DNA from: Polytrichum commune
Taxonomy: Eukaryota; Streptophyta; Polytrichopsida; Polytrichales; Polytrichaceae
NCBI GenBank assembly: GCA_950295325.1
Contig: OX485803.1
Span: 56,311,554 to 56,375,553, forward strand
DNA length: 64,000 nt
Reading direction: 5' to 3'
Shown here piece by piece: positions 1 through 64,000 of the stretch. The notes under the pieces were generated by a model. That model searched no databases and was not told where the DNA came from. It was given only the letters and a program-made list of their open reading frames with translations. The number at the start of each line of letters is the position of its first letter. Positions within the stretch are counted from its first letter, which is position 1. The translations under genes and the position numbers were made by a program.

Positions 1-3000
1 CTACATACCTCTCTGAATACAACCTTCCACAATGCAACCCCAAATTGAAAATGATGACGTCAGTTGAAGTCCTCAATATAATATGCCCGCCACAAGAACC
101 AACAAGTATAGGGCAATGTCACTAAAAGAAATGGAAATACATGGTTGATTTTTAATTCTCCACAATGAATTGGCCACATCTAACATATAATCCATCTAGA
201 AGTTTAATATGAGTTTTATATTCCATTTCTATACATGTGGATTGACGTATTGGATTTGAATCAACCCTTCAACTCAAGGGCTGAAATTTGATAGCCCTTC
301 AAAATGAAACTCATATAAAAACCTCAATCTTGAATATTGGTACCGATGAGAGGGACAGTGGTTGAGGCTTTGGGCCTCCACTTTTAAACCATGCCACATC
401 ATTTGCCAATTATGCTCAAGACTAGATAGTGTCAATGGTGTGAAGGGTGTGTTTTTAGAACCAATTTTTAGGCTTACGTAACGTGAAGTGGGAAGGAGGC
501 ATTAGGAATTATCATCTTATGTAAATTCCTTATTAACTTTGAAAACTAATAATTTCATTAACACCAAAATATGAAGAGTTATTGAATAAAAAAACTAGAC
601 AAGAATGATGCATGACGTTGAGCACCACTAAGTTTTATTGTAGGTGGAGCAACATCATCCACATCTACTTATTGTACATCAATATTAAGATCAAAGTCTT
701 ATGTATAATTGGATCCCAAAGAGGCATCAACCAAATTATGTCTATTGTACATTAGACACCCTATTATGAGTAAGTTCCCAACGATAAGTTCTCAATTAGG
801 TGACAAGTGAATTTTGACATATCTCAGATGTACATAATATAAATGTAAGGACTCTAAGTACTAACTACCTCTTGAATATAACAAAATGGAGGTTCCTAAA
901 TGTTGCATTATCGAGTGTCATGGTCATATAAAAACAAATTCTAAACACAAAATTTTGGTCTCAAAAAATGTGTCAAATGTTTACGGTGTCATATAAATGA
1001 ATGTCGTATTAACAAGGTTAGATTGTATGAATTGGCCACAATAATATATTTGTAAATTTTTTAAATGACAACGTAATATATTTTTATCGTTAAATAGATG
1101 GCAATATTTGTAATACATTCATAATATACATATACATAAATATAAACGTCTAAATAAATTCAAATCATCATCATGATTGGTTTTTCAATAAATTATCAAA
1201 TCATGTGCATTTGGCAATTGTATGTGCAACTAAATGATAAATTTATTAAAAAATAATATATTAATAACGACATATAATAGATGAAATAATAAGATCTACC
1301 ATATCATACACTTGGGTTTCTTGCTACCCATGACTCCAAAATTATTGCTCTCATCTGTATTCTAACTACTTTACCAGCGTGACTATTACCAGACAATTTC
1401 ATAGTACCTCCATGCACTTTGATGCAAGGATCGCGACATTGTTCAACAATGAAACTCATTCAAAATGAATCTCATAGAAGTGATAGAGAACACAACATGC
1501 GAGAGTTATTGTGACAACCATGTTCATATTCATGTTGAAATTCTTAAAAATCCTTCATCGATTTTTAAAGGCTCCAAATGTATATTCAATGACAATTCTC
1601 CCGGAATTCATAGACTTGTCAAATCATTTCTTATCATTAAATTTGCATTCAATAACACTAGCATTGTAATTTTTTAACAAATATGGATGGCTAGAATAAG
1701 GTGAAGTATCAAACAAATATAGCCAAACCTCAATCCTACCAATTTTTTAAATTGATTTAGACAATATTCTCATATCTTCAATTGCGAATAAATTCTAGAC
1801 CATGCAAATTCCGCGACATCATATATTCTTCTAAATTATCTTGCACATATAATCTTAAAAAAAAAAATTTGAATTGTACACCGCTTATAAGAGCACACTA
1901 TGAATTTTTTCTTATAAATAAATTCACAAGACATAGGAGTTAAATCCCGTTGGGACCTAAAGGAAAAAAAATAAAAAATAAAAATGTATGTACCATCTAT
2001 GACACCCACCACATTAGACAAACTAGTGAAATTACAAAATTTATGGATAGTATTAGCTAGTTTGTGTTATATAGGTGAGTGACTATATCTTCCAAATAAT
2101 TCATCTTGAGAAGAAAATATACTACAAATAATAAGCGTATATTTTCTGATGGTAGATTCTTTACAACCATACAAATTATTCATAGATTTATAAGAAAAAC
2201 CTTGGGCTAATTGATATACAACCAAGGACACTTACTTCCTAATTGGTATGGAAGGCCTCACAAACATATCAACAATGGGATGTAGAAATGGTGTAAACTC
2301 TGAAATCAAATGCTTAAATGTCAAAAAAATTATTTTATAGTCCTTTCAGTACTTGTGGTTCAACATGTTTAGAGTGGTGTGTCATACATCGCCCTTTACG
2401 ACATTGTAATGAATATTTTATTTTGGCACGATCCATCACAACTATTATGGGAAACATCGCCATCCGGCCGGCCAACCCCCAAGCACAATGCCCAGGGCCG
2501 CTTTATACGTGTTACCTTGCATGAAGACTAACGCATTCTAGTGGGACATACCTCAATATTCAAACTTCTTCTCATTGGATGGAAAAACCACCACAACAAC
2601 CTGAGGAGGGGACCTTCTATCATGAACAAATAGCGGTAATTGGCTTATTTGTACGGGCTCATCATATCTTGAAGCCAAAGTTTGTTCCTTGAGCAATGAT
2701 GAAAAGTTGTTGTTGAAGCCATTTGTATTAAACTAAATTATTGGTTCACGTTTGTTTTCCTTGTTGGACGGTAATATAGTGGTAGATTAGTTTCCATGCC
2801 ACACAAACAACAAGTTCCACTTTCATGTCCTCTTTTGAATCTACCCACCAACAAATTCTATCATCTTCAAGAGCATACCATAGATGGTTTTTTTATTCCT
2901 GCAATCAAGTACCAAAATGATTATGTTCAAAGAAAATATAATTTTTAAGAGATTATCAAGAATTCGGTAATATCTACATCATCATCACTATTGCCAATGA

Positions 3001-4249
3001 TCATAATCAAAACATGATATGTATATGGTATTTGGTAAGGCTAACTATGTGGTGATTTACCACATACCATGTCACCTTTAGTTGGCAGGGTGTGTGGTTA
3101 AGAACTAACACCAAACAAATACATGTTACAATGAGATTAGGCTATGTAATGAAATGAGAGCAGCTAGATTATGACAAGCCCCTATTACCAACATTTTAAG
3201 GCATGTTCATTTTTTGGGGACTTGTTTTAAAGGCCACACCAAACCCCTAAACCATGTTGTACAATACATGTAGTTGTCCAATATATTTTATGTGATGCCC
3301 GAAGGAATGTTTTGGCTACCCGAATGATGTTAGTTGGAGTTAAGTTACATGGTTAGGGTTCATAAGGATTGTGGTTTGAAGTTGGCCTTGATTCTATTTC
3401 ACATAGGACATCTTGGGCCCACAATGATGTCCAACAACAGACAACATGCACTAAAATGAACAACACCAAACAACAATGATGAATGTTCACAACATGCACA
3501 TCCCTAAAGCCCAAAGGCACGACACATATTTTTCACACATAGAATAGTTCACAACAACCAACAACCTCATTGGACTACTATATTGGTCTACAACAAGACT
3601 AGCTCACATTGAACATCTCCAACCCTAAGGTCCAAAATGTTGCTCTCTCACTGAACTCCTAAACCCTAAGCTCTAGCCAGAGATGAAAACTTGAAGATGT
3701 CATGTTGTTGCAGCAACAACCTTAAGAAAATTTCAAACAACCACATCCCTAGTTGATTCTCACCCATTGGGGTAGAATAATTGTAATATTTCAAGTCTTG
3801 CATTTCTTGGTCATAGTTTGGGTTCAACTCCAACTCTCTTCCAAAACTTGCAAACCAAAAATAACAAGATGCATTGTATAATGTTGGTTGGCTTGCATCG
3901 CTTGAAATCGGGCAAGCCACTATGGTTGATTCCTCATCACCCAGCTCCAATCATTGTTCACAAAAACGAAGCTTTGACAATTGAGCCATAACCTCATCAA
4001 ATGTACTCTTCGTAATCACCTTCAAAATGCACTCTATGAAGAGACCATTTAGAATGTGAGGCTAGTCAGAGCCTGTGCTAATACTACTTTGGTGGGCGTT
4101 GTGAGCTTCAGAAAACAAGAGGATGTAGCCAAAGGGAAGAACGAAGCAAAGAAATGTCCACATGTTATTTTAATGAATGCAATTGCCCACTAGCAAAGAC
4201 ATTGTATTGTTCCAAGTCTCCTTACTTTCCACATGTCATTTCTTTTTAA
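1..4249. other. AT-rich intergenic DNA without a recognised gene
   Basis: Both strands were read. Only short frames are present (longest 94 codons, minus strand, 3666-3950), none with a recognisable family, and stop codons are frequent in every frame. No TIR/TSD pair, RNA gene or clear tandem array was found. The sequence looks like old, fully decayed repeat or unique intergenic DNA. Confidence 0.6.
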
Positions 4250-4610
4250 TTTTTTTTTGGATGCCTCAATACCCCCCCCCCTTTTAGCTACAACTTAAGG
4301 GGCTTTTTGAATTTGCTTGAATCATTTTAGAGTTAGGCTTTCAATGGTTATCACTTTCAAATATTTGCTTCTTGGCTCACATAAAGGTCCCAAGGATTTC
4401 ATGCTCAGGAGCTCAACCCTAGTACTATACACTAATACGATGGAGCTCAAGAGTTAATGTTCTATGATGTTTATTTGGATCCCTCAAGTGCTTTTGTGAT
4501 TGCAACTGGGGAGTTTTATTAATTCTTTGGACCACTTGAGATTTACTTTGGCATTAATTTTTTAGTTTCAAACATTTGCCTATTGGCTCACATAAAGGTC
4601 CCAATGAATT

Positions 4611-4645
<35 letters not shown>

Positions 4646-4750
4646 CCCCCTTCTTCTTCTTCTTCTTTTGGCGTTTGAACCACTCTACAAGTTGGTTGCC
4701 AATGTATTCTAGTTTTGAATATGTGTTTATTGGCTCACATGCAAGATTGA
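4250..4750. repeat. Degenerate tandem repeat with a poly-T tract
   Basis: The phrase TTGGCTCACATAAAGGTCCC recurs at about 4373 and 4584, and a shorter form at about 4730, with related flanking sequence. This gives three diverged units spaced about 210 and 150 bp. A run of about 32 T residues at 4614-4645, followed by CTT repeats, sits in the last unit. No protein is implied. Confidence 0.5.
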
Positions 4751-4978
4751 ACTAGGATTTAAGCATATTTAGAAATATGCATGAATTTTGGACAAATCCA
4801 ACCATCAATATGATGTACACATAAAACTACACAAATATGATGGTTAGTGAACATAAGATACAAACATTTGAAGTTGTTATTGTTGTGTTATTGTTTTTGT
4901 TTTTGTCATTTGATGTTTTGTCCCCAAAAGTGCGCATCCCTTATTATTTTTGGACAAGTGATTTGTCCACATATACTT

Positions 4979-5900
4979 AAATATCAGTTTGTATAATATT
5001 AATCATATTACAATATTGATGAATCTCTCCTTTACATTTACAGGAGCTTTGCTATATAACACTAGATGTGCAATACGATTGCCAAGCTCAACCCTCAATC
5101 TCCATAATTTATACTAAGTGTAAACAAACTTTGATATCAATTAAAATTTTCAATGTTGGTGAAATTCTCTCTTCCACATTTATAGGAACTTTGTCATTCA
5201 ACACTAGCATTGTGTAATACTAGTGCCAACCTCCAACCCTCAATCCCCATATTTTCATACAAACTGCAAACGAATTCCGATTTCTATTTTTTTTATTACA
5301 CTCCTTTCCATTTAAATGAGTTTTGTCAATCAGCACTAGTACCACACATTACTAGTGATGACCTCAAGCCCTCAATCTCCAAACTTCCAAAAAACTCCAA
5401 ATGAACTCCAATTTTAGTTTTATTTATTTTTTTATCAATATTGATGAAATACTCTCCTCTACATTTATTTGACCTTTGTCATTCAACATTCAAATTGTGA
5501 AACACTAGTGTTGACCTCAAGCCCTCAATCTCCAAAATTTATACAAACTACAAACGGATTGCAATTTTTTATTTATTTTTCAACATTGTTGAAATTCTCT
5601 CTTCTACATCTGAATAGGTTTTATCATTCAACACAAGTACTATGCAGTACTAGTGTGGACCTCAAACCCTCAATCTCCAAAATTTTATACAAAATGCAAA
5701 GTAACATCGATTTCATTTTTTGATTTTTTCAACAATGATGAAATTCTATCTTCTACATTTATGATCTTTTCCATTCAAGACCAATATTTTGAAATACTCG
5801 TGTGGACCTCAAGCCCTCAATCCCCAAAATTTCATATATAAAGTCCAAGGAACTCCAATTCCAATTTTTTTTTAATATACATGAATTTTCTCCTCTACAT
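4979..5900. repeat. Satellite-like tandem array, about 145-bp period, six diverged units
   Basis: The phrase CCCTCAATCTCC (or a variant) occurs at about 5092, 5237, 5369, 5522, 5667 and 5814, spacings of 145, 132, 153, 145 and 147 bp. Each unit also carries CATTCAACACTAG-like and GATGAAATTCTCTC-like phrases in the same order. The short open frames here are by-products of the repeat. Confidence 0.75.
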
Positions 5901-6983
5901 TGATATAAATTTTGCCTCCTTATGACATTGTGGTGATCATTATGAAGGTCCTGGAGATGTGTATTACAAAATGTCTTTATTGTTTGCTTAGACTTCAACT
6001 TGTTGTATCTGCCTCGAGCCTTGTGCTTGTGGCTTGTTTTTTTTCTTCAGAATCTGACCATTAAGTTTTGTGACATTGGATCTTGTTTTGATTTTGGCTA
6101 CATTCTTAAGCCTTGGTCTTGAGTTGAATTTGGTTCTTGGTTGTTGTAACTTTGGTTTTCTAAACATCCATTGACCTTAAGTTTTTTGTTGGTTGCTCTA
6201 GGCCTTGCACTTGAGGCTTTTAGTTTCTGCCCTTTAAGCCAAATTTATCTTATTTATTAATATGATAACATCCATAAGAGATTCATTGGTATGCATCGTG
6301 TCATCGGTACTATGAGTAGAAGATTTGGGATTGGAAATGAATTTTCTAATTTGCACACAATATTTTGTGATATGGGAATTCTTCAAGTGTTGTGTACATC
6401 ACATACTACCCAAAGGATTGATGGATGATTCAATGCATAAGTTTGGATTTGAGGTCCTTGACCATAGGACATGTTCTAATACTCTCCTATTTACAACATA
6501 ACTATTATTTGACATACATGTAAATGCACAATATCTCCATGTAAGGATATGGTATCTTTATCTTTCATTGTGTGTAGATACATGAAGTCCAACGTTATCA
6601 TTAATGTCTTTTCAGAACACTTTGTATGATAAAGATATATATATATATATATAATTTTCATTTGTAATGAAGCAAAGTGCATCATGTACATATGCCCTCT
6701 AATCTAAGCCGTCATTGCATGATGGGGGATTGTCAAGTTCAATAAATATATTTTGAAAGTAATGCTTCATTGTAGATTTGCTAAGTACGTCTTTACATTA
6801 TATTAACTACTCCATACTCAACAATGAACATGATTGGGAGGACCATGTATTTGGTTAAGAAATCAACAAACAAAGCATTATCGTCAATCATAACTAGATT
6901 AGAAGATATCCAGTTTTCAATCCGATTGTTATTGATGCTTCATTGTAGATTTGCTAATGTAACACATGTGATAAGTAGAAGTA
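5901..6983. other. AT-rich spacer with a (TA)n microsatellite
   Basis: No gene or transposon end is recognised. A short (AT)n run lies at about 6635-6652. Local phrases recur weakly (for example a TGCTTCATTGTAGATTTGCTAA phrase near 6760 and 6935), suggesting an old internal duplication. Confidence 0.5.
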
Positions 6984-7602
6984 CATTAATCTCCCACTTA
7001 AGTATGCACTTTGAACCGGGGCCGTTGGTGCGTACTTAGTTGGTAGGTGCTTACTATCTTCATATCACTTTCTAGACCCTTTGATTCGATGAATCGCAAT
7101 GGGAAATGGATGAGACCTAAGGCAACCCGCTTGACTGAAGCCCAACGATGTGAAATCATTGCAAAGTTGAGCAGACCAAAATCGCCGAGCAAGCAGGCAC
7201 TGGGGTGGGAGCATGAGGTCAGCGAAGGCGCCATCCGGAAAGCTTGGGACAATTGGGAGAACGTACTGCAACGAAATCCAACCTATCGAGACATTTGTTG
7301 AATTTGAAAGTGCTACCAACTTCAAAGGCTTTGAAGCTCTACACAACATTTTCCTCGACATCAGCGACCAATTGCTTCGCTCCGATGTTCAATAAGAAGC
7401 TGGACAAACGTATGATGAACTGCAACAACCGTTTGAGACGTTTCAACGACACGTTAACAAACTGACATCGAATGTCAAGCGTATTCACGCATTCTTAGCA
7501 AATGACTATGCATGACATGTTCAAACAATAAAGTACGAACCCTCATTTTTGTCCAAAAAATTGCACACTTAAATGAGTGTTTACTTAAGCGGGAGATTAC
7601 CG
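6984..7602 (+). mobile_element. Miniature pogo/Tigger-like DNA transposon, 619 bp
   Basis: The element is flanked by TA on both sides (6982-6983 and 7603-7604), the TSD of Tc1/mariner-pogo elements. The inverted ends share TAATCTCCC(A/G)CTTAAGTA then (T/A)(G/A)CAC; the right end begins CGG and the left CAT, close to the CAG start usual for pogo ends. The interior holds a broken gene for an HTH protein and no DDE catalytic region, so the element is non-autonomous. Superfamily assignment rests on the TA duplication plus the HTH; the TIR family is not one I can name. Confidence 0.7.
7089..7515 (+). pseudogene. Broken gene for a CENP-B/pogo-type HTH protein
   Basis: From the ATG at 7089 the frame reads MNRNGKWMRPKATRLTEAQR and continues through a helix-turn-helix-like stretch (LTEAQRCEIIAKL, then GAIRKAWDNW) typical of N-terminal DNA-binding domains of pogo/CENP-B transposases. 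The frame closes at 7299-7301, but a +1 frame continues with FVEFESATNFKGFEALHNIF to a TAA at 7393-7395, and then in the same frame to a TGA at 7513-7515. That makes one frameshift near 7285 and one in-frame stop. The downstream part has no DDE motif and looks helical. It lies wholly between the pogo-like TIRs, so it is element-encoded. In life it would have been a nuclear protein of about 140 residues that bound element ends, perhaps as a repressor; that role is inference. Confidence 0.55.
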
Positions 7603-7604
7603 TA

Positions 7605-9199
7605 GGACACACAAATCGAATAACACCCACATACCTTAACACTCAAATATAGATGTCCAGTTCAAAAGAGTGAGTGACCACACGTGTCTTATTACATACA
7701 ATAGGTACGTAAACATGTGCCACGAATCATCATTTACTACTCACATTGAATGCGAACTCGCCATATTTCTTGTCTAATTGTATTAAACACAAAGGGACAA
7801 CCCTTCATCATGTATTAAGACCCCGTTGTGGAAACAAGCGGAAGTTGTGGTTTGGAATGAGCTCATTTGTGCTCCGTGTGGGACACATGGTAAAGCTTTG
7901 TATGTAGCTAGGCAATCATTTTAAAAGGTCCTTGGGATTAGTACATGTGGCGGGCAGGCTTTAAATAAAAAAAGAAAGAATAGGCATGCAGTTAAGTCCC
8001 CTGACATGGGTAACATGGGGACATGACGCGCTCTCCCAAGGGACATGCACTCCAACATCCCCCCACTGCACCTCACTTTTCATAAATGGTTTCGTTCCCT
8101 ATAACACACAAAGAAAACTTCATGCAAGAATGAAGGTAAGTGCATGTAAGGTGAAGTAGAGGCGCCTATTTCCAATCAGGACCCCATCGGCAAAATTTAG
8201 GACACTGGAATTTTAATCAGGTTGGGATTGGAATCATAAGGGTGGGACTGAATTTCAATCACATCGGACCAATAGTGTCATGACACGTGTCTTAGTTTTG
8301 AATGTTAAAATGGGGAGGAGTGAGCGGTTATGGCAGACTCTAGACATTGGTGAAATGCTCAGGCCAATGTTTGGCTTAAATTTTTTACAATAATTTCAAT
8401 TGAAGGAATAAAGTCACCGAAAAAATTGCAATGTTCCTAATTTCTATCTTCCTACACGGGTTGAATTTGCACCGCCTTGTACTTCTCCAAATCTAGTGCC
8501 AAACCTCTTAAGTGATCGGTTATGGGCGCCTCTACTCTAGATGTGCCTAGTTCGGTTACTTATCTTAATAGGACACTTACATTTGAGTGGTATGTGGTTA
8601 AGTGTGGCTCCAAAAATGGATGTAAAAAGACATGTGTCTAGATGAGATTGGACTACATGCTCAAAATACATCAACTATTTAAGATTCAATAGCCAACATA
8701 AATGGGGAGACCTATATGGCTATTTAATGAACACAAAACTCTTCACTTTGACAATGAGTATGAAGAAGAAAAAATGGTCGGCTTATTGCCGACCCGAAGC
8801 TGGCCCATTGGCCATCTCTTTACATATTTGTAAGGAGATGTATGAGGAGGATGGTGTAATGACTATCTTTCGATAGGTGGGCTCGTGTTGTACATCTAAA
8901 TTTACTCAATGGTGATTGGGGCTTGGTGTTTCTCAAGTTTTCTTTTGTTAAGGATGGATGTAGGTAAGGTATTGAATGGCAATAAAGGAAGTACTTTGCA
9001 TAAGTTGTTTTAGTTGAGTGTTTGTAATGTCAAGGTCCTTGAGAATTTCAACTGATGGTTTGTGTATGGTTTGTGATTTGGGATAGGTGAAGGTGTTGGG
9101 TAAAGTCGTGCCAGTCCATGTCGGCTAATTGTGTGGGGGTTGTTTGAGCGCCTTGATGTAATCGACCCTACACAAATATATCTCTATTAAAGTCTATAA
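7605..9199. other. Intergenic DNA with one copy of dispersed repeat family R
   Basis: No gene recognised. The stretch around 8500-8680 contains CACTTACATTTGAGTGGT followed by GGATGTAAAAAGACATGTGT and GATTGGACTA, phrases that recur at several other places in the window in both orientations (see family R entries). The rest shows frequent stops and no TIR/TSD pair. Confidence 0.5.
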
Positions 9200-9518
9200 T
9201 AGAGTTATCCTTTAATTCAAAGGAGTTTGGTAGGGAGTTTCTTACAAAACCATCCATGTTTGGCAAGCTTGAGGTGCATGCGTCGGAGGTCGTGTGAAGG
9301 TTTGAACCAATAACATTCTATATCGGTTCATTGAGGGTCAAACTCATTTTAGCAACGCATGCGGTGCTAAAATGAGTTTGACCCTCAATGAACCGATATA
9401 GATGTTATTGGTTCAAACCTCCACACGGCCTCCGACACATGCACCTCAAGCTTGCCAAACATGGAAGGTTTTGTAAGAAACTCCCTACCAAACTCATTTG
9501 AATTAAAGGATAACTCTA
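9200..9518. repeat. Long near-perfect inverted repeat (hairpin), arms about 155 bp
   Basis: The left arm 9200-9354 and right arm 9365-9518 are reverse complements with only about six to eight mismatches and a one-base indel. They are separated by a 10-base loop reading ACGCATGCGG. Transcription in either direction would give a roughly 155-bp double-stranded RNA. No flanking TSD was identified. A diverged, partly rearranged relative may lie at about 61985-62140. This could be a foldback transposon or a recent inverted duplication feeding a small-RNA locus; sequence alone does not decide. Confidence 0.9.
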
Positions 9519-10188
9519 ATGAGTAGAAGAAGATGAAGTGGGTGTTTGGGTAATGGTTTGTTTGATTGTAAGGACTATATGAATGTCTTCATGGTGAGTT
9601 GGCATATAGATGTGTATAGTAATAATTGATTGTAGGGTTTTATTTTAGACATTTAGAGGTTGAAGGTATGGGAAAGAGTGATGGGTGTGGGTATTTTGGT
9701 GACATTGCATGGGAAGTATATATCCGAGTGGACCAATGTGAAGAGACCACCTCTAGAGGGGCAGTATGGGACATATGGGTGCCATCAACAAGTGGAGGTA
9801 TCAATTGTGTGATTATATATGAATTTGTATTTGGGAAATTTATTAGCAAAGTAACATGTGGATTTGTGTTTGGGTAGCTTTGTCTCTTGCAAGGATATGA
9901 ATGATGGACAATATCTAGGATTTGAGTAAGATATTCATATAAACTCCAAAAACTATGAAGTAAGTGGGTATGCCCTTCATTTGGATTTGCTAACCATCTT
10001 GTACTCATTCTATGTTTTGTATCCTAGGAGAAGTGAACGCTAGGAATGTAATTTCCACATGGGGTACATAAGGTCTCAACCATTGTAGGATTGACATGTG
10101 GCAAAACCGAGGGAAATAAAAATATTTTTTGGTGGGAATAGATAGCCCTCTATGGTGTTGGAAAAGAATACCATTTAAGATCCATTTG
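9519..10188. other. Spacer between hairpin and TIR element
   Basis: No gene, RNA or repeat recognised. A 122-codon frame on the minus strand (9640-10008) has no family resemblance and lacks supporting context. Confidence 0.4.
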
Positions 10189-11030
10189 CCTTAGGGCAAG
10201 ACCACTCACCCTGCATCCGCATTTGCATCTGCACTTTTACATCCGCGATGCAGATGCGGATGCAGGGAAGTGCCCCATTCAACCTGGCATAACTCAAATG
10301 TGGATGAAGAAATTTCCAGGAGGTGCATAACTCCCTACATTTCCTCGATTTCTGCAGGGAGCCTGCTATCAACTAAAGACAAACAACTTTATTGATGTTT
10401 TAGAAATAATTGGTTGAGGTTTAACCGGATAGTTACAAATGATCCGGTTTAGGTTGAGAGTTTGATCCATGACCGGGTGAGGTTGATTACGGTGCACGGT
10501 AAAATTCATACTTACAGAATATGACACTTACAAATAATCCGGTTTAGGTTGAGAGTTCGATCCATGACCAGCTGAGGTTGATTAGTGTGCACAGTAGAAT
10601 TCATACTTACAGAAAATGATACTTACAGATGATCCGGTTTAGGTTGAGAGTTTGATCCGTGACCGACTGAGGTTGATTAGGGTGCACAGTAAAAATCACA
10701 CTTACAGAAAATGATACTTATAGAGTTTGATCCGTGACCGGCTGAGGTTGATTAGGGTGCACAGTAAAAATCACACTTACAGAAAATGATACTTATAGAG
10801 TTTGATCCGTGACCGGCTGAGGTTGATTAGGGTGCACAGTAAAAATCATACTTACAGATGTTCATGCCTTCAGAAAATTACTGATCATTTTAGAAGAAAT
10901 CCAAAAGTTAGCATTGATGGTGCAGGATGAGTGGGAGTTTTGCCTGGGTCTGCATCTGCATCCTGGAGGGAGGGAGGCCACTTTTCAATCCTGGATGCAG
11001 ATCCAGGAAAAACTGGGCTTGCTCTTAGGT
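10189..11030. mobile_element. Probable non-autonomous TIR transposon with internal tandem repeats
   Basis: The ends are inverted relatives. The left end reads CTTAGGGCAAGACCA near 10190, and the reverse complement of the right end reads CTAAGAGCAAGCCCA ending near 11029. Each is followed by subterminal ATGCAGATG-type phrases, and the left subterminal GCATCCGCATTTGCATCTGC region is itself partly palindromic at 10210-10268. No matching TSD was found, so superfamily is open; hAT is a guess. There is no coding capacity; the interior is filled by the tandem array 10441-10860. Confidence 0.55.
10441..10860. repeat. Tandem array, 95-bp then 75-bp period
   Basis: GATCCGGTTTAGGTTGAGAG begins units at 10441, 10536 and 10631 (95-bp spacing; the second starts AATCC). 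The common core TTTGATCCGTGACCG then recurs at 10651, 10726 and 10801 (75-bp spacing), because the later units lack the first 20 bases. The last units are nearly identical, indicating recent expansion. Confidence 0.9.
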
Positions 11031-14000
11031 TGTCATGGAAGTCACTTGCTTTACGCAAGATACTTACCTATTAGGCTAATGTAGTCCTATGATTGGGACA
11101 AAATGTCCCAAGCTATGGATAGGTATGGCTGCATGCCATGCCATTGGTACAGCCAATGCCATGATGGCATCCAATTGGCACTCTGGATGATGATGATGAT
11201 GATGATAGTGTCCCCCCATCATACACATCCTCGCATATATGCCCATCATCACACCTGACCCCCTTGCCATGTCACATAATTTTTCAACAACCAACCAACA
11301 AATCATACACTAGGACACTGTATCTTATTCCAAAGCTCTCTTTGTATTCAAAATCATCATTAAACTTTTGTAGGCAATATAGGCACATGTTATTCGAATA
11401 CTTTTTCTCTCTACACCCACTTCTCGTAGGATGTGAAACACCCAATTAGTGTGAGATGATTAGCAATCCAAATCGTGCTCATAGCAATTTGTTTTATTAC
11501 TTTTAGAGAACATATGAATATCATATGGGTCTTCCCAATCATTATGATTATTGAATCTAAAATGCTAATGATTTTTGAGCACATATTCCAATCTCTTTGA
11601 AACACATGTCTTTTTGGTGTTTGTTTTTAGATTCACACCTAAGCACAAACCACTCAAATAGAGTTGTTCACATTATTGTTATGTTCAATTTAGGCACATC
11701 TAACTTATTATATCCTCCACATTTTGAGATCAGGTGACTATAATGTACATTGATATGTGCAATTAGGTTGCCCCGCATTAATATGTCAATGATCCACACC
11801 ATTCTGAACATTTACTACCACACTAGCAAAATGCGTTTTATTGAATTTTTTTTCCCTCTAGTTTCCTATTGGTTGCTATTTGGACGAATAAACAAAGCTA
11901 TAATTTTTGTGAACACAAGGTAAATTTCATAGGTAAAGAGGCACTAATCTCTCTGCAAAGGCACCTTAATTGCACATATCTATGTAGATGGTGCTAAACC
12001 CGTCACTTTAAGCAAACATCCTAGTATTATGAGATTAACAAAAAGTCAAATGATGCTTATTAGCAATGAAGGTGGGATTCCAACTTACCAAAGTATGTCA
12101 TTTTGAGTTACGTTATGCAAAAGCAATAAGGGTTCAAAGTTTTATTGGAGGATGATCCAAAACCAACAAGAGAGCTCGATGTTAAGGTGGTTGTGGATAT
12201 TCTTAGCATCAATAGTGCAAGATTTTAGGGTGTTGGTTTAGCATGCTCTACATTAGGACGTGAACACCTATTGAGGGTCCCTTGGAGGTTTATGGACCTA
12301 ATTCATCCAAATGGAAATTCACTAGATCAATTTGTGATCTTTGACCCTAATTCAAGATTTAATTTGGCTTTATATATATGAGCTTTGTATAGGATTCATT
12401 GTTTTCACCCTCCCCGTCAACAAGTGTTAGAAAACTCTTCCTGAATTGTAGCATAAGCATATGATAACATGCTTGAACATTGATCCAAAAGTTGTACCCT
12501 AACATTCTACTTTTGTGATGTATTTGAAGATGAATTTCAATCATCTCGTGGGTGTGGTTGAATGTGATTACCCTTGAACACAATCACCACCACATTTGGA
12601 GTGTAAGCGACCTTTCAAAGAGATGGAGAAGTTTAAGAACTCTCTATTGGACTCGTTTCAAATGCCATACTAAAAAGAATTTACAAAGTTTGCTATGATG
12701 TTGATGATCTCGGGAATAATAAGGGTGTGGTCCAAGTAAAGTGTGTTATCGAAGTTTATCGTGGTTGAACAGGCTCTCCTCCTCTATGAGAGGGTGGCAC
12801 TATAATAAGAAAAGCGGGATGGAACCGTTATCCAAAAAGCTCTCCGTAAAGGAGCAGGTCGATCCAAACCGGATTTTTTTTTAAGGGCGAGTGCATAAAA
12901 GTGATTCCATTTCTAAAGAGCTTTGTCCTCTTACTCATTGGCCCTTCCGGGGGAGAATGTTTCCCATTTGCCGATCGAGGGGGTGCACCCCACCCTTTCC
13001 CGCGCGCATTAACTCCTCTCTTTCATCTTTCCACCCTTTCCCTACCCGCTTTTGCCATGGAGGAGGAAAGAACTCATTTTCCGTGTTGTTCAATTCTTAC
13101 CACTCCGTACGATGTGGCACTTGTTGCCACATGGCAAAATTGATTCCCTCCACATGCTCCGTTTACATTGCACAACCCCATCACATTCATTCATACACTT
13201 CCGATACTTAGGTTTTATTACATCCATTCTTTTTTGTAAAAAAATACTCTTTGGGTCGACTGCTGTAGTGGACTACAACTAGCAATCGACTTAAGTTTTT
13301 TACCATTAGATCTTGTTAGATGCACCATTTTTTTCTTCAGACTATTTATTTATGTATTTTCTAGAAGTTGAGTGCTAGTAGCAGTTGATTAGCTAGTCAA
13401 CTGCTCCTAGTTGATTGCAACATGCAAATTTGAGCAATTTAGTACTAAACCAAAAATTTAAAATTCTAAAAAAAATCAAATTGTCAGGTCTTGTAGGCAG
13501 CAAGATCTAACGGTCCATATTTTTTGGATTTTTTTCCCTCTTTTGTAGCGGACTATCATGTCGATTGCAAATCAAGAGTCAACTTAACCAGATTGTTGAC
13601 TAGGGGGTTGACCGCGTCAATTTACTCCTTGGGTAAATTGTTGTTTTTCCCCTCCCCCCCAACCAAGTTCGATGTGACATTTATTTGGTCTGGTGATACT
13701 ATTACTATCACAAGACGTGACGTATGTGGTCGTGAAATCCTTGCTGATACTGGCATCAAAGAACCTTTATGTGGGTGTCAAAATTGTCATATCAAGCAAA
13801 TATTGATATTTGGTGGGTATGTCAAGGTGGAGAAAATCTTTGTATATCTAATTCTTTGGGTCAATGCCATTCTAACATATTGATACTAGGACAATTTTTG
13901 CCTAGGTGTATTTGAAGGTTCTTGAATGATATATATTAGACCCAGATGATGTCAAAAACAAAATGTAATCAAATAGCCAACCATACTAGTGTTACAAAGT

Positions 14001-14748
14001 GTAAAACTCCTCATTATAGATATTTGAATGGTATACAAAAATGATACTAGACCAACATTAGTTTATATCCCATCAACAAGTTTTACTGCATCATTAATCT
14101 GGGGAACTAAAGGGCCGTTCGTTGTACATGTGGTTGTGCATGGTTGTGGTTTCCACTGAGGAAATTGTCGCATTTGAATACCTCCTTCATTCATCCAACA
14201 TATAAACTTGACCTCATACAGGTTTGTGGTTGAAATTTATACGGTTAAAGTTTGCATCCATGTAGTTGAAATCTTGAATGCCATAGACCCATGTATAAGA
14301 TTTCGATATCAAACCCATAACCAATTTGAATAATAGGAAACATGCAATCAGGAGTACAAATAATGGCTTAGAACACTAGATATTGCTTAGGATAGTACAA
14401 TGAATTTCTTCAGGTATTGTTGTCATATTTGGATCCTATTATCAAAATATGTGTTCAATTGGATAAGATCATTTGAAGTGGTAGATTATTTCAATAAGGA
14501 TCACTTATCTATTAGTGTGGGTGAAGATTGATGTAGCCACACTAATTATCTAATTAGTCTAGCCCGAGACCTTGGTCTTCCCTTAAATCTTCCTGGAGAC
14601 TTCTGGTCAACACCTTAAGTATCGGTTCAAAGAAAAAGTAGCATAAAGTAAAATAGTCATGTAGAGAATTAAATGTGACCCACACTAATTTAGAACTGGA
14701 CTAGATATATATAACATGGTTGAAAATTCATGCAAGTCCTAGAGAACT
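11031..14748. other. Intergenic DNA, no recognised gene
   Basis: Contains a (GAT)n microsatellite at about 11186-11206 and a family R repeat (11400-11710, listed separately). Around 13250-13620 there are repeated GTCAACTGC/GCAGTTGAC-like phrases that resemble a stretch at 35420-35600, possibly a decayed dispersed repeat. Short frames at 12891-13282 and 13524-13883 have no family resemblance. Confidence 0.45.
11400..11710 (-). repeat. Dispersed repeat family R, copy 1
   Basis: Starts CTACACCCACTTCTCGTAGG and contains CCAATCTCTTTGAAACACAT and AACCACTCAAATA in the same order as a second copy at 40845-41220. Parts recur at 43640-43720. The reverse complement of its GACATGTGT / TGAGTGGT block recurs at 8560-8650 and 62770-62850. 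No TIR or coding sequence identified. Confidence 0.6.
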
Positions 14749-14971
14749 ACACTAAATATTGTATTTAGTGCCACTTACTATTTGGAGTTACACATTGCTA
14801 TATCTTCTAACTATTAATGAGATTTTTTTACCAAGTATAATTGTTAATGTTTTTTAATGTTCAAACAACTATTTTGGCCTCTTTTTTTGCAAAAAATGAG
14901 ATGTACAATAGATAATTATAGTTTTGTGTAATTCCAAACGGTAATTGGCAACTAATACAATCTTTAGTGTG
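14749..14971. mobile_element. CACTAAAT-family MITE, copy A
   Basis: The left end reads CACTAAATATTGTATTTAGT followed by GCCACTTACTATTTGGAGTT. The right end is an inverted version ending in TCTTTAGTGTG. The terminal motif is itself a small palindrome (ACTAAAT...ATTTAGT). Same family as copies at 55610-55829, 58622-58851 and 63706-63927. Confidence 0.75.
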
Positions 14972-15892
14972 ATTTACCATTTGCATCCTCATATTATGGT
15001 CCACATTATACATCATCAGGCATGAAAATAATGTGCATCATTGCTTACACTTGAATCTTCAACCACTCAATTTGTTTTCATTCTTTCACTTCTAGTTGCA
15101 CGTAAGGTATGGATTGAAAGCATCAAAAATGCGAATCCAAGGAGCATATACCATACACTCAACTTCCTAAGTCTAAGAATCAAAGGAGAGATCATCTTAT
15201 CTTTGTATAATCAATGTGCCCAAACTCTTAAGAGATCGGAGGTGGTCTTGGTGTCTCTAGAAGAACATGATAAGCTTTGCACAAGAAACAACACATTTGT
15301 AAAATAAAATAAAAACGAGAAAGATTTGAAGGAGATATATCATTGAAACAAGTGGAGGTGTTTTTTTTTAATTTAAAAAAAATAAAAAAATAATAGATGA
15401 AATGTATACTTGAATGACCATTGTACCAAATGCTAAGGGTTAAGAGACAACCTTATTATATTTAGAAAGTGCATGAAAAGCTTATAAGATAGATTGTTTG
15501 TTTGTGAAGGAACGAACATGATTTGAGAGGATATCACCATTTGCAATAGTTGGAGGTGTTTTTTGAACCTCCAATGTTATATAGTGTGGGTTGGTACTTA
15601 TTGTGCACCCATAATTAATTCTCCCCAATATATCTAGGCCGGGCATCTCATCAAAAATGTGGCCCACAATATCTACCATAGTTAGTGTAATAGCCTTGTA
15701 AGCATGTTCGATATTGTGATGCTCAAAGAGTAAAATTTATGGACTTTGTGTAGGTTTGTTTTGAAAGTTTAGACCAACATGCAAATGACACATCTTGAAA
15801 ACTAAATTATCTTGTTTATACTTGAACCAAAACCAATATTTGGCACATTCTTTCATATTGAGGACAATAGAGTTGGTAGTGTACAATCTACC

Positions 15893-16030
15893 CTTTATAT
15901 TTGTTACCTCTATAAGTGTTACAATTTCATACGTGTTAGTATTTTTTCTACTCCCTATTTGGAGAGACTACAAAGAAATTTAGTGTTTAGTGTTACATGA
16001 ATGTCTACTCCCCTCTTTGTGTATCATATT
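15893..16030. repeat. Fragment related to the pogo-like element at 46147
   Basis: CTCTATAAGTGTTACAATTT, then a GTGTTACATGAATGTCTACTC-type stretch and CCCTCTTTGTG, follow the same order as 46165-46300 inside the pogo-like element, with substitutions and a deletion. No terminal CAGT or TA boundary is preserved here. Confidence 0.45.
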
Positions 16031-18805
16031 CTTCCAAATCAGGGCCACTTCAACCTCTTGTAAGAATTATATTAATCTGGCTATTCTAATTATGAAAGAA
16101 ACGAATGATTTCTTATTGAAATATTTCTTAATGGATGTTGTATGACATTCATATATGTATACACCGGGATTGATTAGATAACAAACTGGTGATGGTGGTT
16201 TTAGCTATAATAAACCATTGTAGCACTGAGGTGAGGGGGAGTGGGTATATCATAAAGGAATTTGGGTTGGGGCGTTGCTCACCATGTGTTAGACTATCTT
16301 CTCTAGTTAGTGCTAAGGTATGTGGATGTTATTCGGCTAGTTTTCCTTGTCCTACTTATTCTACTAAATATATTTACATACTGAAATTATGTTACATTGA
16401 TAAATTTATGATGAAATAAACAAAAACTAGATTGCAAAAGATTGGATCTCCTCTAATTAGGTTATGATTGACGGATCAAGAAAAGTGATTGAATAACACC
16501 TGCATGTCTTAGGTTGTTCATAGAAAACCTTGACTTGTAATGTCACTTTGATAAGACCTAGGATGCTAGCTTAACAAGATTGATCTCAAACATGTTGGGA
16601 GATCCAATGCACCTTCCCTTGGGTTCTTTTGTTGGTGTACTGTGCCTTGTGAGGAGGTCGTTGACCCTTAAATGTCTGCTTCATGTCTCATAGATGGAAC
16701 AGCTTGTAAAATCTTACCATTTTACGCACTCTAATATTCTTAATCATTTTCTGCACCTCTATCGGAACATGATGGGGTCAGGGTGAACATAACATGTCAG
16801 AAACTATTAGAAGAACACACTTTGGAAAGAGAACAACAACTCTCACAAGCTGAATCATGCTATGAAATGTTTCATTTGCATCAATTCTTTCTGTAAACAA
16901 TTTTTTCTTCACACGTTCAGGTAGAGCTGTGGCTACTTTCTACCACACAAAAGATGTCGCAACAACTAGAGAGAGATCTTCCAATCCAGAGAGATAAACA
17001 TTTCCATTTGGAATCACTGCCAACGCATGCGTCCTCATCATCGTCTTGCATCTACGAGAGAGATGCCCGAATCTACCACTATGGTAGATCTGTAAATCTC
17101 TCAACGATGTAAGATGATTTCCCCATCACAACGCGAGTCAACTCCCCTAGACTTGTATGGTTGCGCCTTGCAGTGTGTGACCAATGAGGCAAGCAAGCAA
17201 CCCAAAAACAAATTCAAAATATCAAAAGAAGAAGAAGAAGAAGAGTGCAGTGTAATCTATTCATATCATTTGCCACAGAACGAGCTGCTTCGCTTCATTC
17301 AATTCGTTGGCAGTCTTTGAACTTGTGGAGTTTGATGATTATTGATTGCATTTTTGGTTTGCGAGAGTGGGTTGGTGGTACTGCAGTGGCTCATACATAA
17401 GGGCATGCCTCAATCGATTTGTGAAAGGGTGATGCTCTTTGAGAGCACTGGCAAAGGGCACTGGGTCTTAACTTTGACATGCTCTCTCCCATCATTCCCA
17501 TGTCCCCCAGATTTGCACCAGGGGAATGTAAGCCCCCTGTACATGTCACTGTACGTAACGTGCTCTAATAAACCGAAACCAAGAATTTTCTGGATTCTCT
17601 CAAAGGCCAACTTCGCAGGGCAGGGCAGGCCGGCGTTTAGGTATCATTGCCTTACTTTTTGCCTTTCAAGTTCGCCTTTCACTAGTCCACCCTTTTTGAA
17701 CGTGCACTGAGGGGGGTAATGATTCAAACCCTGGCCTCCAGTCTATCGAATTTTGTGATTCTCAACTTTTGCGCGAGTGCAGAGTTTGAGAGCACAAATC
17801 TTTTGCGTCGTACGGCAATGGCATCCACGAGTAGAAACTATGCTCCTCAAACAACACGGTTCCCGACATGCATGTATAATTGGGGTGACTAAACTATAGA
17901 GGGTCTAGGTAGGGTGAATGGATTTGGTGAAGCGGTTGTTGTTTTGTTTGAGATCATGGTTTCTACTAGTGAGATTCCTCTTGAATTGGGCTTATTGGAT
18001 TTAATAGAGCAATGTGTTGAAATTGTGTTGTGTGGGATCGTGTTTTCTACTAGTGAATCTTGTAGGAGAATCCTGATGTCAAAGTTTGACATGGTGGAAG
18101 GTAAGTGCACTCAACCCAACATTGAACCTAAAACATATACTATCTACCACGATCGTACACTTGAAGTCCTTAAATATGCACAATTGTGATACGTAGTGTT
18201 GTTTTGGGTTTGGTGTTGGTTTTTAGCATACTTACCTTGAGTCTAAAAAAATTGAACATCAAATTCTCGTAAGTGTACCACAAAAAGACAACTCTAGCAT
18301 AATATCACCTATAAATATTGGGTGAGAGGGGGGGGGGGTTGAGGAATATCCTTGCCTTGGTTTAGGTAGGGGACTAGGAGTTCTCTCTACCTCGCTTTCA
18401 CTTGTACACCAATTCTTTCTAAGAGTGTGGACAACGTACTCCACTTATTCTAGGCATCCACACTTTGAATTTAACGTGGATCACAATTTAAGTTTACAAC
18501 CAACACTGATTTTTGCTTACAAAAGGGTGGTGTGTCCCAATGTGTACTACATGAGACATTTTGGTATTCAAATTAAGGTGTATTGTACAAAATCAAAGAA
18601 AAAATTGCTTTCAAGTGCATCGTCATTAAAATGCCAGTTCCTTTTAGTTACCAAACTTTGGGTCATTGGGATCCCCTTCCTCGTCACATGGATTTTGAGC
18701 AAGCAAGATATAACATGTCAACACAACCATGCAAATGTAGGAGAAAGAGACATCATTTCTTATATAGGTCTGAAAAAATAACTCTAGAAAAAAAATATGA
18801 TTCTT

Positions 18806-18808
<3 letters not shown>

Positions 18809-18844
<36 letters not shown>
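18809..18844. repeat. (GA)n microsatellite
   Basis: An uninterrupted GA run of about 36 bases. It produces artificial Arg-Glu and Leu-Ser repeats in overlapping frames. Confidence 0.95.
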
Positions 18845-18846
<2 letters not shown>

Positions 18847-21800
18847 ACTCCCTTGTATTTAGTGGGAACACGCAAGAACACACTGGGACCCCTTCCCACA
18901 TCTAATGCGATGGGACTACAAATCCAACTACAAAGATACATTCATGAGATGTCATCCAGTGGTGCTCATCCATAGTGTGGTGCCCTAATATATATTATAC
19001 TAATTCCCCACCTTGCTGAACCCTATGGTATGTTAGTTTTAGAATTTCTCTAACATGATCAAATTGTAAGCACTTTAATCTATTTATACCATGCAATTCA
19101 ATATATAACCTGCATTTGTTACATATACATGTTTTATAATTTGTAGGTTGCAATTTCAAAGTGGACCCTATATTTTTTCATACATAGTTTTCTATAAAAC
19201 GGGAGTGATTCCCCCCCCCCCCCCTCCTCGGGAGAGAGGGATGTGTTAGGGTGAATGAGGGACGATTCACCGTGATCATAGCTGTTGTGAGCTCGTATGG
19301 GACAAGTACTATTGCCTCATGTTGGAGGTGCTCCCTTTAGGTACCCATGTAAAGAAGGGACCCTGGGAGGGCCCTATGTTGGTCAAGGGTTGTATATTTG
19401 AAAATAATCCACAAGGTTCAATATCAACTCCTAGCAAAGGACTTCATCATTTCTAATTATCAAGATGCTAATGTTGAACGTTTATGCATCAAGCAATCAA
19501 GGGGTAATAATTGAGACATTACCATACATAGTATACATAACATGGTGGTATTGTTTTTTCCCTAGTGCGTACAAATAAAATGGGCACTGAGGACTTTGTA
19601 ATAAACGCATAAATGGGGTCCTAAGGTTTAGAGAGAAGAAAATGATAATAGATGTGCTACTTTCATCTAATTTACATTTTCATACATTGTTTCATTTGGT
19701 TATTGTCCCCAATGACTATCCAATCCATCCTTGTTTGCTTTTGTGTTCTAGATTTTTCCAAATTAAAGGCTCTTTGAGTGTCCTTTGACTCACTTTTGCT
19801 ATGGTTTTCGGATTGTGCCATTGCCGTAGAAGACCGTCTAAATCTACAGAGTCTTTGACTACCATGATTTCATGTATTGGAAGGGTTTATACAATGCGCC
19901 AATTCTATTGGTAATATGTGGGTAGAATTTCAAGAACTTATTGACCTAATACCAACCCACCTTTTGCATATGGATATATGTTGGTATCAAAAGTTAAAAG
20001 GGTCAAAATGTCCATTTATAACTTAAATCTAGATGCTATTATTGTCTTAGCTCCTTATGTATGTTCTAAGATCATATTGTTTATAAGTTATTACATATGA
20101 TATTACATCTTATGAATGTAAAAGTCTTTTATAAATCACACTGGAAAATGAAAGTGTATTGTCTATACGTAATATAAGCCTAGTTGTTTCCCAATTTATA
20201 TTTTGTGTATGCAGTGGAGACATTTATCAAATTAATTTGAAAACCTTGGTACAAGAATATGAGTTTATCATTTAGCATACCATCCATATATACACATTTA
20301 TTTTTCTTTATAAATTTCTTGTATATAACATACATCATTTGAAGAGTCCACTCCCAAGAATCTAGCCTACATTTTTATGCAAAGTCTAGTATTTTTAGCC
20401 AACCATTTTGCACATGATTGAATTTCTCCTCTCTTTCAAACTATGTTGTGCACATAAATTTATTTTTTAGCCTTAAGACTGCTTTCATTATATTTTACCT
20501 CATTGTGATTTTTTTTGTGAACATTTGCAATCAAAATCTTGTGCTTATAATTTTGTCATGTTAAGATGATAAATTTAGCTCTCAAATTCTATGGACAACT
20601 CTAAGTGGTTTTTAACATTTTTCTTCCAAAATAATTTAAGTTTGTGTAATGAAAATCCTTGGGCTTAAGTCATCTTAGTAATTACAAAATAATCTTCAAC
20701 TTTTAAGATTCAACTTATCATAAATTGTAGTGATGATTATGCAATTAAGGGGCCAACCCCATTGCCACTAGCAATTGTCCGGGGGGTGGACTCTTCATTG
20801 GAAACCTAAATGATGTGCACGGGTGACTGTGAAATTAAACCCCCTATACATGAGAAGTTTATAGAGAAAAACAAGTATTTGTACTAATGGCACATTAGGA
20901 AATGGACTCATGTATTTATACTAAGCTTTGATGTGATAAATGCCTCAACTACATACACAAAATAAATCATGAATCAAATAGGCCTTTATCACATATAAAT
21001 TCCATGTTCACTTTCCAATGAGAAAGTTATTGAACATTATTTCATCCAAAGCATGTACCTCAATGATTGTATCAAACAAAAAATAATTTGGAGAGCAAAA
21101 CTCAAGGAAGCCTGGCATGAGTGCTCCAAGAGTGTCTAGGTTGTAAAAGCCTAGATGCAAACCCTAACAAGAACATACATGGTACTCGTTAAAGACTATG
21201 ACCATATGACAATAGTGGATGAAAACGCAAATTGGATGGAACTAACACATCCATCATCAAATTTTCTCTACACCTTAGGGCCCCCTTTCGTACATCTACC
21301 TTTACGTCAAAAACATCAATAGCCTTTCTAGATGTATACTATGTACACTAATGCCTCAAATAACACCCACGGGTAGATCACTTAGTGCATTTTAAAAACG
21401 ACATGCGGCATAATATAGAGAGGATTAAAATCATTTGAAATAAAATTATAAAGGAATTCCAAATAATGAAGGGGCCATTAAATGTAGACAATCCCATTAT
21501 AAGTAAGTTAGATGGACATAAAACGTGGGCCATTATTTTTTTTGTAAAATTAATGTAGGGGCTGAAGATAAGGATCCTAGAAGATATGTTTAGTATGGTA
21601 TGTAAATGGGTTTAGGACTCACGGGGATGGATGATAATTGGTATTACTTTGCTATGGTCTCCTATGTGTTTTCTTCATAACTCTGTTTGCAATGGTATTA
21701 CTGTTTGCACCCTTCTTTGTTTCCATGCTTTCCCTCAACACTCGTCAATTGCGTTAGGAAGTAAATTAGTTTTTATTACTTAAAAGAAATATAGAGTACA

Positions 21801-22348
21801 AAAAATTGCAGTGACTTGGACAATATAAGTAATGGAAGGGCACAAACAAATGGGCCATTTTTGAAATTTAAGTAATTATAGGGAGGCTTTAATTCAACCC
21901 TTGAAGGTAAATAGCCCCAAAACAAAAAACCCCCATCCGCACGTGGTGCACAAAAATGCCTTAGAGTGATCTACCCGTGATAACACCCCTTCTTGAACTC
22001 ACGTTAGTTTGTACATGGTATGAAGAGTCCACCTCCTGGGAGCAATTGCCAGCAGTAGCATGTGACAACAATGGTGAGAGTGATGGAAGTAAAGGTAGAT
22101 GTACAAAAGGACCAAGGGCTAAATTAAAGAAACCGGCACGCGTGCATTTTTGTTGTTGGAAAGAGCGTGGTGAGCAGATTGGAGAGCCAATCACCTTTAC
22201 CGATTAATTTCAAACCAAAACCTTGCAAACTTCCTTGTAATGGTCTTACGATGTCCTTTTCTTTGTGACTAATTCTTGTTGTTGTGTGTGACTGCTCATC
22301 TTGAGAAATGGAGGGTCAAGGTTAAATTGGTCGCTGTAAACGATGCCC

Positions 22349-22413
22349 TGGGAGTGCTATCTTATGAGTGGTGAGCGATGAGCGGTAACTTATGAGCAGT
22401 GAGGAAGATGAAA
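22349..22413 (+). repeat. Left terminal inverted repeat and subterminal motifs
   Basis: TGGGAGTGCTATCTTATGAG is followed by GTGAGCGATGAGC and TTATGAGCAGTGAGG. The TGAGCRR heptamers are inverted relatives of the GCTCAYY repeats at the right end and are candidates for transposase binding sites. Confidence 0.85.
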
Positions 22414-25400
22414 ATTTTGGTAATAGGACCACCAATATCCTATAACCGTGGAATTGTGGCCTTAAAAATGATGATTTTAGGGTTTAGTAATAAGAGGGTT
22501 GAGAAGGATAAACAACATGAAGTCCAAAAATTTATTCATCAGTAGTAGCACTAGACATGAAACTATCTTTTGCCTCGTCATCTATATATATTCGAGCACC
22601 TTTGCATTGCGAATTGATTTTGGAACTATAGCAAGATTCTTCATTTGGATCCGAATCTTCGAGATTCAACATTGCAATTGCAACATTCTCGGCATATGAT
22701 GGGAGACGCGGGCTACGGCTTGGACTTCGTAGGAATTGTCTATATGCCCAAAACGGGAGACATGTCCTCTTTCCAATCGTATTCCTGAAATCAAATCGAT
22801 GAAACATGTAAATAATGTGAAGAAATAAAAATGAACCAATGAATTGAATGAAACGAATGAATTGAATAAAAATTTATTGTATTAAAACTTACTCACACTC
22901 AAATTCAAGCATCTCCTCATCCGAGAGGTCATCATCTTCTTTTGTGAGATCTTGTATATTCTCCTTAGATGACCCCTCTTTCAAAACGTTTTCCAAAAGC
23001 GGTTTCAATATGTGCTCAAATATGTCATTATCACCCTCAAATGCAAGAAGATGTCTGCCACATGCGCGTGTTGCTAGGATAGAAGCTCCAGTGGAACATG
23101 TCAAATCAACAACGCGTCCATTCGACGGTGTAAACAATTCAATAAGATCTTGAAAAAAACGCGGCGATTTTTTATATGGCCCCCTCCAAGGTCTTCCCGA
23201 TTTTTGAAGAAGCATGTTTTTTTCATCCACAAAATTGAAAAGCAAGTTTTTGCTTTTCAATCCAGTGCCAAAAAAAGTGGAGTTTGGTTGTCTCGTGAAT
23301 TTTGTGGTAGTAAAATTCCATACCAAGACATGAGCCATAAATGCCGGAGTCTACAAAAAAATGTAAATTATGTTAAAACTATATAGAATGCAAATAACAC
23401 CAAAATAATTAAATAAAAACAATTGTGATGTGTTATACTTACGGTGTAGGTTGGAGACTCCGGATCCTTGAACACCATGTACGAATTGAGGTAAATAAAA
23501 GTCCTAAGAACTTTCATGTTGCCGTTGTGTAAGGTTGAATTCAAAACCTTCTTGGTTTGCATATCGATAGCAGAAAATACTATGAGGACGCCATCATCAG
23601 ACAAGATGGACTTGCACAAGGACATTGTTGCAACCATCCAGTTCTTGTCATATTTATTCCAAAGAGGAATTTCAGCAGGTCTATTGGAGAGGTTGAAGTC
23701 AAGACCGTCGGGAAATTGGAGAAAAACAAGGTCAACGGCAAAGGGAGTCGGACTTCCCATGACATGAAATTCGCGATTGTCATTGAACTGAAATACCACA
23801 ACATATCACAATATAAGACACAAAATAAAACCCAAATGAAAGTAAGAACATTAGAGAAAATACCAAAACAATAATTATACTTACGTTTTCAATAAATTCC
23901 CGCCATTGGATCCACTTAGGAGGGCCTACATCCACCCCTTCAGACTTGTTCTTGACAGCAGTAGATCAAGCAAATGAGAGCGTGAGAAAGTTCTTCAGTA
24001 TGAATAACTCTTTTCTTAAAATATCCGTTGGCGCACGATGAATAGCGTCATAGGTACTAGAGTAATGAAATTCCAATACATCGCATCTAGACTTTGAACT
24101 TTCGCCTCCAAGTGGATTCTTATCCAAATCATTGGAAAGAACAAGCAATTCTTCATGTTGTGAAATCTCCGATTGATCTTGTATTTTGGTTTCAGGAACA
24201 TGTTTCCTCTTACGATGTTTTGTCTCTTTTGGTTCTGGCTCTCTAAGTTTAAGCTGCACAATTTGTGCTTGCAAAATTGCAGTATCACGAGGATCCACAT
24301 TTTTAGCATCATTTATCTGACAGATTGTTTTCTCACTTCACGGACATACATCCTTAGGACAATCAAAATACCAACCACAATCCTCATAGTGTGGGAGCGA
24401 CGAATCCAAACAAATCTCAGTAGTGAACATGCATGAATCTCCTGCACCAGTGTCATGCCAATTTGGGAAAAAACGAGGTTCCCCTATAACGCATTTATGT
24501 GGAATCAAAACATATCGAAAATACCTACACACAAAAATATTGTAAGTCAAATATTTCATGACAATTTGACAAATGGAATCAAAAAATCAAAAAATAATAA
24601 GATTAGGTTGTACCTGTATAATACACGTTTCATAGCAAGATCAATATTAGGTTGCTCATCCCAACCGTTGTGTTTTTTAACTTTTCCGCTTTGGAATTCA
24701 CGATAGAATATTGAATTGAAAGCCGCAAACTTCCAGGTTTGGATATACTCGGAGAGAGTAGATACATCTGCAGGCAACTGAAGAGGAGATGAAAGAATAC
24801 TTTGAAGCTCTTCGATAGCCTTTTTTTCCAACTGTACCCAATATGTAGATTTTGATAACCAATCATCAAGTGCAGAATCAGAGAGGGGCGATTTCGGAAA
24901 ATGCAATGTATCTTTGTCAAATCTATTGCCATTTCAAAGCTTGAGCCATCCAACTTTGACTTCTGCATCCACATTACTCACAGCAACACGATGAAGTTTC
25001 TCTTATAGCATTTCAGGCACCGAAAATGAACCCCAATGGCGCTTAACTTCTTCAAGGAAAGCAGAGATAAGGTTGATGTCGGCAATCGCTAGTTGTTTCA
25101 TAAAACTAGAAGATAACATTGCACGTTTTTTGTTGACAGCTGCAAACATTGCTTTTGAAACTCCGTCTGATGTCCGTTCAAGAGGATGAGTTTCATTATA
25201 CTGGTTGAGAGCAATATCGTTAGCCTCAGCAAGTTCTTGCTGAAAAATCAAACAAAAGTCAATATTTATAAGTACATATAGATGTAATGTAAAATGAAGA
25301 TGAATAAACATAAGGCACATATTAGCAATGGTAGAAGAACTTACACTGTACATGTAATCCAAAAAAATTGGTCGTCTCAAAGAATACCAAGTTTCGACGG

Positions 25401-26573
25401 ACTTCTCCTCACATCGTTTATAACTCTTTGGATCCAGTTGTTTTCTGAAGGAAGTCAAAGGCATGGTGCCAATACTTTGCATCCGATATAAAGTATGCAC
25501 CAAATTGGTGGATACGTGAGAATTATCGGTTGACATGAAAAAAACATTAAATTGATTAGATTTATGATGATATAATTTGGAAAAAAAAATATAAACTAGA
25601 AATAAGTGTAAAAAATATGTAAGAACATTACTTGTTGATGTCATGTATAGCAGTCAACAAACTTGAAATGTCGTCAGGCTCGGACGCCAAAATGATAAAA
25701 TTCACAAAGACATGACGTTCATAATCTTCGGTATATACGCGGTCAATATAATTTCTCCAAGCAAAAAATCTGTGATTTCCATCCCATATAAAAAACATCT
25801 TGTTCTTGTATGACGTCAATGACAAATCTGTATCCAATTGAGATTCAAACAGGGCATTGGCTTGAGCCCAATTTGGGCTCCAAGATGCGCGAACCTCATC
25901 ATCCACGAATTGAAAGTTTCCCTTAGAATCGGTGGCCGATATATAAAACACACGGTCACCATCACGATAACCATTGAAAAAATCAGCCTCCAATTTAGTA
26001 ATGTCACCCTTCAAAGCAGGACGCACAATCGGCATATGAACCATGCGACATAAGGGTACACGCAAGCGAGCATTAGGTCCAGCACGGATTGAGGAAATTG
26101 TGGAAGTGGAATTGACCTTTCGTTTGTTCGTAAGCTCCCACACTTTCTCTTGATAAGTTTTATTGTCACTATCATTCTCTTCATCCGAGTCAAAATCATC
26201 GAGGGATTCATTTATTTTTTTCTTTTTCTTATTATGAAGATTCAACGATATGTCCTGATGATGATGAACTTGTTGAGATGGACGATCTTAAATTGAATGC
26301 ATTATGGAATCATCATCAGTAGAAATAGGAGTCGTTCTCTCCAAATCCATTGATTGGTCCTAAAACAAATGAAATAAGTTTCATAAATATTTCAAAACCA
26401 GTAGCAACACATTAGCAATAACATTCCAAAAACAACAGCAATAGCAACAACAATAGCAACAGAATACCACGAACACAGGGAAAAATGACAAAAATTATTC
26501 TAGACAATGCCATTTGCACCTTTAAATATTGTACGATTAGGGTGGCCGTTCAACCCAAAACTACAAGGGCAGA

Positions 26574-26595
26574 CCCTGTGCGTTAACGCACAGGG
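26574..26595. repeat. Solitary palindrome of the 64-bp-array type
   Basis: A perfect palindrome with half-site CCCTGTGCGTT and its reverse complement, identical to the core of the array at 27960-28525 and lying just before the 32-bp array. Confidence 0.9.
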
Positions 26596-26631
26596 TCTGT
26601 GTGTCCAACTACAGGTCTACCAAAGTTGGGT

Positions 26632-27142
26632 GCGACGTTTGGTTCGAACGACCCAAACTATCCACGCGGTTTCGATCGAGCGACCTAAACCGCCTACAAC
26701 CAGTTTGGGTCGACCGACCCGAACTGTGAGCATGGTTTGGGTCGAACGACCCAAACCATGCTTACAGTTCGGGTCGGTCGACCCAAACCATGCTCACAGT
26801 TTGGGTCGGTCTACCCAAACTAGGCAAACAGTTTGGGTCGTTCGACCCAAACTATGAAGACAGTTTGGGTCGTTCGACCCAAACCATGCTCACAGTTTGG
26901 ATCGGTCGACCCAAACCATGCTCACAGTTTGGCTCGGTCGACCCAAACTAGGCAAACAGTTTGGGTCGTTCAACCCAAACCATGCTCACAGTTCGGGTCG
27001 GTCGACCCAAACCATGCTCAGAGTTTGGGCGGTCGACCTAAACTAGGCACACAGTTTGGGTCGTTCGACCCAAACTATGCAGACAGTTTGGGTTGGTCGA
27101 CCCAAACTATGCTCACAGTTTAGATCGACCGACCCAAACTGT
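26632..27142. repeat. Array of about 16 palindromic units, 32-bp period
   Basis: Each unit contains half-site GTTTGGGTCG, a 2-base centre, then CGACCCAAAC, followed by a 10-base linker such as TATGCTCACA. The period is 32 bp. The 2-base centre varies (TT, GT, AC, AA) while the halves are conserved, and linkers fall into a few types (CATGCTCACA, TAGGCAAACA, TATGCAGACA). Each unit keeps two or three CpG sites. Two further units occur at about 31798-31855 inside the transposase gene. The constant halves with a free centre indicate binding sites for a dimeric protein. Confidence 0.9.
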
Positions 27143-27375
27143 CCGCAATTTACGCCTGATTATGCGCAATTACCCAGTCATCACGAAAGTGCAAACAAAT
27201 TTTGTATTGCACCTGTAGATGAGAGAGCTTGCAGCGACGAGCTCAGGTCCGACAGATGAGAGAAAAAAGACTGAATGCTTTGGGGGTGTGGCAATTCATA
27301 CTACTCGTCCCTGCTGCCATATTTAGTGTGGCTCTTCGTGGCCCCGCATAGCCGCTAGAAAATTGCCAGCGTAGA

Positions 27376-27502
27376 CCCTGTGCGTTAACGCACAGGGTCT
27401 ACTTGCCTAACTTTGGGAAGCCTCTAGCTAGGCAAGTAGACCCTGTGCGTTAACGCATACACCCTGTGCGTTAGTGCATAGACCTTGTGCATTAACGCAC
27501 AT
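27376..27502. repeat. Four clustered palindromes of the CCCTGTGCG type, three decayed
   Basis: One perfect copy at 27376-27397 is followed, from about 27440, by three degraded copies (CCCTGTGCGTTAACGCATA, CCCTGTGCGTTAGTGCATA, CTTGTGCATTAACGCACA) without the 64-bp linker. Confidence 0.85.
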
Positions 27503-27959
27503 AGCCGAGACATGAATTTGAAAAAAAAAAAAAAAAATTAATTTTTTTTAGAAGTCTGAAATTGGTAGATTTGCCAAAACTTGTAAAATCTGAAAAAAAT
27601 GCTAATGGGGTTACAAAAAAAAAACAATATGCTATATTATCTAAATATCCGTAGCTACAAATTCTTCTCATATTTTGTTTTGGTTTGAAATCATTTTCTT
27701 TTCTAATTCTTCTATCTATTTCCTTCTTTTGGGCCACCTCGTAAATTTTGGGTTTCGGGGCAAAAAAAAAAAATGCTATTTTGTGTCATTTTCTAGCTCC
27801 TATAACGTATTGCATGAATACTTGAATAGACATATTTCTCATTTCTTGCATTCTAACCCCGTTTTCAATAGGTTTTTTTGCTCCTACACTCTGCACATTG
27901 ATTTAAATTCATACAATAGATATTTGTTTTACTTTTAGGCTCTCCTAGTCGTTTTACCT

Positions 27960-28525
27960 CCCAACTTTGGCCTTCCTAAGTTGCGCTTACAAATCCTGTG
28001 CGTTAACGCACATGGTTTATCCTCCCAACTTTGGTCTTCCTAAGTTGCTCTTACAAACTCTGTGCGTTATTGCACAGGGTTTCTCCTCCCAACTTTTTGC
28101 CTCCTAAGTTGCTCTTACAAACCCTGTGCGTTATCGCACAGGGTTTCTCCTCCCAATTGTTTGCCTCCTAAGTTGCTCTTACAAACCCTGTGCGTTATCG
28201 CACAGGGTTTTTCCTCCCAATTGTTTGCCTCCTAAGTTGCTCTTACAAACCCAGTGCGTTAACGCACAGGGTTTCTCCTCCCAACTTTTTGCCTCCTAAG
28301 TTGATCTTACAAACCCAGTGCGTTAACGCACAGGATTTCTCCTCCCAACTTTTTGCCTCCTAAGTTGCTCTTACAAACCCTGTGCGGTAACGCACAGGGT
28401 TTTTCCTCTCAATTTTTTGCCTCCTATGTTGCTCTTATAAACCCTATGCGTTAACGGACAACATTTGTAAGAGCAACTTAGGAGGCAAAAAGTTGGGAGG
28501 AGAAACCGTGTGCGTTCTCGTCTTG
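27960..28525. repeat. Array of eight palindromic units, 64-bp period, plus one inverted unit
   Basis: Each unit is a palindrome (half-site CCCTGTGCG, 4-base centre, CGCACAGGG) joined by a 42-base linker containing TTTGCCTCCTAAGTTGCTCT. Repeat starts at about 28148, 28212 and 28276 give a 64-bp period. Centres are TTAA, TTAT or GTAA. After the last forward unit (about 28441) the linker appears in the opposite orientation at 28461-28500. CpGs in the half-sites are mostly intact. Confidence 0.9.
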
Positions 28526-28987
28526 ACTTCTAGCCTTCCTAAATTTCTGTTATATACAATGTGCATTAACGTATAGGGTTTCTCCTCTCCAATTTATAAC
28601 CTCTATAAATTGCTACTACATGACATGTGAATGAACGTACAAGGTTCTCTGTCCTAACTTACAACTTATGAACTATCAAATTATGTGAACGTTGAACGGA
28701 CTTACCTTTTTGTTTGTCGTCTTCTTTGAACCCGTCTTCAATTCGGACTCTGATATACGATCGTCTACATCTTTTTTGCTCTTTGCACCTTCATCATCCT
28801 CCACCGCATGAAAATCCAGTGTCTTCACAGTTTCTTCTACCGTACTCAACAAGTTTCTTTTCCCTTCCTTATTTGCATTCTTCTTTCCGACATTCAATCT
28901 GAACCTCTTTTTCTCGGAAGTGAAATACAAAGTTTTCCTACGTCTTCTCTTCGGCCTCACGGGTGTTCTCTCTACATTGTCCACCAT

Positions 28988-29509
28988 CGTTGGTGTCTAT
29001 GATATGTTTTCTATCAGGTACTATCATTTATTCTTTCAATGTATCTATCTCACAAAATCCGGCGTATATTACGATCACATGTTGTAATTGGCGTTCAATG
29101 AACGAGATATTTCGACGCGTTTGTCATTATGTGTTTATTTTTTGTATATCCGCCAAAATTTTCTGACACCTACTTTGTTCTATTCATAATGATCAATAAT
29201 TTATTTTTCCAACCAATTTTAATTCTTTCTACATCTACGTCAGTCCACACATATATATTTTAAATTTCTACCAATACTTTTAGTATTTGACGCCATTTTG
29301 TGTATATCTTGCTCGTAAATATTCTCTGATTATTATTGTGCTTTGTCCACTTCTGTATTATTAGATGTTATGTATCACATGCTTTCATCTCCATCCATTA
29401 TTGTATCACACGTTTTCATTTCCATTTATTTCCTTACACAATTCTATACAAAAGCAACATTCACCCCATATTTTTGTAATGTGTTGTTCATATGTTCTTT
29501 TGATTTTCT
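28988..29509. promoter_or_regulatory. Divergent promoter region of the two transposon genes
   Basis: This approximately 520-bp AT-rich interval separates the first codon of the minus-strand gene (28987) from the first codon of the plus-strand transposase (29510). Both transcription starts should lie in it or be shared by it. I could not identify TATA elements with confidence, and no palindrome of either array type is present here. Confidence 0.45.
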
Positions 29510-32500
29510 ATGGCTACCATTAGAGCTCATGGATCTTTTGTTCCCTTCATCTTGCCACTCCAAGATGATGGTCATGTGAGTGTTTCAGAGGATTTACTTA
29601 GTTTGAGATTCAACCTCCAGATAGGAACTATGTATTTAGAGCATGAGATGTACTCTGCAGATGGAGAGGTGTATGAAACGATTTTGGTTCCAAAAAATAG
29701 AACTGATGTTGGTTTTATGTGGATCTTAGGACCTGGTTCATTTAGGGTGATAGGACTTTCTGAGTCTCATATGCAAGCTTCAACTGTCATTTTGACAAAT
29801 GAATCCGGTACATCCACAGTTCAAATTCCCTCTATCGCACCTGTTAAGGTGGAACCCCCTTGATGATAGTGTGTTTGTGCTATCAGATTCAGAAGATGAC
29901 ATTTGTGCATTTGTTGATCTTTAAAACACATCGCCATTTCCATTTAGAAGTGTTCATTCTACTCCTTTCCAACTTCCTATACATGTAGCCAAATCCCCTT
30001 GCGGTCTTATGTAAAAGAAGGTGGTTCCCCAAATCTCACCTTCTCAACGTCCTCCACTACACCCTTCACCTTCATTTACAGGGTTGACTATGGTTGATGC
30101 CTTGAAACTGACAAAGTCAAGAAAAAGATCAAAGTCCGATCTTGCATTCATTGATTTTGACAGTATAGATGTTCGTGAAGTCAAGTACTTACCATGTTCT
30201 TTTAATGGTGATGTTTTGTTTCTCTTGCCTCCTGTGGCACTCAAAGCTTCAAGTACGTATGGTCGTTCAATGGACAGCATGGACAAGATGTGCGACGGTC
30301 ACCCTTGGTGCACCACCAAAACCACGAATATCCAAAATGACTTTGGACTGTCCTTCCGGCGCTCTACTTGTGCTGGTCATCTCCAATGTCATAATGACTA
30401 CTGTGATTACATGAATCGCAATGGGGGCCTCCGGAACAACACTGAATGGGCCGGTTCAACTTCTATCCCATTTGTTGTGGGTGTTGTTCCCCCTACTAAG
30501 TCCACTGTCGAGTGTAAGGTATGTCGTTCCACACCTGTGTGCATTGCTTTGTGTAATGCTCGAATCATATACATCCATTCCACATCCGTTGGAATGTCCA
30601 GGGCTTGCATTCATCTTGGTGTACATGATCACCCTGTCGCCATGGCACATGCCGTGAATCATTGGACATGGCATACCAATGCGTTGCAAATGAAGTATTG
30701 AAAACACCCACAACAAAAAATTCAGCCATAGTTATGGCGGCGAGCAAACAATTCTTGGCCGATTACCTTCTCAAATCTCCCGCAAATGTCGAAGGCCATC
30801 ACTTGGTTGGTTCATCCCTAGAGGTCGTCATGGACAAATTTAACACTCTTGCGTCTCCAAATTGTCGTAACTTTGTATCTGGATCAAAGCGTTTTTTGCG
30901 TAGTGAAATGGGAACTATAGATAGTATTATGGCGCTCAAAGACCACTCTGCTTTCAAATTCGTCCATGGTAGTCGGTTCCCAGGGCAGTTAAAGGACAAA
31001 GTGTTTGTTTTCAAGATGTCTGTAGACCTTCCAGGTAGTGGTGTGGAGCTTGTGAAGAGGATGCAAGTCGGTGGGGATATGGAGAATTCATGGATTATGT
31101 TTGACCATGTCAAACGTTTGAAGGATTGGACGACCATGGCTTGCCATGTGTACGACAGTCGATACTGTAAAGTGTTGACTATTGCGTGTTGTGACATGCA
31201 ATCTGAAGATGGCGTAGCACAAATTCTCTTTTGGGAAAATTTGAATGCTGTTATGGCAGAAAATGATGTACCAAACGTAAACTTCAAAGGGTTATAGCTG
31301 ATAGTGCTCAAGCTAATTGGAATGTGGTGAGGGCGATTTACGGGGATGGTGATCCAAGTCTACCCATGGTTGCACGTGAGCGTACATGTCTTTTCCATTG
31401 GTCCGCAAGCTTGAATAAGGTGACCCAAAAGTATATCAAACCATCCTTGCAATTTCAACACAAACAAATATGCAAGGATTACAAAGACGCGAAAACAATG
31501 GACGACGCTGAGACCAAGTACCATGTGATTCGTTCTTGGTGGTTGTCATCTAGAGCTACCTCCGAAGAAGGCATCCTTGGCCTTTCAGAGTAGTTGGGAT
31601 TTTGGCACTTTCGTTACAGATAATGGGGTGGCCATATCCTACTTGTAAGTACATATCAAACTTCATTACTCAATGTAATATATCTTATGTTTTTCTTATC
31701 TTTGTCTTTCTGTGTTCTTCATAGGATATGACAATAGAAGAGCGTGCGGGAATGCCAACATGCAACCTTGCAGAGACTGTATACAACAAACAACAAGCAG
31801 TTTGGGTCGTTCGACCCAAACGTGGCAACCATTTTGGGTCGAATGACCCAAACCTAGATATATAATCTATCTTATGTTTGTCTTATCCTTGTATTTGTAT
31901 GTTGTTCATAGGATATGACAATAGAAGAGCGTGCCGAAATGCCAACATGCAACTTTGCAGAGACTGTACACAACAAATGGCTCCAACAGTCCGGCAACAA
32001 GATGACTTGTTTATATGAAGCTACAGTGGACGACATGATCCGTGCCTTCATGCAAATTGCAAATTACCGGACATGGTTGAAAGGGGGGTATGATGGTAAA
32101 GGTCCTGATTCGGCCTCCTTGAAACTCAAAGCAGCTGCCAGGTGTGGAGATCCAAAAATGTTGGCTGATGCCATGAAGTCTTACCTAGGGGCAGAAGACG
32201 TCAACACTAGAGATTGTGCATTGGAAGGGTCAGAACTCTTTGGTTCCACCAAACGCAAACTCAACCTACCACCGGGTGCTGATTGTGACTCTCATCGACC
32301 CGACAAAGTGAACTATTCCATTCCTCGTCCCAACACTCGAGGAACTCGTCAACGCATAGAGGAATCGTTGAGTTCTGCAATTCATGATGTGGCTCATACT
32401 ACATCCGTGTTAGAGACTGATTGTCTTGCTTCTAAGTGGCACATTGCAAGATTGCCACCCAACTCAGCCAAACGTTGTTGGGCACTGTAGGCCATTACAG

Positions 32501-33280
32501 GGACTATGTGCAATGCGAAAGTCGGGACTGGGAAACATGGCACACCTACTCCAACATACAAAGGGCTCAGGAAGGAATTTTGCTCTCCCAACAATGTGGA
32601 GTATGAATTTTGGTTTTGTTTTGACGACATCAAACGTTGTGTGAGTGGCAGTAAGAAGAAATATATGTTGGATTGGCCTATAGTACCCAACACGTGGCCA
32701 GTGAAGATAGGTACCAATCTATTGAGAGAGGAGGTTTTGGCACTTGAAGATGTTGGATTTCAACTACAGCAGAGGGAGGCATTGTCTCCTCGTCATAGGC
32801 TTTCAACAATTGCAACTCTTCCCATCCCTCGCTCACATTTTTCTATACCACCAAACCCGGACGCCCACCCTACATTCAGATTTGGGAAGACAGTGCATCG
32901 TAATCCAACAGCACCTCTAGCGGATCACAAAAACAAATGGGAGAGCGCCGGACTCATGGAAGGTTACTATGTGGTTGGGGTCACTGCCATTCCATATCCG
33001 GGCTTTGGAGTGATAATCAACATTGTCTCCAAGCAAGATATCACCTACCATGTCACAATTGGCGATATCCCGCATTGCACATGTCTAGATTTCACGAAAA
33101 TGTCCTCTCATACATTGGGAAAAAAAAAGAAAATAGGTGTATTGTAAACATCTTTATTATGTGTTTAGATTTTTGTGCAAGGTGGATTACGAGAGTGATA
33201 AGTTCATTCATGCACCTACATATACCTATAATGAGGTCATGCGACTACTTGAACTTGCTGGTATTGTAGAATGTGAGTAG
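29510..33280 (+). pseudogene. MULE-like transposase, decayed
   Basis: From ATG 29510 (MATIRAHGSFVPF) the N-terminus runs to VKVEPP. After a frameshift near 29855 it continues as LDDSVFVLSDSEDDI. A Cys/His region at about 30290-30635 contains VECKVCRSTPVC and ends GVHDHPVA, matching the CxxC...HxH form of WRKY/GCM-type fingers. A frameshift near 30638 leads to NSAIVMAASKQFLADYLL, and the DDE-like core follows: CHVYDSRYCKVLTIACCDMQ, then (frameshift near 31288) IADSAQANWNVVRAIYG and ERTCLFHW at 31378-31401, the CxxH signature of MULE transposases. An intron with donor 31645 ends at an AG that is itself duplicated (31724 and 31911). The C-terminus carries a SWIM finger, CTC at 33076-33084 and CKH at 33143-33151, ending at TAG 33278-33280. 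Stops include 29922, 30012, 31591, 32488 and 33134. It would cut and join the element ends in the nucleus. Confidence 0.85.
31675..31977 (+). repeat. Tandem duplication of intron end plus exon start, with array palindromes at the junction
   Basis: About 115 bp covering the intron 3' end (TTCATAG) and the exon start GATATGACAATAGAAGAGCG occurs at 31675-31790 and again at 31860-31977, with about a dozen differences. Between the copies lie two units of the 32-bp array type (GTTTGGGTCG-TT-CGACCCAAAC and a decayed one). Only the downstream copy continues into NKWLQQSGNKMTCLYEA, so the upstream exon start is a dead end or an alternative acceptor. Confidence 0.85.
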
Positions 33281-33980
33281 TATTGCAAGTGCTCTATTAA
33301 GCAACATATATTTGAATGTCAATAAATGACATGTTTTGGTTTGGATTATTATAATAAAAATTAGCAGTGGATTGAAAGTATTTCAAATGATTCAGTAACT
33401 TCATTTTTATTTTGACTGCGACCCAACCATGTGTGATTTGATTGATTCACACGGATAAATAATAACACGTTTTCTGAAAATAAAAAATAATTAAGAAGAT
33501 TCTACGCACATCCGCGTAGTAACGTCTTCTTGGTATCCGCCTATAGATTAATCCTGCTTTATCACTAGCTCAATTTGGGATAGCACCAGTCAATGTAACC
33601 AACCGGATTCGAACCCGGGTTGATCCAGACCTAATACCAGTCTCTTACACAACTCGCATCCACAGGCGGATGTCTCAAAACCTAATAGCTACCTACATAT
33701 TCATTATTTCTAATATCTAATTTTCTTTCTTTTGTAGATTCTGGGCCTTTATTCAACCCGTGAGCAGTTTGAGTGGCTCACAATTATGGCACCGACATAT
33801 ATGTATAACGAGGTTATGCACTTACTTGAATTTGCTGGTGTTGTAGAATGTGAGTAGTTGTACAAGTGCTAGTTGTAGCTACATGTATAAGGATGTCAAT
33901 AAATGACAAGTATTGGTTTGAATTATTATAATAAAAATCAGCAATGGATTGAAAGTGTTCTAAATGATCCATGGAGATAG
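33210..33980 (+). repeat. Duplicated 3' end of the transposase gene flanking a SINE-like insert
   Basis: The last codons and 3' flank (CACCTACATATACCTATAATGAGG ... GGTATTGTAGAATGTGAGTAG ... AATAAATGACA ... TTATTATAATAAAAAT) at 33210-33400 recur at 33785-33980 with about 15% differences. The second copy is preceded by a pyrimidine-rich stretch ending TTTCTTTTGTAG, which resembles an intron acceptor, so it may have been an alternative last exon. Confidence 0.75.
33470..33672 (-). mobile_element. tRNA-derived SINE-like insertion
   Basis: On the minus strand, starting near 33672, the order is GATGCGAGTTGTGTAAGAGA (A-box-like), an anticodon-arm-like stretch, then CCCGGGTTCGAATCCGG (a good B box with a T-arm stem) about 45 bases later. 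Unrelated sequence follows, ending in a T-rich tail at about 33480-33500. The tRNA-like part lacks acceptor-stem pairing, so it is not a tRNA gene. A 3' T-rich end would fit Au-type plant SINEs, but I cannot confirm the family. No TSD was found. Confidence 0.55.
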
Positions 33981-34109
33981 GGCCCTTTCACTTGTGCTTC
34001 ATTTAAAATATTGGCAATTTACAATTGAAAATATGCAATTAATTTGTCAAAAATTTGGTTGTAAACCCTAAACCCGTGTGTCTTTACTAAATTTGGATTC
34101 ATTGCTCAT

Positions 34110-34187
34110 ATGTTACTGCTCATTGCTCATGTGTTACTGCTCACCGCTCACCGCTCACTGCTCATCGCTCATAAGATAGCTTCCCTC
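34110..34187 (-). repeat. Right terminal inverted repeat and subterminal motifs
   Basis: GCTCA-type heptamers (CTGCTCA, CCGCTCA, TTGCTCA) recur about eight times from 34117 to 34170, then CATAAGATAGCTTCCCTC ends the element at 34187. The outermost part is the inverted match of the left end. Confidence 0.85.
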
Positions 34188-35005
34188 AACGATGCCCCAA
34201 CCAAGGGGGGCAACCCGATGACAGAGGTTGGGGCGAACCAACCCGTACACTGGTTCCTTGGAGCATCCAACAAAGAACGAGTGAGTGTTTGGGTTAGTTC
34301 GCCCAAATCCAAGACAAAGAGGTTGGCAAGTTGTTCAATGCTTCCGTGGTGTTGTTTGGGTCCACCGGGTGCTCCCTTGATGAGAGTCCATGATGACCTC
34401 GAATGCGTTTTTTGGCAATGAATTAAGATCTTGTTTCATGTGTCTCAAAAGGGAAAGGAATGAGGGTGGTTTGTCATGGACAAAATTAGGTGCGGACAGG
34501 GAGACCATCCCTATCCGTATATCAATTGTCACCCTAAATAACACGATGGCGTGACTGGCCTCCATCATTCAGCTGCCAGGGATTTTGCCTCAGTCTATGT
34601 TTCTCTCTCTTGTCACCCAGAATTACTACGATTGTCACCACAGGAGCTTCGAAATCATGAGATTTGTCGACCTTTGGCTATGAAACGGAGCTGCTGCTGC
34701 TGGCTTGATAACGTCAAGTTGGAGGATTGTGCATGAAACCGGTGGAGAGGGAAGACAACATTTGAATCCCTTGGTGGGCCATTACCATGTCTGCAAAAGC
34801 TTTTGCAGTGGAAGGTGCGTTCAAGCTGTTGTCATGACACGACGCTCCTCAAGCAGGAACACAAAAGAACTCCTCACGTCACCGTGTTAAAGAGCCGACG
34901 TGCATGAGTGTGCATTTGGCCATCTAATAGTTATGGGCTTTGAATTACCTGCCTTAGGCAAGAACAGTTTTCAGATTGGATTGAGAGGTCATCCTTGAAG
35001 TATTA
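34188..35005. other. Flanking DNA right of the MULE
   Basis: Begins with the TSD copy. No recognised gene; the 103-codon frame crossing the TIR boundary at 34110-34421 cannot be real because it spans the insertion point. The stretch 34200-34330 is less AT-rich and has GGTTGGGGCGAACC and GGGTTAGTTCGCCC phrases loosely like the array half-sites, probably by chance. Confidence 0.45.
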
Positions 35006-35260
35006 GGGCCACTTCACACACAAGACTGGCGACGGCTCGTGACCATTGTATTCTAAGATATCTCATGGGTCCAAACGGCTGCTCAAGACCGTCCATGGTC
35101 ACTTCACAATAGAAGGTTCACGAACGTTCAAAGAAATTGTCATTGATGAAAAGTGTACATGGATCCTTACATGGGAGATTATTGATAATGTTTCATGGTC
35201 TGTTAGAATTTGCATCATGCCCACCTCCAAGAGGTAGGCTTGACCTTACATAAATTTTGG
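35006..35260 (+). repeat. Partial GGGCCACT-family element (left part)
   Basis: TTA followed by GGGCCACTTCACACACAAGA starts at 35003. Later phrases (CATGGATCCTTACATGG, TTTCATGGTC, CCTCCAAGAGGTAGGC) follow the order seen in the full copies at 39597-40114 and 47635-48138. The right TIR is missing. Confidence 0.6.
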
Positions 35261-36223
35261 CATATCATGTCCGTAAAACAATTGATACGGCCTAGGGATG
35301 TGCAAATGGACATGGCGTAGCCCCTCACGGTCATGTCATAACACAAATGATGTGATGGTCATTGACATGGTAATTTTCTTCTACTATAGTAATGATTTAA
35401 GTAGATTTTAATTTTTTAATTTTTTTGGTCAACTGCTCTAGACGACTCTTGTAGATGACTAGCAATCAAATCCTAAAGACATAATTTGCTCTAGGACAAT
35501 TGCAACAATTGATTTAGGATAGTCGATCATCTAGTCAACTGGTAAAGCAAAAATTGAACCGTTAGACCTTGTAGTCATTGGCCAACAAGACAAATAGTCG
35601 CGTAGAATTTATTTATTTATTTATTCCTTTGGCATTCGATTGGACCAGGGTCTGACCATGACAATTTACCCCACTGGCGTGATGTTTTTAGATTCAATGT
35701 CATGTCGATGTCATGTGTCATTACACAACGTGACGGATGTTGACATGAAAGTCCTGATGTAGTTGGATATAACTAAAAGCTGGTCTCATGAAGCTTGTGA
35801 GCAGCCGTGTAACATTATCCATTTGGTGCCACATAGACTCCATGTCATTGTTGATGTCCTTATGAGGAAGACTTATTTCTTCAGTCTTTACTCGACTATG
35901 AGGAACTTCCCAGCAGTCAATGTAACCTTTCTAATTTCTTTGGTCAATCGAAGCATTGGGTGCGATTAGTGACTTTTAAGATACAAAATCCTGGGGCCGC
36001 CATAACTTTATAATACCACGATGTACTAAATATGTGAATAAGGCATTATTCTAAACCAAGATCACGGTTTACTTCGAAAATACATATTTTGGTCTATATT
36101 AAGTGAAAATCTGCTGAAGTAGTGTGGACTACCTTAATTGAAGTAAACAGCATAGTGTGATGCTCTCCATGTAAGTTCATTTTGGTGATGAAACATCAAG
36201 GATAATCATGAAAGCTTGATGAA
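35261..36223. other. Intergenic DNA
   Basis: No gene recognised. The part 35420-35600 shares GTCAACTGC-type phrases and a CGTTAGACCTTGTAG phrase with 13250-13620, suggesting a decayed dispersed repeat. Confidence 0.4.
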
Positions 36224-36960
36224 AATGAATAAAATTCATTTCAAAGTTCGGGAAGTCAATAGGTTTATGGGAATGAAAGTAGTACATCAAGACAATGACA
36301 AAAAAAAAAAGGCTATTTCCCGAGAGTAACATAGTGGAGTGGCATCCATGATACAAAGGTTTATATCGATTTTATGTTTTAATGGAAAGAAAGGCTTCTA
36401 GCTCTCTGGTATTATAATCTAAAATAGGGAGGGAAGCCTATCCTTGATGGAGTTGTAGAGAGGACATCCTAACACAAAATGTGCTTTCATTTTAACAACA
36501 TTGTATGAACGGATAGTTGACCACCGGCCAATGCTAATGACAAGCCTATGATTTGAGGTGTGGTAAGCAACGATGGTTTGGTGTGGGGTGGTGTTAGTGG
36601 TTGCTTCAAGTATGATTCACATCCATAGTTGAGAAAGTCTTTGAGGGGAGGGAATCTAATCCTTTCTCATAAGATGGTAACAGTTCCACTCCATAGCAAG
36701 AAAGGCATGCTTGAGAGCTTCAAATATGATTTTCAATATGAAGTTAGAGTCAGCAAGGACCCACAATTGCAATGAAATGGCATTGATTTTCAAATTTGAA
36801 AAGCATTTAAAAAACCAAAAAAATCTATGAAACTAGAAGTATTAAGAAGGTGAAATCAAAGTAGCTGAAGTCCTAGAGTGATGGAGTGTGATGACCTTTA
36901 TCAGATTCCCATTAAAGTCTCTCTAATCAACATGATGATCTTGAGATTGATAGGAAGACT
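36224..36960 (-). mobile_element. LINE 3' fragment (C-terminal zinc-finger region), copy B
   Basis: The minus strand reads HQTIVAYHTSNHRLVISIGRW and CPLYNSIKDRLPSLF-like segments, homologous along its length to the neighbouring copy at 36985-37560, though its own reading frame is heavily broken and the CHFC finger is deleted. It ends near 36224 next to an AATGAATAAAATTCATTT stretch equivalent to the 3' tail of the other copies. It is truncated at its 5' side against copy A. Confidence 0.7.
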
Positions 36961-36984
36961 TGAGGGGACCTAGTGCTACACTCA

Positions 36985-38970
36985 ATAAATGAATGAAATG
37001 AAATTGATTTTAGGGTCCAGGAAGCCAAAAGGCTAGTGGGACTGAAAGTACATCAAGATGGTTTCAAACCATCTAATTCCCTATAGTGGCAGAGTGTAGT
37101 AGCCTCCGTGAAATAGAGACTAATGTCAACTTGATGATCGAACTCGAAGAAAGACTTCAGGCTCCACAATACTACATCCTTAAATATTGATGGAAATTTA
37201 TCCCTAATGGGGTTATATAAGGAACACTCAAACATAAATTGTGCCTCGTTTTCAACTGCATTGTAAGAGCAAAAGTGACATAGTCTATTATCTCTAGAGA
37301 TAATAGGGATAGTCAACCACCATCCAATTTCAATTGCAAGTCTATGGTTCGTGGTGAGGTAAGCAACAATGATCTTGCGTTTTGGTGGTGTCAATGATTT
37401 CTTCAAGTACAATTCACATTCGTATTTGAGAAAGTCCTTGAGGTGGAGGTAATCTAGTTTCTTCCTAGAGAGATGGAAAGAATTCCACTCTTTGGCAAGA
37501 AAAGCCTCCTTGATATTATCTAATGTGATTTTTGATGTGGTTGGGTTGTTGTGGGTTTCCTAATGAGATAGACCCCATGATGCCTTGCACATGGTTGTCA
37601 ATTTGTGCCAAGTGTTAAATCCTTATTCGGCCAAGTGTTGGCAGAGTGAGGTTGCTTGACTAACTAGCCAAGAGGAGGGTACGTAGGTGAGCAAGTCGTT
37701 GTTGAAAACCCATGGGGAGCTTAAGAGAACATAATTCTATGGGGAGTTCTCCAAATTTGGCCAACAAAATATGATGAGTTGTTGAAGAATGTACTTTGAC
37801 ACGAGAAATTATATGTATTTTCATGCCCTCCCTAAAAGCCTTTTTGATGAGAGTTTTTCAAGTCTCCACCCTAGATTTTAGTACCATATGTGAAAGTTGA
37901 AAGCACTAGAGCTTTGAATAGATTGGATTTGAGTTCCCAACATATGACTTCGACTATTGCTTTTTTCCTCCTTAAAAAGCTCATCAAGGCTTTCATACCT
38001 ATCATCGATGGCTCAAACTAACCATGTGAATATAAATTAATCCCAAGATATTTATACTTATGGATTATCTCAATTTCATCATTGTCTAGGTAAAATGCCT
38101 CTTGGTCTAATTCTTTTTGTTGCGGCCAAAGATCATGATTTTGGTTTTAGATAAATTAACTCCAAGGCTAGATGAGGTGCAAAACTCATGTGCTTTTGTT
38201 AGGAGTCTTTGTAGGCATGCTTTTGATTTAGAGAGCAAAACCACATCATCAACATAAAGAAGAATGGCGACCATTGTATCAAATAAACACGGAGAGTCCC
38301 CTTTGATCTTGTCCAACTATTTTTTCAAGTCATCAATGTACATGCCAAATAGTGTGTGGGAAAGGGGACATCCTTGTTTAACACCTACATCAGACATTAC
38401 TTTGCCATGTGTGAAACCGTTAAATCATACTATTGCATAAACTGTGGTATACACGGCTGGTATGGCTTGTTGTAAATGAAGTGGTATGCCGAATTGTTGA
38501 AGGCGTTCCCAAAGCTTGCCACGTGGAATTGTGTTAGAGGTTCTTTTGAAGTCAACAAAACAAGAATAGAGACATCGACCTACAAATATGTCTTGTTCAT
38601 TTAAAATACATAATGTAAGGATGTGGTCCAGAGTACATCTACCTTCCTTAAAACCTGCTTGGACTCTTGGTCTAACCCCTTTCAATTTTGTCCATCAAAC
38701 AAAAAACAATTCCAAAGCGGAGTCATAGAGCTTGCCAAAGATTATGTCAAGCATTACGGTCCTATAGTTCCCCAAGGAGTTTCTTTGACTAGATTTGAAA
38801 ATCACTTGAATATTGGTAGTCCATGAAGCTAGGAAACCCTCTCTAGCCACTTAATTAAATAACTTTGTGATTGGCTCACATAGATCAATTCCGACCCATT
38901 TCAGAAACTCAAGTTTTAACCCATGAATATCTCATGCCTCGTGATTTGCTAGATCTTGCATATTGACACA
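36985..38970 (-). pseudogene. 5'-truncated LINE with reverse transcriptase remnants, copy A
   Basis: Minus-strand segments in order: DIHGLKLEFLKWVGIDLCEP near 38940-38880; GNYRTVMLD near 38770; VQAGFKEGRCTLDHILTLCI and FVDFKRTSNTIPRGKLWERL (38685-38500); GVKQGCPLSHTLFGMYIDDL (about 38390-38320); the RT active-site box LLYVDDVVLLSKSKACLQRL followed by GVNLSKTKIMIFGR (38270-38110); and, after an interrupted stretch, LTTNHRLAIEIGWW and RLCHFCSYNAVENEAQFMFE (37412-37053), the zf-RVT finger at the ORF2 C-terminus. Frames are broken by several stops. The 3' end at about 36985 has an AATGAATGAAATGAAATTG tail. The endonuclease domain is absent, as expected of 5' truncation during target-primed integration. 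Confidence 0.85.
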
Positions 38971-39596
38971 TGTTTAACCCTATATCAATGAAGGGGAAAA
39001 TTGACCGCTTTTGATAGATGAACCGGTTGAGTTTGAAAAACAATTAGGTTGAAGTTGAGGACTTCATGAAAATCACCGATCGTTTGAGAAGAATCTACAT
39101 AATACTACATATCAAGTTAATAAAGAGTAAACCGAAAGATTGCAAAGTTAACTGGTTGGACTTGGAAACACTAGGATTTTGACCGATTATGCCCAAAAAT
39201 CTCCCCACAACGTAGCGGCTACATTATGTATTTGGGAAAAGCCAACTTCCCCCTAATGGAGATGTGAAAGGAGGTTTTTCCCAACTACATTGCCATGATG
39301 AGCCTCAAACGGTGAGGCTCGAGCGGGAACTAGTCTTGTAAAAACTGCTAAAAAGGTAGAGCGGCTTTTTGATTGAATAATTGCAAATCCTCGTCGCGTT
39401 TTGAGTCATCTTATTGGTTGTCAAGTGACTGTGGCACTGGTGCAGTTGACAAGAAGATCATGGCCTTCCAGAACATAAGACAACTCATGAGATCGCCACA
39501 TAGGTTGAGATTGGGTGTTTCCAAGTCACACTAAATTATTCCCAACAAACCTCATTGGATGGACTCAGTCTCATAAGAAATGGTGGGCAAATTTAA
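38971..39596. other. Spacer between LINE and GGGCCACT element
   Basis: AACCGGTTGAGTTTGAAAAAC-type phrases at 39020-39180 are mildly repetitive (ACCGGTTGA, AACTGGTTGGA). No gene or transposon end recognised. Confidence 0.35.
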
Positions 39597-40114
39597 GGGC
39601 CACTCCACACAGGAGACTGAGGGCCCATGACCATTGCACTCTGAGCACTCTCATTGGTGGAAAAGGTGGAGCCGGTCCAAGTTCGCTACTTCACACTACG
39701 CTAGCTTGAGGGACCAATGGAGTAAGTGACTCCGACATGGATGTCAAGTCTACGTGGAGTCCGTCTTACATGGCATCAAATGGATCATGTTTCATGGTCA
39801 CTTGGAGTATTTTCAGAATCCGCCTCTTGGAGGTAGGCCTAACACAAAACCGGGAGACCATGACACTTTGAAATTTCACAACCCTTGATTTATTATATTT
39901 TATCATGTATGAGGACTCTACATGAATACATCGTGAGAAATTCCTTGAAACATCATTTGGTTGAGGGCTTGGTCACATGTAACTTCACTGTACATTTGAT
40001 GGCCCATGATCGCACTATATGATTTTGGAAGTGTCTTGGGACGGCCTTTGGACACTTCTTTTGGGCTCTCACAATTTCATGGTCACGGCTCTTGGTTCGT
40101 GTGTGGAGTGGCCC
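39597..40114. mobile_element. GGGCCACT-family TIR element, copy 1 (Harbinger-like?)
   Basis: The left end is GGGCCACTCCACACAGGAGA and the reverse complement of the right end GGGCCACTCCACACACGAAC. TTA occurs next to both ends (TTAA on the left, TTA on the right), which would fit the 3-bp TWA duplication of PIF/Harbinger elements. The 518-bp interior is non-coding and collinear with the copy at 47635-48138. Confidence 0.75.
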
Positions 40115-40616
40115 TTAGTGTATATACCCAATATGATACATTGTTGATGGCCTAACTTCAATAATTTTCTCTTAGTATAGGCCTTTTTTAGAGTATGTAC
40201 TCCGCTAAACTTGGCTTGGGGTTCACAAAATTTTGTGTAAACTCATCCCTAGATGACGGGGCTCAAGTAAAAGCAAGTTTCCTACAAGGGTGAGGGCCGA
40301 TTTTTTCCAACTGGAATCCACTAGAATAATTTGGGTTCTTTAATGCCATTTTTGGACTTAAAGGATGTTAAAATAGTTTTTAGCACTATAAAATAGTTCG
40401 TTGTGTTTTCACCTTGCTAATGGACGAGTTTACTAGACACCACAAACCTAACCCTAGGTAGGCTTTGTGATGTCTACATGAAGACTTGCTATTTTGTTCG
40501 TTTTTCATGTTCCTCATTTTTACCAATTAGATTTACATAATGAAATTTGTTGTGCATTAGCATATCTATGATGAAGCATCAACAAAGATTAGATTGAAAA
40601 TCGAGCTTCACATTAT
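40115..40616. other. Spacer
   Basis: No gene, RNA or transposon terminus recognised. Confidence 0.35.
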
Positions 40617-41220
40617 TTAGTTATGCTTACTGAAAGTGTACGTATGTTGATTATTTGACCGAATGAATGATTATTCCCACTTGTGTTTAAGATTGAATGT
40701 GGAGTAACTTGGGTGTACAAAGACTCTCTCACCATAAGAAGCACCCCTAGTCGGCCCTTAAATTGGCCTTTCGCACAATAGGAAATCCATACCGACACAA
40801 ACAACATGCTCAAGAAAGGTAAGCGGGTCTTAAACGGACACTTTTCCCTCTACACCCACTTCTTGTAGGATATGAAACATACAATTACCTAGTGCGAGAT
40901 GATTAACAAATTTGAATCGTGCCCGTAGTCATTTTTTCATCATTTATGGAGCTTATATGAATATCATATTCTTTGAGTTAATAAATGATCATCATATGTA
41001 GATCCCCCTACATTGCGTTGAATATTTAGTACTCATTTAGTATTGTGTCTAGGATGGTTAATATATTTTGAACACATAGTCCAATCTCTTCACAACACAT
41101 GTCTTATTGATGTCTTCTCTTAGATTCATAGCCGATCATAAACCACTCAAATATTGATGTCCAATTAAGATTAAACATTGAATTAGGCACATCTACTTTA
41201 ATCAAATATAACCGCCTCCT
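40617..41220 (-). repeat. Dispersed repeat family R, longest copy
   Basis: The first part (TTATGCTTACTGAAAGTG ... CACTTGTGTTTAAGATTGAA) matches 43537-43620. The second part (CTACACCCACTTCTTGTAGG ... CACAACACATGTCTTATTGA ... AACCACTCAAATA) matches 11400-11710. Together these copies define a family of at least 600 bp. No coding capacity or terminal repeat recognised. Confidence 0.6.
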
Positions 41221-42009
41221 ATTCAAGTTTGTGTTCATGAAATTCATAACTACAGTTACATAAAATCCGAAGCCTATAAAAAAATTAGAATAAAATTAAT
41301 ATCCAAATGTTGTGTGCTGCTTACTTGAGGCCCGTAAGATTAAGCATGATTCATAATCTCTAACGTAATGTTCATTTAACTGTATTTAATTTCAAGAGTG
41401 TGACTTTGATTTTTCTCACAAAATTTCTTTTGCATATCATCGTGAACCAACATTGGTTTCTACAACACCTCACATGAGAGGTGCTCGAATGAAATCCCCA
41501 TGTGATATGGCCACCTTGGTTAATAAATTCTACCCATACACATGCAATTGTTAGTACCCGTCTTGAATTGAGTGCACCGGTATGTGTAATTAGTTGCCTA
41601 TACAAATAGGCGGCCTCTTTACCCATGCAAATTTTTACATGATGTCAAAAGCCGATCACAAAAACCCACAACTTTGATCATCCATCCATATAGCAACCAT
41701 AGTAGGAAAATAATTCAGCTTCTTTTTGTCGATGTGGTAATTTCACAATAATAGTGTGGAATGTCGATATGTTTGCATATATAAGGCAACCTACATGCAC
41801 ATATCAATGTAGTTACCCATAATTAAAATTGGTTTCATGCATTGGACTGAAAGCAACGCAACATTACCAAATGAGCATCTTATCCTTTTTCTTGTAGTTC
41901 CTAGAGAGTGGGAATTATCGTGTATGAATAGACTTGCCGTCCATCCAACAGAACATCTTGATCCCCTACAAGTTTGTTGCTGAATCATCTCAAGTGACTC
42001 TGAGTAGAC
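41221..42009. other. Intergenic DNA
   Basis: No gene, RNA or repeat recognised; frames are short. Confidence 0.35.
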
Positions 42010-42925
42010 TAAGGGTGAGGTTCCATGTACCGGTCCCGGTCCATTTTTGAAAATAAATGGGTGGACATGTGGAAAAGGGTGGTGCCATGTGCCTATTCTT
42101 CTCACCCAAGGACTAGTTGCCTACATGGATGGGTGTCCCACATTATACGTTGTGCAAGAACGGGCGCCAAAGGACCGGCAGTCGTGATGGTCAAGAGAAG
42201 GACATGTGCCGGTTAGAGACCTCTGGTGACCGGAACGGCCGGTCACCTTGGGTACTAAAGGCCATATTGTTCTTCAAGTCCTTTCTTTTGGGGTACTCCT
42301 AGGGCTCCTTGCTCTTGCATCATGCACTCTTTGAACACTCAAATCCTAGTTGTGAGAAGAAATGAAAAGGAAAGAAGGGATAGAAAATGATTGTATGTTA
42401 AATCGTTGGAGTTCTCATCATGAACTCATGGGAACATGTATCTCATGATGTTTTCGAGAATTCCGATCTTAATAACAAAAAATACATACAAATTAAGCAA
42501 TGTGATAGTAAGTGTTGGGTTTAATAAACAAAAATCAAAATAAAAGACTATTCAAATGTATAAAGAATTCACTTATACACAATGTATTATCACGATTTCA
42601 ACTGAAAGTAAAATATAAAAATATTTATATATTCCCATAGATGGCATCCGTACCAACCTATGGACACCAAGAACACACAATTTTAAATTCATTCAAATAT
42701 CAAAAGTTAAATGATGATGACCCTCATTACCGGTTACGTGTGACATCTTATTATTCATCAAATTCGGTAAGAACGTAGGAAATCAAAATAAACCGGCACC
42801 TCACATAGAAGTACCCCTCCCTGAAATGGGTGACATCACCCAATGTTTTTGACGATGCCACCCGTTTCTCACCCACTTAAAAAATGGACCAGCACTAGCA
42901 CATGGAACTCGACCCTCACTCAAGG
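42010..42925. mobile_element. TIR element, about 915 bp, non-coding
   Basis: The left end GGGTGAGGTTCCATGTACCG followed by GTCCCGGTCCATTTTTGAAA is matched by the reverse complement of the right end, GGGTCGAGTTCCATGTGCTA then GTGCTGGTCCATTTTTTAAG, ending near 42922. The TIR is about 45 bp with roughly 80% identity. TSD not clear, so superfamily is open. No transposase frame inside. Confidence 0.65.
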
Positions 42926-43536
42926 TCTTTAAAACTATTTATGGTGTCACATCGACCAAAAAGGGTAACCTCCAGGCTGCATACTATTTCTGGACTTGTG
43001 TATGCTGGATGAATGAGAGATACGCTCATATATGATAGTTCTCTCTCTTTCTCTCTAATTCCTGGCCCATGAGAGTGATAATGAATCACTCAGGCAGTCA
43101 CAGCAGCAGAGTAGATAGATAGAACTTCATGATGCTGGATGATGGCACCAGGAATTGAAGAAGCCACCACTGTTGCCAGAAATTAATTACTGCAACTCCC
43201 TTCATTCAAGTTTGAGCCCTCTCACTGCACCAGCCCACAGGCGGGCACTCAACTATTAACCTACACCCAGAAGTAAAGTACACGCTTGCATTTGTCATGT
43301 TTAATCATTTTTTTTCTTTTTCCCCTTCACATCCATCTTCCCCAAACTCATCGCCTTGTATTGATTTTGCCAAGTGTGTGTCCATTGTAATTTAAGGTAT
43401 GTGGGTGATATTTGGTTTGTTTCTGATGTTCTCCAACTTCTACCGATGAGATTTACACAACTCGGGTTGCAGTACCGAATCTCTGATGCAACATATGCAA
43501 AAACCGGATTGAACATCAGACCTCCCCCAAATCAGT
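42926..43536. other. Intergenic DNA with small pyrimidine-rich tracts
   Basis: Contains a TCTC-rich run near 43040 and GATAGATAGA near 43115. No gene recognised. Confidence 0.35.
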
Positions 43537-43740
43537 TATGCTTATCGGAAGTGCATGTTTGTTGATTTCTGAACTAGATACATAGGTCCTCCCAGTTGTG
43601 TTCATTGTTGAGTGTAGAGTTGTTATTAATATTTGACGATGTAGTCCAATCTCATTTAAACATGTGTCTTTATGATGTTTGTTTTTGGATCCTAACCGAA
43701 CCACATGCCAATCAAATAAAGGGGTCCAATCAAGAAAACA
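43537..43740 (-). repeat. Dispersed repeat family R, partial copy
   Basis: TTATGCTTATCGGAAGTGCA, GTTGTGTTCATTGTTGAGTG and CCAATCTCATTTAAACATGT align in order with 40617-41180, with an internal deletion relative to it. Confidence 0.5.
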
Positions 43741-44250
43741 AGCCACTTAAGACCCACCTACCTTAGTACAGTATCTTGTAAGGTGTGAGTTCTTGGACCC
43801 ACACTTACACAGATTGTACTCAAATGTAGGTGTGAATTATTGGCATGTTCACCTCACTTGGTTTGAACCCATGTGAGTCTACCAAAAATGTTGCTTCGTA
43901 TACTTTTATGTTTTTGGCAATGAAGACTTCTAAGGTAAGTGGTCCTAATTCAGTCAATTATCTTAATAAAACATTTAATCTTGAGTGGTGAATGGTAAGG
44001 TGTTGAAGTTTAAATTTTGGATAGGAAAAACTTAGGGAAACACTCAAGGATGACTTGAAAGGTGATTTTTGTACCATCTAGGTGTCTTAGATATGTTTAA
44101 TTAGGACAGTCATAGGTTGATTTCAAGTTAGTTATGCTTTAAAGTTGACTTTTCATTTTATTTGTGCAAGGGGATTGGAAATTTCTCAACCGCAGTTGAT
44201 GCGTCCGTGACAATCATTCAATCCCACATTATTAACCAAGGCAATAGTAT

Positions 44251-44502
44251 CACTATATTCGCTAATTGGAGACTTTTTCATGATTTGGAGACTAATCAAG
44301 AACTTCAAGTCTCATATCATGTTTAGTGCATGTTTTGATTATGATATAGATACTTATTATATTTAGACATATATATACTCCTCATGCATGAATATGTAGA
44401 AAGTTCGTTACCAATGTTCCCCACGTTCACCATATTGCATCCCAGACTATGAGTAAAGTTGATTTTGAGACTTTCCAAAGTCTCCAATTAACAAATATTA
44501 TG
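44251..44502 (+). mobile_element. CACTATATTCG-family MITE, copy 1
   Basis: Starts CACTATATTCGCTAATTGGA and ends with an inverted, slightly decayed form (TCTCCAATTAACAAATATTA). The roughly 250-bp interior is the reverse complement of most of the copy at 50814-51065, including a CCAATGTTCCCCACGTTCAC phrase. Confidence 0.8.
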
Positions 44503-44797
44503 ATTAGTTTGGGAGTGAGTTCATTTCCTTGGGACTAGGTGTGATGCACAAGCATAGGCACAACCATTGTCAATAGTCTACATAAAATTGCTAAATTTTC
44601 CTCTTTACCAATAAAAAGCCTAGGGCACTTTGGTGTGGTCAACAATCTTGTGTTAATTAGCATTTTTAATGTAACTTGAAATGCAGTGCAGTCACCCTTA
44701 CAAGAGATCTAGTCTCCTTTGCTTAATTTTTACTTTAACTATGCTATCAGACAATGGCCTTTTGCTCAACTCTCGTCACAAGTGTTAAACATTCCCC

Positions 44798-45397
44798 CAG
44801 GGTTATTTATCCCGATGTCATGACGGTGTCGTGCCGTCATGACATGTCGTGTCGTGACGGACCCCTCCGTCACGACACAATAGGGTCCACGTAGGGTCAA
44901 CCTAGGGGGAAGCTAGTAGGGTGGGTAAAATACTTACCTTCTTGCCAAGGTGGCGTCCTATGTGGCAGAAAAGGCCGACGTGGACGTGGATATGCCTAGC
45001 GCCAGGTAAACCATTTGGCCATTATGTTTATCATTCTGTCAAAATCAAAGTAGTAAAATATGACTAAGGAGGGTGTGGGGCGGACGGGGGTGGGGGGTGG
45101 GGCGGACGGGGGTGGGGGGTGGGGCGGACGGGGGAGGGGGGTGGGGTGGACGGGGGCGGACGGGCGCTAGTAATTTTTTCCCCACTTTACCTCTACTTTG
45201 CTGACATGTCATCACACGTGGACATCTTACATCCTACGTGTCCGAAATGGGGTAATGTAATTACACACATAATTCGGTAAAATTCAAGTCCGTCAGGATA
45301 AAGACAGCATCCGGCATAATGTCGTGACAGATACGTGTCGTGACGGCACGACATTATGCCGAGATTAGCCTCCGTCACGACACAATAGACAACCCTG
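44798..45397. mobile_element. hAT-like non-autonomous element, 600 bp
   Basis: CATTCCCC at 44790-44797 and 45398-45405 is a perfect 8-bp TSD, typical of hAT. The TIRs start CAGGGTT(A/G)T(T/C)TAT, continuing to a shared TGTC(A/G)TGACGG. Subterminal regions are crowded with TGTCGTGACGG and its reverse complement in both orientations. The centre holds a G-rich minisatellite. No transposase frame; mobilisation would need a helper. Confidence 0.9.
45070..45172 (+). repeat. G-rich minisatellite, 22-bp period
   Basis: CGGACGGGGG recurs at 45081, 45103 and 45125, then in shortened units to about 45170. Each unit holds three or four G runs (GTGGGGCGGACGGGGGTGGG). The plus strand is strongly G-rich in an AT-rich neighbourhood and could form G-quadruplexes. 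Confidence 0.9.
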
Positions 45398-45590
45398 CAT
45401 TCCCCATGTAATACAATAGGCCATAACATAGTTAATGTTAGTATTCCATGGTCTTAGTTTCTTCCTTTCGCCTTTAAATTTGGGATAGTGCACTTTCTAT
45501 CACTTAACATCAACTAGAAAAAAGGTAACCAAAGAATATTAAGCTACATATGTTCTTTGATTCACCACTTGATAATTACATTGTTTTTTT

Positions 45591-45808
45591 TCTAATTAGT
45601 GCAAGTTACCATTTGGACTTACACATTGCTATAAAATTGTACTCAGAGCGTCATTTTTTACCCAAGTGACATAAGTAGCTAGTATGCACACCAAAGAACA
45701 TGATATAACTTAGGTGGTAAAAAAGGTAACGTTGATTGAAAAAATAAAAAATAAAAAATAAAAGCTATAGCAATGTGTAACTCCAAATGGTCACCCACAC
45801 TAATTAGA
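45591..45808. mobile_element. CTAATTAGTG MITE (second MITE family), copy 1
   Basis: The left end TCTAATTAGTGCAAGTTACC runs into ATTTGGACTTACACATTGCT. The right end is its inverse (TGTAACTCCAAATGGTCACC then CACACTAATTAGA). TIRs are about 43 bp with few mismatches. The subterminal ATTTGGAGTTACACATTGCT phrase is shared with the CACTAAAT family, so the two families are related. Confidence 0.75.
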
Positions 45809-46146
45809 TAAAACAGTGTAGTTTCAGTGTGGACTTGTCTTCTATTCCCCACCGGTCCAATTACTCCCAACAGAGTATAGGGTTATACTTTCATTTCTAA
45901 GTGACAATGAGCAATTGACAATTGGGAAAGGGAAGATTAACCCTCCCTTTTGGTCTCCCTTATTTCTTCTGAAGTCCAAAAGTCTTCTGAGGGTCTTTTC
46001 ACCTCCCCTGTGTTGCCAAAGGGTTCAAGGTAGAAAAATAAGCCTTTGGATTTCTCAATGGCGAACGGTCAGACTATGGTCTCAGCTACTGCCTCAAGTG
46101 CTAGGAAAGGAAGCTCCTCCGATTCTAAAAGGGGACATCTTCCATA

Positions 46147-47130
46147 CAGTCAAGACTCTATAAGTGTTGCCCCTATAAGCGTTATAATTTCATATATGTT
46201 AAGAAAATTTTATTCCCCTACAAAAACACAACTGGTAAGACTAGTGAGTGTTTTGTGTTAAGTGTTATAACATGCTCTACTCCCTTCTTTGTTAACTGCA
46301 CCTTTATGAGTGTTAATTTTGAGAAAATGAAGGTAATAATATATGAGAGGATACATTTTAAACATGTAATCACATTTATCCCATATTCTTTGCGAACAAT
46401 TCAAAATTGTTGGAGGCACACATGTGTTCTTTCGATCTCTATTGAGAGGGAGATAGAGGAAGTTGGGCGCTTGGTAGAGGTTGATGAAGTTGCTTCTCTA
46501 CTTCGTCAACTGACATTGTTGTCATATGATAGTGAGGTGGGTGACGTGGTGAATGCTCATGAATACCTTAATTATGAGGTGAAGTTTGATTTAAACAATC
46601 CCTATGAACCTATCGATGAGGAGTTTTTGGATATGTATTCCTCAAAGCATCAAGAAATTGATGTTGATGAGGTTATGATTAATGTGGTAGAAGAAGTTGT
46701 AGGATTTAGTGTTGTTGAGCGTTCTCTAAAGACTTTGAAGAAATACTTTGAACACAGACCAAACGATGCTCTATCACACATCAGGAGCATTCAAGGACTC
46801 CAGAAGGAAGTTTCATCCTATCATTTGGAAGCTTCTCGTCATACTACTATAGACTCTTTCTTCCGGTTAGTTTAGTTGGAAGAATCTCATCAAGTTACTA
46901 CTATATAAATTATTTCTTTCAATTAGTTTAATTGAATTATGTATTATCATTTGTACTTTTATTTTTTATTTTTATAAAACGTTATGTTCTTCATTTTCAG
47001 AAATTTTAAGTGTTATTTCTATAAATGTTATTAATCATCAGTATGAATTCTAGAAGTGTTACTTGTTATGATTCTATATATGTTGTTTTTTTACTACTCC
47101 CGACCTGTAACATTTATATAGTCTTGACTG
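46147..47130 (+). mobile_element. Deleted pogo/Tigger-like transposon, 984 bp
   Basis: TA flanks both ends (46145-46146, 47131-47132). The left end CAGTCAAGACTCTATAAGTG and the reverse complement of the right end CAGTCAAGACTATATAAATG are near-perfect TIRs; the CAGT start and CTATAAA-type sequence recall Emigrant/Lemi-type plant pogo elements. It retains only the 3' part of a transposase gene (46255-46875), so it is an internally deleted copy. Confidence 0.88.
46255..46875 (+). pseudogene. C-terminal remnant of a pogo/Tigger transposase
   Basis: The recognisable part starts near 46390 with LRTIQNCWRHTCVLS, matching the (T/S)IRNCWxHTG segment after the DDE core. It continues through an acidic stretch and KYFEHRPNDALSHIRSIQGL to a terminal RHTTIDSFFRLV. 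That last motif resembles a PCNA-interacting (PIP) box, QxxLxxFF, known at the C-terminus of pogo transposases; the Gln is replaced here by Arg. The HTH and most of the DDE region are missing, so it is inactive. The first 40 or so codons of the open frame probably derive from non-coding element sequence. Confidence 0.75.
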
Positions 47131-47145
47131 TAATGCAATGACAAT

Positions 47146-47462
47146 CAGTGTGTATGTTTGACAAAGTTTTTGCAAGTTTTTGACATTTGACACGCAAAAA
47201 CTTGCACAAAAATAAAATGCACGTCAATTGCAAGCACGATTTAGAAGTTGACATGTAGTGTGACTCGTGAAGAAAAAAACCACACGTTAATTGACATTTA
47301 GAAATTGAAATGACACATACCCCTAGGCATGTGACATTGAGGTGACATTTTAAAAGAAAATGTAGATGTCAATTGACATTCATTTTGTGTTTTTGAAAAC
47401 GTCACGTGACACTTTGGATTTGAAGTTGAATGTCAAATGAAATTTGTCAAACATACACACTG
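47146..47462. mobile_element. hAT-like MITE, 317 bp
   Basis: ATGACAAT flanks both ends (47138-47145, 47463-47470), a perfect 8-bp TSD. TIRs are identical over CAGTGTGTATGTTTGACAAA. The interior is rich in TTGACAT/ATGTCAA phrases in both orientations. It lies 15 bp from the right end of the pogo-like element. Confidence 0.92.
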
Positions 47463-47634
47463 ATGACAATTCCTTGTAGCTTACAAAGATACAATTCCCA
47501 GAACTGATTTAGCTAGTACTATCTCTGCAACTATCGAAGATTCCCGTTTTAATTCCAATTTGAGCACAGGCTCCTTATTTCTCCTAACAATGCACATCGC
47601 TCCATAATGCATGACCACGAATCCTTCTTCCTTA

Positions 47635-48138
47635 CGGCCACTTCACACATGAGACCGAGAGCCCGTGACCATTGCACTTCAAGCACTCTCATTGGTGGGA
47701 AAGGCGGAGCCGGTCCAAGTTCGCCGCTTCACACTACGCATGAGGGACCAACAGAGCATGTGAATGCAAGATGGATGTAAAGTCTACATGGATTCCTACA
47801 TGGCATCAAATGGATCATAGTTCATGGTCACTTGGACTATGTTCAAAAACCGTCTCTTGGAGATAAACCTAACACAAAATTGGGAGACCATAGCACTCCG
47901 AACGGTTCACAACCATTGATTTATTCTATTTTATCATGTGTGAGGACCCGCATGAATAGAAATTCATTGATATAGCATTTGGTTGAGGGCCCGGTAACAT
48001 ATGACTTCGCACTAAGCTTGAGGGTCCGTGACCACACTACATGAGTTTGGAGGTGTCTTGGGATAGCCTTTGGACGCTTTCTTTTGGGCTCTCACACTTT
48101 CATGGTCACGGCTCCTGGCTCCTGTGTGAAGTGGCCCC
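47635..48138. mobile_element. GGGCCACT-family TIR element, copy 2
   Basis: The left end CGGCCACTTCACACATGAGA is preceded by TTA; the right end reads CACACTTCA-type sequence in reverse complement (GGGCCACTTCACACAGGAGC) and is followed by CTA. Collinear with copy 1 at 39597-40114 over the full length at roughly 80-85% identity by eye. Non-coding. Confidence 0.78.
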
Positions 48139-49843
48139 TAGTCCAGTGGCATGTGATTGGCCATCATCGTTTTTTGCTAACCTGGCCCAGAAGGTGAGCT
48201 GAACTAAAAACTCGCCAACAGTTAACAAAGTATTTGCTCCAACTGTCTAGGTCCGCCTCTCGGGAAAGCTCGCAACGGCCCTCGGAGGCTCAACTTCAAT
48301 TTATTAGCTCAAATTCGACAACACAACCATGTACTTCAAATCGCAACTGGGCATCCGACATCATTCACCGAACTAGCTTAAGACGAGGGAGCTGTGATGC
48401 CATGGACTGGAGGCAGCAATATGTAACCAGGCTGTGCCGGAGAGAGGAAGGCAATCTTCGGAGGTTGGAGTTAACTTGAGGGCAGTGAGGAGAACTCTAC
48501 GAAAGCAGTTCATTTGTCGCCTGCACGCACGCAGTGATGGCGAATCCAGGGCCCATGTGATCGTTCAGGGGAGCACCGATCCCTCCTGCATGCTGCACAC
48601 ACACAAGCACTCCGCCTCAAGGTTAGTGACATTCTGTACTTGAATGTGAATGCATGAGCTCTCGTAGAATCCGATTTGCGGTTCCGAAACATACCCAGCA
48701 TCTCCTAAAGCAATCTCCACCTTCCAGGCTTGTGCCTACCTTACATCCCAACTAAAACCAGCCAGTGTACCGGAGCTTGCATGATTACTCCAGGTAAGCA
48801 ACTTCGCTCCCAAAATTCAAGTACAAGCGTGGGGTTACACTCTGAAATCCAAGCTCTCATTTTCAACAGCTTCAATTCTTCGTATACATTTAGTCGCAGG
48901 CAGGCAGGCAGGGTGAAGGGTAGTGTACATAGTTGAAGCCATTGCAGGCCAGTTCCCAGAACCGAGGTCAGAACTGCGTTTTCAAGTTCAGCTAAAGTAA
49001 TGTTGTGCTGGGGGCTGCCAGAAGCCCACAAGAGGCGCTGTTGCCGAAGCCTTGAGCCCACAAACCTCTTTGCCCATCACCATGCTCTGCCCCTGCCCTG
49101 TTGGTAGGCTGTGGAAACTCACCCTTTGGTTGTAAACAAATCTTAGGGTTCATGGTCACTACATTGGTTTACATTTTCCGCTTTTAATGCGATAATTCCC
49201 TTTTCGTGCATATTTGGATTTTCTATGAATTTTTGGCTTCAAGTTGCTGTAGTTCGCCCAATTGTTTATTACGAGGAAAAAGTGGTTCCTAGTAACATAA
49301 TACCTAGAACAAGTAGTATGCGGGTGCCATCTCTGGCACATACAATCGCTGATAATTCACACAATACTTTGAAATCATGTTGTACTAAAGTAAGGCAGTC
49401 ACCGGTTGCCCATGAAATCTCTTGCCACTATGCAAGTTTTATAGCTCAACAAGTGTTCTGTATGATAGTCGAAACCGTAAAAGTAACTAATACAAACATT
49501 TCGGAACACAACCTCATGGGGGAGCCGTGAGCCAAGTTTAACAAAGTGCATAAAATCCTCACATTGACCGGAATAGCAAGTCTATATCTTGTGTTGCAAC
49601 GTTGGATATGTGGCCGCAATTGATCGGAGAGACGAATGCCCAATGCTTTGGTCATACGAAACAAAGTAAATCCAACGGTCATCTTCAAATTCCTATATGA
49701 CAAATCACGAAAATCAAATCGTTGACCTAGGTTTGACCTAAAATCCTAGGTTAGGGTCATTGGAAATACAATTTTTGATCTATGGGAAGGAATGCAACGC
49801 AATAATGGTTGCATGATTGATGTACATCGTCAATCTCCATACT
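48139..49843. other. Less AT-rich intergenic stretch, no recognised gene
   Basis: From about 48200 to 49110 the base composition is more balanced, with CpG-containing sequence and a GCAGGCAGGCAGG run near 48896. That would fit low-copy DNA, an untranslated exon or a non-coding transcript. The frames here (48234-48479, 48741-49061) show no family resemblance. A comparable CTGCCTGCCTGCC stretch occurs at 61192. Confidence 0.35.
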
Positions 49844-50096
49844 CACTATATTCGTTAATTTGGGACTTTTTCGGCATTTCGAGACAGTTACAAATATAAG
49901 AACATGGATAAAATCACACAGATATTGGAGAATGTTGTAAGATGCAAATACTTTGAAGTGGGTATTCATATCAAGAACCCAATTAAGAACTCATATCAAG
50001 ATGGTTTAGGTAGGACGACCCAAACATTAGACCATGTTGTTGTGGTCCATATATTAATTTGAGACAAGAGAAAGTCTCAAATTAACGAATATAGTG
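49844..50096. mobile_element. CACTATATTCG-family MITE, copy 2
   Basis: CACTATATTCGTTAATTTGG at the left is mirrored by AAATTAACGAATATAGTG at the right. Length (253 bp) matches the other copies, but the interior is different. Confidence 0.8.
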
Positions 50097-50813
50097 ATAT
50101 AGGGGCATCAAGGGAAGACGGCGCTATGCCAAGCAATTGAATGTTGTTGAACACAATGTCTTGGACATTCATAAGTATAATCAACAATGTTGAGACACAT
50201 GCTAATTAACAATACATCAAGGATTCAAGGTCCTCTGAACATGCCATAACTACAAATGTAAAAAATCCAAAAGCACAAAGTTAGACTCTTTTTTACAATC
50301 ACATAACACAGAAACCCTAAAATACCTACAGAGCATCCAAACACAAGGACATTTAAAGTATTGACATTTCACAATGATGGGTGGCGGCCTTAAGCATTGT
50401 GATTATGTCACAGAAGGCTGAAGGACATGATTGCAACAACATTTCTTCTTAAAATTGCATAACAAATATTTGTGGGAATGTATGTTAATTTGAGGATCTG
50501 CAACTTTTTGATTGCCGTGTTTCATTTAGATTTACCACGCTCCTAGTTGTGACATTTTGGATAGACATAATGTCAAAATTTATGAGAGAAGATTTTGGGC
50601 CAGTGCAGGGCCCTCTGCAAAATTCTCTATGTTAGGGGGGCACTTAATAAAATTTTAAAAACCAGTTGGCCTTGGCTTGAGGCATTGGGCTAAGGGCTGG
50701 TAACCAAGTCCTCCCATAAGCCCTGGAATCCTTAAAGCCACAGTGCGAACATACGTCTACCCAGCTGGAGTTGTAGTGGAGAAGAGAGGATGTAATTATA
50801 GAAGAGCAGAAAT
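50097..50813. other. Spacer between two MITEs
   Basis: No gene or transposon end recognised; G runs near 50635 only. Confidence 0.35.
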
Positions 50814-51065
50814 CACTATATTCGCTAATTGGAAACTTTGGAAAATCTCAAAATAAACTTACCTCATAGTTTGGGATGCAATATTGTGAACGTGGGGAAC
50901 ATTGGTAATGAACTTTCTACATATTCATGCATGAGGAGTATATATATTTCTAAATATAATAAGTATCTATATCATAATCAAAACAGGCACTAAACACGAT
51001 ATCGGACTTGAAGTCCTTGATTAGTCTCCAAATCATGAAAAAGTCTCCAATTAACGAATATAGTG
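50814..51065 (-). mobile_element. CACTATATTCG-family MITE, copy 3
   Basis: CACTATATTCGCTAATTGGA at the left is mirrored by TCTCCAATTAACGAATATAG then TG at the right. The interior matches copy 1 (44251-44502) in the opposite orientation, with good conservation around AACGTGGGGAACATTGGTAA. Confidence 0.85.
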
Positions 51066-54000
51066 ATAGAAACGTGAATTTCACACTGAGACGCCAAACA
51101 TTGAGAATTTGAGTCATGAGGGTACAAGCGCGTATGCAGAGAATTCCACTGGAGCATTGTCTGAACGTTATTCAGAGTTTTCAATGAGGGTTATCACAAT
51201 CGCAAACTCCGACAATGTGGCCACAAATTCAGGCTGTGTGTGTTGTTAGAGTTTTGTGATGCCCTAGGCTGGTGTACTGTAGGGAATTTCGACTATGAGT
51301 GCCTTGAAGGCGTCTGGGTTCTTTGAAAATTGACGTCTTTGCCTCGCAAACTATAGAATCTTTGGTTGCTCCTTAACACGGCTCACTGAATGCGAGAAGT
51401 TGCATCCATCACAAGGGTTGTGCAAAACCTAGAATTGAAATTCTCAAAGGTCTCGGGTTGAAGATGCGTTCCTGGCTATGATCGATCCTTCTGAGTGTGA
51501 GTGATACTTGCTTCAATGAGCGCAGGCACGGATGAGTTCACAAGGGCGGAGGCAGTCGGGAAAGCATACCCGATGACCATGCTCTTGGTTTTGGTGGCGA
51601 GAGAAGAGTGTGAGCTCGACTTGCAGGGTTTAAGGTAGGCCAACGTTTGAAGAAGGTAAGAAGTAAATTTGTAGGAGGTGGTTGTCTCATCATCAGTGGC
51701 ACCAATCTATCTGAAAGCCGATCTCATGTTAAGAAGATCGTAAACCTTAAACCAACGGGCGGGATATCTGGTGATGGGAGGATGTCTACTCTGAAGCTCC
51801 TTGCTGTGTGAACAAGGGGTCTTTTGCTTCTACCGGTTTTTTGTTAAAAGGAGTGAGGTATACAATATAAAGTGAGGTGGGGAGGAGGGTATTAGCCTCT
51901 TTTTCCTTTTTGGGTGGGGCCACCATCTTTTAGGAACTTTTAAGATGAGGATCAATCTTGTTGTAGATGTATTACGCTTGCTTTAATTCACTAGAATAGA
52001 GGAATAAAGAGGGTGTTGATGCAAATGAGGGAGGACTCATCTTAAAGCATAAAGTTGTAATTTTTATTTTTGGGTGTTCTCCGTTAGTATGCAGGTTCAA
52101 GCATATCGTAGACAACATTTACGACATCGCAACATGAGTGATCTTGTTGCCTCTCAATGGAATCCAATGAGTTTGAACTTGAAAAGTCCAGGATGCCAAA
52201 AGGGTTATGTTACTAAGCGAATTTATATAAGTGATTGCTGCTAAGCACTTTCCAGGAAAGAAGTAACTTAGGGTGGGTTGACATTGGGGTCCAAGACCAA
52301 GAAACTCCCAAATTGAGTGTTGAGAGCGACATGTAAACCCAGGGAGTTTACATTATGGTTCGCGTTCAAGGTATGAAAATTTGAAGTGGTGCTAACGTGA
52401 CATCACTTTCTCACCAATTATAGTCAATCTCTGGAACACTCTTAGTTCAAGAAGCCAGTCTTTTAGCTTAGGTCTAATCTTGAGTTCAAAAATGAAGTCC
52501 ATTAAGGGGTGTTTTTGAACCCAAATAATTTTCTTGGGCCCAAACCTTGATGTAAATCCACCCTTGTTGATAATTAAAAACAACCACACATTGATAAGAT
52601 TGTTTCGGAGTTCATTAACACAACCGAAGGACATACGGTGTCAAGAGAAGTTAGAACATGTCATGCAAATTCAGCCACATTTTACTTGAGCACATTTTAC
52701 TTGAGCTCAATGAAATGAAATCGATTTTGAAGTCCGGGAAGCCAAGAAACAAATTACACTAAAAATACAACAGGATGGTTGCAATGGGTAATGGTGGAAC
52801 TTGGAAGTGCCCCTAGTAACTTAGCGGCTTATGATACTGTCACTTTTTATAAGAAAGTGATCTGCTCAATTCATCACAAGAAGAATCTTTTTTCTGAGGA
52901 ATGGTCTTGCTTTTGATTGCAATTGCTTTCTCCATTTAGTAAGACTGAGTGTCCATCATGCGCAAAGGCTGTTGCTATATCCAACCTCACTCAAATCTTC
53001 CGCACCTAGCTTTTCCTTGACCTGCTTCATTATTTGACACATTATGGCAGGCTTTTTGTTCCAGATTTTCAGCAGGGACTGCAAGTTCTAGAGAATTTTT
53101 TCCCTCCAAGGCATTCCTTGAATGTCACAGGGCCATGAAAACATACCAGTATATAGTGATCAACTCGGTGGCACCTATGGTGTTTCATCCTTAAAGGACC
53201 AAGGGTCTCAATGCATGTATGATCATATATTACATAATGTCTACAAGTTCTCATAAAGTCCAAATTTCAGGTTTCGTATAGTTATGGATTTGGAACATCA
53301 TTATTCTATGCATCATCTTCTGTCAAGGAAAAAATGAAAATGTATTCAAATGTGGCATTAATGATCAAAAGACGTAGTATGTAGTTGCATTCAAAGAAAT
53401 CCAACTTTGTCTTTCAAATCAATTATACTAATTACTTTGAAAAATGCATCTAGAAAATTGAGTTCATTTTAGATTGGATCGTTGTGAATATCAATCACTA
53501 AAAATGAAAATGTATAGCTCAAAAACATGTTTTGTGCACAAACGAGGCCCAGATTGAGCCTCTTATGTTTCAAGGTTAACCCTTAAAAGATCACGTCATG
53601 ATTGTTTGAGTTCCATCTCAAATTGTAAGTGGTTAGCGTTCAATGCACATGTACTTCACTATCTCATAGTTTATGAATATATGTGGGTCGAAGTTATTGG
53701 GGGTGGAGGGATATTTATCTTTCTTTCTCTCTTTTCCTAATACCCTTTTTTCTACTCCTACTTTGCCTCATTGTCTTGCACCCTTTGGTAGTTTGAACTT
53801 ATATATTTCCATTCAAACTTAACTCTATCTTAATTCCAAAAATACCTCTTCTGTGTTGCTTAAAATCATCATGTGTGTGGTGTTTTAGGGTACCCTCTAT
53901 GAACATGCTGAGTAATATAAGGCAACCTAGTAACATAAGGTATGGGTTCCCTTATGTTACTAAGGATGTTCACAAAGGGTGGAATATAATAATGACAAGG

Positions 54001-54694
54001 GATTGAGACCCCGAATTATGATAGGGATACAACATGATGAACAAAAACACTACTAAACAATACAATATAAAATAACACTACACTACACTAGCACGATTGA
54101 GCATTATAAGAACACTACTAAATGCTCAAAATTTGAGGTTATGAGTGAAAAATCCTTGTGATCCTCTACAAGTTTATACCATCCTAAACACAATACCCTA
54201 TATGTAGTTCTACAAAAAAATTAAAAATAATAATACATGACATTCTAGGGTACGGTATAATATTTTTAATGTAGTATGTGAATAGAAATGATGCTATATC
54301 ACATTGAATATTCTTCAAAATAAATTGCTTGCAAAACAAAAAAAGAACCCTATATTAGGTCCCACCTTATTTCTAATATTTGCTAGTGAAGTACATGCGA
54401 TTCGATATCTTTACACTTCTAAGTCCAACAACTAGCTTACGAATTAACCAACATTGATTCAACTCATATTCCATTCATATAGATCGTCCAACTATCAAAT
54501 ATGGAACCAATTTTCAAATAGTACAATTCCAAAATTTGCAGGCATTGAATCATTGAAGTTTGGCTTCATTTCATTTCATTGAACAAATTCTCTGCAATAC
54601 TATCCACTTCCAGCCATAAGATCAATATGAGAGGTACATAGGTATTGTGCTCTAAGGACATTTTATAGCATGGAAGAATCAAGGTGGGTGAGAG
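51066..54694. other. Intergenic DNA, no recognised gene
   Basis: 51240-51830 is less AT-rich and its minus strand has some longer codon runs, but I could not match a family. A LINE 3' end lies at about 52700-52800. The 80-codon minus-strand frame at 52392-52634 has no recognisable domain. 53740-54600 is very AT-rich. Confidence 0.4.
52700..52800 (-). repeat. LINE 3'-end fragment, copy C
   Basis: CTCAATGAAATGAAATCGAT, then TTTGAAGTCCGGGAAGCCAA and ACAGGATGGTTGCAA, correspond to the 3' end of the LINE copies at 36985-37070 and 36224-36310. Only the extreme 3' end was integrated or kept. Confidence 0.6.
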
Positions 54695-55242
54695 CCCGGG
54701 TACACAACTCCCATATTATACGCAGGGGGCATCGTACTTAAAACGGCTTAGAGGACGGCTTTTGTAAAAATTATATCAAATTATATCAAATTAAAATGAT
54801 CAAAAAGTTGGGTGAAGACCAAATTAAATAAAATGAGATGAAAAAAAAGTTGGGTAAAGACCAAATTAAATAAAATGAGATGAAAAAAAAGTTGGGTTGC
54901 ATATTTATTAAGCCTCCCATTAAAATTATAAGCCACGAATAGTTGCCTCCCATTAAAATTATAATTCATTCACAATGTTAAAATTTTATTAAAAAGTCCA
55001 AAAAGTTGGGTAGTTTGACCTATGGTACATGTATTTAAAAAATCATATAATTAGGTTTTTAATGCAATTATATGCTTCAAAATATATTCATTTCCTATAT
55101 ATAATTACATTTTTGGATTCCTTGTTAGAATGGCTACAAGGGTTTCCTACATTAAAACAAATTATATCACTCAATATTGGACTAAAACGCATTATAAGTG
55201 ATTATAATCAGGACCATATAATACGGGAGTTGCGTACCCGGG
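54695..55242. mobile_element. CCCGGGTAC-ended TIR element, 548 bp
   Basis: GGTGAGAG flanks both sides (54687-54694, 55243-55250), a perfect 8-bp TSD. TIRs read CCCGGGTAC(A/G)CAACTCCC then (A/G)TATTATA, 25 bp with two mismatches. The interior is AT-rich with a 42-bp tandem repeat and no transposase. An 8-bp TSD suits hAT or a MULE-derived MITE; the CCCGGG end is unusual for either. Confidence 0.9.
54807..54896. repeat. 42-bp tandem duplication
   Basis: GTTGGGTGAAGACCAAATTA starts units at 54807 and 54849, and a third start of GTTGGG is at 54891. The two full units differ by one or two bases, so the duplication is recent. Confidence 0.95.
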
Positions 55243-55256
55243 GGTGAGAGGACTTA

Positions 55257-55420
55257 GGGTGAGTTTCCATGTAAGCCACACGCCCACTAGATTCTAGAAA
55301 ATAGTTGGTCGGAGGTGTTAGGACATGCTAAAGCACAAGCCATCATCCCACCACATTTTGGTGGTCCACTAGAATAACACTAGAAGATGGTGGGTGAGTG
55401 GTCAAAATGGAAACTCATCC
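55257..55420. mobile_element. Tourist-like MITE, 164 bp
   Basis: TTA at 55254-55256 and 55421-55423 flanks TIRs reading GGGTGAGTTTCCATG and, reversed, GGATGAGTTTCCATT, followed by CCAC(A/T)C(G/A)CCCAC. A 3-bp TTA duplication suits PIF/Harbinger. It lies directly beside the CCCGGG element. Confidence 0.75.
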
Positions 55421-55609
55421 TTACCACACATGAGCACACCTCGCACTTATCCAACATAAAGGCCTTGAAATAGTATGCAGTTTGGAGGTTATTGTTGGAT
55501 GGATGAGAGGCACGCTAGTATGAGACAATTCCCTCCTGCCTCCAATGTGTCTATTGGCCCTTTTGCATTTCACATGAAGGATGCCCTGGAGTTCCCTCTC
55601 TTGGGAACT

Positions 55610-55829
55610 ATACTAAATATTGTATTTAGTGTCGCTTACTATTTGGAATTATGTAACGTTATAACTATTTATTTTATACCTCATTTTTTGTCAACAAAGG
55701 TCACTTTGATTGTTTGGAAATTATAGAACATTGCCATCTTTACCTAGTAAAAAATGCATCAATAGTAAAATAATATAGCAATGTGTAACTCCAAATAGTA
55801 AGTAACGCTAAATATCATATTTAGTGTAC
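55610..55829. mobile_element. CACTAAAT-family MITE, copy C
   Basis: TACTAAATATTGTATTTAGT and ATATCATATTTAGTGTA mark the ends, with TTACTATTTGG(A) subterminal phrases on both sides. The 83-codon frame overlapping it is a translation of the MITE. Confidence 0.8.
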
Positions 55830-58621
55830 TTATATGGGATAGGAAATTCAAACTAATACACTATCACTAAGTTCATTATGGTAAATATTGTGGGCATATG
55901 TGTATTGTGACTCAAAATTGCGTCATTATGGATTGTGGTCATGTGGGATTTTACAAATGTGTGTGTGGGGGGGGGGGGTTAACTTTCTTTTCTTCTTTTT
56001 TTGATGTGATTTGGACCCATGTTCTTCTTCCTAACATTAGTCAGCACTCGATGCTTGTTCAATGGGCTCTCAGAATATAACAGTCATATACTTGAAAAGT
56101 TGTGCAAGGAGATGCGGATTTTAACTAAGCTCCCAACATCCAATTGTTATATTCCAAAGGCCAACATCGCTAAGTAACATTATGTCGGCCCTAGTATAAG
56201 AGATGCATACTATATATCTTATATATGTATCCATGCCAACATTATTATGTTGAAGGTGAGAGATTTCATGGGTCAAGACCTACATGATGCATTCAATGAA
56301 ATTCGAAATGATTTCACAAACATGCGTCCCCATGCACAAGTCGATACCTTCTTTTTGGAATATCTATCCTTTTTTCCCCAAGAAAGCAGTGAGTGGTCAA
56401 AGCCCCCCCCCCCCCCCCCCCCAATTTTAAAGCCATGGCTAGATGTCTTGCACTTTGAGTTGGGCCCACACCAATCTTACCAACGAAAAAAGATTCTAGT
56501 TAAATGTTTAGAATGACAAAGACCCTTTCAATGGTTAGTCACAAAAATTATAACCTCAGCGCTAATGAGGGATTTGTAACATTTTTGACTTCCAAGTTAA
56601 TTACATGTTTTATTGATGGTTTCATCTCAAAAATGAAATCCCAATCATTTGCTTATTTGCTCAATGGAAGTGAACATATATATTGGATTTTGGACCTTGA
56701 AGATGAAGTGCACTCAATATGGGCTATATGGACAAGTGGCCTTCAAGAATGCAAGGACAATTTTATTTTTCAAAGACAGGCGGAGCGGGTAGTGAGCATG
56801 GGCTTCATTCGGGCAATGAAGGAGGCGTGCCCGGGGCGGGGCCCAACCCTGGGCAAATGTGATCTAGCCCGGGGCGTTAAATGGTATCCTCCTTCCTAAT
56901 TGGGTTGTGGTCCTAGAGAAGGCACCCTATAAAAAATTGGCTACACGTGCAAGAACCAAGCATTTGTTTAGTAGTTATTTGTATTTGTCTTAGGAAAAAA
57001 ACTTGGACCCTATAATTATTGAAAATTCTACTTATCACCATTTTCCTCCACCCTGTAGGTAATTATAAATTTCAAAATTGTGCAACAAATTGCACCCTAA
57101 TTTAATTTAAAAAGTAGGGATTGAAAATTTTCCTCATGGTACTGGAGTGGAGTTCCTTCTTTTGTTAATGTTTGGCATGTACAAAAACATAGCAAAATGA
57201 CAAAACGTCCCCGAGGTTGGCACTTAGTGTGACTCATGGGAACCAGATGTGGCAAGGGTATAATTGTTTCAAGGGGTATTATCTTGGTGACAAGGAATCA
57301 AATGACCCATTCAATTAGGAGCTTTTCTAATTATGCATATTTTGTAGTACCTTTCAATGTAATTGAAAGGATGGGGTGAGTCATTTTCATGCGCCATATG
57401 CTTATTTTAAATCAACAAATCGCAAGAGTGCAATGCCTTATGATTATCCTCCACATGTGGCCAATTCTAGTTGGTTGTTTGACTGAGGCCAAACTTTGGC
57501 TCATTCAAAAACCATCTCAAAAGGCAGAGTCAATAATCTCTTGCAATGCGGTTGGACCTCAAAACAATTTCAAAAATACACAATACAAAATAAACATACG
57601 CAAAATAAATATCCACTCAAGAACAACATGAATATCTTTTATTGCGAAACCATAGACCAATGATATATGCTTTCTACCATGATATCTTGGAAATAATACA
57701 AACTTAATTCAAGGAATTTATAACAACCCACATTATTATGAACTTAGAGTCGCATATTGTATGGGGCTTATTTTATTTTGAAGTTGCTTCAATTTTTTTG
57801 ATACCATCAATAAAACAAGACCCCATCTTTGGCCTTATGGAGATTCTAATTTGAAGGAGTTTGAACTCCAAAAAGACGTCTGAACAATATGAAAATGGCG
57901 TGATTAGGTGGCTTGAGGGAGTTTTGCAAAATGACTCTGGAAAGAGAACACTAGCTCAACATGCTTCTACAACAACAACAACAACAATATTGGTTCATCC
58001 ACAACGAACCAAATCTCCTCCATAATCATTGAAAATCCATTCATGTTCCCAACGAACCCCCCTATGTCCAAAAAACATAAATCACCCTCTAAATGTACTC
58101 ATCCTCCAAAAACCATTTTCTCGTTCCAAATGTTTTACAAATAGTAGAAGTAAATTAGCACATTTTATAGTACCATATGCTATATATGATTCACTTATGG
58201 ACATTGAATACAACATAATGTAGTTCTAAACCATAATTCATTAATGAATTAATTTTAAATTTTAAAAATCAACGTCTTATATTCCACCCTACATTTTCTT
58301 GCATGTCGTTTTTATATAAACCTCTAGTGATCTCCCTTAGGTTGTGGTTAATTTAGTACAATTTTGTTCAAAAGTAAACACTAGAAGAAAACTTGTTCAT
58401 TACAACCATCCGTTGTGGCTTGGCCATTACGACTTGGCTAGAGCGACTCATGGCGAGAGAATGCACAAAGAAATGATTATAGTTGTCAACCGAAGGTTTT
58501 TGATCGTAGTCTCTAGACAATTGCCAACGAAAACCTTGAAATACAGTCCAACATTATTGCACCACGTAACTCCTAATAATAACACACATCAATTGGGATA
58601 ATTGGTGTAATTGACGGACTA
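55830..58621. other. Intergenic DNA, no recognised gene
   Basis: Contains a G run near 55966, a run of about 19 C near 56404 (giving an artificial poly-proline frame), and a (CAA)n tract near 57970. Frames of 89 and 131 codons at 56247-56899 have no family resemblance. Confidence 0.4.
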
Positions 58622-58851
58622 CTCTCAATATCATATTTAGTGTCACTTACTTAACAGAATACGCAATACCATGTATATCTTATTACTATATATATATCAT
58701 ATTTTACCAACTAATGTCAATTGGTTGTTTGGACAACATAGAACATTAAGAGCTTGACCTGGTAGGAGAAAAATTACATCAATTATTAAAATAAATTATA
58801 GCATTGTGTAAACTCCAAATAATACGTGACACTGAATATCATATTTAGTAT
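58622..58851. mobile_element. CACTAAAT-family MITE, copy D
   Basis: CTCAATATCATATTTAGTGT followed by CACTTACTTAACAG at the left, and GTGACACTGAATATCATATT then TAGTAT at the right, with AGCATTGTGTAAACTCC subterminally. More diverged than copy C. Confidence 0.7.
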
Positions 58852-60261
58852 AATCTATGTATTATAATAATCTTTGAACATTAGGTGGGAGCGGTGGGGT
58901 CCACCATAAAGGACAAAGGCCTGTGTATCCCTGGCCCCAGTGTGTATAAGTTGCGAGATAACAAAATAGGAGGGACGACCAACAGGCAACGGCCACATCA
59001 CCTCCCCTCCCAAATATATACACACCCCTTCCCTTTAAGACGCGCATCCAATAATTGGGCTATCATCATATCCACCTTCAGATGCCCCATCACTATGTTA
59101 TTCCCTCCCTCCCAAATTAACCCCAATTGCAACATCCATACAACACTACAGTACTATGGGAAGTTGGGAACATATATATATAGTACTGAAGGGGGAAATG
59201 ACACACTTATATATACGTGTGTGTGTATATATAGAGTGCATGGAAAGAGAGCACCTAAAGCCAAATATGGGCCAATTATGGGCGTTTGGAGGGGTCAATA
59301 AAGAAGGAGGGAAGGGGGGCTCTAAAAATAAAATAAAATAAGTTAATAAGGTTGAGGTGGAGAAGGCTAGGGGTTTTTGTTTTTGTGGGGAGGCCTAGCC
59401 TTCCTAGCTAGCTAGCCAAGGAAATGGAAAAGGAAAGGGAGAAAAGCCTTTCTAGCAGGCTTGCAAGATTTAAGAGAAGGGAGCCCATCCTTAAACCGGG
59501 AATCACGCCTGAAGGGCTCCCATTGGCCCATCTACACCAATCTCCATTGTGGACCTCCATCCGCTTTGGGTATTTAGGGCTATGCTGTCAGGTGTCCACA
59601 TAAGCCTACGCCCAATCCAAATTGCTTTTGTCACCCCCCCCTCCCTTTCTGCGTAAGATAGGCGTGCCTAATTCGGTTACTTGGTCTCAAGCCCCACCTA
59701 TTTTGCTCTAAGAGGGAAGGAATGATGTGGATCCAAGAACGGACACCAAAAATAGATATTGTGGGTATTTTTTGTAAAGAGATTGGATAGCATGCTCACA
59801 ATATGATCTAACCATTCCAAGGGCCACTTCACACACGAGCCAAGAGACAGAAGGCCAACCGCCAACGCCAAAATGAACAAAACCAAGAGAAAAAGAACCC
59901 CCACACCCCACCTCTAGTTCATGGTGTCATGGGCCCCCAATTTAGGTTTACATGAGGGCAATTTTGAGCTACAACCCATAACACTTTTAGTGAATGAAAA
60001 ACCTACATGAAATCCAACATGGCAAGTATAGATAATATTGATCGGGATTGTAGGGGAATTTTTTGGGACAACTCTATCTTGAAGGTAGGCCAAGCCGGAT
60101 GGGCAACGGGCCTTCGGGGACAACCCATGACAACATATTTAAAAATATACGTTATAATACTATTCACCTTTTAATTCGGAATGTGCCTATCGGAGCTATT
60201 GTACAAAGGTTGCTTTCATTGTAACTACTATGAAGTATACAAAGCTTATTTTCCTAATGCA

Positions 60262-60293
<32 letters not shown>

Positions 60294-60499
60294 GGTTTGA
60301 ATGTTCAAAACTTGTTGAATTAACATATTCAGTACATAAACAAAGTTGCGAGTGCTTTCTTTCTTCTCTCCTTCATGACGCATTCTCATATCTAATTAAA
60401 ATAATGTGAAGGTTTTTTCATGATCATATTTGAAATTACACTAAGGGCTTGTGACCTCCAAAAACTTTGGGTTGTTGTTCATGGGCTTGTCTATGCAAC
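58852..60499. other. Intergenic DNA, no recognised gene
   Basis: A 138-codon plus-strand frame (58885-59301) has no recognisable domain and overlaps (TA)n sequence. AAGGGCCACTTCACACACGA at 59821 is an isolated end of the GGGCCACT family, and 59660-59800 shares phrases with repeat family R. A (TA)n microsatellite lies at about 60267-60292. Confidence 0.4.
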
Positions 60500-61046
60500 A
60501 TTTTATAGAGGTGTTAACAATTATAAATTTATAAAATTACTTTTTTGAGCATTATACAAATCTTAACATTTATAAATATAAGCAATTGTGAAGAGTCCTT
60601 GTGAGAGAATACCATTCATAAAATTGCAAACCCAATCAAAACTTTATTCAATATCAAGTTTACAAATCACGGGTGAAGTATGAATCAATGGTTCTTTGGT
60701 GAGATTCATTTGCATGCACAACTTGCAAATATTTCTCAATCTGCACCAACAAACCCACATACTTGGACACATCACATGAACGTGATTCCATGTACCTTCT
60801 AATGGTACCAAAACTAGATTGCAAGTCACTATAAGATGAACTGGATGTGTAGTTTTTATCATCCATATTATGGTTGTATTTCATTCGTTAACATTTATAG
60901 AGTCAAATTTACAAAGAAGGGAGTACCATTTTGTTAACATTTAACACGTTTAACATTTATAGTGTGCAATATGTGGGGAGTAGAAGAAAGTTAACATTTA
61001 GAGAGGGTTAACACTTATAGGTGTAACATTTATAGAGGGTGGACTG
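60500..61046 (-). mobile_element. Pogo/Tigger-like remnant with one preserved end
   Basis: Right boundary: ACATTTATAGAGGGTGGACT then G, followed by TA at 61047-61048. In reverse complement this is CAGTCCACCCTCTATAAATG, the same TIR type as the element at 46147. ACATTTATAG phrases repeat subterminally (60900, 60953, 61025). The other end is unclear (a TTTTATAGAGGTGTTAACA phrase near 60500 may be its remains). A transposase C-terminus lies inside on the minus strand. Confidence 0.65.
60660..60884 (-). pseudogene. C-terminal remnant of a second pogo/Tigger transposase
   Basis: The minus-strand frame ends LVQIEKYLQVVHANESHQRT then IDSYFTRDL and stops. HQRTIDSYF fits the PIP-box form (QxxIxxYF) expected at the extreme C-terminus of pogo transposases, and the preceding helical stretch (SFGTIRRYMESR, VQIEKYLQ) resembles the corresponding segment of the 46255-46875 copy. 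Nothing upstream of this segment is recognisable. Confidence 0.6.
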
Positions 61047-61048
61047 TA

Positions 61049-63618
61049 ATCCCCAACAATTTCACGGCTAGAACCGGATGGAAATTTCGGTGTGATCGAG
61101 GCATGAGTATGTAAGTTAGTGGCACGGATCCAGATTACCAGCACCTCGGCAGGTGCAAATAAGATAGATGTCGAGAATTGCATTGACTAGCCTGCCTGCC
61201 TGCCTGTCTTTCAGCAATTGCAGAGAGTTGTATTAAAGTCCATTCTATTCAGTCGTGTGCAAAGTGATAGACTGGCATTCCTTGTTGTCACTGGGCAACC
61301 GACATTCCATGTGCCGGAGATTTTGATTTTTGGGCATCATCGGTCGAGATCCGAGTGTTTCCAAGTTCAATCGGCAACATGTTGACATCCTTTGGGTTTC
61401 CTTTATTGATTATATCGAGGTATATTCCCTAGATTCCTCTCAAATGAACGGCAATTTCCCTAAAGTCTTCAACCTGAAACTGGTCAATTCTCAAACTCAA
61501 CTGGTATTGCTGTAACTAGCAGTCAGTTCTCTTCTCCCCGTTCATTGCCGACATTATAAGCTTCGCCCTAGTTAACATGATGGGGTAGGTAAACTAAGGA
61601 TACTATGTGCCTTTGAAAAAGTGATTAACTTAGGTAATCAAGTACTTGGGGAGTTAATCATTAGCATGTAATCAATCAATCAATCAGTGCTTAGCTTAAT
61701 CTCAAAACTACCATATTATGTTTCTTCACTTAGATTCTACAATATTCTCTCAAAACCAAAACTTTGAAATATATCTTTGTTTTGAATTTTCAGGGTTGAT
61801 TTCATTTTATTGTAAAAAACACCTAGGAAGTATGAATAACTGGATATACATAAGAATCCTAGATAATAAGGGGGTATTCTTTAACTCAATCAAAGTGTTT
61901 ATAAGGAGGTTGGTTGTTTTGCATACAATGCTTTCTATGTTTGGTGAGTTTTTGGTCCGTGATTGGAGTTGATGTGTAGCTTTGAACAAAGAACAATATG
62001 TATTGGTTCATTTGGGGCCAAACTCTAAACACCAACTCCAAGCATGCACTGAAGACTTATTGAACATGGAAAGCTTTGTGTGCAAATCAACCAATTCCCG
62101 ATCAAATCTCCAGTTGAATTAAAAGATCTATCTATCTATCTATAGAGGTGGGTCTCATGAATATGATTCTTGAAACCAGAATATTGAACACAATATTGTC
62201 CTACCTTGGCAGTTCAAATCTCATAAGAATATGATATTTAATTTAGTTTGAAGACTAGATTTGACAAATTTGATATCCATATTTTCCCAAGAACTCAATT
62301 ATATGAAGAAAAAAAGTTATGCAAACTTTGGTAGTTTATGAAACAATATACTTTCCATCAAAGTCGCCTAGGTAGGACATGTATATGGCATGATATTATT
62401 TGAAACAAATTTGTCAAGAACAAATGTATAGCATGTTGAATATACAATATAAAAGTTCAGATAGATTTATAAACTTATTATCGGATTAGTGGAACTTCCC
62501 ACATTTGAGTGAAAGCATTTCCCCACTTCATTATTGGGACCCACCTAGGAAGTTTGGGTTGAGGCCATGAGGTGGGAGTGTAAGCTTGGATAGCTCTCCA
62601 ACCTCAACCCCCCTACGAACTTCCTCATTTGCTATTGGGATCGGGGTTCAAGGTTGGGTGCCCTTGCTCTTATACGTCCCCAAATTGGCAATGGCATTTT
62701 GTTGGAAATCATAGTGATGAGTTAACCACAAACATATAAGGTAAGCAAGCTTAATTTGTTTACTTATCTTAATCACATACCTACATGTGAGTGGTGGGTA
62801 GTTAAGCACAAATCTGAGAATGGACAACAAAAAAACATGTGTCTGAAAGATATTTGATTACATAGATCCAATAGTCAACGTAATTGGGGGATCTATGGGG
62901 TCTCCTTGTGGCTCACAATTAGTGGAATTGAGGGAATGTTCAACTTTCAAGTACATATAGGAACTCAAAGACATCTTATGTCATAAGGTTTCCAAGTAGT
63001 ATTGATAAATGACTATAAATCATTGCATGCACTTAAGGTATTGAGGCCAAAAAGCAACACTTCAAGAAACATCTGTTATTTTAAGAAGGTTAAATGGCTT
63101 GGGAAAATTCCAAAAAAAAAAAATCCATAGATTAGCAACTCTATACATAGTCTCCGAATTTATTTTTTAAAGAATTCATAAGCAACCCACAACTTTTTGC
63201 AATATACATTGTTTTGTATAATTTGCATGTGACATATTTTTTTCAAAACTGACTTAATTTCTAGTCTTGTGGAGTGCACTTCAACTTTGGAAGAATTTGC
63301 ATTTTGAAACTAATTTTGTATGGGCACCTATGGTATAAGTTCATAGGGTAAAGAAGAAGTTTCTTTGTATCATGAACATTATGTTTTGATTGCTATCAAG
63401 CGTGTTTGAAGTAACAACGATGAACATACCATTCAAGATATTAAATGACTTCTTCCCTCATTGTAATTTGCACATGCTATTAGCATTTTGTAAATACATC
63501 CAAATGTAATTGGCAAAATCTACCTCCAAAGACCAATTCAAGTCGGCCTTCCTTGTATTCAAGAGAATGGCATTTGTGACATTTTTGTGTGTCATGTGGC
63601 CTTTTCATGAATACCATG
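61049..63618. other. Intergenic DNA, no recognised gene
   Basis: 61050-61530 is less AT-rich, with a CTGCCTGCCTGCC run at 61192, and may be low-copy. 61985-62140 resembles parts of the 9200-9518 hairpin. A (CTAT)n tract lies at about 62126-62142. Family R phrases (TGAGTGGTGGGTAGTTAAGC, ACATGTGTCTGAAAG) occur at 62770-62860. No gene seen. Confidence 0.4.
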
Positions 63619-64000
63619 TAAATAGTATGAGTTACCATCTGGAGTTACGCAATGCAATAACATTTCTTTGAGAGTAATAGCTTTTTTAACCCAAATAACA
63701 TAAGTCCACTAAATAGGATATTTAGTGTCACTTACTACTTGGAATTATGCAACTCTATAATTGTTTATTGTATATCTCTTTTTTCAACCAACAAAGGTCG
63801 AATTGGTTGTTTGGACATTATAGAAAATTAACATCTTTACTTGGTAAAAAATTACATAAAGAGTAAAGAAATATAGGAATGTGCAACTACGAATAGTAAG
63901 TGACACTAAATATCATATTTAGTGTAGTTAGTATGCACACCGAAGAATATGATACAATTTAGTTAGAAAATGATACTCTTAATAACATGTTATAGCAATG
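63619..64000. mobile_element. CTAATTAGTG-family MITE, copy 2, interrupted by another MITE and by the window end
   Basis: GAGTTACCATCTGGAGTTAC ... CCCAAATAACATAAGT (63629-63705) and GTTAGTATGCACACCGAAGA ... TTATAGCAATG (63928-64000) are collinear with the two sides of 45600-45770. The CACTAAAT MITE 63706-63927 splits them. The right end lies beyond the window. Confidence 0.75.
63706..63927. mobile_element. CACTAAAT-family MITE, copy E, nested
   Basis: CCACTAAATAGGATATTTAG at the left and ACACTAAATATCATATTTAG then TGTA at the right, with TTACTACTTGGAATTATGC and its inverse subterminally. Inserted inside the CTAATTAGTG-family copy at the window end, hence younger than it. Confidence 0.85.

Follow-up and report, generated by a model that had tools for sequence, protein, structure and literature searches.

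What does the second gene of a MULE-type transposon do, and what are the palindromes arrayed in its introns for? The locus that raises this question lies in a 64-kb stretch of DNA (C1:56311554-56375553; hereafter, the window), where an initial annotation had outlined an element of two divergent genes with a 10-bp target-site duplication (TSD). We searched the genome (407.8 Mb in 64 contigs) for relatives of this element; contigs C1-C7, those with matches in these searches, are 42-78 Mb each. Both boundaries of the element match the ends of other copies, and both genes were found inside it.

22349..34187, no strand: whole element, 11,839 bp, delimited by TSDs and by ends common to other copies
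22339..22348, plus strand: left TSD AACGATGCCC, exact repeat
34188..34197, plus strand: right TSD AACGATGCCC, exact repeat
22349..22403, plus strand: left end, a TIR of ~20 bp and ATGAGCGG-type subterminal repeats
34099..34187, minus strand: right end, a TIR with 14- and 21-bp subterminal repeats
29510..33274, plus strand: transposase gene with exons at 29510 to ~31645 and at 31912-33274 (two in all), disrupted in the window copy
22532..28987, minus strand: second (helper) gene, eight exons, five premature stops in this copy
28987-28706, 26359-25632, 25534-25345 and 25239-24614, minus strand: helper exons 1-4
24524-23885, 23787-23443, 23350-22899 and 22784-22532, minus strand: helper exons 5-8

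Other copies start with GGGGAGTGCTATC (base 22349 is T in the window copy and G in the others) and the element ends with GATAGCTTCCCTC at 34187, so that the coordinates given in the initial annotation are exact. The sequence AACGATGCCC occurs exactly twice in the 64-kb window, against 0.02 occurrences expected, and in six of the seven elements with both ends read, counting that of the window, the flanks carry an exact 10-bp TSD peculiar to the copy; the seventh, c7_120, showed none. The TIRs, ~20 bp long and followed by subterminal repeats, share GCTATCTTATGAG in inverted orientation (22356-22368 on the plus strand, 34168-34180 on the minus strand), as had been claimed. According to a published account, MULE TSDs measure 8-11 bp (PMC6446971). 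A Mutator/IS256-type transposase and TIRs are present and the TSD length is in range; together with the SWIM-like motif and the predicted transposase fold, these features agree with the proposed MULE-type assignment.

The proposed search of the assembly for further copies recovered them, with ends common to the window element. Among the best 40 of 447 candidates scored in the left-end search, 39 non-window matches had 98-99% identity, and over longer stretches ten of these copies were mostly 93-97% identical to the window, palindrome arrays excluded. Within the fetched stretches, c4_585 showed no right end, and the match to the element was fragmented in c3_149, c6_348 and c6_79. Compared with the majority base at 7,537 sites, the window copy showed 100 C>T/G>A changes, 9 T>C/A>G changes and 21 transversions. 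The same C>T/G>A excess was seen in the other ten copies and was weakest in c7_120 (87, 60 and 84) and c6_348 (8, 4 and 5), a pattern consistent with the element being silenced and its methylated cytosines deaminated. The window element is thus one decayed member of a large, abundant transposon family, and copies with uninterrupted reading frames are present elsewhere in the genome. Its description as structurally complete holds for its ends and fails for its genes, both of which are broken in this copy.

Three frame changes and four stops interrupt exon 1 of the window's transposase, and one frame change and two stops interrupt exon 2. The annotated CLFHW and SWIM-like (C-x-C...C-x-H) motifs both lie in the transposase frames, the two halves of the latter being split by a frame change. 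The best match to the transposase model was the IS256/Mutator-type transposase ISCth4, the likeness lying in the predicted fold of the catalytic region; ISCth4 itself is bacterial and is not known to have WRKY/GCM1-like or SWIM parts. An uninterrupted transposase exon 1 adjoins the helper copy L035 (C1:63982709).

We then examined the second gene, hereafter the helper gene. Its eight exons, joined in frame, give 1171 codons, and their lengths and splice sites recur in other copies. Judged by the residues in those copies, four of the five premature stops of the window copy fit C-to-T or G-to-A changes; its exon-3 acceptor reads AT, while 21 of 22 other aligned copies have AG and c7_296 has AA. 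Exons 2-8 are uninterrupted in four of 16 copies, the window's included in the count (L035, L040, L041 and L042), and L035 and L040 also keep canonical splice sites throughout these exons. The helper in the window's family is under purifying selection: dN/dS between L035 and L040, both uninterrupted, was 0.12 over 1,077 codons, and it ranged from 0.12 to 0.42 across nine pairs. Between the same two copies dS fell from 0.45 (exons 2-3) through 0.25 and 0.17 down to 0.05 (exons 6-8), a gradient suggestive of recombination or conversion toward the element's left end.

The helper gene belongs to the element, and four diverged families of it were found. Helper exon 2 has at least 152 matches in the genome (the best 150 of 1,239 candidates were scored). 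With 62 transposases scored, a helper exon lay on the opposite strand within 9 kb upstream of at least 34 of the 54 in the window's group; among the matches listed, it did so for none of the eight in the other group, and a helper exon lay on the far side of none of the 62. When two such loci were opened, L030/L033 (one of the eight; family F30) and L032/L034 (one of 20 unlinked; family F32), both proved to have a helper gene, at ~23-41% identity; the adjacent transposases share 51% and 71% identity with that of the window. The fourth family, L047-L049, has 42-43% identity. Metagenomic proteins included 50 relatives of helper exon 2 (41-92% identity) and no relatives of the whole second protein used as query, probably because the helper exons are predicted separately in metagenomes. 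No relatives were found in viral contigs. Genome contigs yielded one, L001 (CADCWO010000080.1), which carries this eukaryotic-type transposase yet is assigned to a cyanobacterial MAG, probably through contamination. Between the two genes of the diverged L030 element (4342-4703) lie 2.8 copies of a 129-bp unit, which we take to resemble the beginning of the 28S rRNA.

The gene content beyond the transposase had been singled out as unusual, and indeed the second gene carries a methyltransferase-like domain and, upstream of it, a ParB-like motif.

23707..23718, minus strand: motif IV position of the methyltransferase, QFPD instead of DPPY
23081..23107, minus strand: methyltransferase motif I (SAM-binding region), DLTCSTGAS
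25769..25783, minus strand: DGNHR motif of ParB-like type, helper exon 2, by motif resemblance

The C-terminal domain, resembling beta-class DNA methyltransferases, matched PF01555 (N6_N4_Mtase) in L035 (2.2e-4) and F32 (8.2e-4), both under the Pfam cut-off, and F30, the third family searched, gave no match to this profile. It also matched phrog_67 (6.6e-8), with F32 matching phrog_3008 as well (2.5e-6), and tblastn returned weak matches to phage DNA methylases (best E 2e-3) among 69 records, some of them phage DNA helicases. Among the nearest known systems are ParB-methyltransferase fusions, for example M.PhiCh1-I from the Natrialba phage PhiCh1, in which ParB_N (5e-5, just under the cut-off) precedes N6_N4_Mtase. 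Its motif I region aligned with that of the helper at an hhalign probability of 90%, whereas the ParB-like exon had no match to it, and M.PhiCh1-I has 419 residues against ~1,170 for the helper. Motif I is retained in three families, F30 showing only the GAS end. By contrast, DPPY is present in M.PhiCh1-I and lost in the helper: VDLVLTDPPYG aligns with VDLVFLQFPDG (window's family) and with FDLLIVDLPEG (F32), and the corresponding region of F30 is VDLVIFNVPED. The motif (D/N/S)PP(Y/F/W) is thus absent from all three families read, which have QFPD, DLPE and NVPE. Since the aromatic residue of DPPY is required for catalysis, these replacements indicate that the domain is probably catalytically dead. 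The ParB-like motif, (W/C)(D/E)GNH(R/C), occurs in helper exon 2 of four families; as to membership in the ParB/sulfiredoxin superfamily, this exon gave no ParB_N match in Pfam, PDB or hhalign, and its structure model (mean pLDDT 46) was too poor for a fold search.

Next to the helper, the element displays two palindromes, A and B.

26637..27147, no strand: palindrome A array (GTTTGGGTCGNNCGACCCAAAC), 32-bp period, helper intron 1
27957..28460, no strand: palindrome B array (CCTGTGCGTTAACGCACAGG), 64-bp period, helper intron 1
26570-26599 and 27371-27402: further palindrome B copies
31800..31852, no strand: two palindrome A units, transposase intron

All palindrome matches in the window (15 A and 10 B) fall within the element. 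Palindrome A occupied both introns in L031 and in all seven of the other copies whose transposase intron could be located; unit numbers varied widely among copies, and c2_555, which lacks 27389-29899, had a single B. The other helper families repeat palindromes of their own between the genes or in a helper intron: variants of TTGTCTCGGATCCGAGACAA occur six times in L030, and in L032 variants of GTGGCATCTCGGATCCGAGATGCCAC occur four times and those of GGTATTGGCGGNNCCGCCAATACC three times. Those of L047-L049 are GGTTTCGGGACCGAAACC and TTGAAGCCTCGGCTTCAA. The core CTCGGATCCGAG is common to L030 and L032 despite their very different proteins, and occurs once in L004. In all four families the palindromes contain CpG and are repeated near the helper. 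Across mostly decayed copies, C-to-T change in A did not spare CpG (20/492 versus 31/738 at non-CpG), whereas in B, again mostly in decayed copies, it was lower at CpG (15/324 versus 55/648).

Genome-wide, palindrome A has 9,231 exact copies, and its reversed pattern, used as a control, has none. Among the first 100 matches listed, some clusters lay beside helper exons and others had the spacings seen in an unrelated transposon, N; the possibility that A is private to the present element was rejected on this ground. Transposon N (17.6 kb; L026, L027 and L053; G000:C6, ~34888155-34905760) is nested in c6_348 and has 28-bp TIRs starting AACACTATATTCG, a TAAT duplication and 30 palindrome A units. 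On its minus strand is a gene of several exons coding for an NLI-type phosphatase domain (PF03031, 1.6e-8), and on its plus strand an ORF with QLDNCAKDNKSRYVFAYW...VGHTHDDID, presumably DUF7869-like. We looked for a helper relative in N and found none. Because A is common to this unrelated transposon, a host factor may read it; alternatively, N may exploit the helper.

We consider it very probable that these elements form a real MULE family, large and abundant, whose conserved helper derives from a methyltransferase. Our tentative preference, held with a little less than even confidence, is that in this two-gene MULE the dead methyltransferase-like helper binds the element's own palindromes and counters silencing. 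The helper's ancestor would be a ParB-methyltransferase fusion of prokaryotic or viral origin; the present protein would no longer methylate and would bind the CpG-containing palindromes as a dimer. It would sit on the intronic arrays of its own gene and, for the window's family, on those of the transposase gene too; once bound, it could keep the element's genes from silencing, much as VANC, a different kind of protein, does for VANDAL MULEs. The window copy, a decayed member, bears the C-to-T-rich changes to be expected of a methylated, silenced transposon. Against this reading stand the ParB assignment, which neither profiles nor the structure model supported, the PF01555 scores under the Pfam cut-off, the presence of A in transposon N without a detectable helper, the CpGs of A, which are not spared (those of B change less), and the palindrome core common to L030 and L032, whose proteins differ so much. 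A broader version, which we regard as unlikely, makes the dead ParB-methyltransferase a palindrome-reading anti-silencer whose arrays change with each family, and has transposon N display the palindrome to exploit the helper; the VANC strategy would then have been invented twice, independently.

The abundance of A and its presence in N, where no helper relative was found, also fit a different account, to our minds rather unlikely, in which transposition itself requires the helper and a host protein reads the palindromes, for example as intronic enhancers or insulators. A role in transposition has a counterpart in maize, where mudrB is "apparently required for integration" (PMC6446971), but if one host factor were the reader, every helper family examined would not be expected to have palindromes of its own alongside. 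Could the helper instead be catalytically active, methylating N6-adenine or N4-cytosine through an unusual motif IV and so marking the element's own DNA? Purifying selection, the matches to phage DNA methylases and the motif I region retained in three families (in F30, its GAS end) would suit an enzyme; with the aromatic residue of DPPY lost in three of three families read, we judge this improbable. Also improbable, in our view, is that the palindromes are inert intronic minisatellite growth or RNA hairpins unconnected with the helper. Widely varying unit numbers and the sheer abundance of A are what such growth would give, but families repeat different palindromes of like design between or within genes, the reversed pattern has no matches, and arms 0-2 bp apart would be easier to reconcile with a dimer bound to DNA than with a hairpin in RNA.

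Transposon-encoded, sequence-specific anti-silencing is already known from VANDAL-type MULEs. Judged by its structure, VANC is probably a protein unrelated to the present helper, and to our knowledge mudrB of maize has no known methyltransferase domain. As published accounts describe them, the Arabidopsis VANDAL elements with VANC likewise pair a MULE with a fast-evolving second protein and likewise carry short motifs, differing by family, as tandem repeats in introns and non-coding parts (PMC5735166, PMC10398659); VANC21 motifs, for instance, form tandem repeats in the VANC21 and VANB21 introns and upstream of VANA21 (PMC5735166). VANDALs lack TIRs according to PMC6446971, whereas the present element has them, and the VANDAL motifs reported in PMC5735166 and PMC10398659 are not described as palindromic, whereas ours are. 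Those accounts report anti-silencing as demonstrated for VANC, whereas the present helper would act so by analogy. MuDR of maize (mudrA/mudrB) is likewise a two-gene autonomous MULE with TIRs (PMC6446971). Among the titles and abstracts listed in searches of an open-access library, none concerned a MULE with a ParB- or methyltransferase-type helper. If the preferred reading, palindrome binding by a dead methyltransferase-like helper, is true, an unrelated protein would be doing the work of VANC; this would add a new class of methyltransferase-derived DNA readers and imply that counter-silencers of this kind arise again and again in the arms race with DNA methylation. With diverged helpers, their palindromes and uninterrupted copies in one genome, co-evolution is directly testable.

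Finally, the window holds minor features in and beside the element. The 3' region of the transposase is duplicated (33212-33394 and 33789-33971, 83% identical). An insert at ~33481-33679 between these duplicates, also present in L032 (78%), resembles, we assume from its GGTTCGAATCC-like box, a tRNA-derived SINE. Outside the element, at 9317-9402, lies a near-perfect 86-bp palindrome with 43-bp arms and no spacer.

Follow-up and report, generated by a model that had tools for sequence, protein, structure and literature searches.

A ParB-methyltransferase-like second gene and palindrome arrays that differ between families in MULE-like transposons of Polytrichum commune

How a transposon can evade silencing by its host and yet not upset regulation across the entire genome is the open question on which this locus bears, and to our knowledge few transposon self-recognition factors have been described, VANC among them. 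The window, by which we mean the whole stretch of 64,000 nucleotides analysed here, comes from Polytrichum commune (GCA_950295325.1, contig OX485803.1, 56,311,554 to 56,375,553, forward strand), and the original prediction saw in it a ParB domain joined to a beta-class amino-methyltransferase and encoded inside a MULE. What, then, is this gene, and what might it do for the element that carries it? On the minus strand, from 28987 to 22532, eight exons join into one frame of 1,173 codons plus a stop, which is far beyond chance and bears out the predicted length. Exon 1 (28706–28987) is followed by exon 2 (25632–26359), which encodes the ParB-like box DGNHR at residue 287, as predicted, and then by exons 3 (25345–25534), 4 (24614–25239) and 5 (23885–24524); exon 6 (23443–23787) holds an altered motif IV, VDLVFLQFPDG, exon 7 (22893–23350) the region GPY(K/Q)KSP...VVDLTCSTGAS...AFEGD, which we take to be motifs X and I, with DLTCSTGAS at residue 1019, and exon 8 (22532–22784) ends in the stop codon. 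The predicted order of motif IV and then motif I is thus present, but motif IV reads QFPDG and not DPPY. The prediction also made no mention of decay in this copy, which has five in-frame stops at residues 118, 479, 502, 671 and 795 (at 26290 in exon 2, 25005 and 24936 in exon 4, and 24340 and 23968 in exon 5) and one broken splice site, the acceptor of exon 3 being AT instead of AG. Two of the 17 copies of family A that were compared, L009 and L010, retain the open 1,173-codon frame and all splice sites, with every intron GT..AG.

The gene lies within a whole, decayed transposon of 11,840 bp (22348–34187), whose ends match the aligned ends of three other copies (L009, L019 and L020), and which is flanked by identical target site duplications, AACGATGCC, at 22339–22347 and 34188–34196. 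The duplication is exactly 9 bp in these three copies and in the window copy, within the 8–11 bp of MULEs. Terminal inverted repeats of about 62 bp, 87–90% identical by BLAST, were found in L009, L010 and L020 out of five elements; BLAST gave no self-match in L019 or the window copy, although both have the same end sequences as the other copies, and in the window the repeats are placed at 22348–22409 (plus strand, adjoining the ParB-methyltransferase-like gene) and 34126–34187 (minus strand, adjoining the transposase), with ends matched by eye and lengths taken by analogy. The divergent transposase gene, with two exons on the plus strand (29510–33280, the end being approximate), is broken into fragmented reading frames in the window copy; its exons are long and open in L009 and L020. 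MULE transposases have a D-D-E triad, and the transposase of L009 has D-65-D-130-E with a SWIM-like finger, the triad and both spacings being conserved between families A and G. The finger scores 13.0 bits against SWIM PF04434 (E=0.076), below the cut-off of 19.6, profile search of the transposase gave no match to the MULE domain PF10551, and in hhalign comparison with three MULE proteins of the same genome its score was reached by 32 of 60 shuffles. The predicted MULE label therefore holds as far as the inverted repeats, the duplications and a sub-threshold SWIM finger carry it, and not by profiles.

Is the gene a regular part of such elements? A genome search with the protein of exons 1 and 2 listed 128 matches, of which the best 60, the window excluded, are 81–94% identical and many are free of stops; the window gene is one decayed member of a repeat family. 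For 97 of the 128 listed matches, a transposase match (among the best 150 of 1,392 candidates) lies within 15 kb, and in all 97 pairs the transposase is upstream on the opposite strand; random placement linked 1.46 on average and seven at most in 1,000 trials. The search for paralogues beside transposases that the prediction called for thus came out in its favour. Several diverged families share the architecture of the window gene, and divergent pairing is seen in families A, B and C and in one G element. Among the same best 150 of 1,392 candidates, a nearby transposase was found for none of ten matches in each of families D and E and for two of ten in family G, one of them on the same strand. 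A partner within 15 kb is absent for 31 of the 128 listed matches and for 56 of the best 150 transposase matches; families B and C account for some of these 56. Comparison of L009 with L020, two diverged copies with open frames, gives dN/dS of 0.15 overall and 0.11 in the ParB part, and by this measure diverged copies are shown to be under purifying selection at the protein level. In recent copies the ratio is higher, 0.14–0.42 over the whole gene, and reaches 0.81 and 1.37 in the ParB part in two comparisons with few changes. Position inside the ends and duplications, linkage and selection together uphold the prediction of a second element protein; MURB is one named example of a MULE second gene. 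Transposon capture of host gene fragments is common in plants, and the 31 matches away from a listed transposase might suggest a captured fragment (Pack-MULE) or a domesticated host gene, but the identical geometry of every linked match and an architecture common to several diverged families make such an origin very improbable indeed.

What do the two ends of the protein tell us? First of all, 14 of the 17 family A copies have the box DGNHR, the other three having DGNHK, DGNYK and DDNHR; DGNHR also occurs in families B, C and G, and is of the GxHR type with the following hydrophobic and Ala positions. An hhalign comparison of eight sequences with ParB gave E=0.0017 over 15 columns around DGNHR, a score reached by none of 200 shuffles, whereas with families A and B alone it was reached by 3 or 7 of 200. 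Family A, B, C and G domains gave no Pfam match to ParB/Srx PF02195 and no NCBIfam match, the genome search with PF02195 had matches on three small contigs, C10, C12 and C23, and nowhere else, no ParB came up when the ParB alignment was searched against solved structures, and single-sequence structure prediction of exon 2 from the window had a mean pLDDT of 38. Similarity to ParB is limited to the box, with weak indications of a ParB fold, and of the predicted ParB domain the DGNHR box and its 15-column profile match remain, without the family-level match.

Second, the C-terminal domain is, by profile comparison, homologous to the beta-class amino-methyltransferases of PF01555 (cut-off 26.7 bits). 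Read from DNA, family B exceeds the cut-off, with 35.3 bits in L041 (profile positions 163–216) and 32.4 bits in L039 (1–216); family A, which is homologous to family B, stays below it, with 22 bits for the cut-out domain and 15 bits for the whole protein, and pieces from families E and G had no match in Pfam. The eight-sequence profile matches 11 phage-type ParB-methyltransferases over 203 columns (E=3.8e-13, no equal in 100 shuffles). The consensus motif IV of this class is (D/N/S)-(P/I)-P-(Y/F/W). Family A instead has QFPDG in 14 of 17 copies and QFSDG, QCPDG and QFPNG in the other three; family B has DIPD (DIPY in one of three), C has DYPD, E has EYPD, and G has DLPE and DIPE. The aromatic residue is thus replaced by D or E in seven of eight aligned sequences from five families, and family A has also lost the first acidic residue, which the B, C, E and G rows keep, so that a canonical amino-methyltransferase, as predicted, is not supported even though the relationship to PF01555 stands. 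An enzyme that is nonetheless active, marking the element's DNA by N4-cytosine or N6-adenine methylation through an altered motif IV that is functional or of new specificity, would agree with homology over the whole domain, with the retained first acidic residue and the single DIPY, with the second glycine of motif I (eight of eight rows) and the acidic residue that follows (six of the seven rows that reach so far), and with a brown-algal relative that is predicted, in the available part of PMC12477816, to make 4mC or 6mA. The motif IV of family A, which has most matches in the genome, and the aromatic-to-acidic change nevertheless render activity doubtful, and we consider this alternative unlikely. 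The altered motif suggests that the domain, above all in family A, may lend DNA and perhaps SAM binding instead of ordinary base methylation; the methyltransferase part may thus have lost or changed its chemistry.

The non-coding parts of the element hold a feature that this analysis adds, namely palindrome arrays that differ between families. In intron 1 of the second gene lie array A1, with core GTGCGTTAACGCAC (26578–28459; 12 sites with up to two mismatches, mostly 64 bp apart), and array A2, TTGGGTCGNNCGACCCAA (26639–27137; 14 sites with up to two mismatches, mostly 32 bp apart), and two further A2 sites at 31802–31851 lie in the transposase intron, so that A2 occupies introns of both genes. 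Exact A1 sites are present in all 17 family A copies and exact A2 sites in 13 of them; exact sites of either kind are absent from the family B, C, E and G loci and from those parts of the window that flank the element. The B palindrome has 36 distinct genomic places: ten B spans contain 35 of them, and the remaining one adjoins an orphan B kinase fragment. For family C, many palindromes are found apart from the listed elements. Palindromes with arms of at least 9 number 3–18 per locus in families A, B and C and in one G element, with sequences differing between families, and no more than one was seen in any of ten shuffles; in family B they are present in one of three loci, the other two loci being truncated shortly before their sites. 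The transposase cores are close, those linked to B and C being 86–90% and 88–95% identical to that of the window over 110 residues, yet families A, B and C have different palindromes and different ParB-methyltransferase-like proteins. The arrays might simply be hitchhiking minisatellites unrelated to the protein, with family differences due to fast intron divergence: the family A units are tandem, of 32 or 64 bp and varying in number, only 3 of 145 changed pairs are complementary, and the A sites would travel with the ParB gene even without function because most lie in its intron 1. Against this, long palindromes recur with different sequences in four families, A2 forms a second array in the transposase intron, and palindrome columns are better conserved than the spacer (0.941 versus 0.840; 101 units, 14 copies), and hitchhiking is in our judgement not a likely explanation. 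Alternatively, the protein could serve transposition itself (synapsis, excision or insertion), with the palindromes as assembly sites for that complex, a role with which the divergent pairing would agree; the arrays are internal, in introns and not at the element ends, and many listed matches of both genes are partnerless, and we regard this role as distinctly unlikely.

The reading that we prefer, with a probability of roughly 55%, is that of an accessory gene of a two-gene MULE-like transposon, acting as a self-recognition factor for its own element with a VANC-like layout. The protein combines the ParB-like box, a long middle part common to sister families and a C-terminal domain of beta-class amino-methyltransferase descent, and would bind its own element at the palindromes, in the manner of ParB on parS and probably in dimeric form. 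Binding would coat or mark the element's own copies, which may thereby stay expressed or mobile in the face of host silencing, an effect known from VANC proteins, or else be made recognisable to the transposition machinery. A more specific version, which we hold tentatively and at somewhat less than even odds, is parS/ParB-like recognition of long palindromes private to each family, in which protein and palindromes would be exchanged as one cassette among elements with similar transposases and the methyltransferase domain would be remodelled, through the aromatic-to-acidic change in motif IV, from base modification to another SAM-linked or DNA-clamping role; such a system would have solved the same problem as VANC a second time and independently.

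Comparison with known systems sets the scope of this finding. In the accessible parts of the source, VANC proteins of Arabidopsis VANDAL MULEs recognise short motifs that are specific to the family and repeated in tandem within introns and upstream regions, the proteins evolve jointly with their motifs, and the VANC21 target is a motif of nine bases whose copies all have the same orientation (PMC5735166). The Polytrichum element likewise has an accessory gene and family-specific motif arrays in its non-coding parts; unlike those of VANC21, its sites are long palindromes and its protein is ParB-methyltransferase-like, and an anti-silencing role would follow by analogy. MULE second genes such as MutB and the VANDAL genes are in several groups antisense and beside the transposase, as here, and the words ParB and methyltransferase are absent from the obtainable text of that source (PMC6446971). 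ParB-fold fusions are covered in PMC12704722, as far as its available part goes. Nine phage fusions (L045–L051, L053 and L054), of 408–450 residues and with DPPY in eight, have the same domain order, starting with the ParB box and ending with the beta-class methyltransferase, but the plant protein differs in its roughly 480 residues between the domains, in its motif IV (QFPD or D/E-x-P-D/E) and in its introns. Close by description is Sola1-1_Ec32 of the brown alga Ectocarpus, a 21.5-kb DNA transposon with a 1,104-residue protein of ParB-like and amino-methyltransferase domains, encoded opposite the transposase; its authors propose that proteins of this kind may attach to the element that encodes them and modify it, and they refer to cases from green algae (Iyer 2011) and red algae (Petroll 2025) (PMC12477816, excerpts). 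The pairing of ParB with an N4/N6-methyltransferase and the opposite orientation are the same, whereas the transposase superfamily and host lineage are different, and the palindrome arrays, proposed module exchange and altered motif IV belong to the Polytrichum side, being unmentioned for Sola1-1_Ec32 in those excerpts. The Polytrichum element is therefore a variant of already reported algal accessory proteins, and the claim that no plant transposon with this combination had been described holds for plants in the literature searched, algal transposons having it. ParB-methyltransferase accessory proteins, known from algal transposons, thus extend to a plant genome, and since protein families with matched family-specific palindromes lie in one genome, target recognition and co-evolution become open to test. 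The second gene and its version-specific palindrome arrays suggest a possible means by which an element could recognise its own copies and mark them.

The original prediction placed in the window an eight-exon gene for a ParB-like protein fused to a beta-class methyltransferase. Rebuilding the gene bears out its exon structure and motifs, with 1,173 codons and a final stop, the ParB-like box DGNHR (residue 287) and the motif DLTCSTGAS (residue 1019), but the copy itself is dead, since five stops interrupt its reading frame and the acceptor of exon 3 is broken. The window (C1:56311554–56375553) belongs to a 408-Mb assembly of 64 contigs, seven of them large, in which thirteen matches to the plant-specific LOB-domain family favour a plant host. 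In this assembly, the exon-1 and exon-2 protein has at least 128 matches, with 126 of 1,421 first-look candidates scored; a few copies are counted as two in this figure, and the family, here called A, may be larger. In a comparison set of 17 copies (16 fetched and that of the window), four, L009, L010, L011 and L020, keep all 1,173 codons open. All splice sites are present in L009 and L010, while the exon-8 acceptor is missing in L011 and the exon-3 donor in L020. The latter also reads DGNYK at the box, and because of these two changes it may be recently dead in spite of its open frame.

Codon comparisons used the seven of 17 copies that are of exact length, in seven pairs. L009 and L020 differ with a dN of 0.028 and a dS of 0.186, a ratio of 0.15 (0.11 in the ParB part), and by this measure the family A protein is kept by selection between diverged lineages. 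Recent copies give ratios of 0.14–0.42 on few changes, with the ParB part higher in two pairs. Synonymous divergence between L009 and L020 is uneven, at 0.46 in the ParB part and 0.05–0.06 over residues 830–1173, a pattern suggestive of gene conversion, or of a recent 3′ end common to both.

The gene sits in a transposon, next to a divergently oriented two-exon transposase (712 + 455 residues in L009). Terminal inverted repeats (TIRs) of about 62 bp are found in L009, L010 and L020. The copies L009, L019, L020 and that of the window are flanked by exact 9-bp target duplications, and in the window the element spans 22348–34187. Paralogues do stand beside transposases, as had been anticipated: for 97 of the 128 ParB-exon matches, one of the best 150 of 1,392 transposase candidates lies no more than 15 kb away, in all 97 cases upstream and on the opposite strand, mostly at about 5 kb, compared with a mean of 1.46 and a maximum of 7 in 1,000 random placements. 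The label MULE holds in part. Size, TIRs, 9-bp duplication and a sub-threshold SWIM-like finger agree with it, but neither the Pfam MULE domain nor hhalign supports it, and none of the 142 PF10551 matches in the genome falls at this transposase; we thus call the element MULE-like.

A PF01555 search of the genome found loci above cut-off, and related ParB-methyltransferase families could be delineated. Family B (L039–L041) is 36–41% identical to A in the ParB exon and 23–31% in the methyltransferase end; families C (L055), E (L059) and G (L056–L058, L060) were retrieved with the family B domain as query. Their linkage to transposases was scored against the same best 150 of 1,392 candidates. On this list, 12 of 13 family C matches have a divergent transposase match no more than 20 kb away; the most distant one, at 19 kb, belongs to a family A element, so that 11 of 13 have their own. 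Ten of 15 family B matches are linked, eight of them in the expected geometry at 9.5–10.1 kb; the match at C1:9410709 was scored with a closer neighbour in place of its expected partner at C1:9420309, and one further pairing is same-strand. Family G is linked in two of 10 cases, one divergent and one same-strand, and a small group with a 122-residue frame in one of four, same-strand; families D and E have a transposase match nearby in 0 of 10 cases each on this list. One G element with its flank fetched has a divergent transposase, 45–47% identical to that of A and with a long open first exon. Over 110 residues, the transposase cores linked to B and C are 86–90% and 88–95% identical, respectively, to that of the window.

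Family B elements also encode a protein kinase-like frame (L040, 1109–2218 in gene orientation), which scores above cut-off with PF00069 (E = 1.1e-9, for a string joined across one stop) and has copies at C5:16869538, C4:20352809, C6:9379324 and elsewhere. Eleven of 13 such matches lie on the same strand, 4.3–4.9 kb upstream of the methyltransferase match, one lies at 2.0 kb and one is unpartnered. Separately, contigs C10, C12 and C23 (L033–L035, L037, L038) carry intronless ParB, methyltransferase and ParB-methyltransferase frames above Pfam cut-offs; by eye they resemble bacterial or phage DNA and are probably assembly contaminants.

The predicted methyltransferase match is borne out in family B, which exceeds the PF01555 cut-off (on a rescan of DNA-derived sequences); single exons of the window reach only E = 0.14. 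Aligned with hhalign to 11 phage-type ParB-methyltransferase parts, eight family sequences give a probability of 97.9 and E = 3.8e-13 over 203 columns, a score reached by 0 of 100 shuffles; families A and B alone, with rows from DNA, give 1.8e-7. Against solved structures, phmmer finds DpnA best for the family A domain (E = 1.1) and a methyltransferase for that of B (E = 0.018), and an A + B alignment with some approximate query residues finds DpnA at E = 6e-4. Weak methylase matches appear by tblastn in phage and plasmid sequences (best E 2e-3 and 2e-2), and alignment queries, approximate in some residues, found no relatives of the plant domains in viral and genome collections. An NTR2 match at the low-complexity start of exon 2 of the window (E = 0.009) is below cut-off and was taken as chance. 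Motif IV reads QFPDG in 14 of 17 family A copies, DIPDG in B with a single DIPYG, DYPDG in C, EYPDG in E, and DLPEG and DIPEN in G. The aromatic residue of DPPY is thus acidic across families only about 20–40% identical, so that the change looks old and kept rather than a product of decay. The second glycine of motif I is present in eight of eight rows, followed by an acidic residue in six of seven. The B copy with DIPY, L039, differs from two others with DIPD and also has an altered motif I (DLSVGTGAS). From its sequence the domain is methyltransferase-like.

For the ParB part, the DGNHR box stands but Pfam and NCBIfam matches are lacking. An eight-sequence profile aligns to 14 ParB references over 15 columns only, around the box (E = 0.0017, 0 of 200 shuffles), and more weakly with A and B alone, with rows from DNA (7 of 200 shuffles reach the score). 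One G copy has a weak PHROG match to a ParB-like partition protein at the box (E = 0.098). Against solved structures the alignment, with some approximate residues, found unrelated chains only (E > 0.1), and tblastn against phage and plasmid sequences gave chance-level matches or none. ParB identity is likely but unproven.

Beyond the original prediction, the elements contain internal arrays of long near-perfect palindromes. Family A has two types, A1 (GTGCGTTAACGCAC, mostly in 64-bp units) and A2 (TTGGGTCGNNCGACCCAA, mostly in 32-bp units), family B has TTGTGCGCTNGCGCACAA, family C GTGGCCGTTAACGGCCAC, one G element GGTGGTCGGACCCGACCACC and family E GGTGCCGTTAACGGCACC at a single site. The count matrix shows no exact sites shared between families; when two mismatches are allowed, A1 occurs twice in L039 and the B palindrome once each in the family A copies L015 and L017. 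L057 and L060 (G, 3.0–3.5 kb) have none of the listed motifs, and L040 and L041 lack a B site because the fetched pieces stop just short of it. Exact sites in the window are confined to the element, with one A2-like site (two mismatches) at 50006. Genome-wide, 45 of the first 50 of 502 A1 sites have a family A exon no more than 8 kb away, where 0.5% would be expected. The B palindrome is found at 36 distinct places, of which 35 fall within ten B spans, at least one in each span, and one is beside an orphan B kinase fragment; nine spans are bounded by listed transposase and methyltransferase matches and the tenth (C4:44.11 Mb) was extended by analogy. The C palindrome has 143 places, and many of about 50 listed fall outside listed C elements, commonly at spacings of 105 or 210 bp, perhaps as non-autonomous copies. 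The G palindrome has 49 sites in seven places, one of which was examined. Reversed, uncomplemented patterns gave zero in all four palindrome searches.

Array conservation was assessed on 101 units from 14 of 17 family A copies. A hairpin or covariation explanation of the palindromes was not supported, 3 of 145 changed pairs being complementary. Conservation in A1 units is lower at positions 8, 19 and 21 (G or C; 0.79, 0.62 and 0.66), a possible sign that methylated cytosines have decayed. In family A, four diverged copies (L021–L024) have A1 and no A2, so that the main subfamily may have acquired A2 later.

The transposase cores of families A, B and C are similar while their ParB-methyltransferases and palindromes differ. 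It is thus the accessory gene, rather than the transposase, that the palindromes track, and this makes the accessory protein their putative reader. Linkage explains part of this tracking: in the five elements that were mapped, A1 and A2 sit in the first intron of the ParB gene, so that many sites are in the accessory gene's own intron. A2, however, also lies within the transposase gene, at sites that the frames read in L009, L020 and the window place in its intron, and this second array argues for a trans-acting reader.

Accessory proteins combining ParB with an N4/N6-methyltransferase are described in transposons of a brown alga, with green and red algal cases cited (PMC12477816). The prediction that no plant transposon with this combination had been described thus needs qualifying by these published algal cases, but top-ranked matches in the open-access literature, a scope outside which Iyer 2011 and Petroll 2025 fall, show none in a land-plant transposon. 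Within the literature searched, the plant host and the MULE-like element are new, as are the private palindrome arrays, the altered motif IV and the exchange of modules between elements whose transposases are similar. The layout resembles that of VANC, the anti-silencing protein of Arabidopsis VANDAL MULEs, in its family-private motif, tandem arrays in introns and fast change (PMC5735166). A dimer of the accessory protein would suit palindromic sites, and such a protein would give the element a means of self-recognition, for putative anti-silencing or marking.
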